DNA of 56,103 bases from Lentilactobacillus sunkii DSM 19904 (lineage in GTDB: Bacteria; Bacillota; Bacilli; Lactobacillales; Lactobacillaceae). The position numbers were made by a program, and so were the translations under genes. Under the pieces are notes generated by a model. The model was not told where the DNA came from and did no database searches. It worked only from the letters and a program-made list of their open reading frames with translations. Below, in pieces: positions 1-56,103 of this stretch. The stretch is from NCBI RefSeq assembly GCF_001435575.1, contig NZ_AZEA01000016.1, positions 1 through 56,103 of the forward strand, given 5' to 3'. Positions within the stretch are counted from its first letter, which is position 1. The number at the start of each line of letters is the position of its first letter.

Positions 1-20
1 ATTCACCAACAACAGTTGAC

Positions 21-56
21 GAAGAGCCGAAATCTAAATTAGATTTCGAGCTTCTT
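21..56 (+). terminator. Rho-independent terminator at left edge
   Basis: An inverted repeat with arms GAAATCT/AGATTTC, extended by GAAG/CTTC, is followed on the + strand by a T-rich stretch. It probably ends a rightward gene lying left of the window. The phosphoketolase gene converges on it from the other side, but no T-run follows on that strand. Confidence 0.6.
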
Positions 57-87
57 TGGTTTTAGTAATTAATTATCAAAAATTAAA

Positions 88-2475
88 TTACTTCTTGAGG
101 CCTTCCCATTTCCAGTCAACAACTTCTGGAAGATCAGTACCTTCTTGACGGATGAATGCATTATGCTTGTCGATAGTGTCATTCATGCGTTGGATGAAGT
201 AACTAGCCTTAACAGTGTAAGCTGGAATATCTTGAACAGCTTCCTTGGCAAGGTCGAAACGATCCAATTGGTTCAAGACACGCATGTCGAATGGTGTAGT
301 GATATCACCATTTTCACGGTAGCCATGAACATGAAGGTTGTGATTGTGACGGTCGAAGAAGATATCCTTGATAAGTCCTTCGAAGCCATGGAATGCGAAG
401 ATAACAGGCTTGTCAGTAGTGAACAAGTTGTCAAAGTCTTCGTCACTCAATCCACGAGGGTCAACCTTAGGTGAACGAAGCTTCAATAAATCAACAACGT
501 TGATGTAACGAATCTTCATTTCAGGGAATTCCTTGTTCAAGATTGAGATAGCAGCCAATGCTTCCAAGTTAGGTTCTGAACCTGCGGCAGCAAAGACAAC
601 ATCTGGTTCTTGACCTTGGTCAGTTGATGCCCAATCGATGTAGCCAAGACCATTCTTAACGAGGTTTTGTGCTTCATCCATTGTGTACCATTGACGACGT
701 GGGTGCTTTGAAGTAACAATCAAGTTGATCTTTTCGTAAGTTCTGAATGCAACATCACCAACAGCTAACAATTCGTTAGCATCGGCTGGAAGATACTCAC
801 GGATGAATTCAGGCTTCTTCTCAGCTAAATGAGTTAACATACCTGGATCTTGGTGGGTATAACCATTATGATCTTGCTGGAATACTGTTGAAGTATCAAC
901 AAAGTTCAATGAAGGATATTGCTTTCTCCAGTATTGTTCTGAAGCTTTACGCAACCACTTCATGTGTTGAGTCAACATTGAGTCAACAACACGTCCGAAT
1001 GATTCGTAAGTAGCAAAGAATCCATGACGACCAGTCAATACATAACCTTCAAGCCAACCTTCTGCTTGGTGTTCTGAAAGTTGTGAGTCGATAACACGAC
1101 CATGGTTTGAAAGATCTTCATCATATGGTTCGTGAATGTCTTCCATCCATTGACGCTTAGAATCGTCAAGCAAGCTGTAAAGACGGTTTGACTTAGTTTC
1201 ATCAGGACCGAATCCACGGAAGTTGGTTGGGTTAAGTTCTGCAACTTTTTCCAACCAGTTTGACCATTCAATCATATCTTGCTTCTGAGTAACACCACGA
1301 TCAAATTTAACTTCGAAGTCGTGAATATCAGGAAGCTTCAATGGTTCTGGCTTGATACCACCGTTAGTGATTGGGTTAACTGACATACGCTTGTCGCCCT
1401 TAGGAGCAACTTCGCGAATTTCTGGTAAAAGTGTACCATTGTCATCAAATAATTCTTCTGGCTTGTATGACTTCATCCAGTTGATGAGCAAGTCTTTGTG
1501 TTCCATTGAGCCTGCAGCAACAGGAATTGGAACTTGGTGAGCACGGAATGAACCTTCGATAGGGTTACCATCGAGATCCTTCTTAGGACCAGTCCAGCCT
1601 TTAGGTGAACGGAAGACAATCATTGGCCAGTTAGGCAATTTAACATTGTCAGGAGTTTCGTTTTCACGAGCATTCTTTTGAATTGACTTAATTTCTTCAA
1701 TAACATGATCAAGAGTCTTGGCAAAGTCTTCTTCAACCTTGGCATGATCTGTATCAGCAGCTGCTTCAACAAAGTATGGATCCCAGCCCATTCCCTTGAA
1801 GTAACTGGTTAAGTCTTCGTCACTCATACGTGAAAGGATAGTAGGGTTTGAAATCTTGAAACCGTTCATGTTAATGATAGGAAGAACAGCACCATCAGTA
1901 ATTGGGTTGATGAACTTGTCAGAGAACCATGAAGCAGCCAATGGGCCGGTTTCTGATTCACCATCACCAATTTCAACAGCAGCGATTACATCTGGGTTGT
2001 CTAAGATAGCACCGGTACCATGTGAAAGTGAGTATCCAAGTTCTCCACCTTCATGGATTGAACCTGGAGTTTCTGGTGCGGCATGAGAAGCAACTCCACC
2101 TGGGAATGAGAATTGCTTGAACAACTTAGCCATACCTTTTTCATCTTGGCTGATATTTGGATAGATATCTGAATAACTGCCATCAAGGTATGAGTTGGAA
2201 ACCATAACTTGGCCACCATGACCTGAACCTTCGATGTAGAACATGTTCAAATCGTATTTGTTAATAACACGGTTCAATTCTGCATAGATAAGGTTTTGAG
2301 AAACGATAGTTCCCCAGTGACCAATAGGCTTAACCTTTACATCTTTGGCTTCTAAAGGCTTCTTAAGCAATGGGTTGTCGCGCAAAAACAATTGACCTAC
2401 TGAAAGGTAATTAGCGGCACGCCAGTACTTATCAACTAGTTCCAAATATTCTTTGGAATCGTAATCTACTGTCAT
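88..2475 (-). CDS. xfp: xylulose-5-phosphate/fructose-6-phosphate phosphoketolase
   Basis: This is the cytoplasmic thiamine-diphosphate enzyme that splits xylulose 5-phosphate (often also fructose 6-phosphate) with phosphate into acetyl phosphate and a triose or tetrose phosphate. It is the key step of heterofermentation. At 795 residues it has the normal family length. The N-terminal block with [10 protein letters not shown] and IGHWGT, the GHGGQV motif and the ThDP-binding GDGESETGP segment are all visible. AAGGAGTG lies 10 bases before the ATG. A plausible promoter is TTGGTG-17-TATACA at 2541-2513. It is monocistronic. zwf and gnd further right feed the same pathway. Confidence 0.97.
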
Positions 2476-2512
2476 TAATTAACACTCCTTCTTCGATTTA
2501 GCAACAAACTTC

Positions 2513-2541
2513 TGTATAGAATGTCCGTAAAAATTCACCAA
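2513..2541 (-). promoter_or_regulatory. putative promoter of the phosphoketolase gene
   Basis: On the minus strand TTGGTG and TATACA are separated by 17 bases, about 40 bases before the start codon. This is a pattern match only. I saw no convincing catabolite-control (cre) site in the gap 2476-2800, which otherwise holds AT-rich sequence without a recognisable gene. Confidence 0.4.
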
Positions 2542-2800
2542 CAAAAATTGATCAATTTACATCACTAATACTAAACGATATTTTCAAAAAGTCAACCTTT
2601 TAGAAAATTGATACGGTCCAATATTTTGTGACCTGAAATCCTATACTTATAAGCCATTATGGACGATATCAAATCCATAGTCCACTATTATTAATGTTTT
2701 GTAACAAAATTTTCAGGAATTTTACCTGGTCAATTTGTTCCATGAAATGAATGCCTTTAAACTGAGATTTTCAAATGAGAAAACGGTGAAAAGAAGAGTC

Positions 2801-2832
2801 AAAAAAACAGTAAATCAATTATCGATTTACTG
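2801..2832 (-). terminator. terminator of the small membrane protein gene
   Basis: Arms CAGTAAATC (2808-2816) and GATTTACTG (2824-2832) are followed on the minus strand by seven T residues. This is a canonical intrinsic terminator 25 bases after the small gene ending at 2857. Confidence 0.8.
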
Positions 2833-2856
2833 CAGTCCGTTTACACATTTTATAAG

Positions 2857-3042
2857 CTACTGAATCATGTGTGAAACAATCTCTGTCCCTTGTGGCGTTG
2901 CGGTAATTCCTGCAAAGACTAACAGTAGAATTCCGAAAATGATAAAGACAACCCTCACTGCCGGACGATTCTTTTGCCGCCAACCGTAAGATAAAACGAA
3001 TAGGCCGAGTGCGGCAAAAATTACCATGATGTATAGGTTCAT
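2857..3042 (-). CDS. small two-helix membrane protein, function unknown
   Basis: A 61-residue protein with two hydrophobic segments (about residues 3-20 and 30-47) around a basic loop with WRQKNRP, so probably an integral membrane hairpin. The reading frame stays open upstream to 3258, but that part lies in the intergenic repeat block. The ATG at 3042 has a ribosome binding site (GAAAGAAGG, spacer about 7) and begins with the first membrane helix, so I take it as the start. A terminator follows at once. I recognise no family. Confidence 0.7.
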   Translation of the reverse strand: MNLYIMVIFAALGLFVLSYGWRQKNRPAVRVVFIIFGILLLVFAGITATPQGTEIVSHMIQ

Positions 3043-3069
3043 GAGGGTGCCTTCTTTCGTGGGTGAGAT

Positions 3070-3285
3070 TTGCTTTTGTGGAATGGTTTTGCAAAGTTTG
3101 CTCTCTTGAGCTCCCTTTTTATCGTGCCAAAACGAGCTTCGACGACCGGCTGTAAGCCTGCCTAGCCTACTTGGCGACGGACCAGATGCTAACTTAGCCC
3201 CAACAATTAGGTTGCTTTGTGGAATCGTTTTGCAGAGTTTGCTCTTTTGAGCTTCCATCTTACCGTGCCGAAACGAGCTCCGACG
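3070..3285. repeat. imperfect direct repeat of about 75 bp around a dispersed repeat core
   Basis: Units 3070-3145 and 3212-3285 share most positions. Both run from TTGCTTT through GTGGAAT and GTTTTGCA to ACGAGCT.CGACGA. Between them, at 3139-3178, lies the core of a dispersed intergenic repeat with GCCTAGCCTACTTGGCGAC. Closely related cores occur at 11319-11359, 44821-44857 and 49065-49104. Confidence 0.75.
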
Positions 3286-3380
3286 AGCCTGGTACTAACT
3301 TCTAAGGCAACTCTGACTAAAACCCAAGCCCAGGGTTTCAGTCAGAGTTGCCTTAGAAACCGTACCACCCGGCTCTCGTT
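3272..3380. repeat. very long near-perfect hairpin
   Basis: The inner stem is an uninterrupted 18-bp inverted repeat (3301-3318 with 3340-3357). After one mismatch it continues with AAACCC/GGGTTT around a 7-base loop. Outside it GGTAC/GTACC, GAGCC/GGCTC and AACGAG/CTCGTT also pair, giving an imperfect palindrome of about 109 bases. It lies 28 bases after the GntR gene end but no T-run follows on that strand, so it is not a textbook terminator. It is part of the repeat block at 3070-3285. Confidence 0.75.
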
Positions 3381-3385
3381 GCTCT

Positions 3386-4117
3386 CTACTTATCTTCATC
3401 CAAATTCACAAACGTATTATAATTCAAATACTTATAATGAATTCGCATATTTGAAACTTCAAACGGAGTACCATCATCCAGGAAGAAAATGCCTTCCATT
3501 ACGCCGACCGGCTCCACCGGCTTCAAGCCTAACAGTTCCTGGTCTTCTTTGGTTGACGGATCTGCCGTGATTGTCATAAATGACTTGGTGACCGAAGTTC
3601 CGGTTGCATCTTCGAAGTAGTTGAAGATGGAACCTTCAACTCGTTCCTTATTTAATTCCGGAGCCACCCTAATTGGAATATAACCCAACTCGATCATGAA
3701 CGGACTGTCGTCAAATGAACGCAGGCGCTTAATTTCGTACACAAATTCCCCCGGATTTAAAAACAATTCGGTTTGAAGTTCTTCACTTGCCGGAATGACT
3801 TTGAAATCCAGCAGCTTAATTTGGGGAGTCTGGCCGTCGCTCTTAAAGCTGTCGGTAACTCCCAGGTTGGACCCTTCGTATTGGAATATTGTTTGATTCT
3901 TTTGGTACAGCGGATTAATAAACGTTCCCGATCCCCGTTTTTTGAAAATGATCCCCTGATTGGCCAAAACATTCAAAGCGCGTTTTATTGAACTGCGGCT
4001 AACACCATAGGATTCACTGAGGCTTCGTTCATCAGGCAGCTTTTTTGATTCAAATTCATTTGCCTGAATGCGATTCTTCAAGTCCTTCATGATGTTGCGG
4101 TATACTAAATCAGCCAT
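3386..4117 (-). CDS. GntR-family (HutC/UTRA type) transcriptional regulator
   Basis: A 243-residue DNA-binding regulator. Residues 27-67 form the GntR winged helix (LPDERSLSESYGVSRSSIKR, then the GSGTFI wing end). From about residue 90 the protein has the UTRA effector domain, with the usual YEIKRLRSFDD.PFMIELGYIP pattern. Such regulators usually sense a sugar phosphate or other small metabolite. No obvious target gene is adjacent: the next genes diverge from it, so the 4118-4236 gap could hold its operator. The effector is unknown. Confidence 0.88.
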   Translation of the reverse strand: MADLVYRNIMKDLKNRIQANEFESKKLPDERSLSESYGVSRSSIKRALNVLANQGIIFKKRGSGTFINPLYQKNQTIFQYEGSNLGVTDSFKSDGQTPQIKLLDFKVIPASEELQTELFLNPGEFVYEIKRLRSFDDSPFMIELGYIPIRVAPELNKERVEGSIFNYFEDATGTSVTKSFMTITADPSTKEDQELLGLKPVEPVGVMEGIFFLDDGTPFEVSNMRIHYKYLNYNTFVNLDEDK

Positions 4118-4236
4118 TTGTGCTCCTTATTAAATCGTTAAATTGATCTGTTGGAATAAAGTATAACAGATTATCTAATTTTGTTCAGACAGATTACTTG
4201 TCATGTTGTGATAAAATGTCGTTGAGGTGTTATCAA

Positions 4237-4737
4237 ATGTCAAAGAAAAATAAAAACAAGGTTCATAAAACTTTAGTTGAACAAATTTTAGACAAGCACA
4301 AAATTTCCTTTGTCCAAATGGAATTTCCAACCCACAAGGAAGGCGACGTTGAACAGATCAGTGTCGATCACGTGGACACTGACGAACATCAGATTTTCAA
4401 GACCCTGGTGTTCTCCGGTAAAAAGACCGGGCCAGTTGTCGGTGTCGTCCCAGTTGACGAACACTTGGACGAAAAAAAGCTTGCCAAAGTATCCGGGAAT
4501 AAAAAAGTGAACTTGGTCCCCCTCAAGGACCTGTTGAAGACTACCGGTTACCAACATGGTGCCAACACACCAATTGGGATTTGGGAAAAGTTCCACTACC
4601 CAATCTATGTTGATCAGGAAGCCAAAGAAATGGGCGAGATCATCGTCTCATCCGGTCAAATCGGTCGCTCGGTTAAAGTTGATGCCCAGCAGATGGTCAA
4701 TCTGATCGGCGGAAAATTTGCCGACATAAAGGAATGA
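4237..4737 (+). CDS. ybaK: YbaK/EbsC-family aminoacyl-tRNA deacylase
   Basis: A 166-residue protein of the YbaK/EbsC editing family, which hydrolyses mischarged tRNA, typically Cys-tRNA(Pro), in the cytoplasm. Family features seen are FKTLVFSG, VVGVVPVDEHLDEKKLAKVSG, the TGYQHGANTPIG stretch and IIVSSGQIGRSVKVD near the end. The frame is open from 4198, but ATG 4237 follows GAGGTG with a 7-base spacer and is preferred. The next gene starts 4 bases after the stop, so the two are probably co-transcribed. Confidence 0.9.
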   Translation: MSKKNKNKVHKTLVEQILDKHKISFVQMEFPTHKEGDVEQISVDHVDTDEHQIFKTLVFSGKKTGPVVGVVPVDEHLDEKKLAKVSGNKKVNLVPLKDLLKTTGYQHGANTPIGIWEKFHYPIYVDQEAKEMGEIIVSSGQIGRSVKVDAQQMVNLIGGKFADIKE

Positions 4738-4741
4738 CTGC

Positions 4742-5476
4742 ATGCTCAAATATATTCTGACAAACATTGGATTGGTACTCGGATTAGTGATCGGAGTACC
4801 ATTTCTTTTTATCTTTTTGCTCTCAACAATTAACCACCGCACCAAGCAGCAGATTGCCAATCGTTTTGGTGTCGGCGGCCAAATCGGCTTTGGCTTCTTG
4901 GGAATTATCATCCATGAAACCAGTCACTTGATTGTCGCTCTGGTTTTTGGTCATCATGTCGATCAAGTCCGGCTGTTGCGCATCCCTTCGGCTGAGAACA
5001 ACAGCTTGGGATACGTCCACCATACGTGGAATAGCCGCAACCTGTATCAGAACATGGGCAACCTGTTCATTGGTGTGGCCCCGATCTTCGGCTGCTGTCT
5101 GGCAACTTTACTACTGGCAAAATTCACCATTCCAGAAATCTACCAATCACTGGTGACGGCTACCCAGCAGTCATTTAGTCAAATGACCTTCATGATGCCG
5201 GCATTCAGCTGGCCGTCCATGCTGATCTTCTTGGTGGTCGCCGCCAACATCTGCATCGGCGGCTTCGACCTCAGCCAAGCGGACTTTCAAAATTCCAAGC
5301 AGGGTTTCTGGCAGGCTGTCACCTTTTTGGTTCTGGTGACCTTAGTTATTTCTGTAACGCCACTTCAGGCAGGCTTTTTCAGTCTGTTAAGTCACTTGAC
5401 GATGATCATTGTGGTGGTTTCATTATTCAACCTATTGATTTCAATCATCATGAATCTCATTTTCCGATTCATTTAG
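4742..5476 (+). CDS. polytopic membrane protein with HExxH motif, putative M50-like metallopeptidase
   Basis: A 244-residue membrane protein with about five or six hydrophobic segments. Residues 58-62 read HETSH inside a hydrophobic helix, the zinc-binding HExxH pattern of intramembrane site-2-type (M50) proteases. GNLFIGVAPIFG follows at about 107-118. A later NICIGGFDLSQAD stretch could supply the third metal ligand, as the D in LDG does in M50. It follows the ybaK-like gene by 4 bases and overlaps the convergent HD gene by 8 bases. Substrate and activity are not known; the assignment rests on the motif and topology. Confidence 0.6.
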   Translation: MLKYILTNIGLVLGLVIGVPFLFIFLLSTINHRTKQQIANRFGVGGQIGFGFLGIIIHETSHLIVALVFGHHVDQVRLLRIPSAENNSLGYVHHTWNSRNLYQNMGNLFIGVAPIFGCCLATLLLAKFTIPEIYQSLVTATQQSFSQMTFMMPAFSWPSMLIFLVVAANICIGGFDLSQADFQNSKQGFWQAVTFLVLVTLVISVTPLQAGFFSLLSHLTMIIVVVSLFNLLISIIMNLIFRFI

Positions 5477-6110
5477 TTCCATTCCATTCGTCGACAAATT
5501 CGCCTACAAAGTCCTGCATGACCTGTTGGCGGTGTTCGGCGATTTTTTTGGCTGTCGGGGTATTCATTTCATCCTTAAGCTTGAACAATTTCTCATAAAA
5601 ATGATTAATCACCGTTCCCCGTTTGCGGTACTCCGCCTTATCCATCCCCGTCCGCGGCATGATCCGGGGATTGTACATAATTTCGCCAAAGTGACCGCCA
5701 AAGTAAAATGTTCGGGCAATCCCGATGGCACCAATTGCGTCCAATCGGTCAGCATCCTGGACAATTTGCCCTTCCAGTGACAGCTTGTGGTGAGTTTTTA
5801 AATTGGCACTGTACGACATGTTATCAATGATTTCAAAGACTTTTTTGACGAAATCGTCATCGTAGCCCACACTGGTCAATTCATCCACAATCGCCTTTCT
5901 CTTGGCTGCCGGGTTCGTCGTGACCTTGTCATCGCTGACATCATGCAGATAAGCAGCAATAGTCACCAGCGACTCATCGGCCTCTTCACCCTTTAAGATT
6001 AATTTTGCCAAACTGACGACCCGTTCAATGTGGGTGTAGTCGTGACCAGTGGTTTCATAGCCAAGTTCTTGTTGAACGAACTCGCGAATTTGTCTTAATC
6101 CATTTATCAT
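5469..6110 (-). CDS. HD-domain phosphohydrolase (YedJ/YpgQ type)
   Basis: A 213-residue cytoplasmic metal-dependent phosphohydrolase of the HD superfamily. The metal ligands are visible as H23 in TGHDYTHIERV, H56-D57 in AAYLHDVSDDK and a later D in QDADRLDAIGAIG. Family members tested in Bacillus act on nucleotides; the substrate here is open. GAGGAG stands 8 bases before the ATG. The 3' end overlaps the convergent membrane-protein gene by 8 bases. Confidence 0.88.
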   Translation of the reverse strand: MINGLRQIREFVQQELGYETTGHDYTHIERVVSLAKLILKGEEADESLVTIAAYLHDVSDDKVTTNPAAKRKAIVDELTSVGYDDDFVKKVFEIIDNMSYSANLKTHHKLSLEGQIVQDADRLDAIGAIGIARTFYFGGHFGEIMYNPRIMPRTGMDKAEYRKRGTVINHFYEKLFKLKDEMNTPTAKKIAEHRQQVMQDFVGEFVDEWNGTK

Positions 6111-6249
6111 GTGGCAACTCCTCTAATTTAATATTGAATATCATACATTCTTCACTTACGCTATCATATAGTATATCTTTTCTGATGTGAAAAATCGTTT
6201 TACGTCCAATATAAAAGCTCAAAAATGATAAAAAAGGAGCTGTTCATCA

Positions 6250-6588
6250 ATGGGCCAAAGTAAAATTGAATTCTTAAAGCAGGCGACTGCATTAGCCTTC
6301 GAAGGCAAGCCGGTTGTTAAACACTACGCCACTGATACCGAAGATCCGATGTTTATCTATGAAATCTCAGATATTCAATCTCTCAACATGACCGACCATT
6401 TTGGAAAATATGACCTGTCTCCGGTTTTGAAAATCATCAACCTGTTGGGGCAGTGTCGGGCAAAATTCAGCACATCCCCCATATGGGACGGTGACGGAAA
6501 TTTTGTGTATTTCGACATTCAAGTCGAAGATGTCACGCCCCTGTGGGATGGAAATGACTATAAAGGTAAGTTTGAGATATTTAAATAA
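6250..6588 (+). CDS. hypothetical protein, 112 residues
   Basis: A soluble acidic protein without signal peptide or membrane segment. A strong AAGGAG lies 11 bases before the ATG, and a bidirectional terminator follows 10 bases after the stop, so it is a well-bounded single gene. The C-terminal half is rich in Trp, Asp and aromatic residues (SPIWDGDGNFVYFDIQVED). I do not recognise the family. Confidence 0.75.
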   Translation: MGQSKIEFLKQATALAFEGKPVVKHYATDTEDPMFIYEISDIQSLNMTDHFGKYDLSPVLKIINLLGQCRAKFSTSPIWDGDGNFVYFDIQVEDVTPLWDGNDYKGKFEIFK

Positions 6589-6597
6589 TATCACCAT

Positions 6598-6644
6598 AAA
6601 AGAAGCCCCAACGCACAAGCAAATGTGTCGTTGGGGCTTCTTTA
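6598..6644. terminator. bidirectional intrinsic terminator
   Basis: A 13-bp perfect stem, AGAAGCCCCAACG (6601-6613) with CGTTGGGGCTTCT (6629-6641), is flanked by A-rich and T-rich sequence. It separates the convergent gene at 6250-6588 from the secreted-protein operon ending at 6672. Confidence 0.9.
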
Positions 6645-6671
6645 TTGAGTAAATCTCATTAATTGAACAAA

Positions 6672-7721
6672 TTAGTTAATTGAGTAAACCGACCGATTCT
6701 TCAAAGCCGCTTTATAAGCCGCAACAGCCAGGTTGACCTGACCAACACCGTAAAGTTGACTTGTGGCTTTTTTGATGGAGCCTGAATTGTTAACATATCT
6801 CAACATTGCGTATAGTGGAGTGGCTTTCTGACCTGTCCGCATAGCAGTTGAGTTGACATATTTATTGGTGGCAGAATTATTGGATAATGCAATGATCGCC
6901 TCCGCAGTCGAATTGGCGTTGGGCGTGGTTTTGCAGGCATACGTGTAGCCAAAGGCACCATTACCCTGAGCAAGGCTGTACAAGAACTTTTGGCCCTTTT
7001 GAATGCTTGATTCAACAGTTGAAGCTTTAGACTTGCCGCGATACAGACCAGTCAGGACCATACTGGTGACGTCGGAGTCTTTGGCACCTTGGGCATTATT
7101 GTATGTCCAGCCGTTATTGTTCAATTGAGAGTTAACCAATCGGGCACTCAAGCTGGCTTTGCTGAACTTGGCACCGCTGGGCTGCTTGAATCGGCTGCTC
7201 ATTGAAACGGCAATCAAGGTTTCAGCTTGTGAACTGGATGTCTGCTTTGAAACATTTGCATGATAAAGCCGAGAAACAAGATTTGTGCCCTTCTTGTGAT
7301 GATAAAGCTTAAAATTAGTTGCATTCATTCCCATTGCTTGAACCGCCATGACAGCGTTGGCCAAGCTGGCAGAAGTACTGGTGCTTTTAACAACCAAATT
7401 TTTGCGCAACAAATTCTTTTCGTGAGTTGTGAATTTGTAGTGGTTTCCTCTCAACCCAAGCAGAAAATCCGAATAGCCAGATGCCGCACCAGTGTCCGGG
7501 TATAATTTACGGCTAAAAAGGGCACTGGTTTTGCCGGATAATCCGGTCTTGTTTTCTTTCAGCATTTTTTTCGCATAACGATATGTGAGTGCAGTTCGCC
7601 GATGAATCGTGGAAGTCGCAGCTTTATGCACGGAAGCTGCCGTTGCACTGGTAGCGAATGTCATTGTGGCCAAAACCGCAGCTGCAGACACCAAGACATG
7701 TTTCAATAATTTATTCATCAT
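6672..7721 (-). CDS. secreted alpha-helical-repeat protein, intrinsic-factor/transcobalamin N-domain-like
   Basis: A 349-residue exported protein with an N-terminal signal peptide (VSAAAVLATMTFATSATAA, cleavage near residue 29). The mature part has repeated helical blocks with Gly turns and 'AETLIAVSMSS', 'AEAIIALSNNSAT' patterns. These resemble the alpha/alpha barrel of terpenoid-cyclase-like and transcobalamin proteins. It starts 28 bases after the larger protein upstream and shares its cobalamin-riboswitch leader, so a role in corrinoid capture is inferred. It lacks the C-terminal DUF4430 domain and any LPXTG anchor. ATG 7718 is an equally good start; AAAGGA precedes both. Confidence 0.7.
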   Translation of the reverse strand: MMNKLLKHVLVSAAAVLATMTFATSATAASVHKAATSTIHRRTALTYRYAKKMLKENKTGLSGKTSALFSRKLYPDTGAASGYSDFLLGLRGNHYKFTTHEKNLLRKNLVVKSTSTSASLANAVMAVQAMGMNATNFKLYHHKKGTNLVSRLYHANVSKQTSSSQAETLIAVSMSSRFKQPSGAKFSKASLSARLVNSQLNNNGWTYNNAQGAKDSDVTSMVLTGLYRGKSKASTVESSIQKGQKFLYSLAQGNGAFGYTYACKTTPNANSTAEAIIALSNNSATNKYVNSTAMRTGQKATPLYAMLRYVNNSGSIKKATSQLYGVGQVNLAVAAYKAALKNRSVYSIN

Positions 7722-7749
7722 AAATCCTTTCTTTTTAAAAGCTTGAATC

Positions 7750-10056
7750 CTACTTGTTATAGTTCATAGAAATTTTGTCGCCATCCTTGATCGTGTAAGC
7801 ACCCATCGAGGTGTTGGGCTCACTGCCATTGATTGAATACAGCCAACCCGTCATGGTTCCGGCAGGACCTGCATTGTAGCCATTGATGCCTTTGACGTAA
7901 GCGGTAATTCCTGAACCGGTAATTGTCACTGCCAAATTGTTCTTGGCAGCCAATGCCTTCAAGGCATCTAATGCTGTAGCACCTTTGGTAAGGGTGACAC
8001 TTCCACTGGCCAGCACGGATCCGTTGGCATTGACGCTGACAGTGACCGTTTCATTTGTGGTATTGGTATTTGAACCGGAATTATCATTCGTTCCTGAACC
8101 ATTCGTGGAATTGTTATTAGAATTGTTTGTCGATGATCCATTCGTCGGTGTGGTTGGAACTGTTGGTGTAGTCGGAACTGTTGTTGAAGTAGATGACGAT
8201 GAGCTTGGAGTTGTCGGATTAGGGGCAACCGTTGTCGTTGAGCTATCGGCATTTTGACTGCTGGACTTAGTAATCTTGGTAGCCATTACCAACTTCTTAT
8301 TGCCTGAAACGTAACGGCCGTTCGTTAATAACAAGCGGCTTGTGTGACCATAGCCAACAACTTTTCGAACAGCTAACGATTTGTTTTTCTTAACATGATG
8401 CTTTTTATGTGTGAGTTTGAGATTGCTGTATTCGTTGATACCCTTGGAACTAATTGCTTTAATTCGGGTCACTTTAGCAGAATAGTAAGCATTGGATAAA
8501 TACTTACCAGAGGCCAGCGTATAGCCGGTCTTGCCGCTATTAACATTTTTAACCTTATAAACGGTTTTGCCTTGTGTATTGGTGGTCTGTCGGATGACAA
8601 GGAACATCGGGCGTTTGGTTCTGCTTTGCTTGTGATAAGTCGTAACAAGATTATGCTTGGTAAAATGAGTCCCTTTATACAACTTAACCGTGGTTAAAGC
8701 ATAGACGTATGATCCCTTGGCACTCTTGGGCTTCTTTGGAATCGTTGGTTGGACAATTGGTGCAGTCGAACTGCTTGAAGCAGCCGAAGAGATCGACGAA
8801 CTCGATGAACTTGGTTGGTTGATAATTGTGGTGTAATTGTTATTAATGACCGTGCCGCTGGTTGAATTGCTGTTGGCATTGGTATCAACAACTTTGATAT
8901 TGTTAATTGAGGCAACCCCAACTGCCCGGTCGGCAATTGCCGCCTCACTGTTGGTGTCGCCGTTAATCTTGGTAATGTATGTTTCAAGCGTTTGGTTGAT
9001 TGAATTAATTGCTGTTGTTTTATCGGTCTCAGACGACTTCGAGTCATTATTGATGGCCTGTCTTTGAGCGGCTGCAGCATCATTTAATTGTCCCAGTTCA
9101 CGGGCTCTAAATGTTGGATTTTGGGCAAATGAGAAGATCCAGCCCTGGCCACCATCTTTGGTAAATTTAGCCTGTTGCAATGTGTATGTTGCCTGCTGTA
9201 AGAGCATTGAATTGCTGTCGGAAGAAACATCTTTCTGATCCAGCAACTGTTGAACCGGTGCTTTATAGTCGGACTTGCCATTTAATGATGTATAAACATC
9301 AACACCAGCTGCAGCAAGGCCGTTGGTCATGGTGATATTGTTATACTGGTCTTCCTTGTTGGCAGCGTCACTGGTACCAAATCCACCGTCTTTTAGATAG
9401 TAATTATTTTCAACTTCGGTCACTGCTTTTTGAATGGCAGCAGGAACCCCGGGTTGGCTCATGTTCATTGAAAGTGCAAGAATTGCCCGGCCAGTGGGAT
9501 CAACATCTCCCCAGCTGGTTTTCCAAACCCCAGTCTTTGAATCTTGGGCTGCTAATACTTCTTTGGTCAATTCGGTGCGGGCAGCTTCACTGTCCTTGCC
9601 ATAACTACCAGTGCTTAAGCCTTCCAAATCATTGATAATTGTGTATAAATCGACTTTGGCAACTTTTCGCGCAGGATCATTGACCACTTGGGCAGCCAAA
9701 TTCTTCTTTTCAACGTTTTGAGGATCGTTACCAAGTGCCCGAAGCCCAATCATTCCAGCGACGTTTGAAACGCCGGCAAGATCTTGATCCTTCCCGCTGA
9801 TAAAGCCATTTGTGGTAATAATCGTGTTATAGGCATTTTGCGTCTGAGCATCGGTAATCCCGTTATCGCTGGTTGCCAGAATTGCGGCATCCCAGGCATC
9901 AAGCGTCTTCTTTTGGGAAGTCAGCTTAACCCCTGTCGTAATCGCCGAATCCACATCAGCAGCGGTATCTGCTTTGACAAAATTACCGCCACCAATAAAT
10001 AGCAGGAACATCCCTACTACCAGTGATAGCCAATATATAAACTGTTTTTTCTTCAT
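7750..10056 (-). CDS. secreted multidomain surface protein with intrinsic-factor-like alpha barrel and DUF4430 domain
   Basis: A 768-residue exported protein. In order it has a signal peptide (1-30), a helical alpha/alpha-barrel region (about 30-310, with GRAILALSMNM and GGFGTSDAA), a charged helical DUF1542-like stretch (about 320-390) and an SSS-rich linker. Next come a basic DUF5776-like wall-binding region (about 445-595) and a Ser/Thr/Asn linker. Last is a C-terminal DUF4430 domain (about 670-768, ending with TGWLYSING and AYTIKDGDKISMNY). Helical barrel plus DUF4430 is the architecture of intrinsic factor and transcobalamin. A cobalamin riboswitch precedes it, so it is inferred to be a corrinoid-binding surface protein. 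GGAGGAG with an 8-base spacer selects ATG 10056 over an upstream TTG. Confidence 0.8.
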   Translation of the reverse strand: MKKKQFIYWLSLVVGMFLLFIGGGNFVKADTAADVDSAITTGVKLTSQKKTLDAWDAAILATSDNGITDAQTQNAYNTIITTNGFISGKDQDLAGVSNVAGMIGLRALGNDPQNVEKKNLAAQVVNDPARKVAKVDLYTIINDLEGLSTGSYGKDSEAARTELTKEVLAAQDSKTGVWKTSWGDVDPTGRAILALSMNMSQPGVPAAIQKAVTEVENNYYLKDGGFGTSDAANKEDQYNNITMTNGLAAAGVDVYTSLNGKSDYKAPVQQLLDQKDVSSDSNSMLLQQATYTLQQAKFTKDGGQGWIFSFAQNPTFRARELGQLNDAAAAQRQAINNDSKSSETDKTTAINSINQTLETYITKINGDTNSEAAIADRAVGVASINNIKVVDTNANSNSTSGTVINNNYTTIINQPSSSSSSISSAASSSSTAPIVQPTIPKKPKSAKGSYVYALTTVKLYKGTHFTKHNLVTTYHKQSRTKRPMFLVIRQTTNTQGKTVYKVKNVNSGKTGYTLASGKYLSNAYYSAKVTRIKAISSKGINEYSNLKLTHKKHHVKKNKSLAVRKVVGYGHTSRLLLTNGRYVSGNKKLVMATKITKSSSQNADSSTTTVAPNPTTPSSSSSTSTTVPTTPTVPTTPTNGSSTNNSNNNSTNGSGTNDNSGSNTNTTNETVTVSVNANGSVLASGSVTLTKGATALDALKALAAKNNLAVTITGSGITAYVKGINGYNAGPAGTMTGWLYSINGSEPNTSMGAYTIKDGDKISMNYNK

Positions 10057-10122
10057 GCGTCTGTTCTCCTCCAATAATCCAATAGTGATGAAACCTCAAC
10101 AAGACAAACAATTGAACACAAC

Positions 10123-10155
10123 AAAAAAGCCCGGCTAGTATTAACTAGCCAGGGC
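10123..10155 (-). terminator. riboswitch expression-platform terminator
   Basis: Stem GCCC.GGCTAGT/ACTAGCC(A)GGGC with a 4-base loop is followed by TTTTTT on the minus strand. It lies between the cobalamin aptamer and the start codon at 10056, the expected place for a transcription-attenuation platform. Confidence 0.85.
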
Positions 10156-10199
10156 CGCTTCTTTAATCACTAATAACCTAAATTCAGACATTGAATTTG

Positions 10200-10417
10200 A
10201 ACACACGAAATATCCGATAGATACGCTATTAATTGACAAAGCCGACCCTAAGAAGCTTTGCAATCGGCATAACAAACGTATCCTGACTTGATCTCTTCCT
10301 ACAACTGTCCTCTTTCCAGTGTGAACCAGTGAGTTGTGACAGCTTCGTCAATCTTACAGTAGCGAAGGGGCTGTAAAGGTTTTTCACCTTTTTCCGTTTT
10401 ATTATGCTTCTTAACAT
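10200..10417 (-). promoter_or_regulatory. cobalamin (B12) riboswitch aptamer
   Basis: Read on the minus strand, the leader shows the conserved landmarks in order: GGTGAAAAACC (10388-10378), the B12-box-like CAGCCCCTTCGCTACTGTAA, CACTGGAAAGAGG and AAGTCAGGATACG (10290-10278). An outer helix using AAGCTTCTTAGGG follows. Spacing and order match the adenosyl/methyl-cobalamin class. High cobalamin would be expected to favour the downstream terminator and switch off both secreted-protein genes. The 62-codon frame inside it is not a gene. Confidence 0.92.
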
Positions 10418-10422
10418 AGAAA

Positions 10423-10431
10423 ATTATAGCA
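10423..10431 (-). promoter_or_regulatory. extended -10 promoter for the cobalamin leader
   Basis: TGCTATAAT on the minus strand is a perfect extended -10 element, six to eight bases before the predicted 5' end of the riboswitch. No strong -35 box is evident. Confidence 0.65.
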
Positions 10432-10504
10432 TATCATGAGGAATAGTTTATGGGATTTCGAGAAATTAATTACTGATAAGAATCATATTAAGATAACTCA
10501 ATAA

Positions 10505-10534
10505 TAAAAACCGCCCGGTAGTTTACCAGACGGT
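10505..10534 (-). terminator. terminator of the secreted-protein gene
   Basis: ACCGcCcGGTA (10510-10520) pairs with TACCaGaCGGT (10524-10534), followed by TTTTT on the minus strand, 22 bases after the gene end at 10556. Confidence 0.8.
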
Positions 10535-10555
10535 CATTTAAAAGTTATCAAGAGC

Positions 10556-11098
10556 CTAGTTAGACCATTTCCACGTTGGGTTCCAACCAACCTTGCTCAA
10601 TTTGTGATGAAGATCATTAACTTTCCCAAGATAATACTTGTTGTTTTTAAAATATTGAATAACAAATTGCTTTTTCTTTTGTGGTACAAAGTAACTGTAT
10701 GAAGCATCCAAAGTATCTCGGAAACTGTTATTTACAACTTTAGTTGAATGTGCTTTCACGACCACCGACTTTGTTGGCTGAAAGACAGGTCGATCATATA
10801 ATCGATAACCACTCAAGTTGGCAAACCATAGCTTTGAGAAATAAAATTTTACGTTGTATTCACTCCTATTTTGAATCTTGGTATCATATACGGCAACGCT
10901 TCCCAAGGCCTCATGGAGTTTATCCGAAACATGACTCAGTCGTTTATTAAAACGAAACTTAAAATTAATATGATCATTCTGGCTTGAGCGTGCCAAAGCC
11001 CCATAGTTAACAGTACTTGCATTCGCCGCGGTTGGGATAAGAAGTAAGGTTCCCATTGCTACGGTAAGAATTATTAGCGACTTATGATTTCTTGTCAT
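10556..11098 (-). CDS. secreted protein of unknown function, 180 residues
   Basis: An N-terminal signal peptide (basic MTRNHKS, then LIILTVAMGTLLLIPTAANA) precedes a mature part rich in Lys, Tyr, Phe and Asn, ending GWNPTWKWSN. This is typical of small secreted lactobacillus proteins with a beta-rich domain. The frame extends to 11152, but ATG 11098 has AAGGGGA 8 bases upstream and begins the signal peptide. It sits alone between its terminator and a 535-bp intergenic repeat region. No family is recognised. Confidence 0.72.
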   Translation of the reverse strand: MTRNHKSLIILTVAMGTLLLIPTAANASTVNYGALARSSQNDHINFKFRFNKRLSHVSDKLHEALGSVAVYDTKIQNRSEYNVKFYFSKLWFANLSGYRLYDRPVFQPTKSVVVKAHSTKVVNNSFRDTLDASYSYFVPQKKKQFVIQYFKNNKYYLGKVNDLHHKLSKVGWNPTWKWSN

Positions 11099-11285
11099 AA
11101 TTTTTTCCCCTTTATTTAAATGCTTTTGGGTAATATTTAGCAAATTACCCATCCGGATCTATTATGACACCGCTTATTTTTTTGCAAATGTAGTTATATA
11201 TTGATTACGTTTTGTTAATGTGGTTAACTATTATTTCCATAAAATTTGATTTGACATGCTACACCTTGATTGGGATATTTAACGC

Positions 11286-11551
11286 TCTTCCTCGGTTTAG
11301 TCTGTCTTTGAGGACAGCTCCGACGGCCGGAGGAACGCCTGCCTAGCCTACTTGGCGACGACCCTGGCCCCTACTGCATAACTAAAAAAGCCAATGATGA
11401 GAAAACCAGTCATCACTGACTTTTTCTAAGATTGATTTTTTGGATCCATCAAATCATTGATACTACAAATTACTTTGGATATTTAAGTATCTTTTCAGGA
11501 TTCGTCTGCCTCCGAGGACAGCTCCACAAACCAGCTTCCTCCGTTTAATAA
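11286..11551. repeat. intergenic repeat block with two hairpin-like units
   Basis: In the gene-free stretch 11099-11633 this segment holds two copies of a GTCTGYCTYYGAGGACAGCTCC motif (11300-11321 and 11508-11525). It also holds a copy of the dispersed core (CGACGGCCGG ... GCCTAGCCTACTTGGCGAC, 11319-11359), then CGACGACCCTGG and CCCTACTGCA (11356-11378), and a 16-bp imperfect stem (11385-11425). No coding potential is seen. The first ~185 bases of the gap (11099-11285) show nothing beyond a probable promoter for the secreted protein. Confidence 0.7.
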
Positions 11552-11594
11552 AATAACCGGTAATGATGCATGAATCGCATCACTACCGGTTATT
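11552..11594 (-). terminator. adhE terminator
   Basis: An 18-bp stem with one mismatch, AATAACCGGTAATGATGC pairing with GCATCACTACCGGTTATT around a 7-base loop, lies 40 bases after the adhE stop. T-rich sequence follows on the minus strand. Confidence 0.8.
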
Positions 11595-11633
11595 CCATTA
11601 ATACTCAGAAGCTAAACGGTTTGTTCCGCTCAC

Positions 11634-14252
11634 TTATTTTTCTACATTAGTCCCCTCATAATCGTCAATCATAATCTGCTTCAGATCGGCAATCAAAGGT
11701 TCCTTTGGATTGGCAGTTGTGCATTGATCTTCGTATGCCAATACTGACAGACGATCAACAGCTGCATCGAATTTGGCTTTGTCTACGCCCCAAGCCTTCA
11801 AGCTTAAGGTTACGCCTACTTCATGAGCCAACTTGATAATCTTTTGAACTAATCCTTCGATCAATTCATCGTCGTTCTTGCCTTGGATACCAACGTAACG
11901 GGCAATTTCTGCATAGTCCTTGTTGGCACGGAAGTACTCGTACTTAGGCCATGCGGCGATCTTTTCAGGTAATTTGGCATTGTAACGGATGACATGAGGC
12001 ATTGTGATTGCAATTGCAATACCATGAGTCAGGCCAAACTCTCCGCCAAGTTTGTGGGCAACTGAATGGGTAATTCCAAGGAATGCGTTAGCGAATGCCA
12101 TTCCGGCAAGGGTTGCGGCGTTATGCATTTCTTCCTTGGCGTGCATGTTGCCATTGTACGAATCTGCCAAGTTGTCAAATACCAGCTTGATAGCTTGCAG
12201 TGACAATGGACGAGTGTAATCTGATGCCATGGTTGATACGAATGATTCGATTCCGTGGCATAAAGTATCCAAACCTGAAGCGGCAATGTTGCCCTTTGGT
12301 ACAGTTTCGACAAATTGTGGGTCAACAATTGCTACATCTGGTGTCAAGGCATAGTCAGCCAATGGGTACTTAACATGAGTCTTTGAATCAGTGATAACAG
12401 CGAATGGTGTTACTTCTGAACCGGTACCTGAAGTAGTTGGGATCGCGATCATCTGAGCCTTCTTAGGCTTGTTGAAACGGTATGCCCGCTTTCTGATATC
12501 CAGGAACTTCTGCTTTGCACCGAAGAAGCTGGTCTTAGGGTCTTCGTAGAATAACCACATGTTCTTAGCGGCATCCAGTGGTGAACCACCACCAAGGGCA
12601 ATAATTGTGTCAGGCTTGAAGGCGTTCATTTGACGAACACCCTTTTCAACTGTGTCAGTTGTTGGGTCTGGCTCAACGCTTGAGAATAATGAGTATTCAA
12701 CTCCGTCTGGACGGCGTTTCAATTCATCAAGCACCTTGTCAACGTAACCAAATTCAACCATTTCTGGGCTGGTTACAATAAATACCTTCTTGATTCCAGG
12801 CATATCCATCAGGTAACGAACTGAAGTCTTTTCAAAGTAAACACGAGGTAACTTAATCCATTGCATATTATTTCGTCTCTTTGCGATAGTTTTGATGTTC
12901 AACAGGTCATAGTCGGTAACGTTATGAGAAATTGAGTTAGCTCCCCATGAACCGGTACCCAAAGTCAATGATGGTGTCATTTCGTTATAAAGGTTACCAA
13001 GGCCACCGAATCCACCTGGTGTGTTAACCAGAACACGGGCTGCCTTCATCTGCTCACCGAACTTGAGGGCCAAGTCGTCATCCAAAGTTTGGATGCCGGC
13101 AGTGTGTCCCATTCCACCAAAGTGAAGTAATTCGTCACAGATCTTGAATCCTTCTTCATGGTTCTTTGATTTGTAAATACTGATAACTGGGCTCAGCTTT
13201 TCAGCTGACAATGGGTATTTAGGACCAACACCGGTAATTTCGGCTGCCAAAACCTTTGTGTTGTCAGGAACTTTGATACCGGCTAATTTAGCAATAACCT
13301 TTGCTGATTTACCGGCGATTGGGCCTTTAACAGCGCAAGTCTTAGGGTTGAACATTGCTTCGGCTAATTTGGCCTGGTCCTTCTTTTCAACGAAGAAGAC
13401 ACCGTTCTTAACCAATTGTTTCTTAACTTCGGCATAAATGTCAGTATCGATAACTGCACTGTTTTCAGTGGCACAAATCATACCGTTATCAAATGTCTTT
13501 GAGAGAACCAAATCATTTACGGCACGCAGAATGTTGGCAGTCTTTTCAATATAGACAGGACCGTTACCAGGGCCAACACCCAAAGCAGGCTTTCCAGTTG
13601 AGTAAGCAGCCTTAACCATGCCGGGACCACCAGTAGCAAGGGTACTTGCAACGCCGGGGTTGTTGATCAGCTTGTTGGTAGCTTCGATACTTGGTTCTTC
13701 AATCCATTGGATACAGCCTTCAGGAGCACCGGCAGCAATCGCAGCGTCACGAACAATCTTGGCAGCGGCAATTGATGACTTCAATGCTTGTGGATGGAAG
13801 CTGAAGATGATTGGGTTTCGAGTCTTCATTGAAATAATTGATTTGAATAAAGTAGTAGAAGTTGGGTTGGTAACTGGTGTGATTCCTGCAAGAACACCCA
13901 GAGGTTCAGCAACGGTAATCAGTTGACGTTCTTTATCATCCTTGATAACGCCCACGGTCTTGTGGTCGCGGATGCTGTGCCAGATTTCTTCAGTGGCATA
14001 CATATTCTTAATGGCTTTATCTTCAGCAACCCCACGGCCGGTTTCTTCATAGGCCATGATTGCCAGATCCATATGTTTGTCTTGGCCGGCCATTACCATT
14101 TGGTGAGTGATGTGGTCAACTTTTTCCTGATCAAATGAATCCATAATTTCGAGGGCTTTTTGAGCCTTTGATACTAATCCGTTAATCATAGTATCAACAT
14201 CGGTTGTTTCAGCCTTTGCTGATTTGGTTTCTTTTGCTTTGTTATCAATCAT
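11634..14252 (-). CDS. adhE: bifunctional acetaldehyde-CoA/alcohol dehydrogenase
   Basis: An 872-residue fusion that reduces acetyl-CoA to acetaldehyde and then ethanol, reoxidising NADH in heterofermentation and forming spirosomes in the cytoplasm. The N-terminal aldehyde dehydrogenase half carries the catalytic cysteine C260 in DNGMICATEN. The C-terminal iron alcohol dehydrogenase half has GGGSPLDAAK and the His-rich ITHSVAHKLGGEFGLTHG segment. About 20 extra polar residues precede the usual N terminus. TTGGAGGAAAATCA stands before ATG 14252. A promoter with two Rex-like boxes lies upstream. Confidence 0.97.
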   Translation of the reverse strand: MIDNKAKETKSAKAETTDVDTMINGLVSKAQKALEIMDSFDQEKVDHITHQMVMAGQDKHMDLAIMAYEETGRGVAEDKAIKNMYATEEIWHSIRDHKTVGVIKDDKERQLITVAEPLGVLAGITPVTNPTSTTLFKSIISMKTRNPIIFSFHPQALKSSIAAAKIVRDAAIAAGAPEGCIQWIEEPSIEATNKLINNPGVASTLATGGPGMVKAAYSTGKPALGVGPGNGPVYIEKTANILRAVNDLVLSKTFDNGMICATENSAVIDTDIYAEVKKQLVKNGVFFVEKKDQAKLAEAMFNPKTCAVKGPIAGKSAKVIAKLAGIKVPDNTKVLAAEITGVGPKYPLSAEKLSPVISIYKSKNHEEGFKICDELLHFGGMGHTAGIQTLDDDLALKFGEQMKAARVLVNTPGGFGGLGNLYNEMTPSLTLGTGSWGANSISHNVTDYDLLNIKTIAKRRNNMQWIKLPRVYFEKTSVRYLMDMPGIKKVFIVTSPEMVEFGYVDKVLDELKRRPDGVEYSLFSSVEPDPTTDTVEKGVRQMNAFKPDTIIALGGGSPLDAAKNMWLFYEDPKTSFFGAKQKFLDIRKRAYRFNKPKKAQMIAIPTTSGTGSEVTPFAVITDSKTHVKYPLADYALTPDVAIVDPQFVETVPKGNIAASGLDTLCHGIESFVSTMASDYTRPLSLQAIKLVFDNLADSYNGNMHAKEEMHNAATLAGMAFANAFLGITHSVAHKLGGEFGLTHGIAIAITMPHVIRYNAKLPEKIAAWPKYEYFRANKDYAEIARYVGIQGKNDDELIEGLVQKIIKLAHEVGVTLSLKAWGVDKAKFDAAVDRLSVLAYEDQCTTANPKEPLIADLKQIMIDDYEGTNVEK

Positions 14253-14292
14253 TGATTTTCCTCCAATGAAAAGTTTGTAGGTTGTTTGTTCT

Positions 14293-14310
14293 TTGTTATC
14301 TTTTTCACAA
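14293..14310. promoter_or_regulatory. Rex-like operator downstream of adhE -10 box
   Basis: On the minus strand TTGTGAAAAAGATAACAA fits the Rex redox-sensor pattern TTGTGA-N6-T(C)ACAA with one weak position. It overlaps the expected transcription start of adhE, a classical Rex target, so repression at high NAD+/NADH is inferred. Confidence 0.65.
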
Positions 14311-14315
14311 GATTA

Positions 14316-14343
14316 ATAATATCACGTATTTTCAAAATGTAAA
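14316..14343 (-). promoter_or_regulatory. adhE promoter
   Basis: TTTACA (14343-14338) and TATTAT (14321-14316) are spaced by 16 bases on the minus strand, 64 bases before the start codon. The element lies between two Rex-like boxes. Confidence 0.6.
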
Positions 14344-14348
14344 CAGTT

Positions 14349-14366
14349 TTGTTCAAAAAATCACAA
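14349..14366. promoter_or_regulatory. second Rex-like operator upstream of adhE -35 box
   Basis: TTGTGATTTTTTGAACAA on the minus strand keeps both TTGTGA and the ACAA end of the Rex palindrome. It ends six bases before the -35 hexamer. Its centre lies 56 bases from the centre of the downstream box. Confidence 0.6.
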
Positions 14367-14413
14367 TTTATTTTTTGTAAGTGCTTCCAGACTGTTCTAA
14401 CAGTAAACAAAAG

Positions 14414-14442
14414 AAAAAGGGCTTGTTCAACAAGTCCTTTTT
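14414..14442 (-). terminator. terminator between DUF1836 gene and adhE
   Basis: AAAAAGGgCTTGTT pairs with AACAAGtCCTTTTT, followed by a T-rich minus-strand tail. It isolates adhE from the upstream gene. Confidence 0.8.
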
Positions 14443-14492
14443 CTATGAAAGCGGTTCCATTATTTATATGTGAATGATTTCACGACTCTTGG

Positions 14493-15020
14493 TTATTTCG
14501 TCACTCTCGTTAACGGCTTCTGAATGATCGATAACAGCTTTTCAGATTGAATTCGATCAATAATGACATTGACGGCAACCTGCATCAATTTATCGTTGAG
14601 ATTCTTTTCTTCCAGGGCCCGGCTGTTTCGGCTGTCCATATTCTTGAATGAGAACAGGAGCCGTTTAATAAACGTGTCGTATGCCTGTTGGGGATAAATG
14701 TTGGCCGTCACCTGATCAATTCCGTGACGAATCGTTTCTAATGAGAATGCCGGCTTCAGAAGGCTGATCAAAATCACATCAGCCACCTGCATGGTCTGAT
14801 ACTTTTTCTTTACCGGTGCCATAATCGCTTTATTCTTGACATAATTGTTGATCATCGCCGGAGTGACTTTATCAATTCCGATTGGCCCCAGCGTTTCGTT
14901 CACCAGTGCCACGAGTTGATCCATGTACAATTCAAATTTTGGTAAATCGGCCCAAAGCGGCAATTCCACCAACTTGAGCTTTTGTTCCCACTGTTCATAC
15001 TGTTCTTCATTGTATGCCAT
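14493..15020 (-). CDS. DUF1836 family protein
   Basis: A 175-residue cytoplasmic protein. Its helical N-terminal region and the segment VTPAMINNYVKNKAIMAPVKKKYQ resemble a MerR-like helix-turn-helix, as in the DUF1836 family of Firmicutes. The following IAVILISLLKPAFSLETI-type region also fits. DNA binding is inferred; no target is known. It is monocistronic, lying between the terminator at 14414-14442 and the ATPase gene. Confidence 0.75.
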   Translation of the reverse strand: MAYNEEQYEQWEQKLKLVELPLWADLPKFELYMDQLVALVNETLGPIGIDKVTPAMINNYVKNKAIMAPVKKKYQTMQVADVILISLLKPAFSLETIRHGIDQVTANIYPQQAYDTFIKRLLFSFKNMDSRNSRALEEKNLNDKLMQVAVNVIIDRIQSEKLLSIIQKPLTRVTK

Positions 15021-15093
15021 GTTATCACTCCTTCGTATTTATTATACCACGTTATCTAGTATTAAACACTAGATGAAATAGTCTATAAAAATA

Positions 15094-15116
15094 ACGGCTC
15101 AAATAATCTCAGCCGT
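15094..15116 (-). terminator. terminator in the gap between P-type ATPase and DUF1836 genes
   Basis: ACGGCT (15094-15099) and AGCCGT (15111-15116) form a short stem; TATTTTTAT follows when read leftward-to-rightward on the complementary sense from 15094. It lies upstream of the DUF1836 start and 12 bases after the ATPase end, so it probably serves the ATPase transcript only if that runs into it. The orientation fits the leftward genes poorly and the call is weak. Confidence 0.35.
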
Positions 15117-15127
15117 CATTGATAATC

Positions 15128-17506
15128 TTATTGGTTTTCCGATTGCCGCTGGAGTCTTCTCTTCTCCCGCTTGTTCAGCACGGTCGCGATGACTCCCTGC
15201 ATGAACATGTATAGCGGATAAGCTGTCGCAATCAACGGAATTGCATACAGCCAAATGTCCTTATCGAAGAACGAAACCAGTGAGAAGATGTTATTGAAGA
15301 AGACGATGATCGTCAAGAACACGACGAGTACCAGGACATCCAAACCGATTTTCAGTCGGTTCAAAGGTCGAGATACCATTACCAGCGCCAGCCAGCAGAT
15401 TGCCCCTGTCAACAGGACGCACAAAGTAGAAGTAAATTCATATTTCAGTCCAAAGAACAGGCCGATCACTTCAATCAGCATGACATAGCCGACGATACAG
15501 ACCGCAGCCGGAGTCGAAATAATCAGCACCTGCTTCATAAACTGGTTGGTGATCTTATTGAAGTTGGGCTCTAACGCCAGGAAGAACGATGGAATGCCGA
15601 CCATTAACGACGTAATTGGTGTCAGCTGAATTGGTTCAAATGGGTAGCCCATCGCAAAGAACACGAAGATAAAGGACAAGGCAACCGAGTACATCGTCTT
15701 GATCAGATACATTGAAGCGACCCTCTCGATGTTATTAATAACCCGACGGCCCTCTTTCAACACATCAATCATGGCGTCAAAATTAGAATTAATCAGCACA
15801 AAATCGGCAATACTCTTGGTGCTTTCACTACCGGAAGCCATAGCAATTCCACAATCCGCCTGGCGCAGTGCCAGCAAGTCATTAACACCGTCACCGGTCA
15901 TGGCAACGGTATGTTTGCGGTCTTGGAGACCGGCAATCAGACGCTTTTTCTGATCAGGGGTAACCCGGCCAAAAACAGTATTCTTGGCCGCAATTTCACC
16001 AAAATCTTCGTCATCCTTGACCGTGGTCATATCAATGCTGTGTTCGGCATTTTGAATTCCTGCATGTTCGGCAATGGTTGAAACCGTGGTCGGATCATCA
16101 CCGGAGATCACTTTAATCGTCACATCTTGATTTCGGAAGTATTGGAACGTATTGGCAGCATTTGGTCGAATCACGTCGGAAATTAGGACAAGGCCGATTA
16201 GTTTAGGCGCTTGAAGCGGCTTTCGCGGATCGAGGTCATCGACTTGAGCGACCGCCAACACACGATAACCCTTCTTGGCATTTTCAGTAATGGTTGCCTG
16301 AGCCGGATGATCCAAATGCTCAAATATGAACTGAGGCGCACCAAAAACATAGTCGTGGCCGTCACTCAGACCCACCCCGCTCCATTTTCGATCTGAGGAG
16401 AATGGAATGATTTTCTCAGTCTTTAATTCGTGATCATCAATCGCATTTTTAATGGCGTTTGCAGTTTCGTTAGTATCGCCGGTTCCATACGTAATGGCAG
16501 CAACCACTTTTTCAACTTCTTCGACAGGAACGCCTTTCATCATTGGAATCGCTTGAACAAATTTTAAATCACCACTGGTAATGGTCCCAGTCTTATCCAG
16601 ACAAATCACATCAACTCGGGCCAGGGTTTCAATCGCCGGTAAATCACGAACCAGCGTTTTCTTGCGGGCCAAATGCATGGCAGAAACCGCCAGCGTCATT
16701 GACGTCAACAGCACCAGGCCTTCAGGGATCATTCCAATCATGGCGGCGGATGAACCTAGAATGGCCCGATTGATGCCGGTCCCACCATATAATTTGGCAA
16801 CGAACAACACGATGCCCAGTGGAATGATGACATAGGTCAAAACTTTAATAATTCGATTAATTGTGTTAAGCAGAATGCTTGAGGTGTCCTCGCCCTGCAC
16901 GGCTTCATTGGATAAATGATTAACGAAGGTATCCGAACCGACTTTGGTCACCCGCATCTTACCGGAACCGCCAACTAGATAAGTCCCGGATGTTAAGGCA
17001 TCCCCCTGGTTCTTTGAAATGGTTTCCGACTCACCGGTAATCGGCGATTCATCAACTTCCATCCCACGTGATCTGACAACCTCGCCGTCAACGGGAATTT
17101 GGTCCCCGCGGCCAAGCTGAATGATATCTCCAAGAACGATATCATCGGAATGAATTTGCATATCCTCACCGTTTCGAATGACGTTGATCTTGCCCTCAGC
17201 CAGCAGGACCATTTTATCGACTTGGCGTTTCGAACGGATTTCCTGAATAATTCCGATCGCAGTGTTAAAGAAGGCAATCCCCAAAAATAGGAGGTTCTTG
17301 TAGCTGCCCGTATAAAAGATCAGGGCACCCAGAACCACGTTAATCAAGTTGAAGAGCGTAAATGTATTGTCTCGAAGAATATCTGAAACACTTCGAGTCA
17401 ATGACTCTTCGCCGGTATTTTGGTTACCGTCGCGAATCTGCTGTCGAACCTGAATATCACTCAGGCCAACATCAGGATCAGTATTTGAACTATTTACGTC
17501 TGCCAT
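15128..17506 (-). CDS. cation-translocating P-type ATPase
   Basis: A 792-residue membrane pump. It has the TGES dephosphorylation loop (about 157-160), IPEGL in transmembrane helix 4 (260-264), the phosphorylated aspartate D304 in DKTGTIT and the TGDGVND hinge. Transmembrane helices lie at 52-90, 220-275 and about 610-780. The IPEGL helix suggests a P2/P3-like ion pump rather than a heavy-metal P1B pump, and there is no N-terminal metal-binding domain. The ion (Ca2+, Mg2+ or another) cannot be told. It diverges from the aldo/keto reductase gene. Confidence 0.9.
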   Translation of the reverse strand: MADVNSSNTDPDVGLSDIQVRQQIRDGNQNTGEESLTRSVSDILRDNTFTLFNLINVVLGALIFYTGSYKNLLFLGIAFFNTAIGIIQEIRSKRQVDKMVLLAEGKINVIRNGEDMQIHSDDIVLGDIIQLGRGDQIPVDGEVVRSRGMEVDESPITGESETISKNQGDALTSGTYLVGGSGKMRVTKVGSDTFVNHLSNEAVQGEDTSSILLNTINRIIKVLTYVIIPLGIVLFVAKLYGGTGINRAILGSSAAMIGMIPEGLVLLTSMTLAVSAMHLARKKTLVRDLPAIETLARVDVICLDKTGTITSGDLKFVQAIPMMKGVPVEEVEKVVAAITYGTGDTNETANAIKNAIDDHELKTEKIIPFSSDRKWSGVGLSDGHDYVFGAPQFIFEHLDHPAQATITENAKKGYRVLAVAQVDDLDPRKPLQAPKLIGLVLISDVIRPNAANTFQYFRNQDVTIKVISGDDPTTVSTIAEHAGIQNAEHSIDMTTVKDDEDFGEIAAKNTVFGRVTPDQKKRLIAGLQDRKHTVAMTGDGVNDLLALRQADCGIAMASGSESTKSIADFVLINSNFDAMIDVLKEGRRVINNIERVASMYLIKTMYSVALSFIFVFFAMGYPFEPIQLTPITSLMVGIPSFFLALEPNFNKITNQFMKQVLIISTPAAVCIVGYVMLIEVIGLFFGLKYEFTSTLCVLLTGAICWLALVMVSRPLNRLKIGLDVLVLVVFLTIIVFFNNIFSLVSFFDKDIWLYAIPLIATAYPLYMFMQGVIATVLNKREKRRLQRQSENQ

Positions 17507-17682
17507 TCGGTTAACACCTCTCTTTACAACAATTGTACAAAATTAACGGAAAAAATCACATTTATTTAGACCCTTTAAATCAAGTTTATATGATTCTTAT
17601 TGATTTTACAGGGGAACGCGGTCAAACATTGACTGGTGGGTATGCTAAAATAAATCTAACTAACACGCAAGGGGGAACTAAT

Positions 17683-18522
17683 ATGTTTCAACCAGATAAA
17701 AGTACCTATCAATTAGCAGATGGCCATAAAATGCCGATGCTGGGATTTGGAACTTACAAATTGGATAATCCCGAACTCATGGATACAGCAATTACCACGG
17801 CATACGAAAGCGGTTACCGGATGTTTGATACCGCTCAATTGTACCGGAATGAAAAAATGCTCGGCGACACCATCAAAAGAGTCGCCCGTCGAGAAGATGT
17901 CTTCATTATTGATAAAGTCACCGAAATGAATCAGGGACACGACCTGACCATCAACAGTACCGACTTTTCACTGCAGCAGCTGGGAACCGACTATGTTGAT
18001 TTATTACTCATTCATTGGCCGGTCGCCGAACACTTCTTTGAAACCTGGAAAGCCATGGAAGAATTAAAAAAACAGGGGAAGGCCAGATCAATCGGTGTCA
18101 GTAACTTCACCCGCTCACAGCTTGAACTGCTGAAAACGCAGGCGGATGAAATGCCGGTCGTTAACCAAATTGAAACCCATCCCTACTTAACCCAGCAACC
18201 GATGATCGATTTCGACAAAAAAATGTCGATTGTCACTCAGGCTTGGAGTCCACTGGGCAGAGGCATTGTGTTGGACAATCCAATGCTGGATAAGATGGCC
18301 AAGCACCACGGCAAGACACCGGCTCAAATCGTCTTACGCTGGGACCTGCAAAGAGGAATCTCAATCATCCCAAAGTCAAAATCACCAGAACGAATCAAGG
18401 AAAACACCGAACTGGATTTCGAACTGAACAGCGATGAGATGAGAATGCTGGACGTGATGAATAAAAACCAACGAACCGGAAATGAACCGGAATTGGTGTA
18501 TGAACTTGGCAAACAATATTAA
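17683..18522 (+). CDS. aldo/keto reductase
   Basis: A 279-residue NAD(P)H-dependent carbonyl reductase of the AKR superfamily. The catalytic set is visible: Asp and Tyr in FDTAQLYRNE, Lys in IIDKVTE and His in LLIHWPV. GVSNFTRSQLELL and IIPKSKSPERIKEN (cofactor binding) follow. The frame is open from 17533, but ATG 17683 follows AAGGGGGAA and starts at the normal position. The transporter gene begins 24 bases after the stop, suggesting an operon. The substrate is unknown. Confidence 0.92.
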   Translation: MFQPDKSTYQLADGHKMPMLGFGTYKLDNPELMDTAITTAYESGYRMFDTAQLYRNEKMLGDTIKRVARREDVFIIDKVTEMNQGHDLTINSTDFSLQQLGTDYVDLLLIHWPVAEHFFETWKAMEELKKQGKARSIGVSNFTRSQLELLKTQADEMPVVNQIETHPYLTQQPMIDFDKKMSIVTQAWSPLGRGIVLDNPMLDKMAKHHGKTPAQIVLRWDLQRGISIIPKSKSPERIKENTELDFELNSDEMRMLDVMNKNQRTGNEPELVYELGKQY

Positions 18523-18546
18523 TGATCGTCCAAAGGAAGTGATGGC

Positions 18547-19479
18547 ATGGCCCTTGGTCAACTGACAAACCAGATTGTTTTAATGTTTGTCCTTATGTTA
18601 ATTGGTGTTTTGATCAATAAAGTCGGGTTCATGCACACCCAGACTTCAAACGATCTGACAAATATTCTCTTATATATTGTTTCCCCCTGCTTAATCATTG
18701 GAGCGTTTGAACAAAATTATTCCGCTACCCGAATGAAACAGTTGATGCTGGTATGTGTCGGCATCTTTTTGTTCTACATAGTCGAAATCATCATCGCCAA
18801 GTTTTCATTCGGCAGAATCAGTAATATCAACCTCCAGCGAATCACCAAATACGGCAGCATTTATTCCAACGCCGGATTCATGGGAATTCCACTGACCAGT
18901 GCCCTGTTTGGGAATGCCGGTGTCTTTTTTGCGGTGGCATCCCTGGCTGGCTTTAACATCTTTAGCTGGACTCACGGCGTTTCACTGTTCAAGACTTCCA
19001 AAAAGGAAACCGATCACTGGCAGAACTTCAGAGAAATTATCATTAATCCAAATATCATCGCGATCTTTCTGGGATTAGGCATTTTCTTGATTTCATTTAA
19101 AATGCCGGTACCGGTAGACAGGGTGATTCATTACGTCAGCTCGATCAACACGCCGTTATCGATGATCGTCATTGGTAACAGTCTTGGCAATATTCGGATC
19201 AGTCGGCAGTTGATTGACTGGCATCTATGGCTGGCAATCTTTTTCCGCAACCTGTTGTTCCCAATTGTCGCAATGTTTATTCTCCAGGCTCTCACCGTTT
19301 CGGGCGTTGCTTTAAATACCACCGTCTTGATGGCTGCCTGTCCAACAGCCGGCCTGGTTGTCTTGTTCACGCTGCAGGCATATGGTGATGCAAGCCCGGC
19401 GGTGGCGTTAATGAGTTTGTCGACGATCTTAAGCTTGGCGACAATTCCAATCGTCTTTGCGTTGATGATGGCATTTTAA
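18547..19479 (+). CDS. AEC family (auxin efflux carrier/malate permease type) transporter
   Basis: A 310-residue membrane protein with about ten hydrophobic segments in two halves. It has the family pattern of an early Asn/Gly segment (YGSIYSNAGFMGIPL) and a late LMAACPTAGLVVLFTLQ stretch. Members move organic acids such as malate, or other anions. AAGGAAG lies 9 bases before the ATG. It follows the aldo/keto reductase gene closely, and a bidirectional terminator ends the unit. Confidence 0.85.
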   Translation: MALGQLTNQIVLMFVLMLIGVLINKVGFMHTQTSNDLTNILLYIVSPCLIIGAFEQNYSATRMKQLMLVCVGIFLFYIVEIIIAKFSFGRISNINLQRITKYGSIYSNAGFMGIPLTSALFGNAGVFFAVASLAGFNIFSWTHGVSLFKTSKKETDHWQNFREIIINPNIIAIFLGLGIFLISFKMPVPVDRVIHYVSSINTPLSMIVIGNSLGNIRISRQLIDWHLWLAIFFRNLLFPIVAMFILQALTVSGVALNTTVLMAACPTAGLVVLFTLQAYGDASPAVALMSLSTILSLATIPIVFALMMAF

Positions 19480-19498
19480 TCCTGAGTTTGCTTCCAAA

Positions 19499-19540
19499 AA
19501 TAAGACGCTGTTCCCTAAATATTGGGAGCTGCGTCTTATT
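19499..19540. terminator. bidirectional intrinsic terminator
   Basis: AATAAGACGC (19499-19508) and GCGTCTTATT (19531-19540) pair, with an inner TTCCC/GGGAG helix. A and T tracts flank it. It separates the convergent AEC transporter and SPFH genes. Confidence 0.85.
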
Positions 19541-19573
19541 TGTCTTCATGGCTCAATTTATCAATTTGCAGTA

Positions 19574-20395
19574 TTACTGGTCGGCACCCTTTTTCAACAA
19601 CTTACCGACGACGGGAAGCTGGCCCAGCTCACCAATCTTGTCATCAGAAACAACGATAGTATTGGCCGGTGAATTTGCGAGTTCACTGAAGGCATTGATC
19701 GACTGGTTTTGGAAGTACTTGTCATCGGCTGACGACAAGCCGGCCTGGACCGTATCAATCCGATATCTTTCAGCATCGGCACGAGTGCGGGTGGCTTCGG
19801 CCTCAGCTTTGGCGGTTGCCTTTAAAGCATCGTTCTTGGCTTTAGTAGTCAATTCGATAGATTTAGCCTCTCCTTCAGCCTTGGCAATTGCGGCGACCCG
19901 TTCACGATCGGCGGTCAATTGTTTGTCCATGGCTTCCTGAATGGCAGTCGATGGGGTTAATTCATCGATGTTGATCCGGTCCACGTTAATCCCGTAAGTA
20001 TTGGTCAGATCACCAATCGCTACAGCTAATTCCTGATTAATCTTAGCAGTGGATCCCAAAGCTTCGTTCAAATCCATTCGGCCGATGATGTCTCGAAGAT
20101 GTCCCCGAACCAATTGAGCCATGGATTCAACCGAATCCGTATTTTCATATTGGTACTTAACTGCATCGGTCACGTGGTAGTTCAAGGTCAGGCTGGCCGA
20201 TACGTCGGCGTTATCTTTGGTAATGATTGAATAGTTGGGCAGGGACTTTGGCTCCATCGCCAGACTGACTGTCCGGATCTTTTGGACGAATGGCAGATAG
20301 AAATGAAACCCGGATGTGACACTCCGATGATACTTGCCGAAAGTTTCAACTAATCCCTGGTTATTTTGAGGCACAATCTTAATTCCTAATGGCAT
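19574..20395 (-). CDS. SPFH/band 7 (stomatin-like) protein
   Basis: A 273-residue SPFH-domain protein (about 5-180), starting GIKIVPQNNQGLVETFGKYH and including LRDIIGRMDLNEAL. An Ala/Lys/Glu-rich coiled coil follows (about 180-230). There is no strong N-terminal membrane helix, so membrane attachment would be peripheral. SPFH proteins organise membrane microdomains. The gene starts 5 bases after a protein with an NfeD-like OB fold, the usual genomic partner of bacterial stomatins, so the two probably act together. Confidence 0.88.
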   Translation of the reverse strand: MPLGIKIVPQNNQGLVETFGKYHRSVTSGFHFYLPFVQKIRTVSLAMEPKSLPNYSIITKDNADVSASLTLNYHVTDAVKYQYENTDSVESMAQLVRGHLRDIIGRMDLNEALGSTAKINQELAVAIGDLTNTYGINVDRINIDELTPSTAIQEAMDKQLTADRERVAAIAKAEGEAKSIELTTKAKNDALKATAKAEAEATRTRADAERYRIDTVQAGLSSADDKYFQNQSINAFSELANSPANTIVVSDDKIGELGQLPVVGKLLKKGADQ

Positions 20396-20400
20396 AGTGG

Positions 20401-20742
20401 TTACTCCTTTATTTTTCGCAGCGTTAATATGTTGCCGTTTGCTTCAATGACCGTATAATCGGCATGCTTATCCACCTTGGCGTTATCATCAATCAAATAC
20501 CGGTAATAAATCCCCGATACCGAAACCAGACCGCTGTCAATCAAAATCTGCTTACCGGGAATCACCCTGCCAACAAATTGACGGTGTTCAAAATTGATGT
20601 TGTCCTCGGCAGCTTCTAGAATACTGACAATATACGCATTCACACTTTGATTCTTTTCTGTTGCCTCGCTTGCGACCTTATCATAAAGGCCCTGGTCAAG
20701 ACGTAATAGAAATCGCTTTTCGCGAGATACTTCCCCCATCAT
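20401..20742 (-). CDS. ribbon-helix-helix protein fused to NfeD-like OB domain
   Basis: A 113-residue protein. Residues 5-47 look like a ribbon-helix-helix DNA-binding fold (KRFLLRLDQGLYDKVASEA, then KNQSVNAYIVSILEAAE). Residues 57-111 look like the small beta-barrel of NfeD C termini (GRVIPGKQILID, VSVSGIYYRYLI, DYTVIEANGNILTLRKI). The gene lies 5 bases before the SPFH gene, where membrane NfeD is usually found. Here the membrane part is absent and a DNA-binding domain takes its place. The RHH call is good; the NfeD-like call is moderate. Confidence 0.65.
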   Translation of the reverse strand: MMGEVSREKRFLLRLDQGLYDKVASEATEKNQSVNAYIVSILEAAEDNINFEHRQFVGRVIPGKQILIDSGLVSVSGIYYRYLIDDNAKVDKHADYTVIEANGNILTLRKIKE

Positions 20743-20832
20743 TTATCCGTCCTTTTTAATTGACATCCAAAACCAATTAATCCATGCATTTGATATCATC
20801 ATGATATCATTCCCATAGTAATCCGACAAATA

Positions 20833-20886
20833 AAAAACAGGATTACCAACCATCTCCATTTCTGGAAATAATCAGCAATCCTGTTT
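20833..20886 (-). terminator. terminator of the 20952-21317 gene
   Basis: AAACAGGATT (20835-20844) pairs with AATCCTGTTT (20877-20886); the minus-strand product ends in TTTTTTA. Confidence 0.7.
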
Positions 20887-20951
20887 TATATCGGTAAAGT
20901 TCGCAATCTTAACTGGATTGTTAAATTTACCAATTGATTTGATTAAAAAGA

Positions 20952-21317
20952 TTAACGAACGATCTTCTTGCCCATAATATCAGCTAACTTCTTTAAAGCA
21001 TCGTCACGGGTCTTGATAACATCCATGTTCCAAATGATTGTGTCGATTTCACCACCGGCATAGTCAAACTTTTCGTAATAGATGTATGGATCTTTGTCGC
21101 TGTTTTTAAATACGTCGTCGATTTTGGCAGCGAATCCCTTTGACCAGTCATCGTCGTCCATTTCAGGAATATCCTTCTTGGTGACGTATCCTTGATCATT
21201 AATCAGATCAACTGCTTTCTTAACTTGATCGTCGGTGTACTTGAGGTTTTTATCATTATCTCGTTCTTCAGCATCGGCTTTCTTTTCGGCAGCACTTTCT
21301 CTTACCTTTTCAGCCAT
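20952..21317 (-). CDS. small charged cytoplasmic protein of unknown function
   Basis: A 121-residue, highly charged protein. Its N terminus is a Lys/Glu/Ala/Asp helix (EKVRESAAEKKADAEERDNDK). It continues with VKKAVDLINDQGYVTKKDIPE and an acidic MDDDDW patch. There is no signal or membrane segment. Such proteins are often abundant stress-related factors in lactobacilli, but I do not recognise a family. AAGGGGA precedes the ATG; a terminator follows. Confidence 0.72.
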   Translation of the reverse strand: MAEKVRESAAEKKADAEERDNDKNLKYTDDQVKKAVDLINDQGYVTKKDIPEMDDDDWSKGFAAKIDDVFKNSDKDPYIYYEKFDYAGGEIDTIIWNMDVIKTRDDALKKLADIMGKKIVR

Positions 21318-21520
21318 GATAACATCCCCTTTATTTTGGTCTACCTTAATGCTAGCACTGATTTGGAATTAAAGTTAAGAAAAACAACCATTAATAGCTA
21401 ATAATATTTCAAACCACTTAAAAAATACCTTGTGCGGGCGTATAATTAGATGTAATCTGAAATTTACAGATGGAATTGGTTTTTACTATATATATCATTT
21501 TTGAAATGAGGAATTGAATT

Positions 21521-22912
21521 TTGGACGATAGCCAGATACTGACTAATCTAATTATTGTGATCGTAACATTTTTCTTCGCTGCCTTCTTCGTGGCAAGTGA
21601 ATTTTCCCTGGTTCAAACCCGGGCAAGCGCACTGGAAGAGCGCAAGAAGAACTTAATAGAAGCAAAAGGTAAAAAAGCCAAGGGCATCAAAAAACTTGAC
21701 CGTGAAATCCACATGGTTACCAACTTGAACGAATATCTCTCCACAACCCAGGTTGGTGTCAGCTTGGCCGGTATCATTTTAGGTTACTTGGGTGAATCTT
21801 TCGTTGTAACAATTTTGGTTGATGTCATGGAAATCCATAACTCACCAATTGATCCAACCGCAGCCCACGCTGTTGGTGCCGTGCTTGGAATTATCATCCT
21901 GACTTATTTGGAAGTTGTTTTAACTGAAATTGTGCCAAAGAACATCAGTATTGATATGCCAATGGCCGTGTTGTCATTTATCAGCACACCATTGCATTAC
22001 TTCCACGTGATCTTCTACCCATTCGTTTGGCTGTTAAATATTTCAGCCAATGGAATTGTCAAGATGCTGGGCTTAAAGGTTGCCAACGAAAACGACGAAT
22101 CATTTTCTCAGGCCGAAATCTTAAACCTTTCAAGAAATGCCGTTAAGAGCGGTGCCCTGGAACAAAACGACTACCTGTACATGCAGCGGGCCTTCCAGCT
22201 AAATGATAAGGTTGCCAAGGATATCATGATCGACCGGACTCAACTCGTGGTTATCGACATCACGACGACCGTTAAAGAAGCTGTGCAGGTTTATCTGCAG
22301 CAGAAATTCAGCCGAATCCCGGTTGTTGCCAATGGCGATAAAGATAAGATTCTGGGTTATGTCTACAACTACGATTTAATTCGCCAATCTCAAGTTGACC
22401 CAACCATTAAGATTGACCGTCTGCTCAGAGATATTTCAACCACCCCTGAAATGACGCCAATCACCGACGTCCTCCATCAAATGATCCAAAAACGGACACC
22501 AATCGTTGTGGTCGTTGACGAATATGGTGGAACTTCAGGAATCATTACTGATAAAGATATTTATGAAGAGTTGTTTGGAACAGTCCGAGACGAAATTGAT
22601 CCTTCAATTACTGACTACATTTTCAAACAGCCTAACGGAACTTACCAAGTTAACGGAAAGTTGACCACCCATGATTTTGAGCGGTACTTTGATGCCGACT
22701 TCCCTGAGTTTACCAATTCAGATGCCGTTACTTTGGCCGGATACTTCTTGGACAACTACCCGGACATTAAAGCCGGCGACGTCATTTCGTTTGAAAACTT
22801 CGACTTTAAGATCGTTGACTATGAGAACTCATTTATCAATTGGTTCGAGGTCAGCAAGCATACTCCAGCTCAAAAAGCTGCTCAAGACGAAAAGGACAAC
22901 CAAGACGATTAA
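21521..22912 (+). CDS. CorC/HlyC family (CNNM-like) membrane protein with CBS pair
   Basis: A 463-residue protein with a DUF21 membrane domain (about 1-195, with YLSTTQVGVSLAGIILGYLGE and VLTEIVPKNISI). Two CBS domains follow (about 215-340, VVVVDEYGGTSGIITDKDI), then a C-terminal CorC/HlyC transporter-associated domain (about 360-445). Homologues act in Mg2+ efflux/homeostasis. Translation starts at TTG 21521, nine bases after GAGGAA. A terminator follows at 22929. Confidence 0.9.
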   Translation: MDDSQILTNLIIVIVTFFFAAFFVASEFSLVQTRASALEERKKNLIEAKGKKAKGIKKLDREIHMVTNLNEYLSTTQVGVSLAGIILGYLGESFVVTILVDVMEIHNSPIDPTAAHAVGAVLGIIILTYLEVVLTEIVPKNISIDMPMAVLSFISTPLHYFHVIFYPFVWLLNISANGIVKMLGLKVANENDESFSQAEILNLSRNAVKSGALEQNDYLYMQRAFQLNDKVAKDIMIDRTQLVVIDITTTVKEAVQVYLQQKFSRIPVVANGDKDKILGYVYNYDLIRQSQVDPTIKIDRLLRDISTTPEMTPITDVLHQMIQKRTPIVVVVDEYGGTSGIITDKDIYEELFGTVRDEIDPSITDYIFKQPNGTYQVNGKLTTHDFERYFDADFPEFTNSDAVTLAGYFLDNYPDIKAGDVISFENFDFKIVDYENSFINWFEVSKHTPAQKAAQDEKDNQDD

Positions 22913-22928
22913 TGATTGAAACTTCAAT

Positions 22929-22968
22929 AAGACTGTGACAAGACATTTGTTTTGCGAGCAGTCTTTTT
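22929..22968 (+). terminator. terminator of the CorC-like gene
   Basis: AAGACTG (22929-22935) pairs with CAGTCTT (22959-22965) and is followed by a T-run on the + strand. Confidence 0.75.
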
Positions 22969-23033
22969 ACATATAGAAACGATTTATAACAATGCCGATA
23001 TGGCACTATTAATGTCTAAGGGGGAACTAATAA

Positions 23034-26000
23034 GTGAAAAAGCTATGGCAAAAAACACCTGCTTGGATCACGTATACGGTGCTGTTTACCGCTTTGATCT
23101 GTGTTTTAGTCGGCTGCTTGTACTTAACAGGTCGATCAATGATTTGGGAACTGGATGGGATGGCGCAGCATTATCCAATCCTTCTTCAGCTTAGGCATAT
23201 GATCCTGGAATTCCTGCATAACCCAAGTGGTGGTTTTACACATTGGGCTTGGAATATCAGCTTGGGATCCGATCAGCTGACCAACCTTTCATACTATGTT
23301 ATTGGCGATATCTTTAATTACCTCATCGTGCTGTTTCCAAAGAATCAGATTGAAAATGCCTTCGCGTTCCTTGTGTTCTTGCGGATGTATTTCTCCGGTC
23401 TGAGCTTTATGCTGTATTCTTCATCGTATAAATTTAAAAGAAGCAGTCGGGTTATCGGTTCTTTAGCCTATGCTTTCAACGGTTATGCGTTGGCAACCGC
23501 ACTGCATCACCCATTCTTTATTCTGCCACTCATTTACTTCCCACTCCTGTGTTATGGAATCGACAGAGTCCTGCATAACAAATCCTGGCTGCCACTGATG
23601 TTCACTGTCTTTATGGTCTTCTTGAGTAACTTCTACTTTGCCTGGATTCTGGGTCTTGGCTCAATTGCCTATGTTGTCATCCGAATGCTCAGCTTGAGAA
23701 AGTGGGCAGACTTTGAACCTTTGAAAGCCTTTGGTAAGCTGATTCTATCAGCAGTCATCGGCCTTGGAATGTCGGCAATTGTCTTTTTGCCAACAATTAT
23801 CTTAGCAATGGGATCAACTCGGCTTAACGATAACTTTGCCAACGGGATGCTTTTCTTCCCGTTGCAATATTATCTGGACATCCCCAGCGCGATTCTACCA
23901 ACCGGCCGGGCAATGAATTTCTGGCTGGTGATTGGTATCTCTGGTTTATCATATCTCGGACTGGTTTACATGCTGAGGCACTTTAAGCACTACCTGTGGC
24001 AAAACGTGGCGTTGATCACCATGGTGGTTGGAATCCTGCTGCCGGCTGTCGGCGCAGTTATGAACGCCATTTCGACCCCCTCCAACCGTTGGGTGTTCCT
24101 TGTGAACGTTCTGTTTGCATTCGCAACCATGGTCTTCATCGAGCATCTTGGTGATTTCACCAGAAATGATATTGCGTGGTTCAGTGGTGCATCAGTCGGC
24201 CTGATTGCCCTTGTCTGGACGCTTGGCGGTTTCTGGATGAATCTCCAACCCCACGATTTCGTTGTCTATGGCATCCTGTTATTGACTGTAATCGTCGTTC
24301 TCTGCAGTATGGTCTTCAACTGGAAGCAATCAACCAAGATCACCCTGGTTTCAGCAGTTTTCTTATTAAATATTTCAGCAAACATCATCGGAATCTACAG
24401 CCCCCACTCCAGTAAGCTGGCGCTGCAGCAATTGAACCGCGGACTGGCAACTCGTTTTAGCAATGATTACTTCAGTGGCGCCCAAAAGTATTTGGATAAG
24501 CTGCCAGGTTTCTTTAGAGTTTCAATGAATCCCAAGTATCACTACAATACGCACATTCAAAACTTAGCCAATTACTCAAACACCAATACTGATTTTCCAA
24601 TTAACAGTGGGCTTAACGATACTTCAGTCTATCTAACCCTTCAAAATGGCTATCTCGGCAAATTCTCACAATCGGTTGGCAACAGCCAGTTCTCGATGAA
24701 TACGCCGATTGCCCAGGGAGATTATCGAACAGCCTTCAATAACTTGTTGGGGGTTAAATACATGTTTGCCAAAGCCAACACCAAGAATCCGCCGGTTACG
24801 CCCTATGGGTACAAACCGGTTCGTGACAAGAACGGTCAAATCAAAGTCTTCCCAGCCAAAGCTCGGGTAGATGCCGTTCAGGCGATTGAAAATATGTATG
24901 GCACAACCATTTACAAGTCAAATAACGCACTGCCGCTGGTATACACCCAGTTCAAGACCGTTTCCCCATCTGCGTACAACAAGATGAGTGAAGTCAATCG
25001 TGAACGGGTGATGACCCAAGGGGCCGTGGTTAACAAATCCAAGTACAATACCCATCCCTTGAACTACAAATCACCACAAAAAAAGATCGGCTACACGGTC
25101 AAAATGGACACCTCAAAGATTGTCTATAACGGCCGTCAGTTGACCAAATACCGTCTGGGAATTATCAATAAATCCAATTCGGACAAGTTGGTTGATCAGC
25201 CACACGAACAGGTCAGCCTCGGCGCCAATCTGCAAAAGACCAAGGACCTGCTGGCTACCAACCGGTCAATTATTGAAACCAATCACTACAAGAACATCAA
25301 CGGCCTAAAGGAAATGACCTCAGACGTTGCCGGCAATCCAATTGACTACACACTTAAAGTTAAAAACCCAAAGGCCACTAAGAACACTGAGTTATTCCTG
25401 GTGCTTTCCGGCATCAAGCAGACTGATGGAACGCCTGCCGAACACCGTCAATGGATGGCCAACAAGTTCCTGTTGGACAACAAGCTCTACTCCAAGATGG
25501 GAAAGATGGACGAATATCGTCATAGTATTTTGAAGCCGACCTTTGGTGGATATCTGTTTAATGCATTCGCTAAGGACCATCAAAATGGTTATAACCAATA
25601 CGATAACAATAACCTTTCCAATTATCGTCAGATCAGCAACATCGTCCTCAACCTGGGCTATTCAACCCATCAGCGCAAGAACATTGCTTTGGACTTCAAT
25701 CAGGTTAAGAATATCAAGTTCAAATCAGCCAAGCTGGTTGCCATGCCTTATAACAAGAGTTATGACACCCAAATGCAGAAGCTCAAGCAGACAAAGCCCG
25801 CCAATTTAAAGGTGAAAGGCAATCACGTCAGTGGAACGACGAATAATGCCAAAGCCGGAACGATGGTCACATCAATTCCTTATTCAACCGGCTGGAAGCT
25901 GACAATTGACGGCAAGCCTGACAAAACCTTCGTTGTCAATAAAGGCTTTGTCGGTGCCAATCTACCGGCTGGAAGTCATCAAATCAAGCTCGATTACACA

Positions 26001-26150
26001 ACTCCCGGCATTAAAATTGGTAAGCTGTTGTCTGGCATCAGTTGGTTGGCATTTATTGTGCTGCTTGGATTTGGTATCATCGGTAAACTCGTCCCTAAGC
26101 AGAACAAAAAACGCCATGCAGCCAAGCATGGCAGCTGTTCTTCAAATTAA
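23034..26150 (+). CDS. YfhO family membrane glycosyltransferase-like protein
   Basis: A 1038-residue polytopic membrane protein with about a dozen helices in residues 15-460. An early luminal/extracellular loop carries WELDGMAQHYP (the GT-C type acidic motif). A long extracellular region (about 465-1000) and a last transmembrane helix (about 1002-1022) before a basic tail follow. YfhO proteins glycosylate lipoteichoic acid or other envelope polymers in Firmicutes. Translation starts at GTG 23034 after AAGGGGGAA. It appears to be a single-gene unit upstream of nrdI, 87 bases away. Confidence 0.88.
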   Translation: MKKLWQKTPAWITYTVLFTALICVLVGCLYLTGRSMIWELDGMAQHYPILLQLRHMILEFLHNPSGGFTHWAWNISLGSDQLTNLSYYVIGDIFNYLIVLFPKNQIENAFAFLVFLRMYFSGLSFMLYSSSYKFKRSSRVIGSLAYAFNGYALATALHHPFFILPLIYFPLLCYGIDRVLHNKSWLPLMFTVFMVFLSNFYFAWILGLGSIAYVVIRMLSLRKWADFEPLKAFGKLILSAVIGLGMSAIVFLPTIILAMGSTRLNDNFANGMLFFPLQYYLDIPSAILPTGRAMNFWLVIGISGLSYLGLVYMLRHFKHYLWQNVALITMVVGILLPAVGAVMNAISTPSNRWVFLVNVLFAFATMVFIEHLGDFTRNDIAWFSGASVGLIALVWTLGGFWMNLQPHDFVVYGILLLTVIVVLCSMVFNWKQSTKITLVSAVFLLNISANIIGIYSPHSSKLALQQLNRGLATRFSNDYFSGAQKYLDKLPGFFRVSMNPKYHYNTHIQNLANYSNTNTDFPINSGLNDTSVYLTLQNGYLGKFSQSVGNSQFSMNTPIAQGDYRTAFNNLLGVKYMFAKANTKNPPVTPYGYKPVRDKNGQIKVFPAKARVDAVQAIENMYGTTIYKSNNALPLVYTQFKTVSPSAYNKMSEVNRERVMTQGAVVNKSKYNTHPLNYKSPQKKIGYTVKMDTSKIVYNGRQLTKYRLGIINKSNSDKLVDQPHEQVSLGANLQKTKDLLATNRSIIETNHYKNINGLKEMTSDVAGNPIDYTLKVKNPKATKNTELFLVLSGIKQTDGTPAEHRQWMANKFLLDNKLYSKMGKMDEYRHSILKPTFGGYLFNAFAKDHQNGYNQYDNNNLSNYRQISNIVLNLGYSTHQRKNIALDFNQVKNIKFKSAKLVAMPYNKSYDTQMQKLKQTKPANLKVKGNHVSGTTNNAKAGTMVTSIPYSTGWKLTIDGKPDKTFVVNKGFVGANLPAGSHQIKLDYTTPGIKIGKLLSGISWLAFIVLLGFGIIGKLVPKQNKKRHAAKHGSCSSN

Positions 26151-26237
26151 GCTTGCCAAGGTCAATGGCAATCGGTAAAGTAAGAGTTAGCGAATCACTA
26201 AAACGAAATCATTTTTCATCATATGAGGAGGTCCACC

Positions 26238-26687
26238 TTGAGTCCGATCAAAATACTATTCATTTCAATTGAGGGAAATACCCGTGCCTTTTTAAAAAAC
26301 CTGGCAAGTTACGCAGCCGGCATGCACGACCAGGATCCTGCCAATCCATTGGTTGTATCGAAAGAAATCAGTGAACAAACTGATTTTGATGATGAAACCG
26401 AACCATATTTTGCTTTCGTGCCAACCTATCTGGATGGCGGCAACGGCATCGACAATGGCGTTAAAGAATTAATGACCAACGCCCTTGGCGAATACATTGC
26501 CTATAACGACAACGCAAAATTATGTCATGGCATTGTCGGCAGCGGCAATCGGAACTTCAACGAACAGTACTGCTTGACTGCCAAGCGTTACGCTTCGCAG
26601 TTCAACGTTCCTTTCCTCGCTGATTACGAGTTGAGAGGAACCGGCCGCGACGTTGAGCGGATTTATAAATTATTGGCAAAAAGTTAA
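26238..26687 (+). CDS. nrdI: NrdI flavodoxin-like protein of class Ib ribonucleotide reductase
   Basis: A 149-residue flavodoxin-like protein with IKILFISIEGNTRAFL at the FMN phosphate site, AFVPTYLDGGNG and GIVGSGNRNFNEQYC. NrdI supplies the oxidant for the dimanganese cofactor of NrdF. The frame includes an ATG at 26223, but that ATG overlaps the AGGAGG ribosome binding site. TTG 26238, six bases after AGGAGG, is the likely start. nrdE/nrdF/nrdH are not in the window, so this is an unlinked nrdI. Confidence 0.9.
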   Translation: MSPIKILFISIEGNTRAFLKNLASYAAGMHDQDPANPLVVSKEISEQTDFDDETEPYFAFVPTYLDGGNGIDNGVKELMTNALGEYIAYNDNAKLCHGIVGSGNRNFNEQYCLTAKRYASQFNVPFLADYELRGTGRDVERIYKLLAKS

Positions 26688-26700
26688 TCCTTGATATAGT

Positions 26701-26741
26701 AAAGGCGATTGATCAGAAATTTCTGGTCAACCGCCTTTTTG
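26701..26741. terminator. bidirectional terminator after nrdI
   Basis: AAAGGCG.TTGA.CAGAAA pairs with TTTCTG.TCAA.CGCCTTT, followed by T's on the + strand. The leftward MFS gene converges on it. Confidence 0.8.
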
Positions 26742-26779
26742 CTGTCTTTATTTATGAAGTTCAAACATTTCCAAACGAA

Positions 26780-27964
26780 CTACCCAAGATCTGCTTGGCT
26801 TTTATGCATCCTAAGTCGATTCATCACCCACAGAATAATTGCGAAGGCAATAATCAACCCGGCAGCAAACGAGAACAGTTCTCGATATGAAGCGTAGTCC
26901 AACACAATCCCACCAATCAGTGGGCCAAGTGCCCGACCACAAGACATGAACAGGTTATACAACCCTTGGAACTTTCCTCGTGTCTGGGGTGTCGATAGGC
27001 TGTCAATCCAAGCCGGAATCCCAGGAAAGCCGATCATCTCGCCGATTGTTGTCACAATCATGACCAACACAAATGCTGTGTAATCTCGAGCAAATATCAG
27101 CCACAGAAATGATGCAGCAAAAATCGTCACACCGACGTAAGTCTGGGTGCTGAGCTTGAAATGAGTCCCGATCCGGTTAACAAATGGCTGACCAATCACA
27201 ATCATCAAGCCGTTCAAGGTCCACAATAAGCTGTAGTTTTCAAACGGAATGTTGAGGTTGGTCATGTGAACCGGAATGACACTTTCCCATAGTGCGTAGG
27301 CCAGATAAACTGACAGCACCACGCCACAAATCGCCAGGATCATCCCACCAACTTTGGTTTCCACAGGTGCCCCCGGCTTAACGGGCTTGCCTGATACGCG
27401 TCGATCAACGTTAACTCTGAATTCCAGAATGGTAATGAGCACCAGTGCGGCATAAAAGATGGACGTCACGCCGAATACCACCGTCACACCATGTTTAAGC
27501 AGGAACCCCACCATTAACGTTCCAATCACAATCCCGACGTTTTGGCCAATATAGAGGATATTAAAGATTGCCCTTGTTGATCGGGTCTTGATACTGGCGG
27601 CATAGGAATTCAACAGGGTCATACAGGCACCGTCACCAAATCCCACAAACAGCAGCATAATGCCAAACATTGGCCAGCCATGGAAGAATACCAGCGTGAA
27701 GATTGCCGAAGTGGAAATCAGCGCACTGATAATTGTCGCTTTATAAGGTGACCAATGGTCGAACAAATAACCACCCAAAAAGTTACCAAGCATCATAAAA
27801 CATGACATCGCCAGTAGAACCATCCCTGCCAGCGTTAAGGATTTATGTAGGTAATTATGCAGATAGACCGTTACCAACGGCCACATAAAGGCAGCACCGG
27901 CATTCAGAATAAGGGAATAAATAATGACAGAATTAAATCTGATCTCGTTTCGTTGTTTTATCAA
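26780..27964 (-). CDS. MFS transporter
   Basis: A 394-residue protein with about twelve membrane helices. The loop between helices 2 and 3 reads GGYLFDHWSPYKA, in the position of the MFS signature. A hydrophilic centre with RRVSGKPVKPGAPVE links the halves. The type resembles multidrug/peptide exporters such as MdtH/YqjV, but the substrate is not known. Translation starts at TTG 27964, about nine bases after GAGGGG. It is monocistronic. Confidence 0.87.
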   Translation of the reverse strand: MIKQRNEIRFNSVIIYSLILNAGAAFMWPLVTVYLHNYLHKSLTLAGMVLLAMSCFMMLGNFLGGYLFDHWSPYKATIISALISTSAIFTLVFFHGWPMFGIMLLFVGFGDGACMTLLNSYAASIKTRSTRAIFNILYIGQNVGIVIGTLMVGFLLKHGVTVVFGVTSIFYAALVLITILEFRVNVDRRVSGKPVKPGAPVETKVGGMILAICGVVLSVYLAYALWESVIPVHMTNLNIPFENYSLLWTLNGLMIVIGQPFVNRIGTHFKLSTQTYVGVTIFAASFLWLIFARDYTAFVLVMIVTTIGEMIGFPGIPAWIDSLSTPQTRGKFQGLYNLFMSCGRALGPLIGGIVLDYASYRELFSFAAGLIIAFAIILWVMNRLRMHKSQADLG

Positions 27965-28061
27965 TTAATCAGTCCCCTCATTAACATATTTTCGACTCAA
28001 ATTCCTCTATCCCCATTTTCGCATACTACGGGTAGAAACTGTATTCATAACCGAAAGATTT

Positions 28062-28673
28062 CTAAAATAATTCCTTCTTTAACCGAATGTCGTCTTGATC
28101 GGTAATCTTCCGCAAAACCCGACATGGATTGCCAACGGCCAATGAATTGGCTGGAATATCATGTGTGACCACGCTTCCGGCACCAATAACCGATCCATGA
28201 CCAATCGTAACGCCACCGACTACAGTGACGTTTGATGCCAGCCAACAATTATCCTCAATAGTGATCGGCTTGGTATATTCCTTGCCGGGCAAATCGTTAT
28301 GAGCAGAAAAGTTCCGATCTTCATAGCGAAGCGGATGCATTGGGGTAACCAAGCTGACGTTTGGCCCCAGCAGCACATTGTCGCCGATGGTAATCATGCC
28401 ACTGTCTAAAAAGGTGATGTTAGTGTTGCCGTAAAAGCGATCACCAATTTTGATGTGGGTGCCGTAATCCACAAAGATCGGCCCCTGCAGGTAAATTCGC
28501 TCTGAAGAGTTGGGCAGGAGCTGCTTCAATACTTCTGTGCGTTTCTCTGTCTCATCATCAAACGTATCATTGTACATTTTCGTCAGCCGGTGGGCCAACC
28601 TCTGCCGCTTCAATAATTCCGGATCTCGTGGATTGGTCAGCTTTCCGGAAAGCATTCTTTCATTTTCATCCAT
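28062..28673 (-). CDS. sugar O-acetyltransferase (maltose/galactoside acetyltransferase family)
   Basis: A 203-residue left-handed beta-helix acetyltransferase of the LacA/Maa/NodL type. It uses acetyl-CoA to acetylate a sugar hydroxyl in the cytoplasm. An N-terminal Maa-domain stretch (NERMLSGKLTNPRDPELLKR) precedes hexapeptide repeats, the catalytic His region TPMHPL and the VTVVGGVTIGHGSVIGAGSVV coil. The physiological substrate is uncertain; detoxification of surplus sugars is common in the family. Confidence 0.9.
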   Translation of the reverse strand: MDENERMLSGKLTNPRDPELLKRQRLAHRLTKMYNDTFDDETEKRTEVLKQLLPNSSERIYLQGPIFVDYGTHIKIGDRFYGNTNITFLDSGMITIGDNVLLGPNVSLVTPMHPLRYEDRNFSAHNDLPGKEYTKPITIEDNCWLASNVTVVGGVTIGHGSVIGAGSVVTHDIPANSLAVGNPCRVLRKITDQDDIRLKKELF

Positions 28674-28746
28674 GGTAAGGCCTCCAAACTCGTTATATCA
28701 AGGTAATCATAGCATATTGGGCCTGCCTGACAGACCAATTTGCCCA

Positions 28747-28786
28747 ACAAAAAACCGGCCAAGGTCAATTGCCTTTAAGCCGGTTG
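28747..28786 (-). terminator. terminator of the secreted Ig-like protein gene
   Basis: AACCGGC (28753-28759) and GCCGGTT (28779-28785), with an inner AAGG/CCTT helix, are followed by TTTTTT on the minus strand. Confidence 0.8.
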
Positions 28787-28805
28787 ATAAGTTAATTTTA
28801 TCTAA

Positions 28806-29531
28806 CTATTTTACAAGCGCAAATTTATAGTAGTGAAGTGGTGTGTTGCCATACTGCACTTTGATTGCGTGGTTGGCTTTATTAACGATAATGAAATGGG
28901 TATTATCAGTAAATCTCAGATAGAACTTGTGGTAAGTCTTGCTTCCACGTTCACGGTAAGTAATTCCCCAGAAAGTCTTTGAATAAGTGGTTACTTTGTA
29001 GTTGGCAAAGTTGATCAGCTTCTTTTGATACTTGCCATTCTTATACAAGCCCTGGTTCAAACCACCCTTTTGGCTGAAGTTGGTGACAACGCTGTATCCG
29101 TTGTTGTTACCTGATTGCCAACGGCCGGTTGGTTCTGAGATGGTAATCTTGCTGCTTGAAGATTTTGAACTGTTACTTGTTGTGGTAGAGGTTGAAGCCT
29201 TTGGTGTCTTAACGGTCATAATTCGGTAGAAGTATGAAGTTGATGACTTGCGGGCAAACACATAAAGCTTTTGGTTGGCTTTAACATTGGTATGCAAAGC
29301 TGCGCTGAACTTACCAGTGGTGCTGTCGGCAGTTGTGCTGGCAAGGGTTGTCTTCTTAGCGTTCCGAACAATAATTGAAACACCTTTGGTAGCCGTTCCG
29401 GTAACTGCCTTGGAAGTCGTATAGATATTATTGACTTTGAGTGACGGAGAACTTGCAGACGCGTTAACGCTGAATCCAACGAGTAATGATGCCAGGACCG
29501 CGAAGAACGCGATAAACTTAAATTTCTTCAT
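28806..29531 (-). CDS. secreted protein with N-terminal Ig-like domain
   Basis: A 241-residue exported protein. After a signal peptide (FIAFFAVLASLLVGFSVNASA) residues 30-105 form a bacterial Ig-like beta domain (VNNIYTTSKAVTGTATKGVSI ... FARKSS). A Thr/Ser linker and a C-terminal region (about 130-241) with TGRWQSGNNNGYSVV, repeated Tyr/Lys and HFIIVNKANHAIKVQYG follow. The C-terminal domain is common in lactobacillus exoproteins but I cannot name it. No wall anchor is visible. Confidence 0.75.
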   Translation of the reverse strand: MKKFKFIAFFAVLASLLVGFSVNASASSPSLKVNNIYTTSKAVTGTATKGVSIIVRNAKKTTLASTTADSTTGKFSAALHTNVKANQKLYVFARKSSTSYFYRIMTVKTPKASTSTTTSNSSKSSSSKITISEPTGRWQSGNNNGYSVVTNFSQKGGLNQGLYKNGKYQKKLINFANYKVTTYSKTFWGITYRERGSKTYHKFYLRFTDNTHFIIVNKANHAIKVQYGNTPLHYYKFALVK

Positions 29532-29741
29532 TATGATATTGCTCCCTAATCTTTATTTTGCATGATTCATTATAAATGATTGCCATAAAAATGCCGTCAA
29601 AACAGTCTTCATTTATCCTTTTCTTAAGAAAAGCCTCACCGAACAGTCATGTGATTTCGGGTTGTTATTATGAAAATGATATGCCTGTAAATTTTATTCA
29701 TTTACATGCTGAATTCGCTTTCGTTGGGCTAATTTGTGTTA

Positions 29742-29747
29742 TATAAT
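29742..29747 (+). promoter_or_regulatory. -10 box of zwf promoter
   Basis: TATAAT lies 65 bases before the zwf start. The -35 region (TTTCGT, 17 bases upstream) is weak. The rest of 29532-29741 shows no gene or strong structure. Confidence 0.5.
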
Positions 29748-29811
29748 GTTGGGGAACTGGTATAGACATGTACCAAATTACTGAGTTAATATTCTGATAG
29801 GAGTGAACATT

Positions 29812-31290
29812 TTGCCAACTGAAAGACGTTCTTTGATTATGCTCTTTGGAGCAACTGGTGACCTTGCCACTCGTAAACTTTATCCCGCAATGTTAAAGCT
29901 TTTCGAGAAGGGAAATATCCGTGATCACTTTGCTGTGATTGGGACTTCCCGTTACAAATTTGATGATGAAAAATTCCGTGAAATGGTTGTAAAATCTGTT
30001 TCTAAGGAATCAACCAACAAAAAGCAAATTGCTGACTTTGCCAGCCATTTCTACTTTGTACCTCATGATGTAACCGACCTCGAACATTATTCTGTATTAA
30101 AAGATAAGGCAAATGAACTGGACAAGAAATACCAATTGAACGGGAACCGTGTGTTCTACATTTCAATGGCACCCAACTTCTTCGGAACAGTTGCTAAAAA
30201 CCTTAAAGCTCAACACCTTCTGTCAGAAGGCAATGGCTTTAACCGTCTGGTTATTGAAAAGCCGTTCGGCCGTGATTATGAATCAGCAAAACAATTAAAT
30301 GATGACTTAAGCCATGCATTTGAAGAAAACCAGATCTTCAGAATTGACCATTACTTAGGTAAGGAAATGATCCAAAACATCGAAGCAATTCGTTTTGGCA
30401 ACACCATTTTCGAAGCTCTCTGGAACAACCGTTATATCGACAATATTCAAGTAACCCTGGCTGAAAAGCTGGGTGTTGAAGAACGTGCCGGTTACTACGA
30501 CAATTCCGGTGCTCTTCGTGACATGGTTCAAAACCATATCATGCAAATTGTCAGCCTGCTTGCCATGGAACAACCAGTTGCTTTCAAGGATACTGATATC
30601 CGTGCTGAAAAAGTTAAGGCATTGCGTAGTCTCCGTGTCTACAACGTTGCTGAAGCTTCAAGCAACTTCGTCCGTGGTCAATACGCTGCTGTTGGTAACG
30701 GCAAAGAATACCGTGAAGAAGACGGTGTTCCAAAGGATTCAAATACCGAAACCTTCGTTGCCGGTAAGTTATTATTTGATAACTACCGTTGGTCAGGCAC
30801 ACCATTCTACATTAGAACCGGTAAGAAGCTTGCCGACAAGTTCACTCGTGTCGACGTTGTCTTCAAGAAGCCGTTAGTTGATATCTTCGCCTTCCCACAA
30901 AGTGGAAGCGCACCACTTAACGCCAATGTTTTGACCATCTTCATTGAGCCTAACCAAGGTTTCTCACTGATGGTTAACGCCAAGAACAGCGAACAAGGAT
31001 TCCACACTGAACCCGTTCAGCTGCAATACCTTGAAGATTCAAAGAGAACCAAGGAAACTCCACAACCTTACGAACGTTTAATCCACGACGTTTTGAAGGG
31101 CGACGGTACCAACTTTGCAAGCTGGCCAGAAGTTGCCAATGCTTGGAAGTTTGTTGATCAAATCCGCCGTGTTTGGGATATTCAACAACCAATGTTCCCT
31201 AACTACATTCCAGGATCAATGGGTCCAGTATCAGCCGATGAATTACTTGCCCGTGACCACCGTGAATGGGTATACAAATTGAACAAGTAA
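29812..31290 (+). CDS. zwf: glucose-6-phosphate 1-dehydrogenase
   Basis: A 492-residue enzyme oxidising glucose 6-phosphate to 6-phosphogluconolactone, the first step of the oxidative branch feeding phosphoketolase. The nucleotide fold starts at LFGATGDLATRKL. The active-site segment RIDHYLGKE is intact, and VIEKPFGRD is present. A GTG at 29803 overlaps the ribosome binding site; TTG 29812, seven bases after AGGAGT, is the better start. A terminator separates it from gnd, which follows in the same direction. Confidence 0.96.
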   Translation: MPTERRSLIMLFGATGDLATRKLYPAMLKLFEKGNIRDHFAVIGTSRYKFDDEKFREMVVKSVSKESTNKKQIADFASHFYFVPHDVTDLEHYSVLKDKANELDKKYQLNGNRVFYISMAPNFFGTVAKNLKAQHLLSEGNGFNRLVIEKPFGRDYESAKQLNDDLSHAFEENQIFRIDHYLGKEMIQNIEAIRFGNTIFEALWNNRYIDNIQVTLAEKLGVEERAGYYDNSGALRDMVQNHIMQIVSLLAMEQPVAFKDTDIRAEKVKALRSLRVYNVAEASSNFVRGQYAAVGNGKEYREEDGVPKDSNTETFVAGKLLFDNYRWSGTPFYIRTGKKLADKFTRVDVVFKKPLVDIFAFPQSGSAPLNANVLTIFIEPNQGFSLMVNAKNSEQGFHTEPVQLQYLEDSKRTKETPQPYERLIHDVLKGDGTNFASWPEVANAWKFVDQIRRVWDIQQPMFPNYIPGSMGPVSADELLARDHREWVYKLNK

Positions 31291-31302
31291 TCTTTAATAA
31301 TG

Positions 31303-31341
31303 AAACTGTCGGAAAGCGAAAATCGTTTTCCGGCAGTTTTT
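31303..31341 (+). terminator. zwf terminator
   Basis: AAACTGTCGGAAAGCG (31303-31318) pairs with CGTTTTCCGGCAGTTT (31324-31339), followed by T's. The remaining leader 31342-31623 before gnd is AT-rich; I see promoter-like sequence near 31572-31580 but no riboswitch. Confidence 0.85.
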
Positions 31342-31623
31342 GTTTGGGTTCATTTTGATGATCCATATAAATGTAAATTTTTTACGATTTCTTGAAAATA
31401 ATCACATATTTTATCATCTTATGAAATGATTAAACCCCTGTACCTGTTTCTAAAAGCGGTTTTGAACCGTGTAAGCGATTTCTTAATAATCCGTTTTCAT
31501 TTTCACAATCTTTCATTTAACCAATTAGGCATACCGCCCCAGCGCGTTTTTGTTTCACTTTCACTTTGTGAGATGATACACTTAACGTGTAGTAATTCTT
31601 ATATAGAAAAGGATGGTTTTGAA

Positions 31624-33057
31624 ATGGCTGATCAAAAAGCAAACATTGGTGTTGTTGGTATGGCTGTTATGGGTAAGAACTTAGCCCTTAACATCGAAAG
31701 CCGCGGTTACACTGTTGGCATTTTCAACAGAACCGGCTCCAAGACTGAAGAAGTTATGAAGGATCACGGAGACAAGAAACTCGTTCCAAGTTACAAGATT
31801 GAAGACTTTGTTAAATCACTTGAAACTCCTCGTAGAATTATTTTAATGGTTAAGGCTGGTAAACCAACCGATGCCGTTATTGATGAATTACTTCCACTGC
31901 TTGATAAGGGCGATGTTCTTATCGATGGTGGTAACACAAACTTCCACGATACGATGGCTCGAAATGCCCGTCTTGATAAATCAGGAATCAACTTTATCGG
32001 AATGGGTGTATCCGGTGGTGAACTTGGTGCCTTACAAGGTCCATCATTGATGCCAGGCGGCCAAAAAGAAGCTTATGATTTGGTAGAACCAATTCTCAAG
32101 CAAATCGCTGCCAAAGCACCAGCTGATGGCGAACCTTGTGTCACCTATATTGGACCTAATGGTGCCGGACACTATGTCAAGATGGTTCATAACGGCATCG
32201 AATATGGTGATGAAGAGTTAATCGATGAAAGTTACAACATTTTAAGAAACCTTGCCGGCTACTCAGTTGATGAATTGGCTGACATCTTCAAAGACTGGAA
32301 CAAAGGCGAACTCGACAGCTACTTAATCGAAATTACCGCCGACATTTTAACTCATAAAGATGATATTGGTGATGACAAGACTAAGCCTATCGTTGATATG
32401 ATTCTCGACCGTGGTGCCAACAAAGGTACCGGTAAGTGGAGTTCACAGGATGCCCTCGAAGTCGGTGTTGACCAATCAGTTATCACCGAAGCCGTATACG
32501 CACGTTATATTTCAATGATCAAGAAGGAACGTGTTGCAGCATCTAAAGTACTTCCTAAGCCAGAAGGCAAAGTTGACTTCGACAAGAAAGAAATCGTTGA
32601 AAAGGTTCGTGAAGCCCTCTACTTCGGTAAAGTTATGAGTTACGCTCAAGGCTTTGCTCAATTGAAGGCCGCTTCAGAACAATACGAGTGGAATATCAAG
32701 TTAGGCGAAATGGCAAAGATTTGGAGAGCCGGATGCATTATTCGTGCCCGATTCCTTCAAAACATTACCGATGCCTATGACAAGAATCCAGAATTGCAAA
32801 ACCTGCTTTTGGACCCATACTTCACTGATATTGCAAAGAAGTATCAAGAATCAGCACGTGACGTCGTAGCATTGGCAACAAAGGCCGGCGTACCAGTACC
32901 ATCATTGGCAGCCGCCGTATCATACTACGATTCATATCGTTCAGAAGTTGTACCAGCAAACTTGCTCCAAGCACAACGGGACTACTTCGGTGCCCACACG
33001 TACGAACGTGTCGACCGCCCAGGAAGCTTCCATTATACTTGGTATGAAGAACAGTAG
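31624..33057 (+). CDS. gnd: 6-phosphogluconate dehydrogenase (decarboxylating)
   Basis: A 477-residue enzyme making ribulose 5-phosphate, CO2 and NAD(P)H from 6-phosphogluconate. The Rossmann segment reads [20 protein letters not shown]. The substrate site [19 protein letters not shown] and the catalytic Lys region [20 protein letters not shown] are intact. The reading frame runs 66 codons further upstream, but ATG 31624 follows AAAGGATGG and matches the normal N terminus. Confidence 0.96.
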
Positions 33058-33097
33058 TGAGCGGAAACCCATCGGGTGATTCCGAGCATTAATTGAT

Positions 33098-33138
33098 AAA
33101 AGGCCTTAACCGCTGGTTTTGCGGTTAAGGCCTTTTAT
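33098..33138 (+). terminator. gnd terminator
   Basis: A 16-bp perfect stem, AAAAGGCCTTAACCGC (33098-33113) with GCGGTTAAGGCCTTTT (33121-33136), lies 40 bases after gnd. Confidence 0.88.
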
Positions 33139-33165
33139 CGGTTAAGCGGAAGAATCAGATGGGTT

Positions 33166-33185
33166 GGAGCTGTCCTCAAAGACAG
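33166..33185 (-). repeat. isolated copy of the GAGGACAGCTCC motif
   Basis: Read on the minus strand, CTGTCTTTGAGGACAGCTCC is identical over 20 bases to the motif at 11302-11321. It sits between two strong terminators. Confidence 0.6.
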
Positions 33186-33228
33186 CCTAATTTGCAATAT
33201 AACCAAAAACTTTTAAGTATCAATTAGC

Positions 33229-33270
33229 AAAAGGACAGCAACCGCAAAACCGGCGGTTGCTGTCCTTTTC
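33229..33270 (+). terminator. second strong hairpin before the toxin-antitoxin genes
   Basis: A 17-bp perfect stem, AAAAGGACAGCAACCGC with GCGGTTGCTGTCCTTTT, is flanked by A and T tracts. It follows the gnd terminator by 90 bases and insulates the downstream toxin-antitoxin pair. Confidence 0.8.
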
Positions 33271-33356
33271 TAAACAAAAATATTGATAAGTACGAAATAA
33301 TCGTATATACTAATTCTAGAAATAAATAGCAAGAGGCGAGTACAATTAATGACGAA

Positions 33357-33734
33357 TTGAAATTCATCTTCCCTAAGCCCTTCAACCGAATGTGGCAGCA
33401 TTTGGGTCTTACCGCTATTGACAAATCAAACTTGGCAACTTATCTGACTGAATATTATCAAAATGCACCAATCAACTCGCGGACTAATGGTTTTCCTGGA
33501 GTGCTCATTCAAGGTACAGGGGGTGCCATCAAGCTCCGTTTTGAACAGGAAAGCAGCGCCCGAGGAAAGAGTGGAAGCTACCGTATTATCTACTTTACCT
33601 TAGTCCAAAAAACTGTCTATTTTTTAACCGTTTATGCTAAGAAAGACCAGGCAAACTTAACGGATACACAGAAACAAAAAATTCAGAAAGTAATCCAGCA
33701 TCTACGACACAACTATCATTCAACTAAGGAGTGA
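33357..33734 (+). CDS. RelE/HigB-type toxin of a type II toxin-antitoxin pair
   Basis: A 125-residue RelE-superfamily mRNA interferase-like protein. The typical core is seen as GVLIQGTGGAIKLRFEQE, ARGKSGSYRIIYF and YFLTVYAKKDQANLT. The gene precedes its XRE antitoxin by 6 bases, the toxin-first HigBA order. The start is unusual: TTG 33357 has no close ribosome binding site, while GAGGCGAG at 33333-33340 is well placed for ATG 33349, which reads only ATG-ACG-AAT-TGA in another frame. The frame also continues upstream to ATT 33345. Length and core look intact. Confidence 0.82.
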   Translation: MKFIFPKPFNRMWQHLGLTAIDKSNLATYLTEYYQNAPINSRTNGFPGVLIQGTGGAIKLRFEQESSARGKSGSYRIIYFTLVQKTVYFLTVYAKKDQANLTDTQKQKIQKVIQHLRHNYHSTKE

Positions 33735-33740
33735 CTTCAA

Positions 33741-34055
33741 ATGGGAAATTTATCAGATGAAACTTTAGACCAAAGTTTAAATGCTTTAAATAAGCTTGCC
33801 GATGGCGATGATTCAGATGTGACCATTATGCGAGTGCCATTGAAGATCCCCAATATTAATGCGAAAAGCATCAAGCTTTTCCGTGACCAACATCATCTTA
33901 CCCAACAAAGACTTGCAGTCGAACTGGGGGTATCAGTTCGAACTGTCCAAAGTTGGGAAATTGGGCGTAGCAATCCCAACGGATCAGCAAAACGACTCTT
34001 ACAAGTTTTGATGGATAATCCAGAGTTACTTGACCATTTGTTTACCCATGAATGA
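33741..34055 (+). CDS. HigA/XRE-type antitoxin
   Basis: A 104-residue antitoxin with an XRE helix-turn-helix at about 41-85 (IKLFRDQHHLTQQRLAVELG, then VSVRTVQSWEIGRSNPNGSA). An N-terminal flexible region (DETLDQSLNALNKLADGDDSD) would neutralise the toxin. The protein is expected to repress its own promoter as well. It lies 6 bases after the toxin gene with a GGAG ribosome site, and a terminator follows. Confidence 0.88.
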   Translation: MGNLSDETLDQSLNALNKLADGDDSDVTIMRVPLKIPNINAKSIKLFRDQHHLTQQRLAVELGVSVRTVQSWEIGRSNPNGSAKRLLQVLMDNPELLDHLFTHE

Positions 34056-34085
34056 TAAGTACTTCTAATAATTAAAGTCAATTTT

Positions 34086-34138
34086 AAAACCAGCCATCCC
34101 TTTGACCAATCATGATCAAGAAGATAGCTGGTTTTCTA
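34086..34138 (+). terminator. terminator of the toxin-antitoxin operon
   Basis: AAAACCAGC (34086-34094) and GCTGGTTTT (34128-34136) pair across a longer partly paired interior, followed by T-rich sequence. Confidence 0.7.
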
Positions 34139-34153
34139 TTAACTATGAAAAAA

Positions 34154-34504
34154 TTAGCTTCCTGTAATTACACCAAGACAAAAATACAACAGCGTACCCG
34201 CAGTAACCATGAGGACCGTCGAAACTGTAATGCTCAAATAAACATTTATTCCTCGCCTAGTCAGCAAAACAGCCATCAAGTCAGCCCATCCAAACAATGA
34301 AATATCCAAAACAATTGATGCAACCTGTTGGAGAGAGTCAACAAAATACAGCCCAAGTGAAAGTAAAGTAACTAAGCCAAGTAATGAAGGCAATCTCGCC
34401 ATAGTTCTATCATCAATTTGATTTATTATATTCTCAGTTATTCTTTGTGTAATTTTCAAATAGCCTAACCTCCAGTTCACCAATAACAGTATCACAGCAT
34501 ACAC
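34154..34504 (-). CDS. hypothetical membrane protein, 116 residues
   Basis: Three hydrophobic segments (about 1-10, 42-75 and 85-112) separated by a loop with QRITENIINQIDDRTMARLP suggest a small integral membrane protein. GGGGGTG lies three or four bases before the ATG, a close but possible ribosome binding site. It is convergent with the toxin-antitoxin operon. No family is recognised, and some uncertainty remains that it is expressed. Confidence 0.55.
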   Translation of the reverse strand: MYAVILLLVNWRLGYLKITQRITENIINQIDDRTMARLPSLLGLVTLLSLGLYFVDSLQQVASIVLDISLFGWADLMAVLLTRRGINVYLSITVSTVLMVTAGTLLYFCLGVITGS

Positions 34505-34533
34505 ACCCCCAGCAAACCAAGTCAGACACGCAA

Positions 34534-34579
34534 CTAAAAAAAGCCAAGTAACTTGAGAAATGAACTCTCAAATTACTTG
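34534..34579 (-). terminator. terminator of the oxidoreductase operon
   Basis: GCCAAGTAACTTGAGA (34541-34556) pairs with TCTCAAATTACTTGGC (34564-34579) with one mismatch, followed by TTTTTTT on the minus strand. Confidence 0.88.
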
Positions 34580-34607
34580 GCCTAAATTATTTTGGAAACA
34601 TTAAGCT

Positions 34608-35291
34608 CTAACCCTTTTCTTCCGCCTTAATCTTCTTCCCAAAATCAGTCTCATCAAAATGATCAATCACATTCTGCAGGTCTGCTTTGGTCAAGCTGGC
34701 ACCAAACAGCTCACTGCCGGGCTCAGTCATAATCCCATCGGCAATATCATAGTGAACCACGGTGTCAAAACCCATGGTATCCACAAACTCAGCCACTTCA
34801 TCAACGGCTTCTTTGTTATCACCAGTCACAAATAGTGCTTTACGATTCTCGGCACCGGCTGGCTTGGCCTCTTCTTGAAGATTATGGTAGCCCATGTGGT
34901 TAAAGGTTTTGACGATGGTACTCTTATTGAAATACTTCTGAACCTGCTCGCTGGAAGTCGATGATGGATCCAAGACTTCTTCTCGGATGCCGTCAGTTTC
35001 CCACCAATAGTTCATCGCATCAATCACTAATTTGCCTTTGAGCAGCTTAGACTTGATATTCTTGTATCGACTCAGTGGAATCGCCAAAATAATCAAATCA
35101 CTCTTCGATACAACCCCCTGGTTCGTGGCTGGAGTCGCACCCGGCACCAGGGTTTCAATGGTCATAGCAATCTTCTCAACCGAACCTGACCCTGAAATCC
35201 GGACGTGATAGCCGGCCTTTAATGCCAGCTGGGCTAACACAATGCCCACTTTTCCGGCACCCAGGATGCCGACATTTTTAATTTCTGTCAT
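34608..35291 (-). CDS. F420-dependent-NADP-oxidoreductase-like dinucleotide-binding protein
   Basis: A 227-residue Rossmann-fold protein with GILGAGKVGIVLAQLALKAGY at the N terminus and ISGSGSVEKI at the NADP phosphate position. IILAIPLSRYKNI and the C-terminal DTMGFDTVVHYDIADG follow. It belongs to the YajO/NpdG-like family that handles NADP(H), though lactobacilli are not known to make F420. It starts 2 bases after the LLM-class flavoprotein gene, so both form an operon and may act in the same redox step. Confidence 0.82.
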   Translation of the reverse strand: MTEIKNVGILGAGKVGIVLAQLALKAGYHVRISGSGSVEKIAMTIETLVPGATPATNQGVVSKSDLIILAIPLSRYKNIKSKLLKGKLVIDAMNYWWETDGIREEVLDPSSTSSEQVQKYFNKSTIVKTFNHMGYHNLQEEAKPAGAENRKALFVTGDNKEAVDEVAEFVDTMGFDTVVHYDIADGIMTEPGSELFGASLTKADLQNVIDHFDETDFGKKIKAEEKG

Positions 35292-35293
35292 GA

Positions 35294-36346
35294 TTAGCCC
35301 TCCTCGGACAGGATTTCTTTAACGCGAGGAATCACTTTGGTTCCGTATAATTCGATCATGCGTTCACGTTGAGCTGCGGTCTGGTTACCTGCGCCGTACA
35401 CGAGGTCAAACCGGCCAAGGTTCATCAAGTTGATCGTCCGGGCCATTCTTTGAGCAACGTGTTCCGGATTGCCAACGTAGAAGGAACCTACCTTGGTCTC
35501 CCCATCGAACTGTTCACGGCTCATCGGTGCCCATCCACGGGTTAAGCCGATGCGGTCGAAATTGGCCTTGATGTTCTTCCAAGCAACTTCAACGGCTTCG
35601 TCCTCGTCGTCGGCGATAAAGCCGTGAGAGTGAACGGCAACGGGTTGAAGTGGCATGTTGTACTTTTCAGCTGCTTTTTTATACAAGTTCAAGTATGGAA
35701 CAAAGCGGTCAGCCTGCCCGCCAATGATCGCCAGGATCACTTTGTAGCCGTACTTTGCTGTTCTGATAATTGATTCAGGTGAGCCGCCAATTCCAATATA
35801 GGTCTCAATGCCGTTATAATCAGTCTTTGGATAAACGTCCTGATCCTTGAGTGACTGGGTGAATTTGCCATGCCAAGTGATCGGCTTTTCTTTGATCAAT
35901 TGACTGTACATTTCTAATTTTTCGTTGAATAAATCGTCATAGTCGGTTAAATCATAGCCAAACAGCGGGAAGGATTCCGTAAATGAGCCACGGCCAAGCA
36001 TGACTTGCGCACGGCCTTCGGATAATCCTTCGAGAGTGGCGAACCGTTCGTACACCCGAACCGGATCATCGGAACTCAACACGGTAACGGCGGTTGCCAG
36101 CTTGATGTGTTCAGTTACCGAAGCAATCGAGCCCAGTACAATTTCAGGACTTGAAACACTGTAATCGGGACGATGATGTTCACCGACACCAAAAACGTCA
36201 ACTCCCAACTTGTCGGCTAATTGGCCTTCCTTAACGATTTGACGAATTGATTGGCCGGCAGTTAAAAGCTCACCGTCCTCAGCCGAAACAATATCACCAA
36301 ACGTTTCCAGCCCAAATTGTAATTTATCTACATCAACCATGCTCAT
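35294..36346 (-). CDS. LLM class flavin-dependent oxidoreductase
   Basis: A 350-residue bacterial-luciferase-like TIM barrel. Landmarks include FGLETFGDI near the N terminus, DVFGVGEHHRPDYSVSSPEIVLG, RAQVMLGRGSFTESFPLFG, YIGIGGSPESIIRTAKYGY and FYVGNPEHVAQRM. Such enzymes use reduced FMN; the substrate is not known. GGAGGAAAAAGC precedes ATG 36346. It is first in the two-gene operon with the NADP-binding protein. Confidence 0.88.
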   Translation of the reverse strand: MSMVDVDKLQFGLETFGDIVSAEDGELLTAGQSIRQIVKEGQLADKLGVDVFGVGEHHRPDYSVSSPEIVLGSIASVTEHIKLATAVTVLSSDDPVRVYERFATLEGLSEGRAQVMLGRGSFTESFPLFGYDLTDYDDLFNEKLEMYSQLIKEKPITWHGKFTQSLKDQDVYPKTDYNGIETYIGIGGSPESIIRTAKYGYKVILAIIGGQADRFVPYLNLYKKAAEKYNMPLQPVAVHSHGFIADDEDEAVEVAWKNIKANFDRIGLTRGWAPMSREQFDGETKVGSFYVGNPEHVAQRMARTINLMNLGRFDLVYGAGNQTAAQRERMIELYGTKVIPRVKEILSEEG

Positions 36347-36451
36347 GCTTTTTCCTCCTGTCGCTTACTATTTGTAAGTATGATAATAGATTATAGTACT
36401 TGGGGGTAAAAAGCAACTAAAATGGCTAATGAAATTGCCTCAAGATGTTCC

Positions 36452-36487
36452 GTTGCAAATTTGCAGCACTGCCTGTATACTTGCAAC
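36452..36487 (+). promoter_or_regulatory. antitoxin promoter overlapped by an inverted repeat
   Basis: TTGCAA (36453-36458) and TATACT (36476-36481) are spaced by 17 bases. The inverted repeat GTTGCAA (36452-36458)/TTGCAAC (36481-36487) covers the -35 box and the end of the -10 box. A further TTGCA lies at 36461. This layout is what an autorepressing antitoxin would use. Confidence 0.6.
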
Positions 36488-36500
36488 AGGAGGTGGAGAT

Positions 36501-36770
36501 ATGAAAACACCAAATCTTGGCATTAAAAACATTAAGCCCATTTCTGAGCTGCGTTCATATAATAAACTTTTAGAGGAAGTAACACCCAATAATCCTGTCA
36601 TTCTAACTAAAAATGGCTATGGTAAGTATGCTATTGTTGATATTGACGAGTTCGAGAAGTTCGAACAAAACCAAGTGGCCAATGAGTTAATCCAGATTGT
36701 TAAACACGCACGTAACGGCTCCTTGCATTCAATAGAAGATGTAGAAAAGGAAAAAACCATCCCAAAATGA
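36501..36770 (+). CDS. Phd/YefM-like antitoxin
   Basis: An 89-residue protein with the Phd/YefM fold: IKPISELRSYNKLLEEV, NPVILTKNGYGKYAIVDIDEFEKFE, then a charged C-terminal tail. Antitoxins of this family bind their own promoter and block a RelE/YoeB or Doc toxin. ATG 36501 follows AGGAGGTGGAGAT and is preferred to the in-frame start at 36429. Its stop overlaps the next start (ATGA), but that gene encodes an S51-peptidase-like protein rather than a recognisable toxin. Confidence 0.82.
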   Translation: MKTPNLGIKNIKPISELRSYNKLLEEVTPNNPVILTKNGYGKYAIVDIDEFEKFEQNQVANELIQIVKHARNGSLHSIEDVEKEKTIPK

Positions 36771-37246
36771 TTGATCTAAAGGCTACTCTTGAAAATTTAG
36801 GCTTTGAAAATATCATTCTATTTGATGTTTTCAAAGATGATTCCAACCTGTTAAAAACAGCGAAAGCAATTATTTTAAATGGTGGTTATGAATTTATTCT
36901 ATTTGACAGTTTAAGGCAGACCGGATCAGTTGCCCTACTCAAAAAGCTGATTTTGAACGGAAAACCAGTTTATGGAATTAGTGCCGGTGCAATCGTCCTC
37001 GGTCCCGACCTGGATTTATTTACTCAACTGTATCCCGAAGATAACTTTAATAATGATTCGGACACCGCTTCAATTGATGCGACAAGTATTCGGATTTATC
37101 CACACTACGACAAACATTCGCAAGATAATCCACAGTTGGAAAGCTCAATAAAAGCATTTGAATCAAGCACCAATAGCAACGTTACACGATTAAGAAATGA
37201 CGAGGGAATTGTGATCAGGGATGGGGCAGCAAAGCTATTGGGATAG
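36767..37246 (+). CDS. short peptidase-S51/dipeptidase E-like protein
   Basis: A 159-residue protein related to the S51 (dipeptidase E/cyanophycinase) family. It has LNGGYEFILFDSLRQTGSVALLKKLI, the nucleophile S72 in GISAGAIVLG and His in IYPHYDKHSQ (H113). Usual S51 proteins run to about 200 residues. About 45 residues of the N-terminal strand-helix are missing here, so the fold may be incomplete. The ATG overlaps the antitoxin stop by 4 bases, which indicates translational coupling. It could be a remnant or a new partner. Confidence 0.65.
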   Translation: MIDLKATLENLGFENIILFDVFKDDSNLLKTAKAIILNGGYEFILFDSLRQTGSVALLKKLILNGKPVYGISAGAIVLGPDLDLFTQLYPEDNFNNDSDTASIDATSIRIYPHYDKHSQDNPQLESSIKAFESSTNSNVTRLRNDEGIVIRDGAAKLLG

Positions 37247-37355
37247 GTACTCTATATATCTGAATTAAGCATGTTTACCGTAATGAATAGCATCTGCAAA
37301 AATTATGTTTTGCCTATCGCAGTATGGCAGTCCTTATCCCATCATGAGATAAAAT

Positions 37356-37405
37356 AACGCGTTGCCAATATTTTCAAAACAGAAAATGTGTTGGTAACGC
37401 GTTTT
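37356..37405. terminator. bidirectional terminator
   Basis: AACGCGTTgCCAA (37356-37368) and TTGGtAACGCGTT (37391-37403), with inner TTTTC/GAAAA, pair strongly; T's follow on both strands. It lies between the S51-like gene and the leftward small gene. Confidence 0.85.
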
Positions 37406-37416
37406 TACATTTTTCC

Positions 37417-37620
37417 TTATCGATTTTTTAATGCTTTTTGACCAAAGTACACAATCCCAATCAAAGCCGCAACCCCAAGAATCAATTGCACCCACCAGAG
37501 AATGGTGAACATAACCGGATGACCACCAAAGAAGATCAAAATTGAGATAGCCAAACCAGAAATTGACAGCCAGAGCTGATAATCTCGAGGAATATTTTTA
37601 TTAATTCGCATCAAAATCAC
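37417..37620 (-). CDS. small two-helix membrane protein
   Basis: A 67-residue protein with a basic N terminus (MRINKNIPRDYQ) and two hydrophobic helices (about 16-32 and 36-60), ending QKALKNR. ATG 37611 (MRINKN) is an alternative start. GGGGTGATTTT lies just upstream. A strong terminator follows. The family is not recognised. Confidence 0.62.
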   Translation of the reverse strand: MILMRINKNIPRDYQLWLSISGLAISILIFFGGHPVMFTILWWVQLILGVAALIGIVYFGQKALKNR

Positions 37621-38031
37621 CCCTTATGCTGATCCAAACAGATGATCGTTTCCACACTTATATTATAAGTCGTTTGGACATAGGCGGTGTGGTGGATGAC
37701 TTCAAAATTAGCTCTAACAAGGAAAAGCGGAATTCGGTGCAACTCTTTTGTAACTATTTCAACAGATGTTTCTCTAGACTCTAGGTAGTAACGTCTAGTA
37801 TATGTATCAAGCTATGCTTAGCACATTTGTTAATATTCATTGTAAGCGGGCCGAATTAGACATAACACTTCAAACAGGAAGGCATTCTTGATATCCGATC
37901 GATATTCAATTAATTTAGACAACCATTACTCACCATGACACACAGAGAGGCCCATCAATCAATAATAAAACAATTGATTGAGGGGCTTCTTAGTATAAAT
38001 GGACATTTTTGCTTAAATATTAAATTAACAA
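37621..38031. other. gene-free interval with terminator only
   Basis: Apart from the promoter region of the 37417-37620 gene and the terminator at 37946-37990 I see no convincing gene, RNA or repeat in these 411 bases. The sequence is AT-rich, with short overlapping frames only. Confidence 0.6.
37946..37990 (-). terminator. terminator of the small membrane protein gene at 38032
   Basis: AGAgGCCCaTCAATCAAT and AATTGATTGAgGGGcTTCT pair around a short loop; the leftward gene ends 42 bases before it. Confidence 0.75.
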
Positions 38032-38235
38032 CTATATTTCGCTCCCGTTATGTTTTCTTTGCTCCCTGTATATAAATATTGTTTGGACCACAAATATGAT
38101 AAACAGTACAATGGCAACAAAGTACCAATTCAATCGGACATCTGTACTGCCTGATAGTGTCACAAAGAAGTAAATTAGGAATCCACTGCTTACCCATGAT
38201 AGAAATATGCCAAAGCTCTTTATGATTACTTGCAT
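38032..38235 (-). CDS. small membrane protein, 67 residues
   Basis: Two hydrophobic segments (about 6-26 and 35-56) with a short polar loop (SGSTDVRLNWY) and a charged C terminus (YREQRKHNGSEI) indicate a membrane hairpin. GGGAAGGGGAAACAGTC precedes ATG 38235. It lies downstream of the ABC exporter operon and could be its accessory or an immunity-type protein, but nothing specific supports that. Confidence 0.6.
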   Translation of the reverse strand: MQVIIKSFGIFLSWVSSGFLIYFFVTLSGSTDVRLNWYFVAIVLFIIFVVQTIFIYREQRKHNGSEI

Positions 38236-38373
38236 GACTGTTTCCCCTTCCCGTTAACCTTTCATCAAAGACACAGAATCCCTGAGTTTAACTAGCCTGA
38301 CTTTCAAACACTCACAGTTAATCTGAACGTTACATATCTACTGAAATATTGACAAAAATTATTTTCTGAAGGA

Positions 38374-39144
38374 TCAGACTGTTCGATGCTGGAACACAAG
38401 ATACCCTGCTCCCAGTAATAAAACAATGTAAACGAGATTTCCTGAAAATAACTGAGTCAATGTCAACCGGGTCAGATGAATTTCACTAGGAGAAAGGATT
38501 TGATCCGGATATTGTAGCATATTCAAAGGATTCCACTTTAACCACGGCCATTTAATAACTAGCTGAGCACTCATCCCAGACATTATATTAGTGACAAAAG
38601 AACCGATAATGCCAACTGAAATCGCAGCAGCGGAGTTCTTAAACAAATTACTGAGAAGTATCACAATGCTTAAGATCAACCATACAGTTAACAGGTTGGC
38701 AAGATCAACGACAATTGTACTCGTCAACACCGTATACCCATGACCTAAGTTTGCACCTAAGTCTACTTTTGGAAACAGGATAAACTTAATTAACAATGAA
38801 CTGATATTGATCCAGACAAGCCATGCAACTGAATAAACCAGAAGGGTGATCCACTTGCTAATTAAGATTTTGCCACGAGAATATTCCCGATATAGTAAAT
38901 TTTTAATCGTTCCATATTGGAATTCCATCGTGATAATCGAACTACTTGCAGCAATAAGATAGAAAACTAACAATGTTGTCGCATAGTATCCAGTTGTATA
39001 GGTTTCTTGTGGATTGAACACATCTGGATGAATCTTAGTCATTACTGCAAATCCAATCTGAATTACCATCATAACAATTAATGAAATCCATGTACTGTGC
39101 TTCTTAAATAACTTAAAAAGCTCTTGTCGAATTAAAATCATCAT
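38374..39144 (-). CDS. ABC-2 type transporter permease
   Basis: A 256-residue membrane protein with six hydrophobic segments. It starts with IRQELFKLFKKHSTWISLI and has ITMEFQYGTIKNLLYREYSRGKILISKW before the second half, a standard ABC-2 permease pattern. It starts 4 bases after the ATP-binding protein gene, so both form one exporter. This arrangement is typical of bacteriocin/antibiotic resistance or self-protection pumps; the substrate is unknown. Confidence 0.85.
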   Translation of the reverse strand: MMILIRQELFKLFKKHSTWISLIVMMVIQIGFAVMTKIHPDVFNPQETYTTGYYATTLLVFYLIAASSSIITMEFQYGTIKNLLYREYSRGKILISKWITLLVYSVAWLVWINISSLLIKFILFPKVDLGANLGHGYTVLTSTIVVDLANLLTVWLILSIVILLSNLFKNSAAAISVGIIGSFVTNIMSGMSAQLVIKWPWLKWNPLNMLQYPDQILSPSEIHLTRLTLTQLFSGNLVYIVLLLGAGYLVFQHRTV

Positions 39145-39148
39145 GACC

Positions 39149-40036
39149 CTACACCTTCTCTTCTGCCAATACTGTTAGCAACGAGTGTTCTAAGTTACCT
39201 TCATTATGCTGAAAATCGATGACTTCGATATTGTTTTCTGAAAGTAAACTTAGTATTTTAGCAACTTCATCTGATTCACTTTCAATAATTGTCAATGGTT
39301 GACTGGCAGTAACTTGATATCCTGCATTCACAACAAGACTATTTGCTGCACGGTCGTCACTGGTCTTCAAAATAATAAAGTGACTATCCTGGTTCAACAT
39401 TTCTTTCATACTTGTATGCTGGATGATTCTGCCTTTCTTTATCACGATTAAATCATCAGCCAGTTTCTCCAATTCACTCAGAATATGTGATGAAATCAAG
39501 AAAGTTGTTCCATTTTCAGCCATCTGCTTAATTAGGTCTCTCAAGTCTTTAACCGATTGCGGGTCCAAGCCATTCATTGGTTCATCCAAAATGACTAGGT
39601 CCGGCTCATTAACAAGGGCCAATGCGATACCAAGCTTTTGTTTCATCCCCAATGAATAATGGCCGGCTCGTTTCTTAATGTAAGAACTCATATGAAGCCC
39701 AGACACAACCTTTTCAACGTTAACTGTTGATGTAGCGAATAGTTTCAAATTATCCCAGCCCGTGAGAAATGGATATAAACCAGGATATTCAATCAATGCA
39801 CCAACTTGCTTCAATGGTCTATGATCTTGAAAAGAAGTATTAGTTCCGGCAACAGTGATCGTCCCTGATTGATAATCCAACAATCCCAGAATGTCCTTCA
39901 TAATCGTCGACTTTCCTGCGCCGTTTGGGCCGACCAACCCAACAATTGTTCCACTTTTAATATCAAAAGAAATGTCATTCAGAACATGTCGAGATCCAAA
40001 CGACTGGTTTAAATTACTTACAGATAAAATTTTCAT
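39149..40036 (-). CDS. ABC transporter ATP-binding protein
   Basis: A 295-residue ATPase with Walker A GPNGAGKST (about 37-45), signature YSLGMKQKLGIA, Walker B LVILDEPMNGLDP and the switch His in ISSHILSEL. The C-terminal ~85 residues form the extension common in BcrA/LanF-like exporters. It is downstream of the small membrane protein and XRE regulator genes and upstream of the permease, all tightly packed on the minus strand. Confidence 0.92.
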   Translation of the reverse strand: MKILSVSNLNQSFGSRHVLNDISFDIKSGTIVGLVGPNGAGKSTIMKDILGLLDYQSGTITVAGTNTSFQDHRPLKQVGALIEYPGLYPFLTGWDNLKLFATSTVNVEKVVSGLHMSSYIKKRAGHYSLGMKQKLGIALALVNEPDLVILDEPMNGLDPQSVKDLRDLIKQMAENGTTFLISSHILSELEKLADDLIVIKKGRIIQHTSMKEMLNQDSHFIILKTSDDRAANSLVVNAGYQVTASQPLTIIESESDEVAKILSLLSENNIEVIDFQHNEGNLEHSLLTVLAEEKV

Positions 40037-40050
40037 TGCTTTGGCCTTCT

Positions 40051-40398
40051 TTAGTTGCTTCTACGATAGACGACAAAGAGATAAATGTCCGCAGCTAACA
40101 TCCCAATTCCATATTTAAGAACCTCAAACTGTTTCAGCAAGTATTCGGTTGGAAATATACTTTCACACGCAATGACTACTACAAAACACAACATGGTTGC
40201 CCGAAGATAAATCCGATCAGTTCGCTCATCGCTCTTGCCAATCTTTTTGTAAAGATACCACCAGGCCCCCAGGGCAAATAAAACCTCAATCATAATCAAG
40301 GATAAAAATAAGTTATAGTGGTTGTAACTGGAATCCGTCCAAGTCTTCAATGGATAAAATAACCAGGCCGGAATATCAGACAGTGAATGAATTTTCAT
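40051..40398 (-). CDS. membrane protein next to XRE regulator (DUF2178/DUF3796-like)
   Basis: A 115-residue protein with three or four hydrophobic segments. A charged KKIGKSDERTDRIYLRA motif follows the first pair, as in the DUF2178-like proteins that commonly sit beside XRE regulators in Firmicutes. Its ATG overlaps the regulator stop by 4 bases (ATGA), and the ABC ATPase gene follows 14 bases on. A sensor or anti-regulator role is inferred from position only. Confidence 0.7.
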   Translation of the reverse strand: MKIHSLSDIPAWLFYPLKTWTDSSYNHYNLFLSLIMIEVLFALGAWWYLYKKIGKSDERTDRIYLRATMLCFVVVIACESIFPTEYLLKQFEVLKYGIGMLAADIYLFVVYRRSN

Positions 40399-40634
40399 TG
40401 CTCTTCGTCTCCTTTGTGATAATTAAAAATATCAGTAATTGATGCTCCAAAATAATCGGCTAATCGGAATGCCAGAATTAGTGATGGGGAGTAATTTCCT
40501 TTTTCCATAACCAATATCGTTTGTTTTGACACGCCAACCGCATCCGCCAGCTCCGACTGTGACAGATGACGTAAAACACGATACTCATATACCTTGTTAT
40601 CTATCCGATCGTTGCTATCCTTCATTCGACTCAT
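40395..40634 (-). CDS. XRE-family transcriptional regulator (YozG-like)
   Basis: A 79-residue regulator made almost entirely of a helix-turn-helix domain: YRVLRHLSQSELADAVGVSK, QTILVMEKGNYSPSL and LAFRLADYFGASITDIF. The frame is open to 40697, but ATG 40634 follows GGGGGTAAG and starts at the usual place. It heads the operon regulator-membrane protein-ATPase-permease and probably controls it. Confidence 0.88.
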   Translation of the reverse strand: MSRMKDSNDRIDNKVYEYRVLRHLSQSELADAVGVSKQTILVMEKGNYSPSLILAFRLADYFGASITDIFNYHKGDEEQ

Positions 40635-40675
40635 TGACTTACCCCCAATCTTCAAAAGCACCGGTTTCTTTTTGA

Positions 40676-40722
40676 ATTGTCTATATAGTATACCCATCTT
40701 TTCCTAAAGTAAAGTATACTTT
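40676..40722 (-). promoter_or_regulatory. promoter region with perfect 12-bp palindrome
   Basis: On the minus strand the palindrome AAAGTATACTTT (40722-40711) is followed by TATACT (40694-40689), a good -10 box. AAAGTATA occurs again at 40772-40779. The XRE regulator just downstream is the obvious candidate to bind here. Confidence 0.5.
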
Positions 40723-40777
40723 TCTTTTTGTTATGTTTTATTTGATAACATTCGAATAAGCTTTACTTTTTAAAGTA

Positions 40778-40814
40778 TAAAAAAGTGCTAATCATCAAAA
40801 AGATAATTAACACT
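40778..40814 (-). terminator. terminator of the truncated permease
   Basis: AGTGcTAATcATC (40784-40796) and GATaATTAaCACT (40802-40814) pair; TTTTTT follows on the minus strand. Confidence 0.75.
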
Positions 40815-40835
40815 CAACTCATTTAAATGAATCAC

Positions 40836-41297
40836 TCAAATACGCTTTTTCTTGAACGCATGGTACCCAATAGCAATAAACAGTCCAGCCCAAATCAGAT
40901 TTCCAATAATCAGCTCACCGTCACTTAATAGTGACTGATGAATCGTACCTGGCGTCAAGAACTGAAATGCAACATTAAACATATTTCCTGGGTACCATTT
41001 AATAATTGAAGAACCGTTGCCGACCATTCGGATTAACAAATTCGAAATAGGCGTTCCCATAAAAATAAATAGTAAACCAACTACTGCGGCAATTGAGCTT
41101 GTGCGGCTTAAACTGGCAATTAAGAACACAATTGTGATGATCAGCAAACAAGAAAATAAATTACTAAATAAAAATGTCATCAGGTCTTGCATCACTGTTT
41201 GATTATTATCATAGATGGCCCCAAATGAGTGAGTCGATCCATACGAAATATACTTAACGATGATTATGATTATTAATGATACGTGTTCATTTCTCGG
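40836..41297 (-). pseudogene. 5'-truncated ABC-2 permease remnant
   Basis: The frame codes for the last two-thirds of an ABC-2 permease: four hydrophobic segments with LIASLSRTSSIAAVVGLLFIF, then IIKWYPGNMFNVAFQF and a KKKRI end. It is open from 41297, reading YISYGSTHSFGAIYDNNQ before the first possible GTG (41195). A TGA precedes it and no start or ribosome site fits. The normal first ~100 residues are missing. It lies next to the intact ABC operon and may be the relic of a second permease gene. Confidence 0.65.
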
Positions 41298-41438
41298 TCA
41301 TTATTTGGTTTGCGGAAACCGGAAACCTATCTTGAATCCGTTGCTAAATAACATTATATCACTGGCAAGGAAGCAAAAAATGCTTGAAATAATTCAAAAC
41401 GATTTGTTCTCACACAGCTGCGAATGGAATTAAGTAAA

Positions 41439-41485
41439 ATAATAGAGTCACCATACACTGTGTAAAGTGATGATGACTCCATTAT
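41439..41485 (-). terminator. terminator of the S53 protease gene
   Basis: ATAATaGAGTC..CACT and AGTG..GACTCcATTAT pair; TTTTACTT follows on the minus strand. Confidence 0.65.
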
Positions 41486-41486
41486 G

Positions 41487-43400
41487 TTATTTATAATCTT
41501 CTGCCAGCTTTGAGAAGTCCGTTGTTCCTAATCCACTTGCTTGATTGTAGACTGTTCCTGGCTGACCAGTATAATACAAATTTGAATTATCAGTTGTCGC
41601 ATTTAATGGGTGGAACGGTGAATCAGATTTCTGGGCTAGCTGATAGATTTGAGCATTCCAGAATCCCATTCGTGCACGACCTGGCTGGCTATTAATAACA
41701 GCTGCCATTGCGGCATATTGTGGAGCTACAATGCTGGTTCCACCACTTGGGGGCCACTGAATGCCATCTTTTTTGTAATATACCTTGTACCCTGTTTCGG
41801 GGTCGGCATCTGCAGAAACATCAGGATAATTTCTTCCTGAATCGGTTCCATGGACAAGTGGTGCGCCCAAAACAAATTGATTCAGACTTGAGACATAATT
41901 TCTGGCATTGAAGGTATTCACGCCAGGTACCCCTTGTTGGTAAGTTGGGGTACTCGTAAGTTTATTAAATCCGCCACCACTGCCTCTCAACAGCCCATCG
42001 ATTCTATCTGGGACTTGAGCAAGTCTATCCGGATTGCCTATAAGTGGCCATATATAATCTGTCCCCCAACTTCTTTCGCTAGAAATTGTGACTTTCCCAA
42101 GTGATTTTTCATTTCCCTTAGTCGGAAGATTTCCATCAAAGGGTAATGTAGTGCCACCTGTCGATGTTATCCACGGGTTTGCATCAAATGGCAAGTTTCC
42201 ATTTATAGAACGATCCATCAACAAATGATTACCTGAAATACCCTTAACGTCAAAATTCAAAGCACCTGTATCGCCTGAAGCGACAAAGCTCGAAACACCT
42301 TGGATTGCGGCTTGAGCAAGCACAAAATTTAAAACATCCAAATATTTTGAGCTTAAAACCTTATGTTTAACTAACAAATTCAAGTATGAACTCCCAAAAA
42401 GTCCCCAACTGGTTGATAAGCTACTTGCTTTGTTTTCGTTTAATGCAGTAGCGTAAGCGTTAATCATATTCATAACTGTTGGATACGGGCTTCGAATCCA
42501 GTAAATTCTCACATTTGCTTGTGGGGCGACAGAGCCTGCATATTCAACATCCATCGTTGTTTCGCCTTCATTGAGACTGACCAGATTACCCTTGTACATA
42601 TCACCAGGAACCACCTTGGTCGTGAGTCGATGCATGTCAGTGCTTGCATTTTCATGTTTCCAAAAATGATAGGCATTACTTTTCTTGATATTTCCAAACG
42701 CAATAATGCCAATGGTTTGTCCTTTACCTGTCATACCTTGATCATATAAGGGCTGAACATCATATTGATTCACAAATCGGTTGGTGAAGCCGGAAAAAGA
42801 ATAATCGTTACCCTTCTTTACGAGAGGCATGTTGCTGTTAGGCATTACATAATTTCGATTATGATCGGTCATCCCCAACACAGTCCACACCGTATTTGCC
42901 AGTTTTGAAGGAATGTTTGGCTTTTTACTACCAAACTGTAGTGGATTGCTGTGGTAAGTAGCAGTATTCATGTTTACGTGGAAAGTCTTATCAATGTATT
43001 TTACCTTTCCAGTCACAGTTAATTGGATTCCGTTGTCATACACCAAAGTTCGCAAGTGATGTTTCTTTAAGTATGCCTTCCAACTATTAGTCACAGTTGA
43101 TGGTTGACCATATTTTGACTGAATATCTGATGGTGTTAAATAATTTTTGAACTGCAGATTATCCGGAGTGTTCACATCCATAGCCTGTTGAAAGAATTCT
43201 TGAAAATTATGTGGCTTCAAAAAAATATCGAAACTAGTTGTTGTGTTAGCTTTTACAGGTGTAGGCCGATAAACTCCAGAGGAACCTAGATCACTATATG
43301 CTTGTCCAATGGGATTGGATGCGGCGAAAACTGTCTGCGCCACAAAAATACTTGCAAGACTAAAAACAGACATAATCGTGGCTTTTACCCAACTCTTCAT
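41487..43400 (-). CDS. secreted S53 family serine-carboxyl peptidase (sedolisin/kumamolisin type)
   Basis: A 637-residue exported protease precursor. A signal peptide (VFSLASIFVAQTVFAA) is followed by a pro-kumamolisin activation domain (about 35-185, HNFQEFFQQA and LKKHHLRTLVYDNG). The catalytic domain carries Glu280 and Asp284 in NEGETTMDVE, Asp377 in ASGDTGA and the nucleophile Ser556 in SGGTSIVAP. The end (QASGLGTTDFSKL) matches the calcium-binding tail. Family members act at acid pH. ATG 43400 lies nine bases after GGGGAA; the GTG three codons earlier abuts that site. Confidence 0.9.
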   Translation of the reverse strand: MKSWVKATIMSVFSLASIFVAQTVFAASNPIGQAYSDLGSSGVYRPTPVKANTTTSFDIFLKPHNFQEFFQQAMDVNTPDNLQFKNYLTPSDIQSKYGQPSTVTNSWKAYLKKHHLRTLVYDNGIQLTVTGKVKYIDKTFHVNMNTATYHSNPLQFGSKKPNIPSKLANTVWTVLGMTDHNRNYVMPNSNMPLVKKGNDYSFSGFTNRFVNQYDVQPLYDQGMTGKGQTIGIIAFGNIKKSNAYHFWKHENASTDMHRLTTKVVPGDMYKGNLVSLNEGETTMDVEYAGSVAPQANVRIYWIRSPYPTVMNMINAYATALNENKASSLSTSWGLFGSSYLNLLVKHKVLSSKYLDVLNFVLAQAAIQGVSSFVASGDTGALNFDVKGISGNHLLMDRSINGNLPFDANPWITSTGGTTLPFDGNLPTKGNEKSLGKVTISSERSWGTDYIWPLIGNPDRLAQVPDRIDGLLRGSGGGFNKLTSTPTYQQGVPGVNTFNARNYVSSLNQFVLGAPLVHGTDSGRNYPDVSADADPETGYKVYYKKDGIQWPPSGGTSIVAPQYAAMAAVINSQPGRARMGFWNAQIYQLAQKSDSPFHPLNATTDNSNLYYTGQPGTVYNQASGLGTTDFSKLAEDYK

Positions 43401-43513
43401 AACGTCCACTTCCCCTATTAGTGTGACATGCTATTACAGTAATTTCACACTAATAGTACCACTAACTGGCAATCAAACTACTTATATGAACTTGGTTTGT
43501 AGCCTAAAATAAT

Positions 43514-44146
43514 TTACCCAATTGCTTCCTCAATCGCATCCCGCAATTCCCTGGTAGCCGCAGCCGGATTCTGCGCCTTCATAATCGCCGAAACAACGGC
43601 GACACCATCAACATGCGCGCCATCAATGGCATCCACGTTATCAGCTTTCAGTCCGCCGATTGCGTAAACTGTGATGCCAACTGCTCGCTTAATTTTACCC
43701 AATGTTTCGACTGAAGTATGGACAGTCTTAACGTGAGTAGTGGTTGGGAAAATTGCCCCGGTTCCCAAATAGTCGGCGCCCACTTCTTCGGCCGTTTTTG
43801 CCTGCTTCAAAGTCTTGGCGGTCGCTCCAATAATCTTCTTTGGTCCAAGAATCCGACGGGCAACGTCAACGGGCAAGTCGCTTTGGCCGAGATGGACTCC
43901 TGCTGCATCGACTGCTTGAGCAATATCCAATCGGTCATCAATAATCAAAGGAATTTTGTATTTATCGGTGATCGCTTTTACTTGTTGGGCCAGTTCAAAG
44001 ATTTCCCGACTGGTCCCCTCCTTTTGCCGCAGCTGAACCAAGCCAACACCATTTTGGCATCCCTGTTCAATGGCGTTAAAGAACTGTTCATCGGTTAATC
44101 CGGTGTGATCCGTCACAAGATAAAGTGGTCGATTTGTCAGTTTCAC
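43514..44146 (-). CDS. thiE: thiamine-phosphate synthase
   Basis: A 210-residue TIM-barrel enzyme that joins HMP diphosphate and thiazole phosphate into thiamine phosphate. Landmarks are LYLVTDHTGL, VQLRQKEGTSREIFELA, PLIIDDRLDIAQAVDAAGVHLGQSDL, KIIGATAKTLKQA, DYLGTGAIFPTTTH and VYAIGGLKADNV. The frame is open to 44179; GGAGG precedes GTG 44146 by 8 bases, while ATG 44152 is too close to it. It diverges from the TPP-riboswitch operon. I see no riboswitch on its own strand. Confidence 0.93.
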   Translation of the reverse strand: MKLTNRPLYLVTDHTGLTDEQFFNAIEQGCQNGVGLVQLRQKEGTSREIFELAQQVKAITDKYKIPLIIDDRLDIAQAVDAAGVHLGQSDLPVDVARRILGPKKIIGATAKTLKQAKTAEEVGADYLGTGAIFPTTTHVKTVHTSVETLGKIKRAVGITVYAIGGLKADNVDAIDGAHVDGVAVVSAIMKAQNPAAATRELRDAIEEAIG

Positions 44147-44294
44147 ATTCATTTCCTCCAATATTTTCGCTTTTGCCATCAGTGTAATTGAACCTCGGCA
44201 AAATGTATAGAAGTATTTCCTGCTTGACTTTCATATTGTAACCGGTTATAAATAAGTCATGAGCTTGAATTGAATCAAGCCTAACTGAATATTT

Positions 44295-44370
44295 CGTCTG
44301 GGGTGCCTGAAATGGCTGAGATTATACCCATCGAACCTGATGTAGTTTGGACTGCCGAAGGAAGAGCGAA
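44295..44370 (+). promoter_or_regulatory. TPP riboswitch (THI box) 1
   Basis: The conserved TPP aptamer elements appear in order: GGGGTGCC, GGCTGAGA, TACCC, GAACCTGATGTAGTT and ACTGCCGAAGGAA. It precedes the thiS operon on the + strand and should switch the operon off when thiamine diphosphate is plentiful. Confidence 0.96.
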
Positions 44371-44399
44371 TTTAACGTCGATTTTATAATGACTTTAAA

Positions 44400-44434
44400 C
44401 CTTCTTTTTGCGGAAAAGAAGGCTTTTCTTTTCT
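44400..44434 (+). terminator. TPP riboswitch 1 terminator
   Basis: CCTTCTTTT (44400-44408) and AAAAGAAGG (44414-44422) form a tight hairpin followed by CTTTTCTTTTC, just after the aptamer. Confidence 0.8.
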
Positions 44435-44473
44435 GTAAATTGAAATTAAACGATGAGCGATTAAATCTACGGG

Positions 44474-44507
44474 CCTCTTTCTTCGGAACTTGAAGAAAGG
44501 GGTCTTT
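44474..44507 (+). promoter_or_regulatory. hairpin covering the thiS ribosome binding site
   Basis: CCTCTTTCTTC (44474-44484) pairs with GAAGAAAGGgG (44492-44502), and the AAGGGG of the right arm is the only plausible Shine-Dalgarno before ATG 44512. T's follow the stem, so it could act as a second terminator or a translation block. Confidence 0.55.
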
Positions 44508-44511
44508 TTGT

Positions 44512-44709
44512 ATGGTACTTGTGAATGGCGCAGAGGAATCCGGTGTGGTTGGTCAAACAATCGCTGAGTTTCTAAACCAAAGGAGCGCACCGATCGAAAA
44601 TATCGTTGTTGAACAAAACGGCACAATCGTTCACCGCGCAGATTTTGATACCACGAAAATTTCTGAAAACGACAAACTGGAACTTATTTCATTTGTGGGT
44701 GGCGGCTAG
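44512..44709 (+). CDS. thiS: thiamine biosynthesis sulfur carrier protein
   Basis: A 65-residue ubiquitin-like protein ending in the required Gly-Gly tail (FVGGG). ThiS is adenylated by ThiF and thiocarboxylated, then gives sulfur to ThiG for the thiazole ring. NGAEESGVVGQTIAEFL and the VVEQNGTIVHRADF strand are typical. It is first in the TPP-regulated operon. Confidence 0.92.
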   Translation: MVLVNGAEESGVVGQTIAEFLNQRSAPIENIVVEQNGTIVHRADFDTTKISENDKLELISFVGGG

Positions 44710-44713
44710 AATA

Positions 44714-44751
44714 GCTTGGATTCGCTCACTTTTAGGACAGCGAATCCAAGC
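44714..44751. repeat. perfect inverted repeat after thiS
   Basis: GCTTGGATTCGCT (44714-44726) and AGCGAATCCAAGC (44739-44751) form a 13-bp perfect stem with a 12-base loop. A third copy of GCTTGGATTCGCTCACT lies at 44866-44882, so the same 17 bases bracket the intervening repeat element. No T-run follows. Confidence 0.75.
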
Positions 44752-44761
44752 AAAGATATCC

Positions 44762-44857
44762 TTGTAAGCACCTCCAAGACAAATCCCAAGACCAGGGATT
44801 TATCTTCGAGGAGACTTACAGTCCGACGGCCGTGAAACGCCTAGCCTACTTGGCGAC
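44762..44857. repeat. dispersed palindromic repeat copy inside the thi operon
   Basis: An imperfect hairpin, TGTAAG.ACCTCC.AGA.AAATCCC pairing with GGGATTT.TCT.GAGG.G.CTTACA (44763-44818), is followed by the dispersed core GTCCGACGGCCG ... GCCTAGCCTACTTGGCGAC (44821-44857). It occupies most of the 197-base gap between thiS and thiF. Confidence 0.75.
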
Positions 44858-44906
44858 TTCTAACCGCTTGGATTCGCTCACTCATCATTAAGGAGTCGAT
44901 TACGAC

Positions 44907-45554
44907 ATGCAGGAACCAGAAATTCAAGGATTAAAGATTAACGACGTTTATGAAGGCATGAAGGAACGCAACGTCAAAGGTTCAACCGAAAAGTTGGCTG
45001 CGGCTCACGTTACGATCGCCGGTGCCGGCGGTCTAGGCTCAAACATTGCGATTGCCCTGACCCGAATTGGCGTCGGTCACCTGACATTAATCGACTTTGA
45101 CACTGTCGAGTTGAGCAACCTCAACCGCCAGCAGTTCAAGTTAAGCCAGGTGGATATGCCAAAAGTTGTTGCGATGAAACAAAACCTGCAGGAGTTTAAT
45201 CCCTTTGTGGAAATTAACATCCACCAGGTAAAAGTCACTCACGACAACGTTAAAGAATTGTTTGCGGATGCCGATATTATCACCGAAGCATTTGATAATC
45301 CGGCAGCCAAAGCAATGCTGCTGGATGCGGCTTCCGAGTTCTACCCTGACAAGCCAATTGTCATGGGAACCGGAATGGCCGGCATCCACAGTTCCAATAC
45401 GATTACGACTAAGCATCCCCGTTCCAACCTGTACATTGCAGGCGATGGAACATCTTTGGGAGCTGAAGGCCTCATGGCACCGCGGGTTATGATTGCGGCC
45501 GGTCATGAAGCCAACATGGTGACCAGATTAATTTTAGGCGACAAAGAAATCTAA
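44907..45554 (+). CDS. thiF: ThiF-family ThiS adenylyltransferase (short form)
   Basis: A 215-residue E1-like enzyme that adenylates the ThiS C terminus. The nucleotide site [34 protein letters not shown] and the [15 protein letters not shown] loop are clear. It corresponds to the short thiF family and contains no cysteine at all, so it has neither the CxxC zinc site nor a persulfide cysteine. AAGGAG precedes ATG 44907. thiG follows 11 bases later. Confidence 0.9.
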
Positions 45555-45565
45555 GGAGAATTTTT

Positions 45566-46342
45566 ATGGCAAACGAAAAAGATGAACTGGTAATTGGCGG
45601 ACACGCCTTTACCTCACGTTTTATTTTAGGATCAGGAAAGTATTCTTATGATTTGATCGATTCAGCAATTAATAACGCCAAAGCCCAAATTATTACGATG
45701 GCATTGCGACGCAATAATACCGGGAAAGAAAACATTTTAAATTACATCCCCGAAGGCATCACCATTCTGCCCAACACTTCAGGCTCAACCAATGCCGAAG
45801 AAGCAATCCGAACAGCTCGAATTGCCCGCGAATTAAGCGGCAGTGATTTTGTTAAATTGGAAGTTGTTCCCGACAAGAAATATTTGATGCCGGACAACTA
45901 TGAAACTCTGAAAGCAACCGAAGTTCTGGCAAAAGAAGGCTTCATCGTTATGCCTTACATGCTGCCGGACTTGAACGTTGCCCGTCAGTTGGTGGATGCC
46001 GGTGCTGCAACCGTCATGCCTTTGGGTGCTCCAATCGGAACCAACAAGGGCCTGTCAACCAAAGATTTGATTCAAATTCTGATTGACGAAATCGACGTTC
46101 CAATCATCGTGGATGCCGGAATCGGTCGTCCAAGTCAAGCTGCCGAAGCAATGGAAATGGGCGCTGCTGCTGTGATGGCCAACACCTCAATGGCAACTGC
46201 CGGCAACATTCCGTTAATGGCCGAAGCATTCAAGCTGGCTGTTGAAGCCGGCCGGAAAGCTTATTTGGCAAAACCGGGACGAGTTATCGAACACGGCGCC
46301 GTTGCGTCATCTCCACTTACCGGTGTCAGCGCGGTGAAATAG
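45566..46342 (+). CDS. thiG: thiazole synthase
   Basis: A 258-residue TIM-barrel enzyme that builds thiazole phosphate carboxylate from deoxyxylulose 5-phosphate, dehydroglycine and ThiS thiocarboxylate. The Schiff-base lysine K97 sits in [31 protein letters not shown] and [20 protein letters not shown] are intact. It is co-transcribed with thiF (11 bases) and the amidohydrolase gene (10 bases). No thiO or thiH, the usual dehydroglycine source, is nearby. Confidence 0.96.
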
Positions 46343-46352
46343 GGGCGGTCAT

Positions 46353-47573
46353 ATGACAACAACCCAACTGAATCAATTATCACATCGAATCGGTACCATT
46401 AATGCCTTATCAAAGGGCGAAGTTGGTCAAAACCGACTTGTGTATTCGCCAACCTGGATCAGCGCCCAACAGCAGGTTATTAACTGGGGACTGCAGCTTG
46501 GATTTGACGTTACTGTGGATGATTTTGGGACAACCTACATGGATATCCCCGGGACGGTTCACCCCGATCAAATCATTGCGGCCGGTTCACACATTGATAC
46601 CGTGGCTCAAGGCGGCCGATTTGACGGCTTGTATGGTGTCCTTGGCGGTTTGCAGGCAATTGAAAACCTGCTGGAATCAGTCGGCCGGCCGAAGAAAACG
46701 TTGCGCTTAATTTCTTTTAGTGAAGAAGAAGGCAGTCGTTTTCCGGATACGTTTACCGGCTCCAAGCATTACACAGGTCAACCGATCAATTTGGCAATGA
46801 CCGATCCAAACGGTGTCTCCTTCGAGGATGCCAGAAGAAATGCCGTTGCCAAGTTGAAAATAACCGGTGTAAAAAGTGGTCGACCTGAATTGCCGTCAAC
46901 CTTTACTGAGCTGCACATTGAACAAGGGCCACGATTGATTGACCACCATCTTCAAATTGGTTTAGTAACTTCGATTGTCGGCCAGCGTAGGTTCACGGTC
47001 ACAGTTAAGGGAATCGCGAATCATGCCGGAACGACACCGATGGACGAACGGGCGGATGCACTGGAAATGGCCGTCACTTTGATCAGTGACTTGAGTCAAC
47101 AAGCCCATCAACTCGATAAGGGCCTGACGTTCACGGTCGGTGAAATGCATATTTCGCCAAATACCTCCAACGTCATCCCCGGACTGGTCACCTTCTCCAT
47201 CGATACACGCCACAACAACGAAGCCGTTCTTGATCAATTTGAGCAAATCATCAACCAAGTGGTTGAACGATCACAGGACACAAATATCATCAACAGCGTT
47301 AACCGTTGGGCCAAAAGTGACGTCACCCATTTGGATGATCAATTACTGGCAGCCAATCAAAAAATTGCCGATCGGTTGGGCTTCAGCTCAACTCAATTAG
47401 CATCCGGCGCCGGCCACGACAGTCAAATCATGGCCAAAGTGACTCGCACCACAATGATTTTTGTGCCAAGCATCAACGGTATCAGCCACGCCCCTGAAGA
47501 AAACACGAGTCAGGAAGATTTACTCCGCGGGGTTGAATTGTTAACGGAGAGTCTTCACCAACAAGCCTATTAA
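46353..47573 (+). CDS. M20-family amidohydrolase, YlmB-like (formylaminopyrimidine deformylase)
   Basis: A 406-residue zinc amidohydrolase of the allantoate/N-carbamoyl amino acid hydrolase group. The metal ligands are visible in GSHIDTVAQGGRFDGLYGV, SFSEEEGSRF, LHIEQGP and GAGHDSQIMA. In Bacillus the related YlmB deformylates a breakdown product of thiamine (formylaminopyrimidine) before TenA acts. Its place directly after thiG under a TPP riboswitch makes the same role likely here, although allantoate-type activity cannot be excluded from sequence. Confidence 0.85.
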   Translation: MTTTQLNQLSHRIGTINALSKGEVGQNRLVYSPTWISAQQQVINWGLQLGFDVTVDDFGTTYMDIPGTVHPDQIIAAGSHIDTVAQGGRFDGLYGVLGGLQAIENLLESVGRPKKTLRLISFSEEEGSRFPDTFTGSKHYTGQPINLAMTDPNGVSFEDARRNAVAKLKITGVKSGRPELPSTFTELHIEQGPRLIDHHLQIGLVTSIVGQRRFTVTVKGIANHAGTTPMDERADALEMAVTLISDLSQQAHQLDKGLTFTVGEMHISPNTSNVIPGLVTFSIDTRHNNEAVLDQFEQIINQVVERSQDTNIINSVNRWAKSDVTHLDDQLLAANQKIADRLGFSSTQLASGAGHDSQIMAKVTRTTMIFVPSINGISHAPEENTSQEDLLRGVELLTESLHQQAY

Positions 47574-47590
47574 TGTTTGGGGGAAGTAAC

Positions 47591-48838
47591 TTGAAACACA
47601 TTAGTATCACTGCACAAATCGGGATTGGCATGATTGTCGGCGCAGGCCTTGGATTGGCATTTGGTCCAAAGATTGCCGGCATTCAGCTGCTGGGAAATAT
47701 TTTCCTGCGTTTAATCCAAATGGCGGTCGTCCTGCTGATATTTGGCGCCGTTATCGAAGCCCTTGGCAGCTTGAAATCCGATCAACTGGGAAGATTGGGT
47801 GGCAAGACAGCAATGTGGTTTTTGATAACAACGCTGATTGCGGCAGTTCTCGGACTGGCAATTGGTTATGCGGTCAATCCTGGAAATGGTATCAAGCTGG
47901 CATCTCTTAGTACCTCTGGAACCGTCGCCAAAGCCTCGACTAATTTTAGTCAGACCGTTTTGGACTTCTTTCCGACCAATATTTTTGACGCATTGGCAAA
48001 AGGCAATGTCATTCAAGTCATTATCTTCGCGATATTATTTGGAATTGTCCTCAATCGCGCCAACAAAGACGGCAAATTCAATCAAGTGTTGAGCCTTGTT
48101 AAACAGATGAATCAGCTAACTGTCAAGCTGGTCATGCTCGTGATGAAGCTGGCACCAATTGGAATCGCCGCACTGATGGCTTGGGTAACCGCAACCAGCG
48201 GGATTAAAGTCATTTTGCCCCTGCTCAAATTCCTAACCGCATTTGGCCTCGGCAGTATGACTTTCTTGATTGTCCTGTTTGGCTTTATCAGCTGGTACGC
48301 AAAAGTGCCGCTGAGAGGATTAGTCCGCGGTTTTTCAAGAATCATTTTAGTTGCATTTACCACCACTTCTTCAGCGATTTCGCTGCCAATTGAAATGGAA
48401 GACGCTGAAGGTCGCTTAGGGGTTGAAAAATCGATCAGCCAACTGGTCCTGCCACTGGGAATGGCACTGAACAGTAACGGATTGGCGATGTATCTGTCCC
48501 TATCGTGTTTAACATTGACACAATTGTATGGAATGTCCGTTTCACCAATGTCAATGGTCAAGATTGTCCTACTATCAGTGATTGCCTGCCTGGGAACGGT
48601 TGTCGTTCCCGGCGGTGGCCTGGTCGCATTGACGATTGTCGTCCCAACTTTGGGACTGCCAATGCAAAGTATCGCAGTCTTGGCAGGAATCGACTGGTTC
48701 TCGGGAATGTTCAGAACGGTCTTAAATGTGGTTGGGGATACGACAACCGCAATTGCCGTCGCTTCTGATGAGAAATCCTTAAACAGAGAACCGTACAAAG
48801 TTCCTGCCAACAAATTGGCACCAAAACACAACTTGTGA
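47591..48838 (+). CDS. divergent DAACS-family transporter in the thiamine operon
   Basis: A 415-residue membrane protein of the glutamate/dicarboxylate symporter fold (eight helices plus two hairpins). The HP1 motif is TTTSSAIS (257-264). The helix-7 NMDGT motif has become NSNGLA (294-299), changing a key cation/substrate residue, while helix 8 keeps GIDWFSGMFRTVLNVVGD. The last gene of the TPP-regulated operon, it may import a thiamine precursor rather than a dicarboxylate. GGGGGAA with a 5-base spacer favours TTG 47591 over ATG 47573. Confidence 0.82.
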   Translation: MKHISITAQIGIGMIVGAGLGLAFGPKIAGIQLLGNIFLRLIQMAVVLLIFGAVIEALGSLKSDQLGRLGGKTAMWFLITTLIAAVLGLAIGYAVNPGNGIKLASLSTSGTVAKASTNFSQTVLDFFPTNIFDALAKGNVIQVIIFAILFGIVLNRANKDGKFNQVLSLVKQMNQLTVKLVMLVMKLAPIGIAALMAWVTATSGIKVILPLLKFLTAFGLGSMTFLIVLFGFISWYAKVPLRGLVRGFSRIILVAFTTTSSAISLPIEMEDAEGRLGVEKSISQLVLPLGMALNSNGLAMYLSLSCLTLTQLYGMSVSPMSMVKIVLLSVIACLGTVVVPGGGLVALTIVVPTLGLPMQSIAVLAGIDWFSGMFRTVLNVVGDTTTAIAVASDEKSLNREPYKVPANKLAPKHNL

Positions 48839-48905
48839 GATCACTTCTTCGAATTGATGCACCATAGCTTTATGCGGGAAACCGCAACACTTTTCTACCA
48901 CAAAT

Positions 48906-48949
48906 AAGGACCCACAGACCAAATGGAAAATGATCTGTGGGTCCTTTGC
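48906..48949 (+). terminator. terminator of the thiS operon
   Basis: AAGGACCCACAGA (48906-48918) pairs perfectly with TCTGTGGGTCCTT (48934-48946) and is followed by T's, 67 bases after the transporter gene. Confidence 0.85.
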
Positions 48950-48981
48950 TGCTTGTGATTCTCTCTAGTAGAAACATGTTC

Positions 48982-49104
48982 CGACGACCCAGGGCCCTAC
49001 TGCACAAACAATTAAGGCCAACAATGAACAAAAACAGTTCATCATTGGCCTTAATCGCTTGTGCTGCGACGACTGGCTGAAAGCCCGTCTAGCCTACTTG
49101 GCGG
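48982..49104. repeat. dispersed palindromic repeat copy
   Basis: CGACGACCCAGGG and CCCTACTGCA (48982-49004) match 11356-11378. A 19-bp stem with two mismatches follows (49011-49029 with 49037-49055). Then comes the core CGACGACTGGCTGAAAGCC ... TCTAGCCTACTTGGCG (49067-49103). It fills most of the gap 48950-49134 between two convergent genes. Confidence 0.75.
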
Positions 49105-49134
49105 TGTCAACCCGGGTCTCGTCACACTCTTGTT

Positions 49135-49380
49135 CTATTCATGATGACTAATGCCACCCAAACGTTCAATTGTTTCCTGCTTGAGGTAGTAAGGGGTAAT
49201 TCCATCGTCAATGGCTTTGGTTAATAACCCCTGAGCTTTCTTTTGCGCAAGAATTGTTGGTACTTTCAATGCCATCACTGACTTATTGATCACCATTTGA
49301 TGGACATCAACGTCAGTCTTATATTCCAGCTTCTTTGGATTCATCTGATTCTTTGAATGCTCGGTCTTTTCTTTAGCCAT
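49135..49380 (-). CDS. hypothetical protein, 81 residues
   Basis: A small basic cytoplasmic protein with an N-terminal Lys-rich segment (AKEKTEHSKNQMNPKKLEYK) and a helix-rich remainder (VMALKVPTILAQKKAQGLLTKAI). GGAGGGATTTTC precedes ATG 49380. No family is recognised. Confidence 0.68.
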   Translation of the reverse strand: MAKEKTEHSKNQMNPKKLEYKTDVDVHQMVINKSVMALKVPTILAQKKAQGLLTKAIDDGITPYYLKQETIERLGGISHHE

Positions 49381-49450
49381 GAAAATCCCTCCTTACTACT
49401 TTATCTAACTCAATCATAGCAAATTCACAATTGAAAGTATATTCAAAAGA

Positions 49451-49795
49451 CTAGTCTCTCTTTGGAACTTTTTCGAACTTTTCGTGATACCATTTATCCC
49501 AGGATTCTGCCTTAAGACTACCATCATCGTAATACTCAGGGTTGATTACCGAAATAACGTGTTTAAGATCTTTGCCGCGCTGTTCAAGTAAATCATCTTT
49601 CATTTGTTCTGGCGTAAAGGATTTGTTCTCGAAAATGTAGTGATTGATGTCGGCTAAATACCAATCGATCTTGTATTCAGCTAAAATCTCAAGGTCGTTT
49701 TTCTTGAACCAACGAAGATAAAATTCAATAAAATCCCCAACCGCCTTTTTTGTTGCTGCGTCGTCCAACTTATCGAAAGTTACTACATCTGCCAC
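49451..49795 (-). CDS. hypothetical protein, 114 residues
   Basis: A soluble acidic protein rich in Asp, Lys and aromatic residues (FIEFYLRWFKKNDLEILAEYKIDWYLADINHYIF), without signal or membrane segments. GTG 49795, seven bases after AGGAGG, is the likely start; the open frame to 49828 includes the ribosome binding site itself. It diverges from the multicopper oxidase gene. No family is recognised. Confidence 0.7.
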   Translation of the reverse strand: MADVVTFDKLDDAATKKAVGDFIEFYLRWFKKNDLEILAEYKIDWYLADINHYIFENKSFTPEQMKDDLLEQRGKDLKHVISVINPEYYDDGSLKAESWDKWYHEKFEKVPKRD

Positions 49796-49909
49796 AGTGA
49801 CACCTCCTCTTATACTCTGTAATTCCATTATGCCACAAATTCTGTTACACCGCCTAATTAAGTAGTAAGATTAAATTGAATCCAAAAATAATCAAAGGAT
49901 GCGGATAAT

Positions 49910-51424
49910 ATGTCAGAACGAAAAGTTTATACTGATTACTTTTTTGATGAGCCTGCCTACAATACACACGATGGCGGCTTTATTCCATTGGAGGAGCCCA
50001 AAACGCCCCAACAACCGTTAAAAATTCCAGAACTTTTGAAACCGGATAAGGAAACCGATACCGATATGTATTACACGGTGATCGCCCAAACCGGTGAAGT
50101 TCAGTTATTACCTGGTAAGAAGACCAAGACTTGGGGATATAATACCGATCTGCTTGGCAAAACAATTTTATTTAAAAAGGGCAAAATGATTCACATCACC
50201 CTCAAAAACGAATTACCAGAATTAACAACCTTCCATTGGCACGGATTAAACGTTCCCGGTCCAATTACCGATGGTGGCTGTCACGCACCGGTCTATCCTG
50301 GCGAAAGCACCCAGATTGAATTCAAATGCGATCAGGTTGCCGCAACGCTCTGGCTGCACGCCCATCCGTGTCCAGCAACTGCTCAGCATGTTTGGAAAGG
50401 TTTGGCAACTGCTGTTGTCGTCAAAGATGACGTTGAAAGTAAGCTACCATTCCCAAGAAATTACGGTGTTGACGATATTCCGGTTATTTTACAGGATCGT
50501 CGATTCCACAAGGACAACCAATGGGACTACATGGCCGACTATGACCCTGACGGCGTGCAGGGGCCAACAGCCATGATCAACGGTACCATTAATCCATACT
50601 TTGATGTAACGACACAGCGGCTCAGATTACGCCTTCTCGATGGTGCCAATCGCCGTGAATGGCGTCTGCATTTCAGTGACGATTTGAAATTCACTCAAAT
50701 TGCATCCGATGGCGGCGTTCTTCCTGAACCCGTTGATTTCACCCACTTAATGCTGACATGTGCAGAACGGGCTGAAGTCATCGTCGACTTTGGCAAATAC
50801 AAACCTGGCGATGAAGTCACTATGTACTGCGATGATGTGCCGATCATGCGGTTTAGAATTCACGAATTTGCACCAGACAACACTAAATTGCCTGATCATC
50901 TGGTTGATATTCCAGATCCAGACGTCACACCAGGCGCACCTGTCCACAAAGTTGTCATGTCCGGCATGGATGAAGAAGTCATGATGAATGGTAAGAAATT
51001 TGATATGCAGCGGATTGATGACAAGCAAAAGCTCGGTAACGTTGAATACTGGGACATCAGCAATACCAACGACATGAGCAACGGTATGGTTCACCCCTAC
51101 CACATGCACGGAACGCAATTTAGAGTTGTTTCCAGAAATGGTCATGCACCTTATCCTAACGAAAATGGTCTGAAGGATACCGTTGGTGTAAACCCTGGTG
51201 AAACGGTTCGGCTGAAGGTTTGGTTCGATCATCTTGGTGTCTACATGAACCACTGCCATATCATTGAACACGAAGATGGCGGTATGATGGCCCAATTTGA
51301 AGTCTATGATCCGGATCATCCAAAGCAATATAAACTCATGGATATGGATACTTTAATGAATGCATTCGCCAAAGAACGTGGCGTTAAAGTTGAAGATCTT
51401 AACATTCCCGGAATGGATATGTAA
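49910..51424 (+). CDS. multicopper oxidase
   Basis: A 504-residue cupredoxin-repeat oxidase. All four copper-binding segments are present: HWH at 109-111, HAH at 150-152, HPYHMHG at 395-401 and HCHIIEHE at 448-455. It resembles the CotA/bilirubin-oxidase and CueO group. There is no signal peptide or Tat motif, so it may be cytoplasmic or exported without a classical signal. Lactobacillus homologues have been linked to copper tolerance and oxidation of biogenic amines; the substrate here is unproven. AAGGATG precedes ATG 49910. Confidence 0.93.
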   Translation: MSERKVYTDYFFDEPAYNTHDGGFIPLEEPKTPQQPLKIPELLKPDKETDTDMYYTVIAQTGEVQLLPGKKTKTWGYNTDLLGKTILFKKGKMIHITLKNELPELTTFHWHGLNVPGPITDGGCHAPVYPGESTQIEFKCDQVAATLWLHAHPCPATAQHVWKGLATAVVVKDDVESKLPFPRNYGVDDIPVILQDRRFHKDNQWDYMADYDPDGVQGPTAMINGTINPYFDVTTQRLRLRLLDGANRREWRLHFSDDLKFTQIASDGGVLPEPVDFTHLMLTCAERAEVIVDFGKYKPGDEVTMYCDDVPIMRFRIHEFAPDNTKLPDHLVDIPDPDVTPGAPVHKVVMSGMDEEVMMNGKKFDMQRIDDKQKLGNVEYWDISNTNDMSNGMVHPYHMHGTQFRVVSRNGHAPYPNENGLKDTVGVNPGETVRLKVWFDHLGVYMNHCHIIEHEDGGMMAQFEVYDPDHPKQYKLMDMDTLMNAFAKERGVKVEDLNIPGMDM

Positions 51425-51487
51425 GCTTAATTGTTGCGCATGTCTGCCTGACGTGATACTATAAACTGTGGAATGAAAAATGAATAA

Positions 51488-51645
51488 AGCTGTTAGGTGA
51501 GGCTCCTATGTGAAAAATGCTACTGCTCAGAAACGTCGAAAGACGCCAATGAGTCAGCTGTCCCAGTCAAAGTAAGGCTAGGACTAATGTGGCTGTTAAT
51601 TATTAACTACATCACATAGTGCTAAAGCTCAACGACTGGCGTAAG
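51488..51645 (+). promoter_or_regulatory. M-box (ykoK) magnesium riboswitch
   Basis: The M-box landmarks occur in order: CTGTTAGGTGAGGCTCCTAT, GCTACTGCTCAGAAACGTCG, AAAGACGCCAATGAGTCAGC, TAAGGCTAGG and finally GTGCTAAAGCTCAACG. Length and order match the class. It would stop transcription when Mg2+ is sufficient. No intact magnesium transporter gene follows. Confidence 0.92.
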
Positions 51646-51653
51646 TGTTTTTG

Positions 51654-51688
51654 AAGTGTCCAGTCGCGAAGCGGCTGGACACTTTTCA
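51654..51688 (+). terminator. M-box expression-platform terminator
   Basis: AAGTGTCCAG (51654-51663) and CTGGACACTT (51675-51684), with an inner TCGC/GCGG pairing, are followed by TTTTC, directly after the aptamer. Confidence 0.85.
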
Positions 51689-51718
51689 TTACTAAAAAAC
51701 TTTAAAGAGGTGAGAGTT

Positions 51719-51811
51719 ATGACAAACGAATTTACAGACCCAGGAGCGACGAAGCATCAGTCTACCAAGGGAAGCCCGGTTGTGATAACTCTCTTACAAC
51801 CTCAAGTTTAA
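51719..51811 (+). CDS. 30-codon ORF behind the M-box
   Basis: AAAGAGGTGAGAGTT gives a strong ribosome binding site for this short frame (MTNEFTDPGATK ... LLQPQV). It may be the N-terminal relic of an Mg2+-regulated transporter or a genuine small protein or leader peptide. It is hydrophilic at first with a short hydrophobic end (VVITLLQ), and too short for assignment. Confidence 0.45.
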   Translation: MTNEFTDPGATKHQSTKGSPVVITLLQPQV

Positions 51812-52202
51812 CGAGAAATTGTTATAACCGATCTTCCCGAATTGATAAATGTTTGATGACTCTAAACGTATTTGTTTCTTGATTATTAGCTTTACCGCTA
51901 GATGTATCACAAGAAATTTCTCGACTTCGTTTGTTTAGAGGATTCAACTTTTTGGGAATTCGGTTAATACAATTTCTCGGTGGTCTTGAGCATTTAGGTA
52001 CTGGCGTACTTGTGCTTGATCGGCTACTCAAAGTCGAAAAACACTTCACCTTTTAGGAAACTAATTGGGGAGGAATCAATTAATCGATCAAAATTGCCAC
52101 ACATAAAACGATAATAATCGTAATTATGAGGACGAAACCTCCAAGAATCCGGCGGAAGCTGATTCTTGAAAAGTAACTGCGATCTTATCGAAAATACTAT
52201 TA
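51812..52202. other. gene-poor stretch, possibly decayed
   Basis: No convincing gene is present. A + strand frame is open from about 51880 to 52055 without start or ribosome binding site (it reads RGFNFLGIRLIQFLGGLEHLG). Two minus-strand frames overlap it with Ser/Arg/Pro-rich composition typical of antisense shadows. GAGAAATT/AATTTCTC occurs several times in both orientations. The stretch could be the eroded body of the gene once controlled by the M-box. Confidence 0.4.
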
Positions 52203-52203
52203 T

Positions 52204-52238
52204 AAGGCCGTCAACGTAAACTCGTTGACGGCTTTTAA
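52204..52238 (+). terminator. terminator before the second thiamine operon
   Basis: AAGGCCGTCAACG (52204-52216) pairs with CGTTGACGGCTTTT (52223-52236). It may be the original end of the M-box transcript. Confidence 0.75.
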
Positions 52239-52326
52239 TGTCCGGAGCATCAACAGTCTGCTTGACTTTTACCCGCGTTTCGTGTGTAATACAAATGTAC
52301 ATTAATTAAATCAATCATTTTGTGGT

Positions 52327-52396
52327 CTGGGGCGCTGAAAACAGCTGAGAAATACCCATGGAACCTGATGCAGTTAATACTGCCGTAGGGAGACCC
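52327..52396 (+). promoter_or_regulatory. TPP riboswitch (THI box) 2
   Basis: The aptamer elements are TCTGGGGCGCT, AGCTGAGA, ATACCC, GAACCTGATGCAGTTAATACTG and CCGTAGGGA. It lies upstream of tenA1 on the + strand. Confidence 0.95.
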
Positions 52397-52429
52397 ATTT
52401 TAGTCAATCAGCTTTTGTGAAAATGACTG

Positions 52430-52466
52430 AAAGCCCACTTTGAATCTCAAAGTGGGCTTTTTTAAT
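52430..52466 (+). terminator. TPP riboswitch 2 terminator
   Basis: AAAGCCCACTTTG (52430-52442) pairs perfectly with CAAAGTGGGCTTT (52448-52460), followed by a T-run. Confidence 0.88.
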
Positions 52467-52560
52467 TTCATGGACTTGATGACCCCTTAAACAGAATGGT
52501 AGGAAGGAGGCAGTCTTTAATTGTTGCCCGTTGCTATTTATATTTAAGGAGTTGAAGACT

Positions 52561-53280
52561 TTGTCATTTTCACAGGAATTAATTCAAGCAGCCCAGCCAT
52601 ATTTAAAAGCCAACATGGCCCATCCTTTCATTCAAGCTGTTATCAATGATCGGCTGGACAGTAAAGCACTTAATTATTATATTCAGCAAGATTTACGATA
52701 TGCCGACGCCGAAACAGTCGTTCAAGCTAACTTGGTCGCAAAAAGTACGACAATTGAAGATCAACGAATGTTCGCAGACCAGTTGAGTACTCATCTTGGG
52801 ACCGTCAACGAACTTTTTAAATCTCTAACCGAAAATACATCAGATAGCTGGACAGATCAGCGCTACCAACCAATTCAACCTGTAACGTTCATTTATCGAT
52901 CACATATTCTCTCACCAATCGCTCAAGGCTCGCTCCTTGATCTGCTTACCCCCTTCGAGGCAGGTAACTGGTTGTATATCGAACTTGGAAAATACCTTGC
53001 TGATACCAAGAAAGTCAAACCGGATAACGCCTTTTATTCTTGGGTCAAGGCGGTTCAAGATCCCCATTTAGCAGGCCAGGATGGAATCTCAAACCGCTTC
53101 CTTAAGGTTATTGACCGAGAGGCAGCCAATGCAAGCCCTGAACATTTGGAACAGGTTAAGCAGCAGTTTGTTCGCAGCATCCTTCTAGAGTGGTATTTCT
53201 GGGACGCTGCCTATAAACAATTGACATGGGACAACTGGGGACATCATGTACTGAACTCAGATGGAGGTGATTTGTTATGA
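52561..53280 (+). CDS. TenA-family protein lacking the catalytic cysteine
   Basis: A 239-residue all-helical TenA-superfamily protein. It keeps IQQDLRYADAE, FIYRSHILSPIAQGS and an acidic C-terminal LLEWYFWDAAY segment. Aligned with the second TenA by the shared WLY-E-GK pattern, the catalytic Cys position is Gly (FEAGNWLYIELGK), and the protein has no cysteine at all. It may be a Cys-independent TenA variant acting on another thiamine breakdown product. TTG 52561 follows AAGGAG; ykoE overlaps its end by 4 bases. Confidence 0.85.
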   Translation: MSFSQELIQAAQPYLKANMAHPFIQAVINDRLDSKALNYYIQQDLRYADAETVVQANLVAKSTTIEDQRMFADQLSTHLGTVNELFKSLTENTSDSWTDQRYQPIQPVTFIYRSHILSPIAQGSLLDLLTPFEAGNWLYIELGKYLADTKKVKPDNAFYSWVKAVQDPHLAGQDGISNRFLKVIDREAANASPEHLEQVKQQFVRSILLEWYFWDAAYKQLTWDNWGHHVLNSDGGDLL

Positions 53281-53861
53281 CCCGATCATCACATTGGCAC
53301 GTCCAACAAATTATCCTTGTTGCACTAATTGGAATTATCTGTGGTGTTATTTATCAATACGTTGTAAATTCACTGTACAATATCGCCAGGGTTGCAGCGA
53401 CCCCCACCGGATTGAGTCCGTACGTTGATAATTTCTTTGCTGGGCTCTGGTTCATTGCCGCACCACTCAGTATGTATTTTGTGCCAGCTATTGGTTCAGG
53501 AACCATTGGCGAGACGCTGGCATCAATCGTTGAAATGTTTCTCGGTTCCCAGTGGGGTGCGTTCACGTTGGCATATGGGATCGTCCAAGGTGCCGGTAAT
53601 GAATTTGGCTTTTTTCCTAAAACAAAAAGATACCAAGCATTTTCATGGAACAGCTGTCTTCTGGGTGCAATTGGTGCGACCGTTGCCAGTTTTGTCTGGG
53701 ATTATTTTGCATCCGGATACAGCCATTATGGATTATTAATGCTGTTGGGGCTGTTCATTACCCGAACCATTTCAGCCCTACTTTTTGACGGTGTCATGGT
53801 GAAATTGATTACTCTTCGATTTGATAAACTTTGGCGCCAGGAAGCTCCTGCCAAAAACTAG
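53277..53861 (+). CDS. ykoE: YkoE-like ECF transporter substrate-binding (S) component
   Basis: A 194-residue membrane protein with about six helices. YkoE features seen are FFAGLWFIAAPLSMYFV, GSGTIGETLASIVEMFLGSQ and YGIVQGAGNEFGFF. YkoE captures thiamine or its HMP moiety and works with an energising ATPase/T module. No ykoC/ykoD lies here, so a shared ECF module encoded elsewhere is assumed. Its ATG overlaps the tenA1 stop (ATGA), indicating translational coupling, and tenA2 follows 37 bases later. Confidence 0.88.
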   Translation: MTRSSHWHVQQIILVALIGIICGVIYQYVVNSLYNIARVAATPTGLSPYVDNFFAGLWFIAAPLSMYFVPAIGSGTIGETLASIVEMFLGSQWGAFTLAYGIVQGAGNEFGFFPKTKRYQAFSWNSCLLGAIGATVASFVWDYFASGYSHYGLLMLLGLFITRTISALLFDGVMVKLITLRFDKLWRQEAPAKN

Positions 53862-53898
53862 CAAAACTTATATTTGAATCTAAGATAGGAGAAATATT

Positions 53899-54582
53899 TT
53901 GAAAACAATCACAACATTTACAGATCAATTACATGAACTCGCCCAACCACTGTGGCTGCAAAGCGTGAACCATCCATTTATCAAACAACTGACGGCCGGC
54001 GAACTACCAATGTCCACATTCCGCTATTATCTATTGCAGGATCGCTATTACCTCAGTGAATTTGGAAAACTTCACGATCTAATTGCGGATCAGTTGGATG
54101 ACCCAGCTGCCATCGATTTTTTAAGAAAAGGTGCCCAAGGTTTGAAAAATGGCGAAATTGCCGTTCGGAAGGGCTTCTTTACCCAACTAAATATTACCAA
54201 AAACGAGATCGCCTTGACGCCAATCGCCCCAACTGCTTATAACTACGTCAACCATATGTACGCAGCACTATACCGGGGAACCCCACAACGTGCGATTTCT
54301 GCGTTGCTGCCATGTTACTGGTTATACAACGAAATCGGTAAAGCCGTTATTTCTCAGGGATCACCGGTTTCACTTTACCAGCAATGGATTGAGACTTATG
54401 ACAGCGAGGGTTACACCGACAGCGTAAACCAAATGATCCAACTGACCAACCTCGCCGCCAGCCAAGTCGATAAGGCTGAACGTCAACAGATGACCGATGT
54501 GTTCATTAAGAGCAGCGCTTATGAATTGGGCTATTGGCAAATGTCATTGAAGCATGAAAATTGGGATGCACTCACGAAATAA
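53899..54582 (+). CDS. tenA: aminopyrimidine aminohydrolase (thiaminase II)
   Basis: A 227-residue TenA protein that hydrolyses aminopyrimidine from degraded thiamine to HMP, and can cleave thiamine. The active-site residues are present: Asp in LLQDRYYLSEFGK, Cys in ALLPCYWLYNEIGK and Glu in SSAYELGYWQM. Together with the YlmB-like amidohydrolase it would complete the known formylaminopyrimidine salvage path. AGGAG lies before TTG 53899. It ends at a bidirectional terminator. Confidence 0.93.
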   Translation: MKTITTFTDQLHELAQPLWLQSVNHPFIKQLTAGELPMSTFRYYLLQDRYYLSEFGKLHDLIADQLDDPAAIDFLRKGAQGLKNGEIAVRKGFFTQLNITKNEIALTPIAPTAYNYVNHMYAALYRGTPQRAISALLPCYWLYNEIGKAVISQGSPVSLYQQWIETYDSEGYTDSVNQMIQLTNLAASQVDKAERQQMTDVFIKSSAYELGYWQMSLKHENWDALTK

Positions 54583-54605
54583 ATAATTATCAATTAATAT
54601 CAAAA

Positions 54606-54649
54606 AATAGCTCTCAAGTGAGATGGTTAACCCACTTGAGAGCTATTAT
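54606..54649. terminator. bidirectional terminator
   Basis: A 15-bp perfect stem, AATAGCTCTCAAGTG (54606-54620) with CACTTGAGAGCTATT (54633-54647), separates the convergent tenA and symporter genes. Confidence 0.9.
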
Positions 54650-54695
54650 TTATAGATACTTCCTGTCGTCGTTTATGATTGCGTTACCTAAGTAT

Positions 54696-55994
54696 CTATT
54701 CAGCGTTTTCGACAACGGAATGCTTTTTAAATGAAGCAATGTATTTTTTCGACTTTTCTTCATCAAATTCTTTTTCTGATTTACCAATCACAACCGTGGC
54801 AAGGGAGTTACCAACAACGTTAACGGCTGTCCGACCCATATCAACAATTCGGTCGATCCCAGCAATAAAGGTCAAACCAGTGACTGGAACGCCAATGGTG
54901 GAGATGGTTGCCAGCAAGACAACAAATGAGGCTCCTGGCACCCCGGCCATTCCCTTTGAAGTAATCATCAGGACAACTAACAAGGTAATCTGTTGGCCGA
55001 TGGAGAGGTTAATATGATAGGCCTGAGCGAGGAATAATGCAGCAATCGATTGATAAATTGCCGAACCATCCAAGTTAAATGTATAGCCGGTTGGAATCAC
55101 AAATGAAACAATTCCCTGACTGGTCCCAAATTTATCCATTTTCTCGATCATCTTAGGTAAAACGGCCTCTGAACTGGCTGTTGAGAACGCCAAAATGATT
55201 TCATCTTTGATCACCAACAGTAGATCAAAGATACTAAAGCCAAAGATCTTAGCAACAATTCCCATGATGACTAAAATAAACGCTGTCATCGTGACGTACG
55301 CAATCGCCACAAAGTAACCTAGCGGGATTAAAGCACCAATTCCCATTTCAGCCAAGGCAACCCCGATTAAAGCACAAACACCAATTGGAGCAGCATGCAT
55401 AACCCAGTTGGTTACTTTGAACATAACTTCAGCAACTGCATTTAAACCATCGATCAGGATCTTTCCCTTTTCACCAATAGCCGCAATTCCTAATCCAAAG
55501 AATACTGAGAAGAAGATAACCGGCATCATGTCGCCATTTGCTAATGATTTGAAGATGTTGGTAGGAATAATCCCAATTAACGTTCCCCAAATTCCAGTAT
55601 GTTGAGCCGTTTTGGCTGTTGCCATATACTGACTTATGTCTGATCCATGCAGGGAATGAATATCAATCAACGTTCCAGGATGCAGCACGTTGGCAACAAT
55701 CATCCCAAGTGCAATCGCAATGGTCGTCATTAACTCAAAATAGATGATGGTCTTCAATCCAACTCGACCAAGTTTCTTAATATCACCCATACTGGCAATT
55801 CCAACCGTTAAACATGAAACAACGATTGGTAATACAATCATTTGGATCAAGTTGATAAACATGGTTCCAATGTTCTGCATAACCGTTATTGCGGCGTTAT
55901 TTTTATAAAAGATAACCCCAAAAAAGACACCAAGTACCAGACCAATAACGATCTGCCAGCCCAAAGTCAGCCGGTAAGCTTTATACCGCTTCAT
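54696..55994 (-). CDS. dicarboxylate/amino acid:cation symporter (DAACS)
   Basis: A 432-residue membrane symporter of the GltP/DctA family. Canonical motifs are retained: AFSTASSEAVLP (HP1), FNLDGSAIYQ (helix 7 NMDGT-type), SKGMAGVPGASFVVL (HP2) and GIDRIVDMGRTAVNVVGNS (helix 8). Import of glutamate, aspartate or C4-dicarboxylates is likely. It contrasts with the divergent paralogue at 47591-48838. It is monocistronic on the minus strand, between the tenA terminator and the rRNA operon end. Confidence 0.9.
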   Translation of the reverse strand: MKRYKAYRLTLGWQIVIGLVLGVFFGVIFYKNNAAITVMQNIGTMFINLIQMIVLPIVVSCLTVGIASMGDIKKLGRVGLKTIIYFELMTTIAIALGMIVANVLHPGTLIDIHSLHGSDISQYMATAKTAQHTGIWGTLIGIIPTNIFKSLANGDMMPVIFFSVFFGLGIAAIGEKGKILIDGLNAVAEVMFKVTNWVMHAAPIGVCALIGVALAEMGIGALIPLGYFVAIAYVTMTAFILVIMGIVAKIFGFSIFDLLLVIKDEIILAFSTASSEAVLPKMIEKMDKFGTSQGIVSFVIPTGYTFNLDGSAIYQSIAALFLAQAYHINLSIGQQITLLVVLMITSKGMAGVPGASFVVLLATISTIGVPVTGLTFIAGIDRIVDMGRTAVNVVGNSLATVVIGKSEKEFDEEKSKKYIASFKKHSVVENAE

Positions 55995-56047
55995 AATTTC
56001 ACCCGTATTTCCTTAAAATATGTACTGTTTTAATATAAAACAAAAGC

Positions 56048-56073
56048 CTTCAATAGTAAATACCATTGAAGAC
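56048..56073 (-). terminator. rRNA operon terminator
   Basis: CTTCAAT (56048-56054) and ATTGAAG (56065-56071) pair; the minus-strand transcript ends GGCTTTTGTTTT. It lies 13 bases after the 5S rRNA end. Confidence 0.8.
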
Positions 56074-56083
56074 TTTCTAAATT

Positions 56084-56103
56084 GCGTGGCAACGTCCTAC
56101 CCT
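56084..56103 (-). rRNA. rrf: 5S ribosomal RNA, 3' end (partial, cut by window edge)
   Basis: The minus strand reads AGGGTAGGACGTTGCCACGC, the highly conserved 3' end of lactobacillus 5S rRNA. Only about 20 bases are inside the window. It indicates that a complete rRNA operon, transcribed leftward, lies just beyond the right edge. Confidence 0.85.

Follow-up and report, generated by a model that had tools for sequence, protein, structure and literature searches.

A cobalamin-riboswitch operon for a predicted wall-associated corrinoid capture system in Lentilactobacillus sunkii

The closest described systems are the toroid+SLBB (DUF4430-type) proteins of Gram-positive bacteria, predicted to be B12 scavengers by Burroughs et al. 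(2007; PMC1796856), which are exported and carry a toroid fused to a transcobalamin-type beta-grasp domain, as predicted here for P0001. According to the available part of that paper, their operons often include CbiO/CbiQ genes and encode a further extracellular SLBB protein, and the term "riboswitch" is absent from that text. In contrast, the capture pair described here lies in a separate cobalamin-riboswitch operon, away from the importer, its partner protein is a toroid without SLBB, and the S component is CbrT-like. The animal carriers (transcobalamin, intrinsic factor, and haptocorrin) consist of an N-terminal alpha/alpha toroid and a C-terminal beta-grasp, as proposed here for P0001, and TCN proteins carry a C-terminal DUF4430 domain (partial text of PMC4350170). 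ECF transporters are otherwise described, in the accessible portion of PMC12075633, with a membrane-embedded S component replacing the soluble binding protein. The ECF-CbrT system of Lactobacillus delbrueckii (available text of PMC5997447) shares with the present one a CbrT-like S component and a genome encoding a B12-dependent ribonucleotide reductase (RTPR) and an adenosyltransferase; it uses the shared group II module, whereas here the T and ATPase genes adjoin the S gene, and that text describes no extracellular binding protein, whereas toroid and DUF4430 proteins are present here. Surface corrinoid capture proteins tied to a transporter are likewise known from Bacteroides (BtuG, PMC6143338; BtuH, PMC8941943; excerpts of both), with BtuG, unlike the products of this operon, being an outer-membrane lipoprotein that partners BtuB in a Gram-negative cell.

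The window (the whole analysed stretch of 56,103 nucleotides, contig NZ_AZEA01000016.1) contains the operon on its minus strand, and the interpretation of the locus in a previous sequence-only reading, as a surface corrinoid capture system, is supported as a whole. The features are the following:

10256–10451, minus strand: cobalamin riboswitch aptamer (RF00174), covariance model 72.7 bits, E 4.6e-16
10169–10233, minus strand: predicted helix between aptamer and terminator, arms AUUAAUAGC / GUUAUUAGU, 9 pairs
10130–10153, minus strand: intrinsic terminator of the expression platform, 10-pair stem followed by a T run
7750–10056, minus strand: P0001 gene, 768 aa, ATG after GGAGGAG
6672–7721, minus strand: P0002 gene, 349 aa
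P0001 residues about 1–30: putative signal peptide, judged by eye
P0001 residues about 31–320: alpha/alpha toroid-like region (low-confidence model and profile match to P0002-type toroids)
P0001 residues 323–389: DUF1542-like helices, Pfam 23.6 bits, just below the 24.3 cut-off
P0001 residues about 446–595: SH3-like/DUF5776 region, net charge +30, Pfam DUF5776 at 524–590 (E 1.5e-13)
P0001, between the DUF5776 region and DUF4430: S/T/N-rich linker
P0001 residues 692–767: DUF4430 (PF14478), Pfam E 5.1e-15, 56.1 bits against a gathering score of 23.8

The full cobalamin aptamer and the terminator platform of the sequence-only reading are both found. The aptamer exceeds the RF00174 gathering score of 31.5, covers model positions 1–189 (full length), reaches 20 bases past the end of the region originally described, and is the sole RF00174 match in this genome at E≤0.001. 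The terminator is located ~70 nt ahead of the P0001 start codon, with an equivalent hairpin in all six compared leaders (L038 was left out of the leader alignment because its stretch is short). The helix formed by AUUAAUAGC and GUUAUUAGU (alignment columns 223–231 paired with 281–289) shows one-sided changes only, with one broken cell, and is possibly part of the switching platform. B12 riboswitches with terminators usually work as off-switches, and by analogy the same direction is presumed for this leader. The promoter proposed ahead of the aptamer was not recovered, as a consensus scan of the minus strand at 10451–10540 gave no sigma-70-like site. The two genes are separated by 28 nt, and the arrangement recurs in the genus: among 24 genomes, 12 of the 13 above-cut-off aptamers stand ahead of a P0001-type gene (one of these frames, G278:C30, is without its first 83 residues), and 11 of the 12 loci continue with a P0002-type gene; in G180, P0001 follows the aptamer and P0002 is absent there. 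The expression platform precedes genes assigned to the B12 economy, the toroid/DUF4430 genes being tied to CbrT-like genes and RTPR.

The Pfam matches agree with the earlier description of P0001 as an exported DUF4430 protein with a wall-binding-type DUF5776 region. The starts of both proteins look export-type by eye (no predictor was used), and neither carries an LPXTG sorting signal. P0001 differs from the animal carriers in having about 370 residues (helices, SH3-like domain, linker) between its two domains, in the absence of cysteine and of a PF01122 match, and in being probably wall-held; conserved disulfides are typical of the transcobalamin/intrinsic factor family. P0002, with one cysteine, consists of the toroid only, and its mature net charge is +34. 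It has no lipobox and no Pfam family at E≤1; its NCBIfam match is far under the cut-off (23.5 of 300 bits), and the SCO2321–SCO2324 literature, consulted on account of that match, yielded nothing related.

The toroid assignment is the least secure part of the observation. In favor of the alpha/alpha toroids proposed previously, the P0001 and P0002 toroid families match each other in hhalign with 97.8% (E 1e-12) when deeper toroid alignments are used (0.3% was obtained earlier with shallow ones), and transcobalamin ranks first in Foldseek against the PDB for both AlphaFold models. On the other hand, neither the P0001 toroid region nor P0002 has a Pfam match, and the models, built from alignments of six sequences each (the window and five related loci), are of low confidence (mean pLDDT 58.7 and 45.0 for the two proteins). 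In these rankings the E values of transcobalamin are 3e-3 to 5e-3, no match reaches E 0.001 for either model, and terpene cyclase and GH76 chains are close behind. Such a ranking of low-confidence models lends weak support to transcobalamin likeness. Transcobalamin was not found in PDB sequence searches with P0001 or with the DUF4430, P0001-toroid, and P0002-toroid profiles, and PF01122 (transcobalamin family) gave no match at E≤1 for either protein. The fold of BtuG differs from the toroid type proposed for P0001 and P0002.

The unlinked importer expected by the sequence-only reading is present elsewhere in this genome, namely on contig C2, where one gene run encodes an ECF T component, an ATPase, a CbrT-like S component, a P0002 paralogue (51%), and a DUF4430 protein that appears by eye to be membrane-tethered, with a basic linker of >100 residues. 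The S component matches PF12822 and PF07155 above cut-off and chain A of the ECF-CbrT entry 6FNP with E 5.3e-10 (this chain of 182 aa, named only "Membrane protein", we take to be CbrT). The ATPase is a double ABC_tran protein, and the T component, with no Pfam match at 1e-5, matches that of locus L069 with 47% and that of L047, itself a CbiQ match, with 31%. Control of the importer by its own cobalamin riboswitch was rejected, with no RF00174 match there at E≤0.001. The description of P0002 as a single-domain partner holds as far as its toroid-only architecture is concerned; since the C2 locus has its own toroid and DUF4430 proteins, P0002 need not be a single-domain binder. In relatives from another genus (L047, L048), the two parts are united: a cobalamin aptamer is followed by genes for a protein with both toroid types in one chain, DUF4430, T, ATPase, and CbrT-like S. 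The L047 S component matches 6FNP chain A with E 2e-14, and the L047 two-toroid protein ends in LPQTG.

The same 17 of the 24 genus genomes contain a toroid of the P0002 type, DUF4430, RTPR, and a strong CbrT-like S match (best E 1e-30 or lower; 22 of 24 genomes match at E≤0.01). The other seven, three of them under 90% complete, have no toroid, DUF4430, or RTPR, and weak S matches at most. In G364 the reductase and S component are in split frames. At the family level RTPR is present in 35 of 40 strong-toroid genomes against 65 of 357 others, which leaves 5 strong-toroid genomes without RTPR and 65 RTPR genomes without a strong toroid; like those for the genus, these are plain genome counts that ignore shared descent. 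In the family table the toroid genomes were reduced from 44 to 40 (G261, G370, G371, and G394, with E above 1e-20, were moved out) and the RTPR matches from 103 to 100 (G027, G064, and G166, below the family cut-off, were omitted). CbiD is absent from the L. sunkii genome, and diol dehydratase was rejected as its B12 user, as PF02286 is missing there (present in 9 of 24). No PF02310 enzymes (e.g. MetH, mutases) are matched in the 24 genomes. In G380 (83% complete) there is no toroid, but adenosyltransferase, CbiD, and a diol dehydratase in pieces are present.

A B12 switch ahead of carrier-like proteins, of the same kinds as those encoded beside a B12 importer, points to capture of B12 at the surface and its passing on. 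We therefore consider it probable that the operon is repressed by B12 and encodes a wall-associated system for corrinoid capture, which supplies a dedicated ECF-CbrT importer. At low cellular cobalamin the leader would let transcription past the terminator, and the two proteins would be secreted. The basic SH3-like/DUF5776 region may anchor P0001 in the wall, with the corrinoid held between its N-terminal toroid and C-terminal DUF4430 beta-grasp, like in transcobalamin and intrinsic factor. P0002, a strongly basic toroid, could be kept in the wall by charge and pair with the DUF4430 of P0001 or of the membrane-tethered importer-side protein. The cargo would then be handed to the importer encoded on C2, adenosylated, and used by the ribonucleotide reductase. 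A more specific version, put forward tentatively at somewhat less than even chances, is that of a split, modular intrinsic factor that provides an ECF transporter with an extracellular binding stage: toroid-only proteins and the tethered DUF4430, positioned above the CbrT-like S component, would enclose B12 in trans, and wall-held P0001 would be an outer relay.

It is unlikely that the ligand is a different one (dimethylbenzimidazole, heme, cobalt, or a corrinoid fragment such as cobinamide) and that the riboswitch does no more than link the operon to the B12 economy. Corrinoid binding by P0001 and P0002 is a prediction, and DUF4430 is also found in the control genome of Lactococcus lactis, thus the domain alone is no proof of B12. 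Other ligands were proposed for archaeal SLBB proteins (Burroughs et al. 2007, available part of PMC1796856), and cobinamide is also carried by CbrT (partial text of PMC5997447). However, toroid and DUF4430 genes adjoin that of the CbrT-like S component, and in the genus they track the B12-dependent enzyme in presence (17/17) and absence (7/7).

Alpha/alpha toroids occur also in terpene cyclases and glycoside hydrolases, and an enzyme or wall-remodelling system could account for the squalene cyclase-like chains that top the P0002-toroid profile matches in the PDB (E 0.0017), and for the GH76 and cyclase chains near transcobalamin in Foldseek. We regard it as very improbable, as cyclases act inside cells, whereas here export-type starts, DUF4430 pairing, the B12 riboswitch, and the CbrT operon are observed. 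That P0002 is a fucose-binding lectin and the operon encodes adhesins is suggested by the label "fucose-binding lectin II", given to the P0002 relative on 6 of 7 plasmid records that have one, and is extremely unlikely: this identity was rejected because no Pfam family, lectin or other, matches P0002 at E≤1, its low-confidence model is helical, and the context is that of a B12 riboswitch and importer. No literature joining lectin, DUF4430, and cobalamin was found.

As far as found, the novelty over the described systems lies in the separate riboswitch-controlled capture operon, the division of the carrier between toroid proteins and beta-domain proteins, and the link to CbrT. If the capture reading, named above as probable, is true, food lactobacilli have proteins of the same build as the human carriers, produced on B12 demand, with which they capture B12 before handing it to an ECF importer, a class of transporter described as needing no soluble binding protein. 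The paper on the cobalamin plasmid pMF1298-5 of Lactiplantibacillus plantarum names CbrV/U/T, NrdJ, CobA, CblT, CblS, CobS, and CobC, and no toroid or DUF4430 protein, in its available part (PMC6722938); this plasmid carries the same ECF T, ATPase, and S genes together with toroid and DUF4430 genes.

By its match to RF00174, the leader of the operon belongs to the cobalamin riboswitch family, and no second match at E≤0.001 turned up elsewhere in the genome (G000; 2.69 Mb). The full aptamer proposed in the sequence-only reading was recovered at full length; of the promoter and terminator platform proposed with it, the terminator was found, but where the promoter was expected a consensus scan gave none.

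10451-10256, minus strand: cobalamin aptamer (RF00174), full-length, scoring 72.7 bits (cut-off 31.5; E 4.6e-16)
10153-10130, minus strand: terminator hairpin of 10 pairs, ~100 nt past the aptamer

All six leaders compared have a corresponding hairpin and T run ahead of the start codon, at 37 to 72 nt in five of them and at 183 nt in the sixth (the start of L003 being assumed). The fold of the leader alignment has 85 predicted pairs; for 14 of these, one or more sequences are changed on both sides. The window also carries an M-box magnesium riboswitch (51482-51647) and two TPP riboswitches (52318-52408 and 44289-44381), all on the plus strand. Upstream of the aptamer lies P0003 (10556-11098, minus strand; 180 aa), with a signal-peptide-like start, no Pfam family at E≤1 and a terminator-like site of its own at 10535-10509.

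The genes of P0001 and P0002, both downstream of the aptamer, are separated by 28 nt. P0001, 768 aa long when read from its ATG at 10056, begins with a signal-peptide-like segment, judged by eye, followed by a toroid-like (alpha/alpha-barrel) region. Its profile match (E 5.1e-15) makes it a DUF4430/SLBB protein with the domain at the C-terminus, as had been claimed, and the supposed DUF5776-like region is matched by Pfam DUF5776 itself (E 1.5e-13); DUF1542-like helices fall slightly under the Pfam cut-off. DUF5776 is described as SH3-related, with binding unproven (PMC12208459), and one test system employed this domain of an endolysin for binding (PMC11674121). Neither protein has an LPXTG signal or a lipobox. 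Region 446-595 of P0001 has a net charge of +30, and P0002 minus its signal peptide one of +34. P0002 matches no Pfam family at E≤1; in a profile-profile comparison the P0001-type and P0002-type toroids are related with 97.8% probability (E 1e-12, 175 columns).

The expected likeness of both proteins to transcobalamin was borne out in rank and not in significance. With weak AlphaFold models searched by Foldseek against 350,542 PDB chains, transcobalamin ranks first for P0002 (2v3n, E 5.2e-3; six of the top 10 chains) and for P0001 (8ixu, E 3.1e-3; five of the top 10), but nothing reaches E 0.001 for either, and other toroids, namely terpene cyclases and GH76, follow closely behind. Transcobalamin was not found in PDB sequence searches. 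Since P0001 lacks both the PF01122 match and the cysteines of the transcobalamin family, it was not filed there, although it may function as transcobalamin does.

The same gene pair follows an aptamer in all five loci from named Lentilactobacillus genomes, the closest being that of L. kefiri (P0002 91%, P0001 88%). Aptamers above the cut-off number 13 in the 24 genus genomes, and 12 precede a P0001-type gene (four of these operons are based on match coordinates), the exception being G355:C60; a P0002-type gene comes next in 11 of the 12, G180 lacking it. The P0001 frame of G278:C30 misses its first 83 residues. In five of the 12 operons, not including that of the window, the third gene encodes a DUF4430 protein (frame of 249-263 residues) in which a hydrophobic stretch at the N-terminus can be made out by eye. 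At class level (398 genomes), a full-length P0002-type match was confined to G000, with weaker, partial matches in 33 others (open frames of 328 to 1830 aa). In G180 the position after P0001 is occupied by an oppositely oriented gene (L046:5107-6468) that resembles the DUF5776 region of P0001.

An importer unlinked to the operon had been supposed, and a CbrT-like locus (L082) does lie on contig C2 of the same genome. Its S component (G000:C2:69906-70586, the one match in the genome) is, by sequence, a CbrT homologue (E 5.3e-10 to chain A of 6FNP, the ECF-CbrT entry; PMC5997447). The gene order is T, double ATPase, S, a P0002 paralogue (51% to P0002) and a DUF4430 protein, which has a hydrophobic segment at the N-terminus and a long, basic linker. 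A strong S match occurs in 17 genus genomes, and the annotated stretches cover all of them except G364; the order T, ATPase, S, toroid, DUF4430 recurs in 14. In the G278 copy the S frame is broken and a second S is intact. The G326 stretch is without DUF4430, and that of G264 has a different order and a P0001-type toroid. In genus g25 (L047, L048), the genes after a cobalamin aptamer include one for a single protein that contains both types of toroid, and then those for DUF4430, T, ATPase and S. The L047 T component matches CbiQ and its S component chain A of 6FNP (E 2e-14); MucBP repeats and an LPQTG signal lie at the end of the two-toroid protein. A fusion of this kind suggests joint action of the two toroid types. 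Directly upstream of the L082 importer operon are a pentapeptide-repeat protein and a cytosine/purine-type permease (L082:11246-13220), and similar-looking genes occupy this place in several other genus genomes.

A mosaic toroid gene (L098:7340-7380) has an N-terminus of the importer type on a body of the capture type: columns 21-70 of the alignment are 88% identical to one importer-type toroid and ~30% to capture-type ones, whereas windows from column 121 onward are 86-100% identical to the capture-type toroid of L038. The pattern is consistent with recombination between capture and importer operons and suggests that their toroids are interchangeable. Locus L089 looks similar, and its matches to plasmids from L. 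plantarum and Lev. brevis stand at 99.8-100%. P0002 relatives occur in seven plasmid records, from Levilactobacillus brevis (four), Lactiplantibacillus plantarum, Lentilactobacillus kefiri and Lactobacillus kefiranofaciens; six (NZ_CP145108, NZ_CP145112, NZ_CP029972, NZ_CP013155, NZ_CP103393, NZ_CP113120) bear the label 'fucose-binding lectin II', which is probably an annotation error. In plasmid pDH5 of L. kefiri, a capture operon of DUF5776 protein, toroid and DUF4430 diverges from ECF T, ATPase and S genes, after which comes a 210-base gene labelled hypothetical; at the corresponding place in G109:C50 the contig ends inside a toroid start (residues 1-67).

We consider it quite likely that the operon is a B12-repressed surface corrinoid-capture system passing its cargo to ECF-CbrT. 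P0001 would keep the corrinoid at the wall, DUF4430 domains would partner with P0002 toroids, and the cargo would move on to the importer. In transcobalamin, toroid and beta-grasp domain are known to sandwich one B12; Burroughs et al. proposed the same for bacterial toroid+SLBB proteins, mentioning CbiO/CbiQ neighbours, a second SLBB protein and a lack of key B12 synthesis enzymes (PMC1796856); this kind of system is therefore already known, as a prediction. Searches of an open-access library, not all directed at these proteins, brought up no experimental work on them, most subscription journals lying outside its coverage.

G000 encodes the B12-dependent ribonucleotide reductase RTPR (E 2.6e-254) and cobalamin adenosyltransferase (E 9.2e-52), and has no match to diol dehydratase, PF02310 or CbiD; it is thus probably auxotrophic for B12, RTPR being a main user among those searched (RTPR, diol dehydratase, PF02310). 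P0002-type toroid, DUF4430, strong CbrT-like S and RTPR mark an identical set of 17 of the 24 genus genomes (toroid vs RTPR, Fisher p 2.9e-6, relatedness ignored). The other seven, three of them <90% complete, are without toroid, DUF4430 and RTPR, with S matches at best E 2.4e-6; one, G380, has adenosyltransferase, CbiD and diol dehydratase in pieces. Across 397 family genomes RTPR is present in 35/40 with a strong toroid vs 65/357 others, which makes the toroid a predictor of B12 use, though one absent from many B12 users. That the proteins bind a ligand other than cobalamin is improbable; DUF4430 also occurs in the control genome Lactococcus lactis, which makes this domain by itself less telling, and for this reason the other-ligand reading was raised, and B12 capture lowered, by a hair. 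Twelve weaker DUF4430 (PF14478) hits (E 3e-8 to 5e-5, frames of 360-407 aa) were also seen, some on contigs with pdu genes; one frame (L038:1799-2860) matches AraC-type HTH families, in agreement with the AraC-SLBB regulators to which Burroughs 2007 refers.
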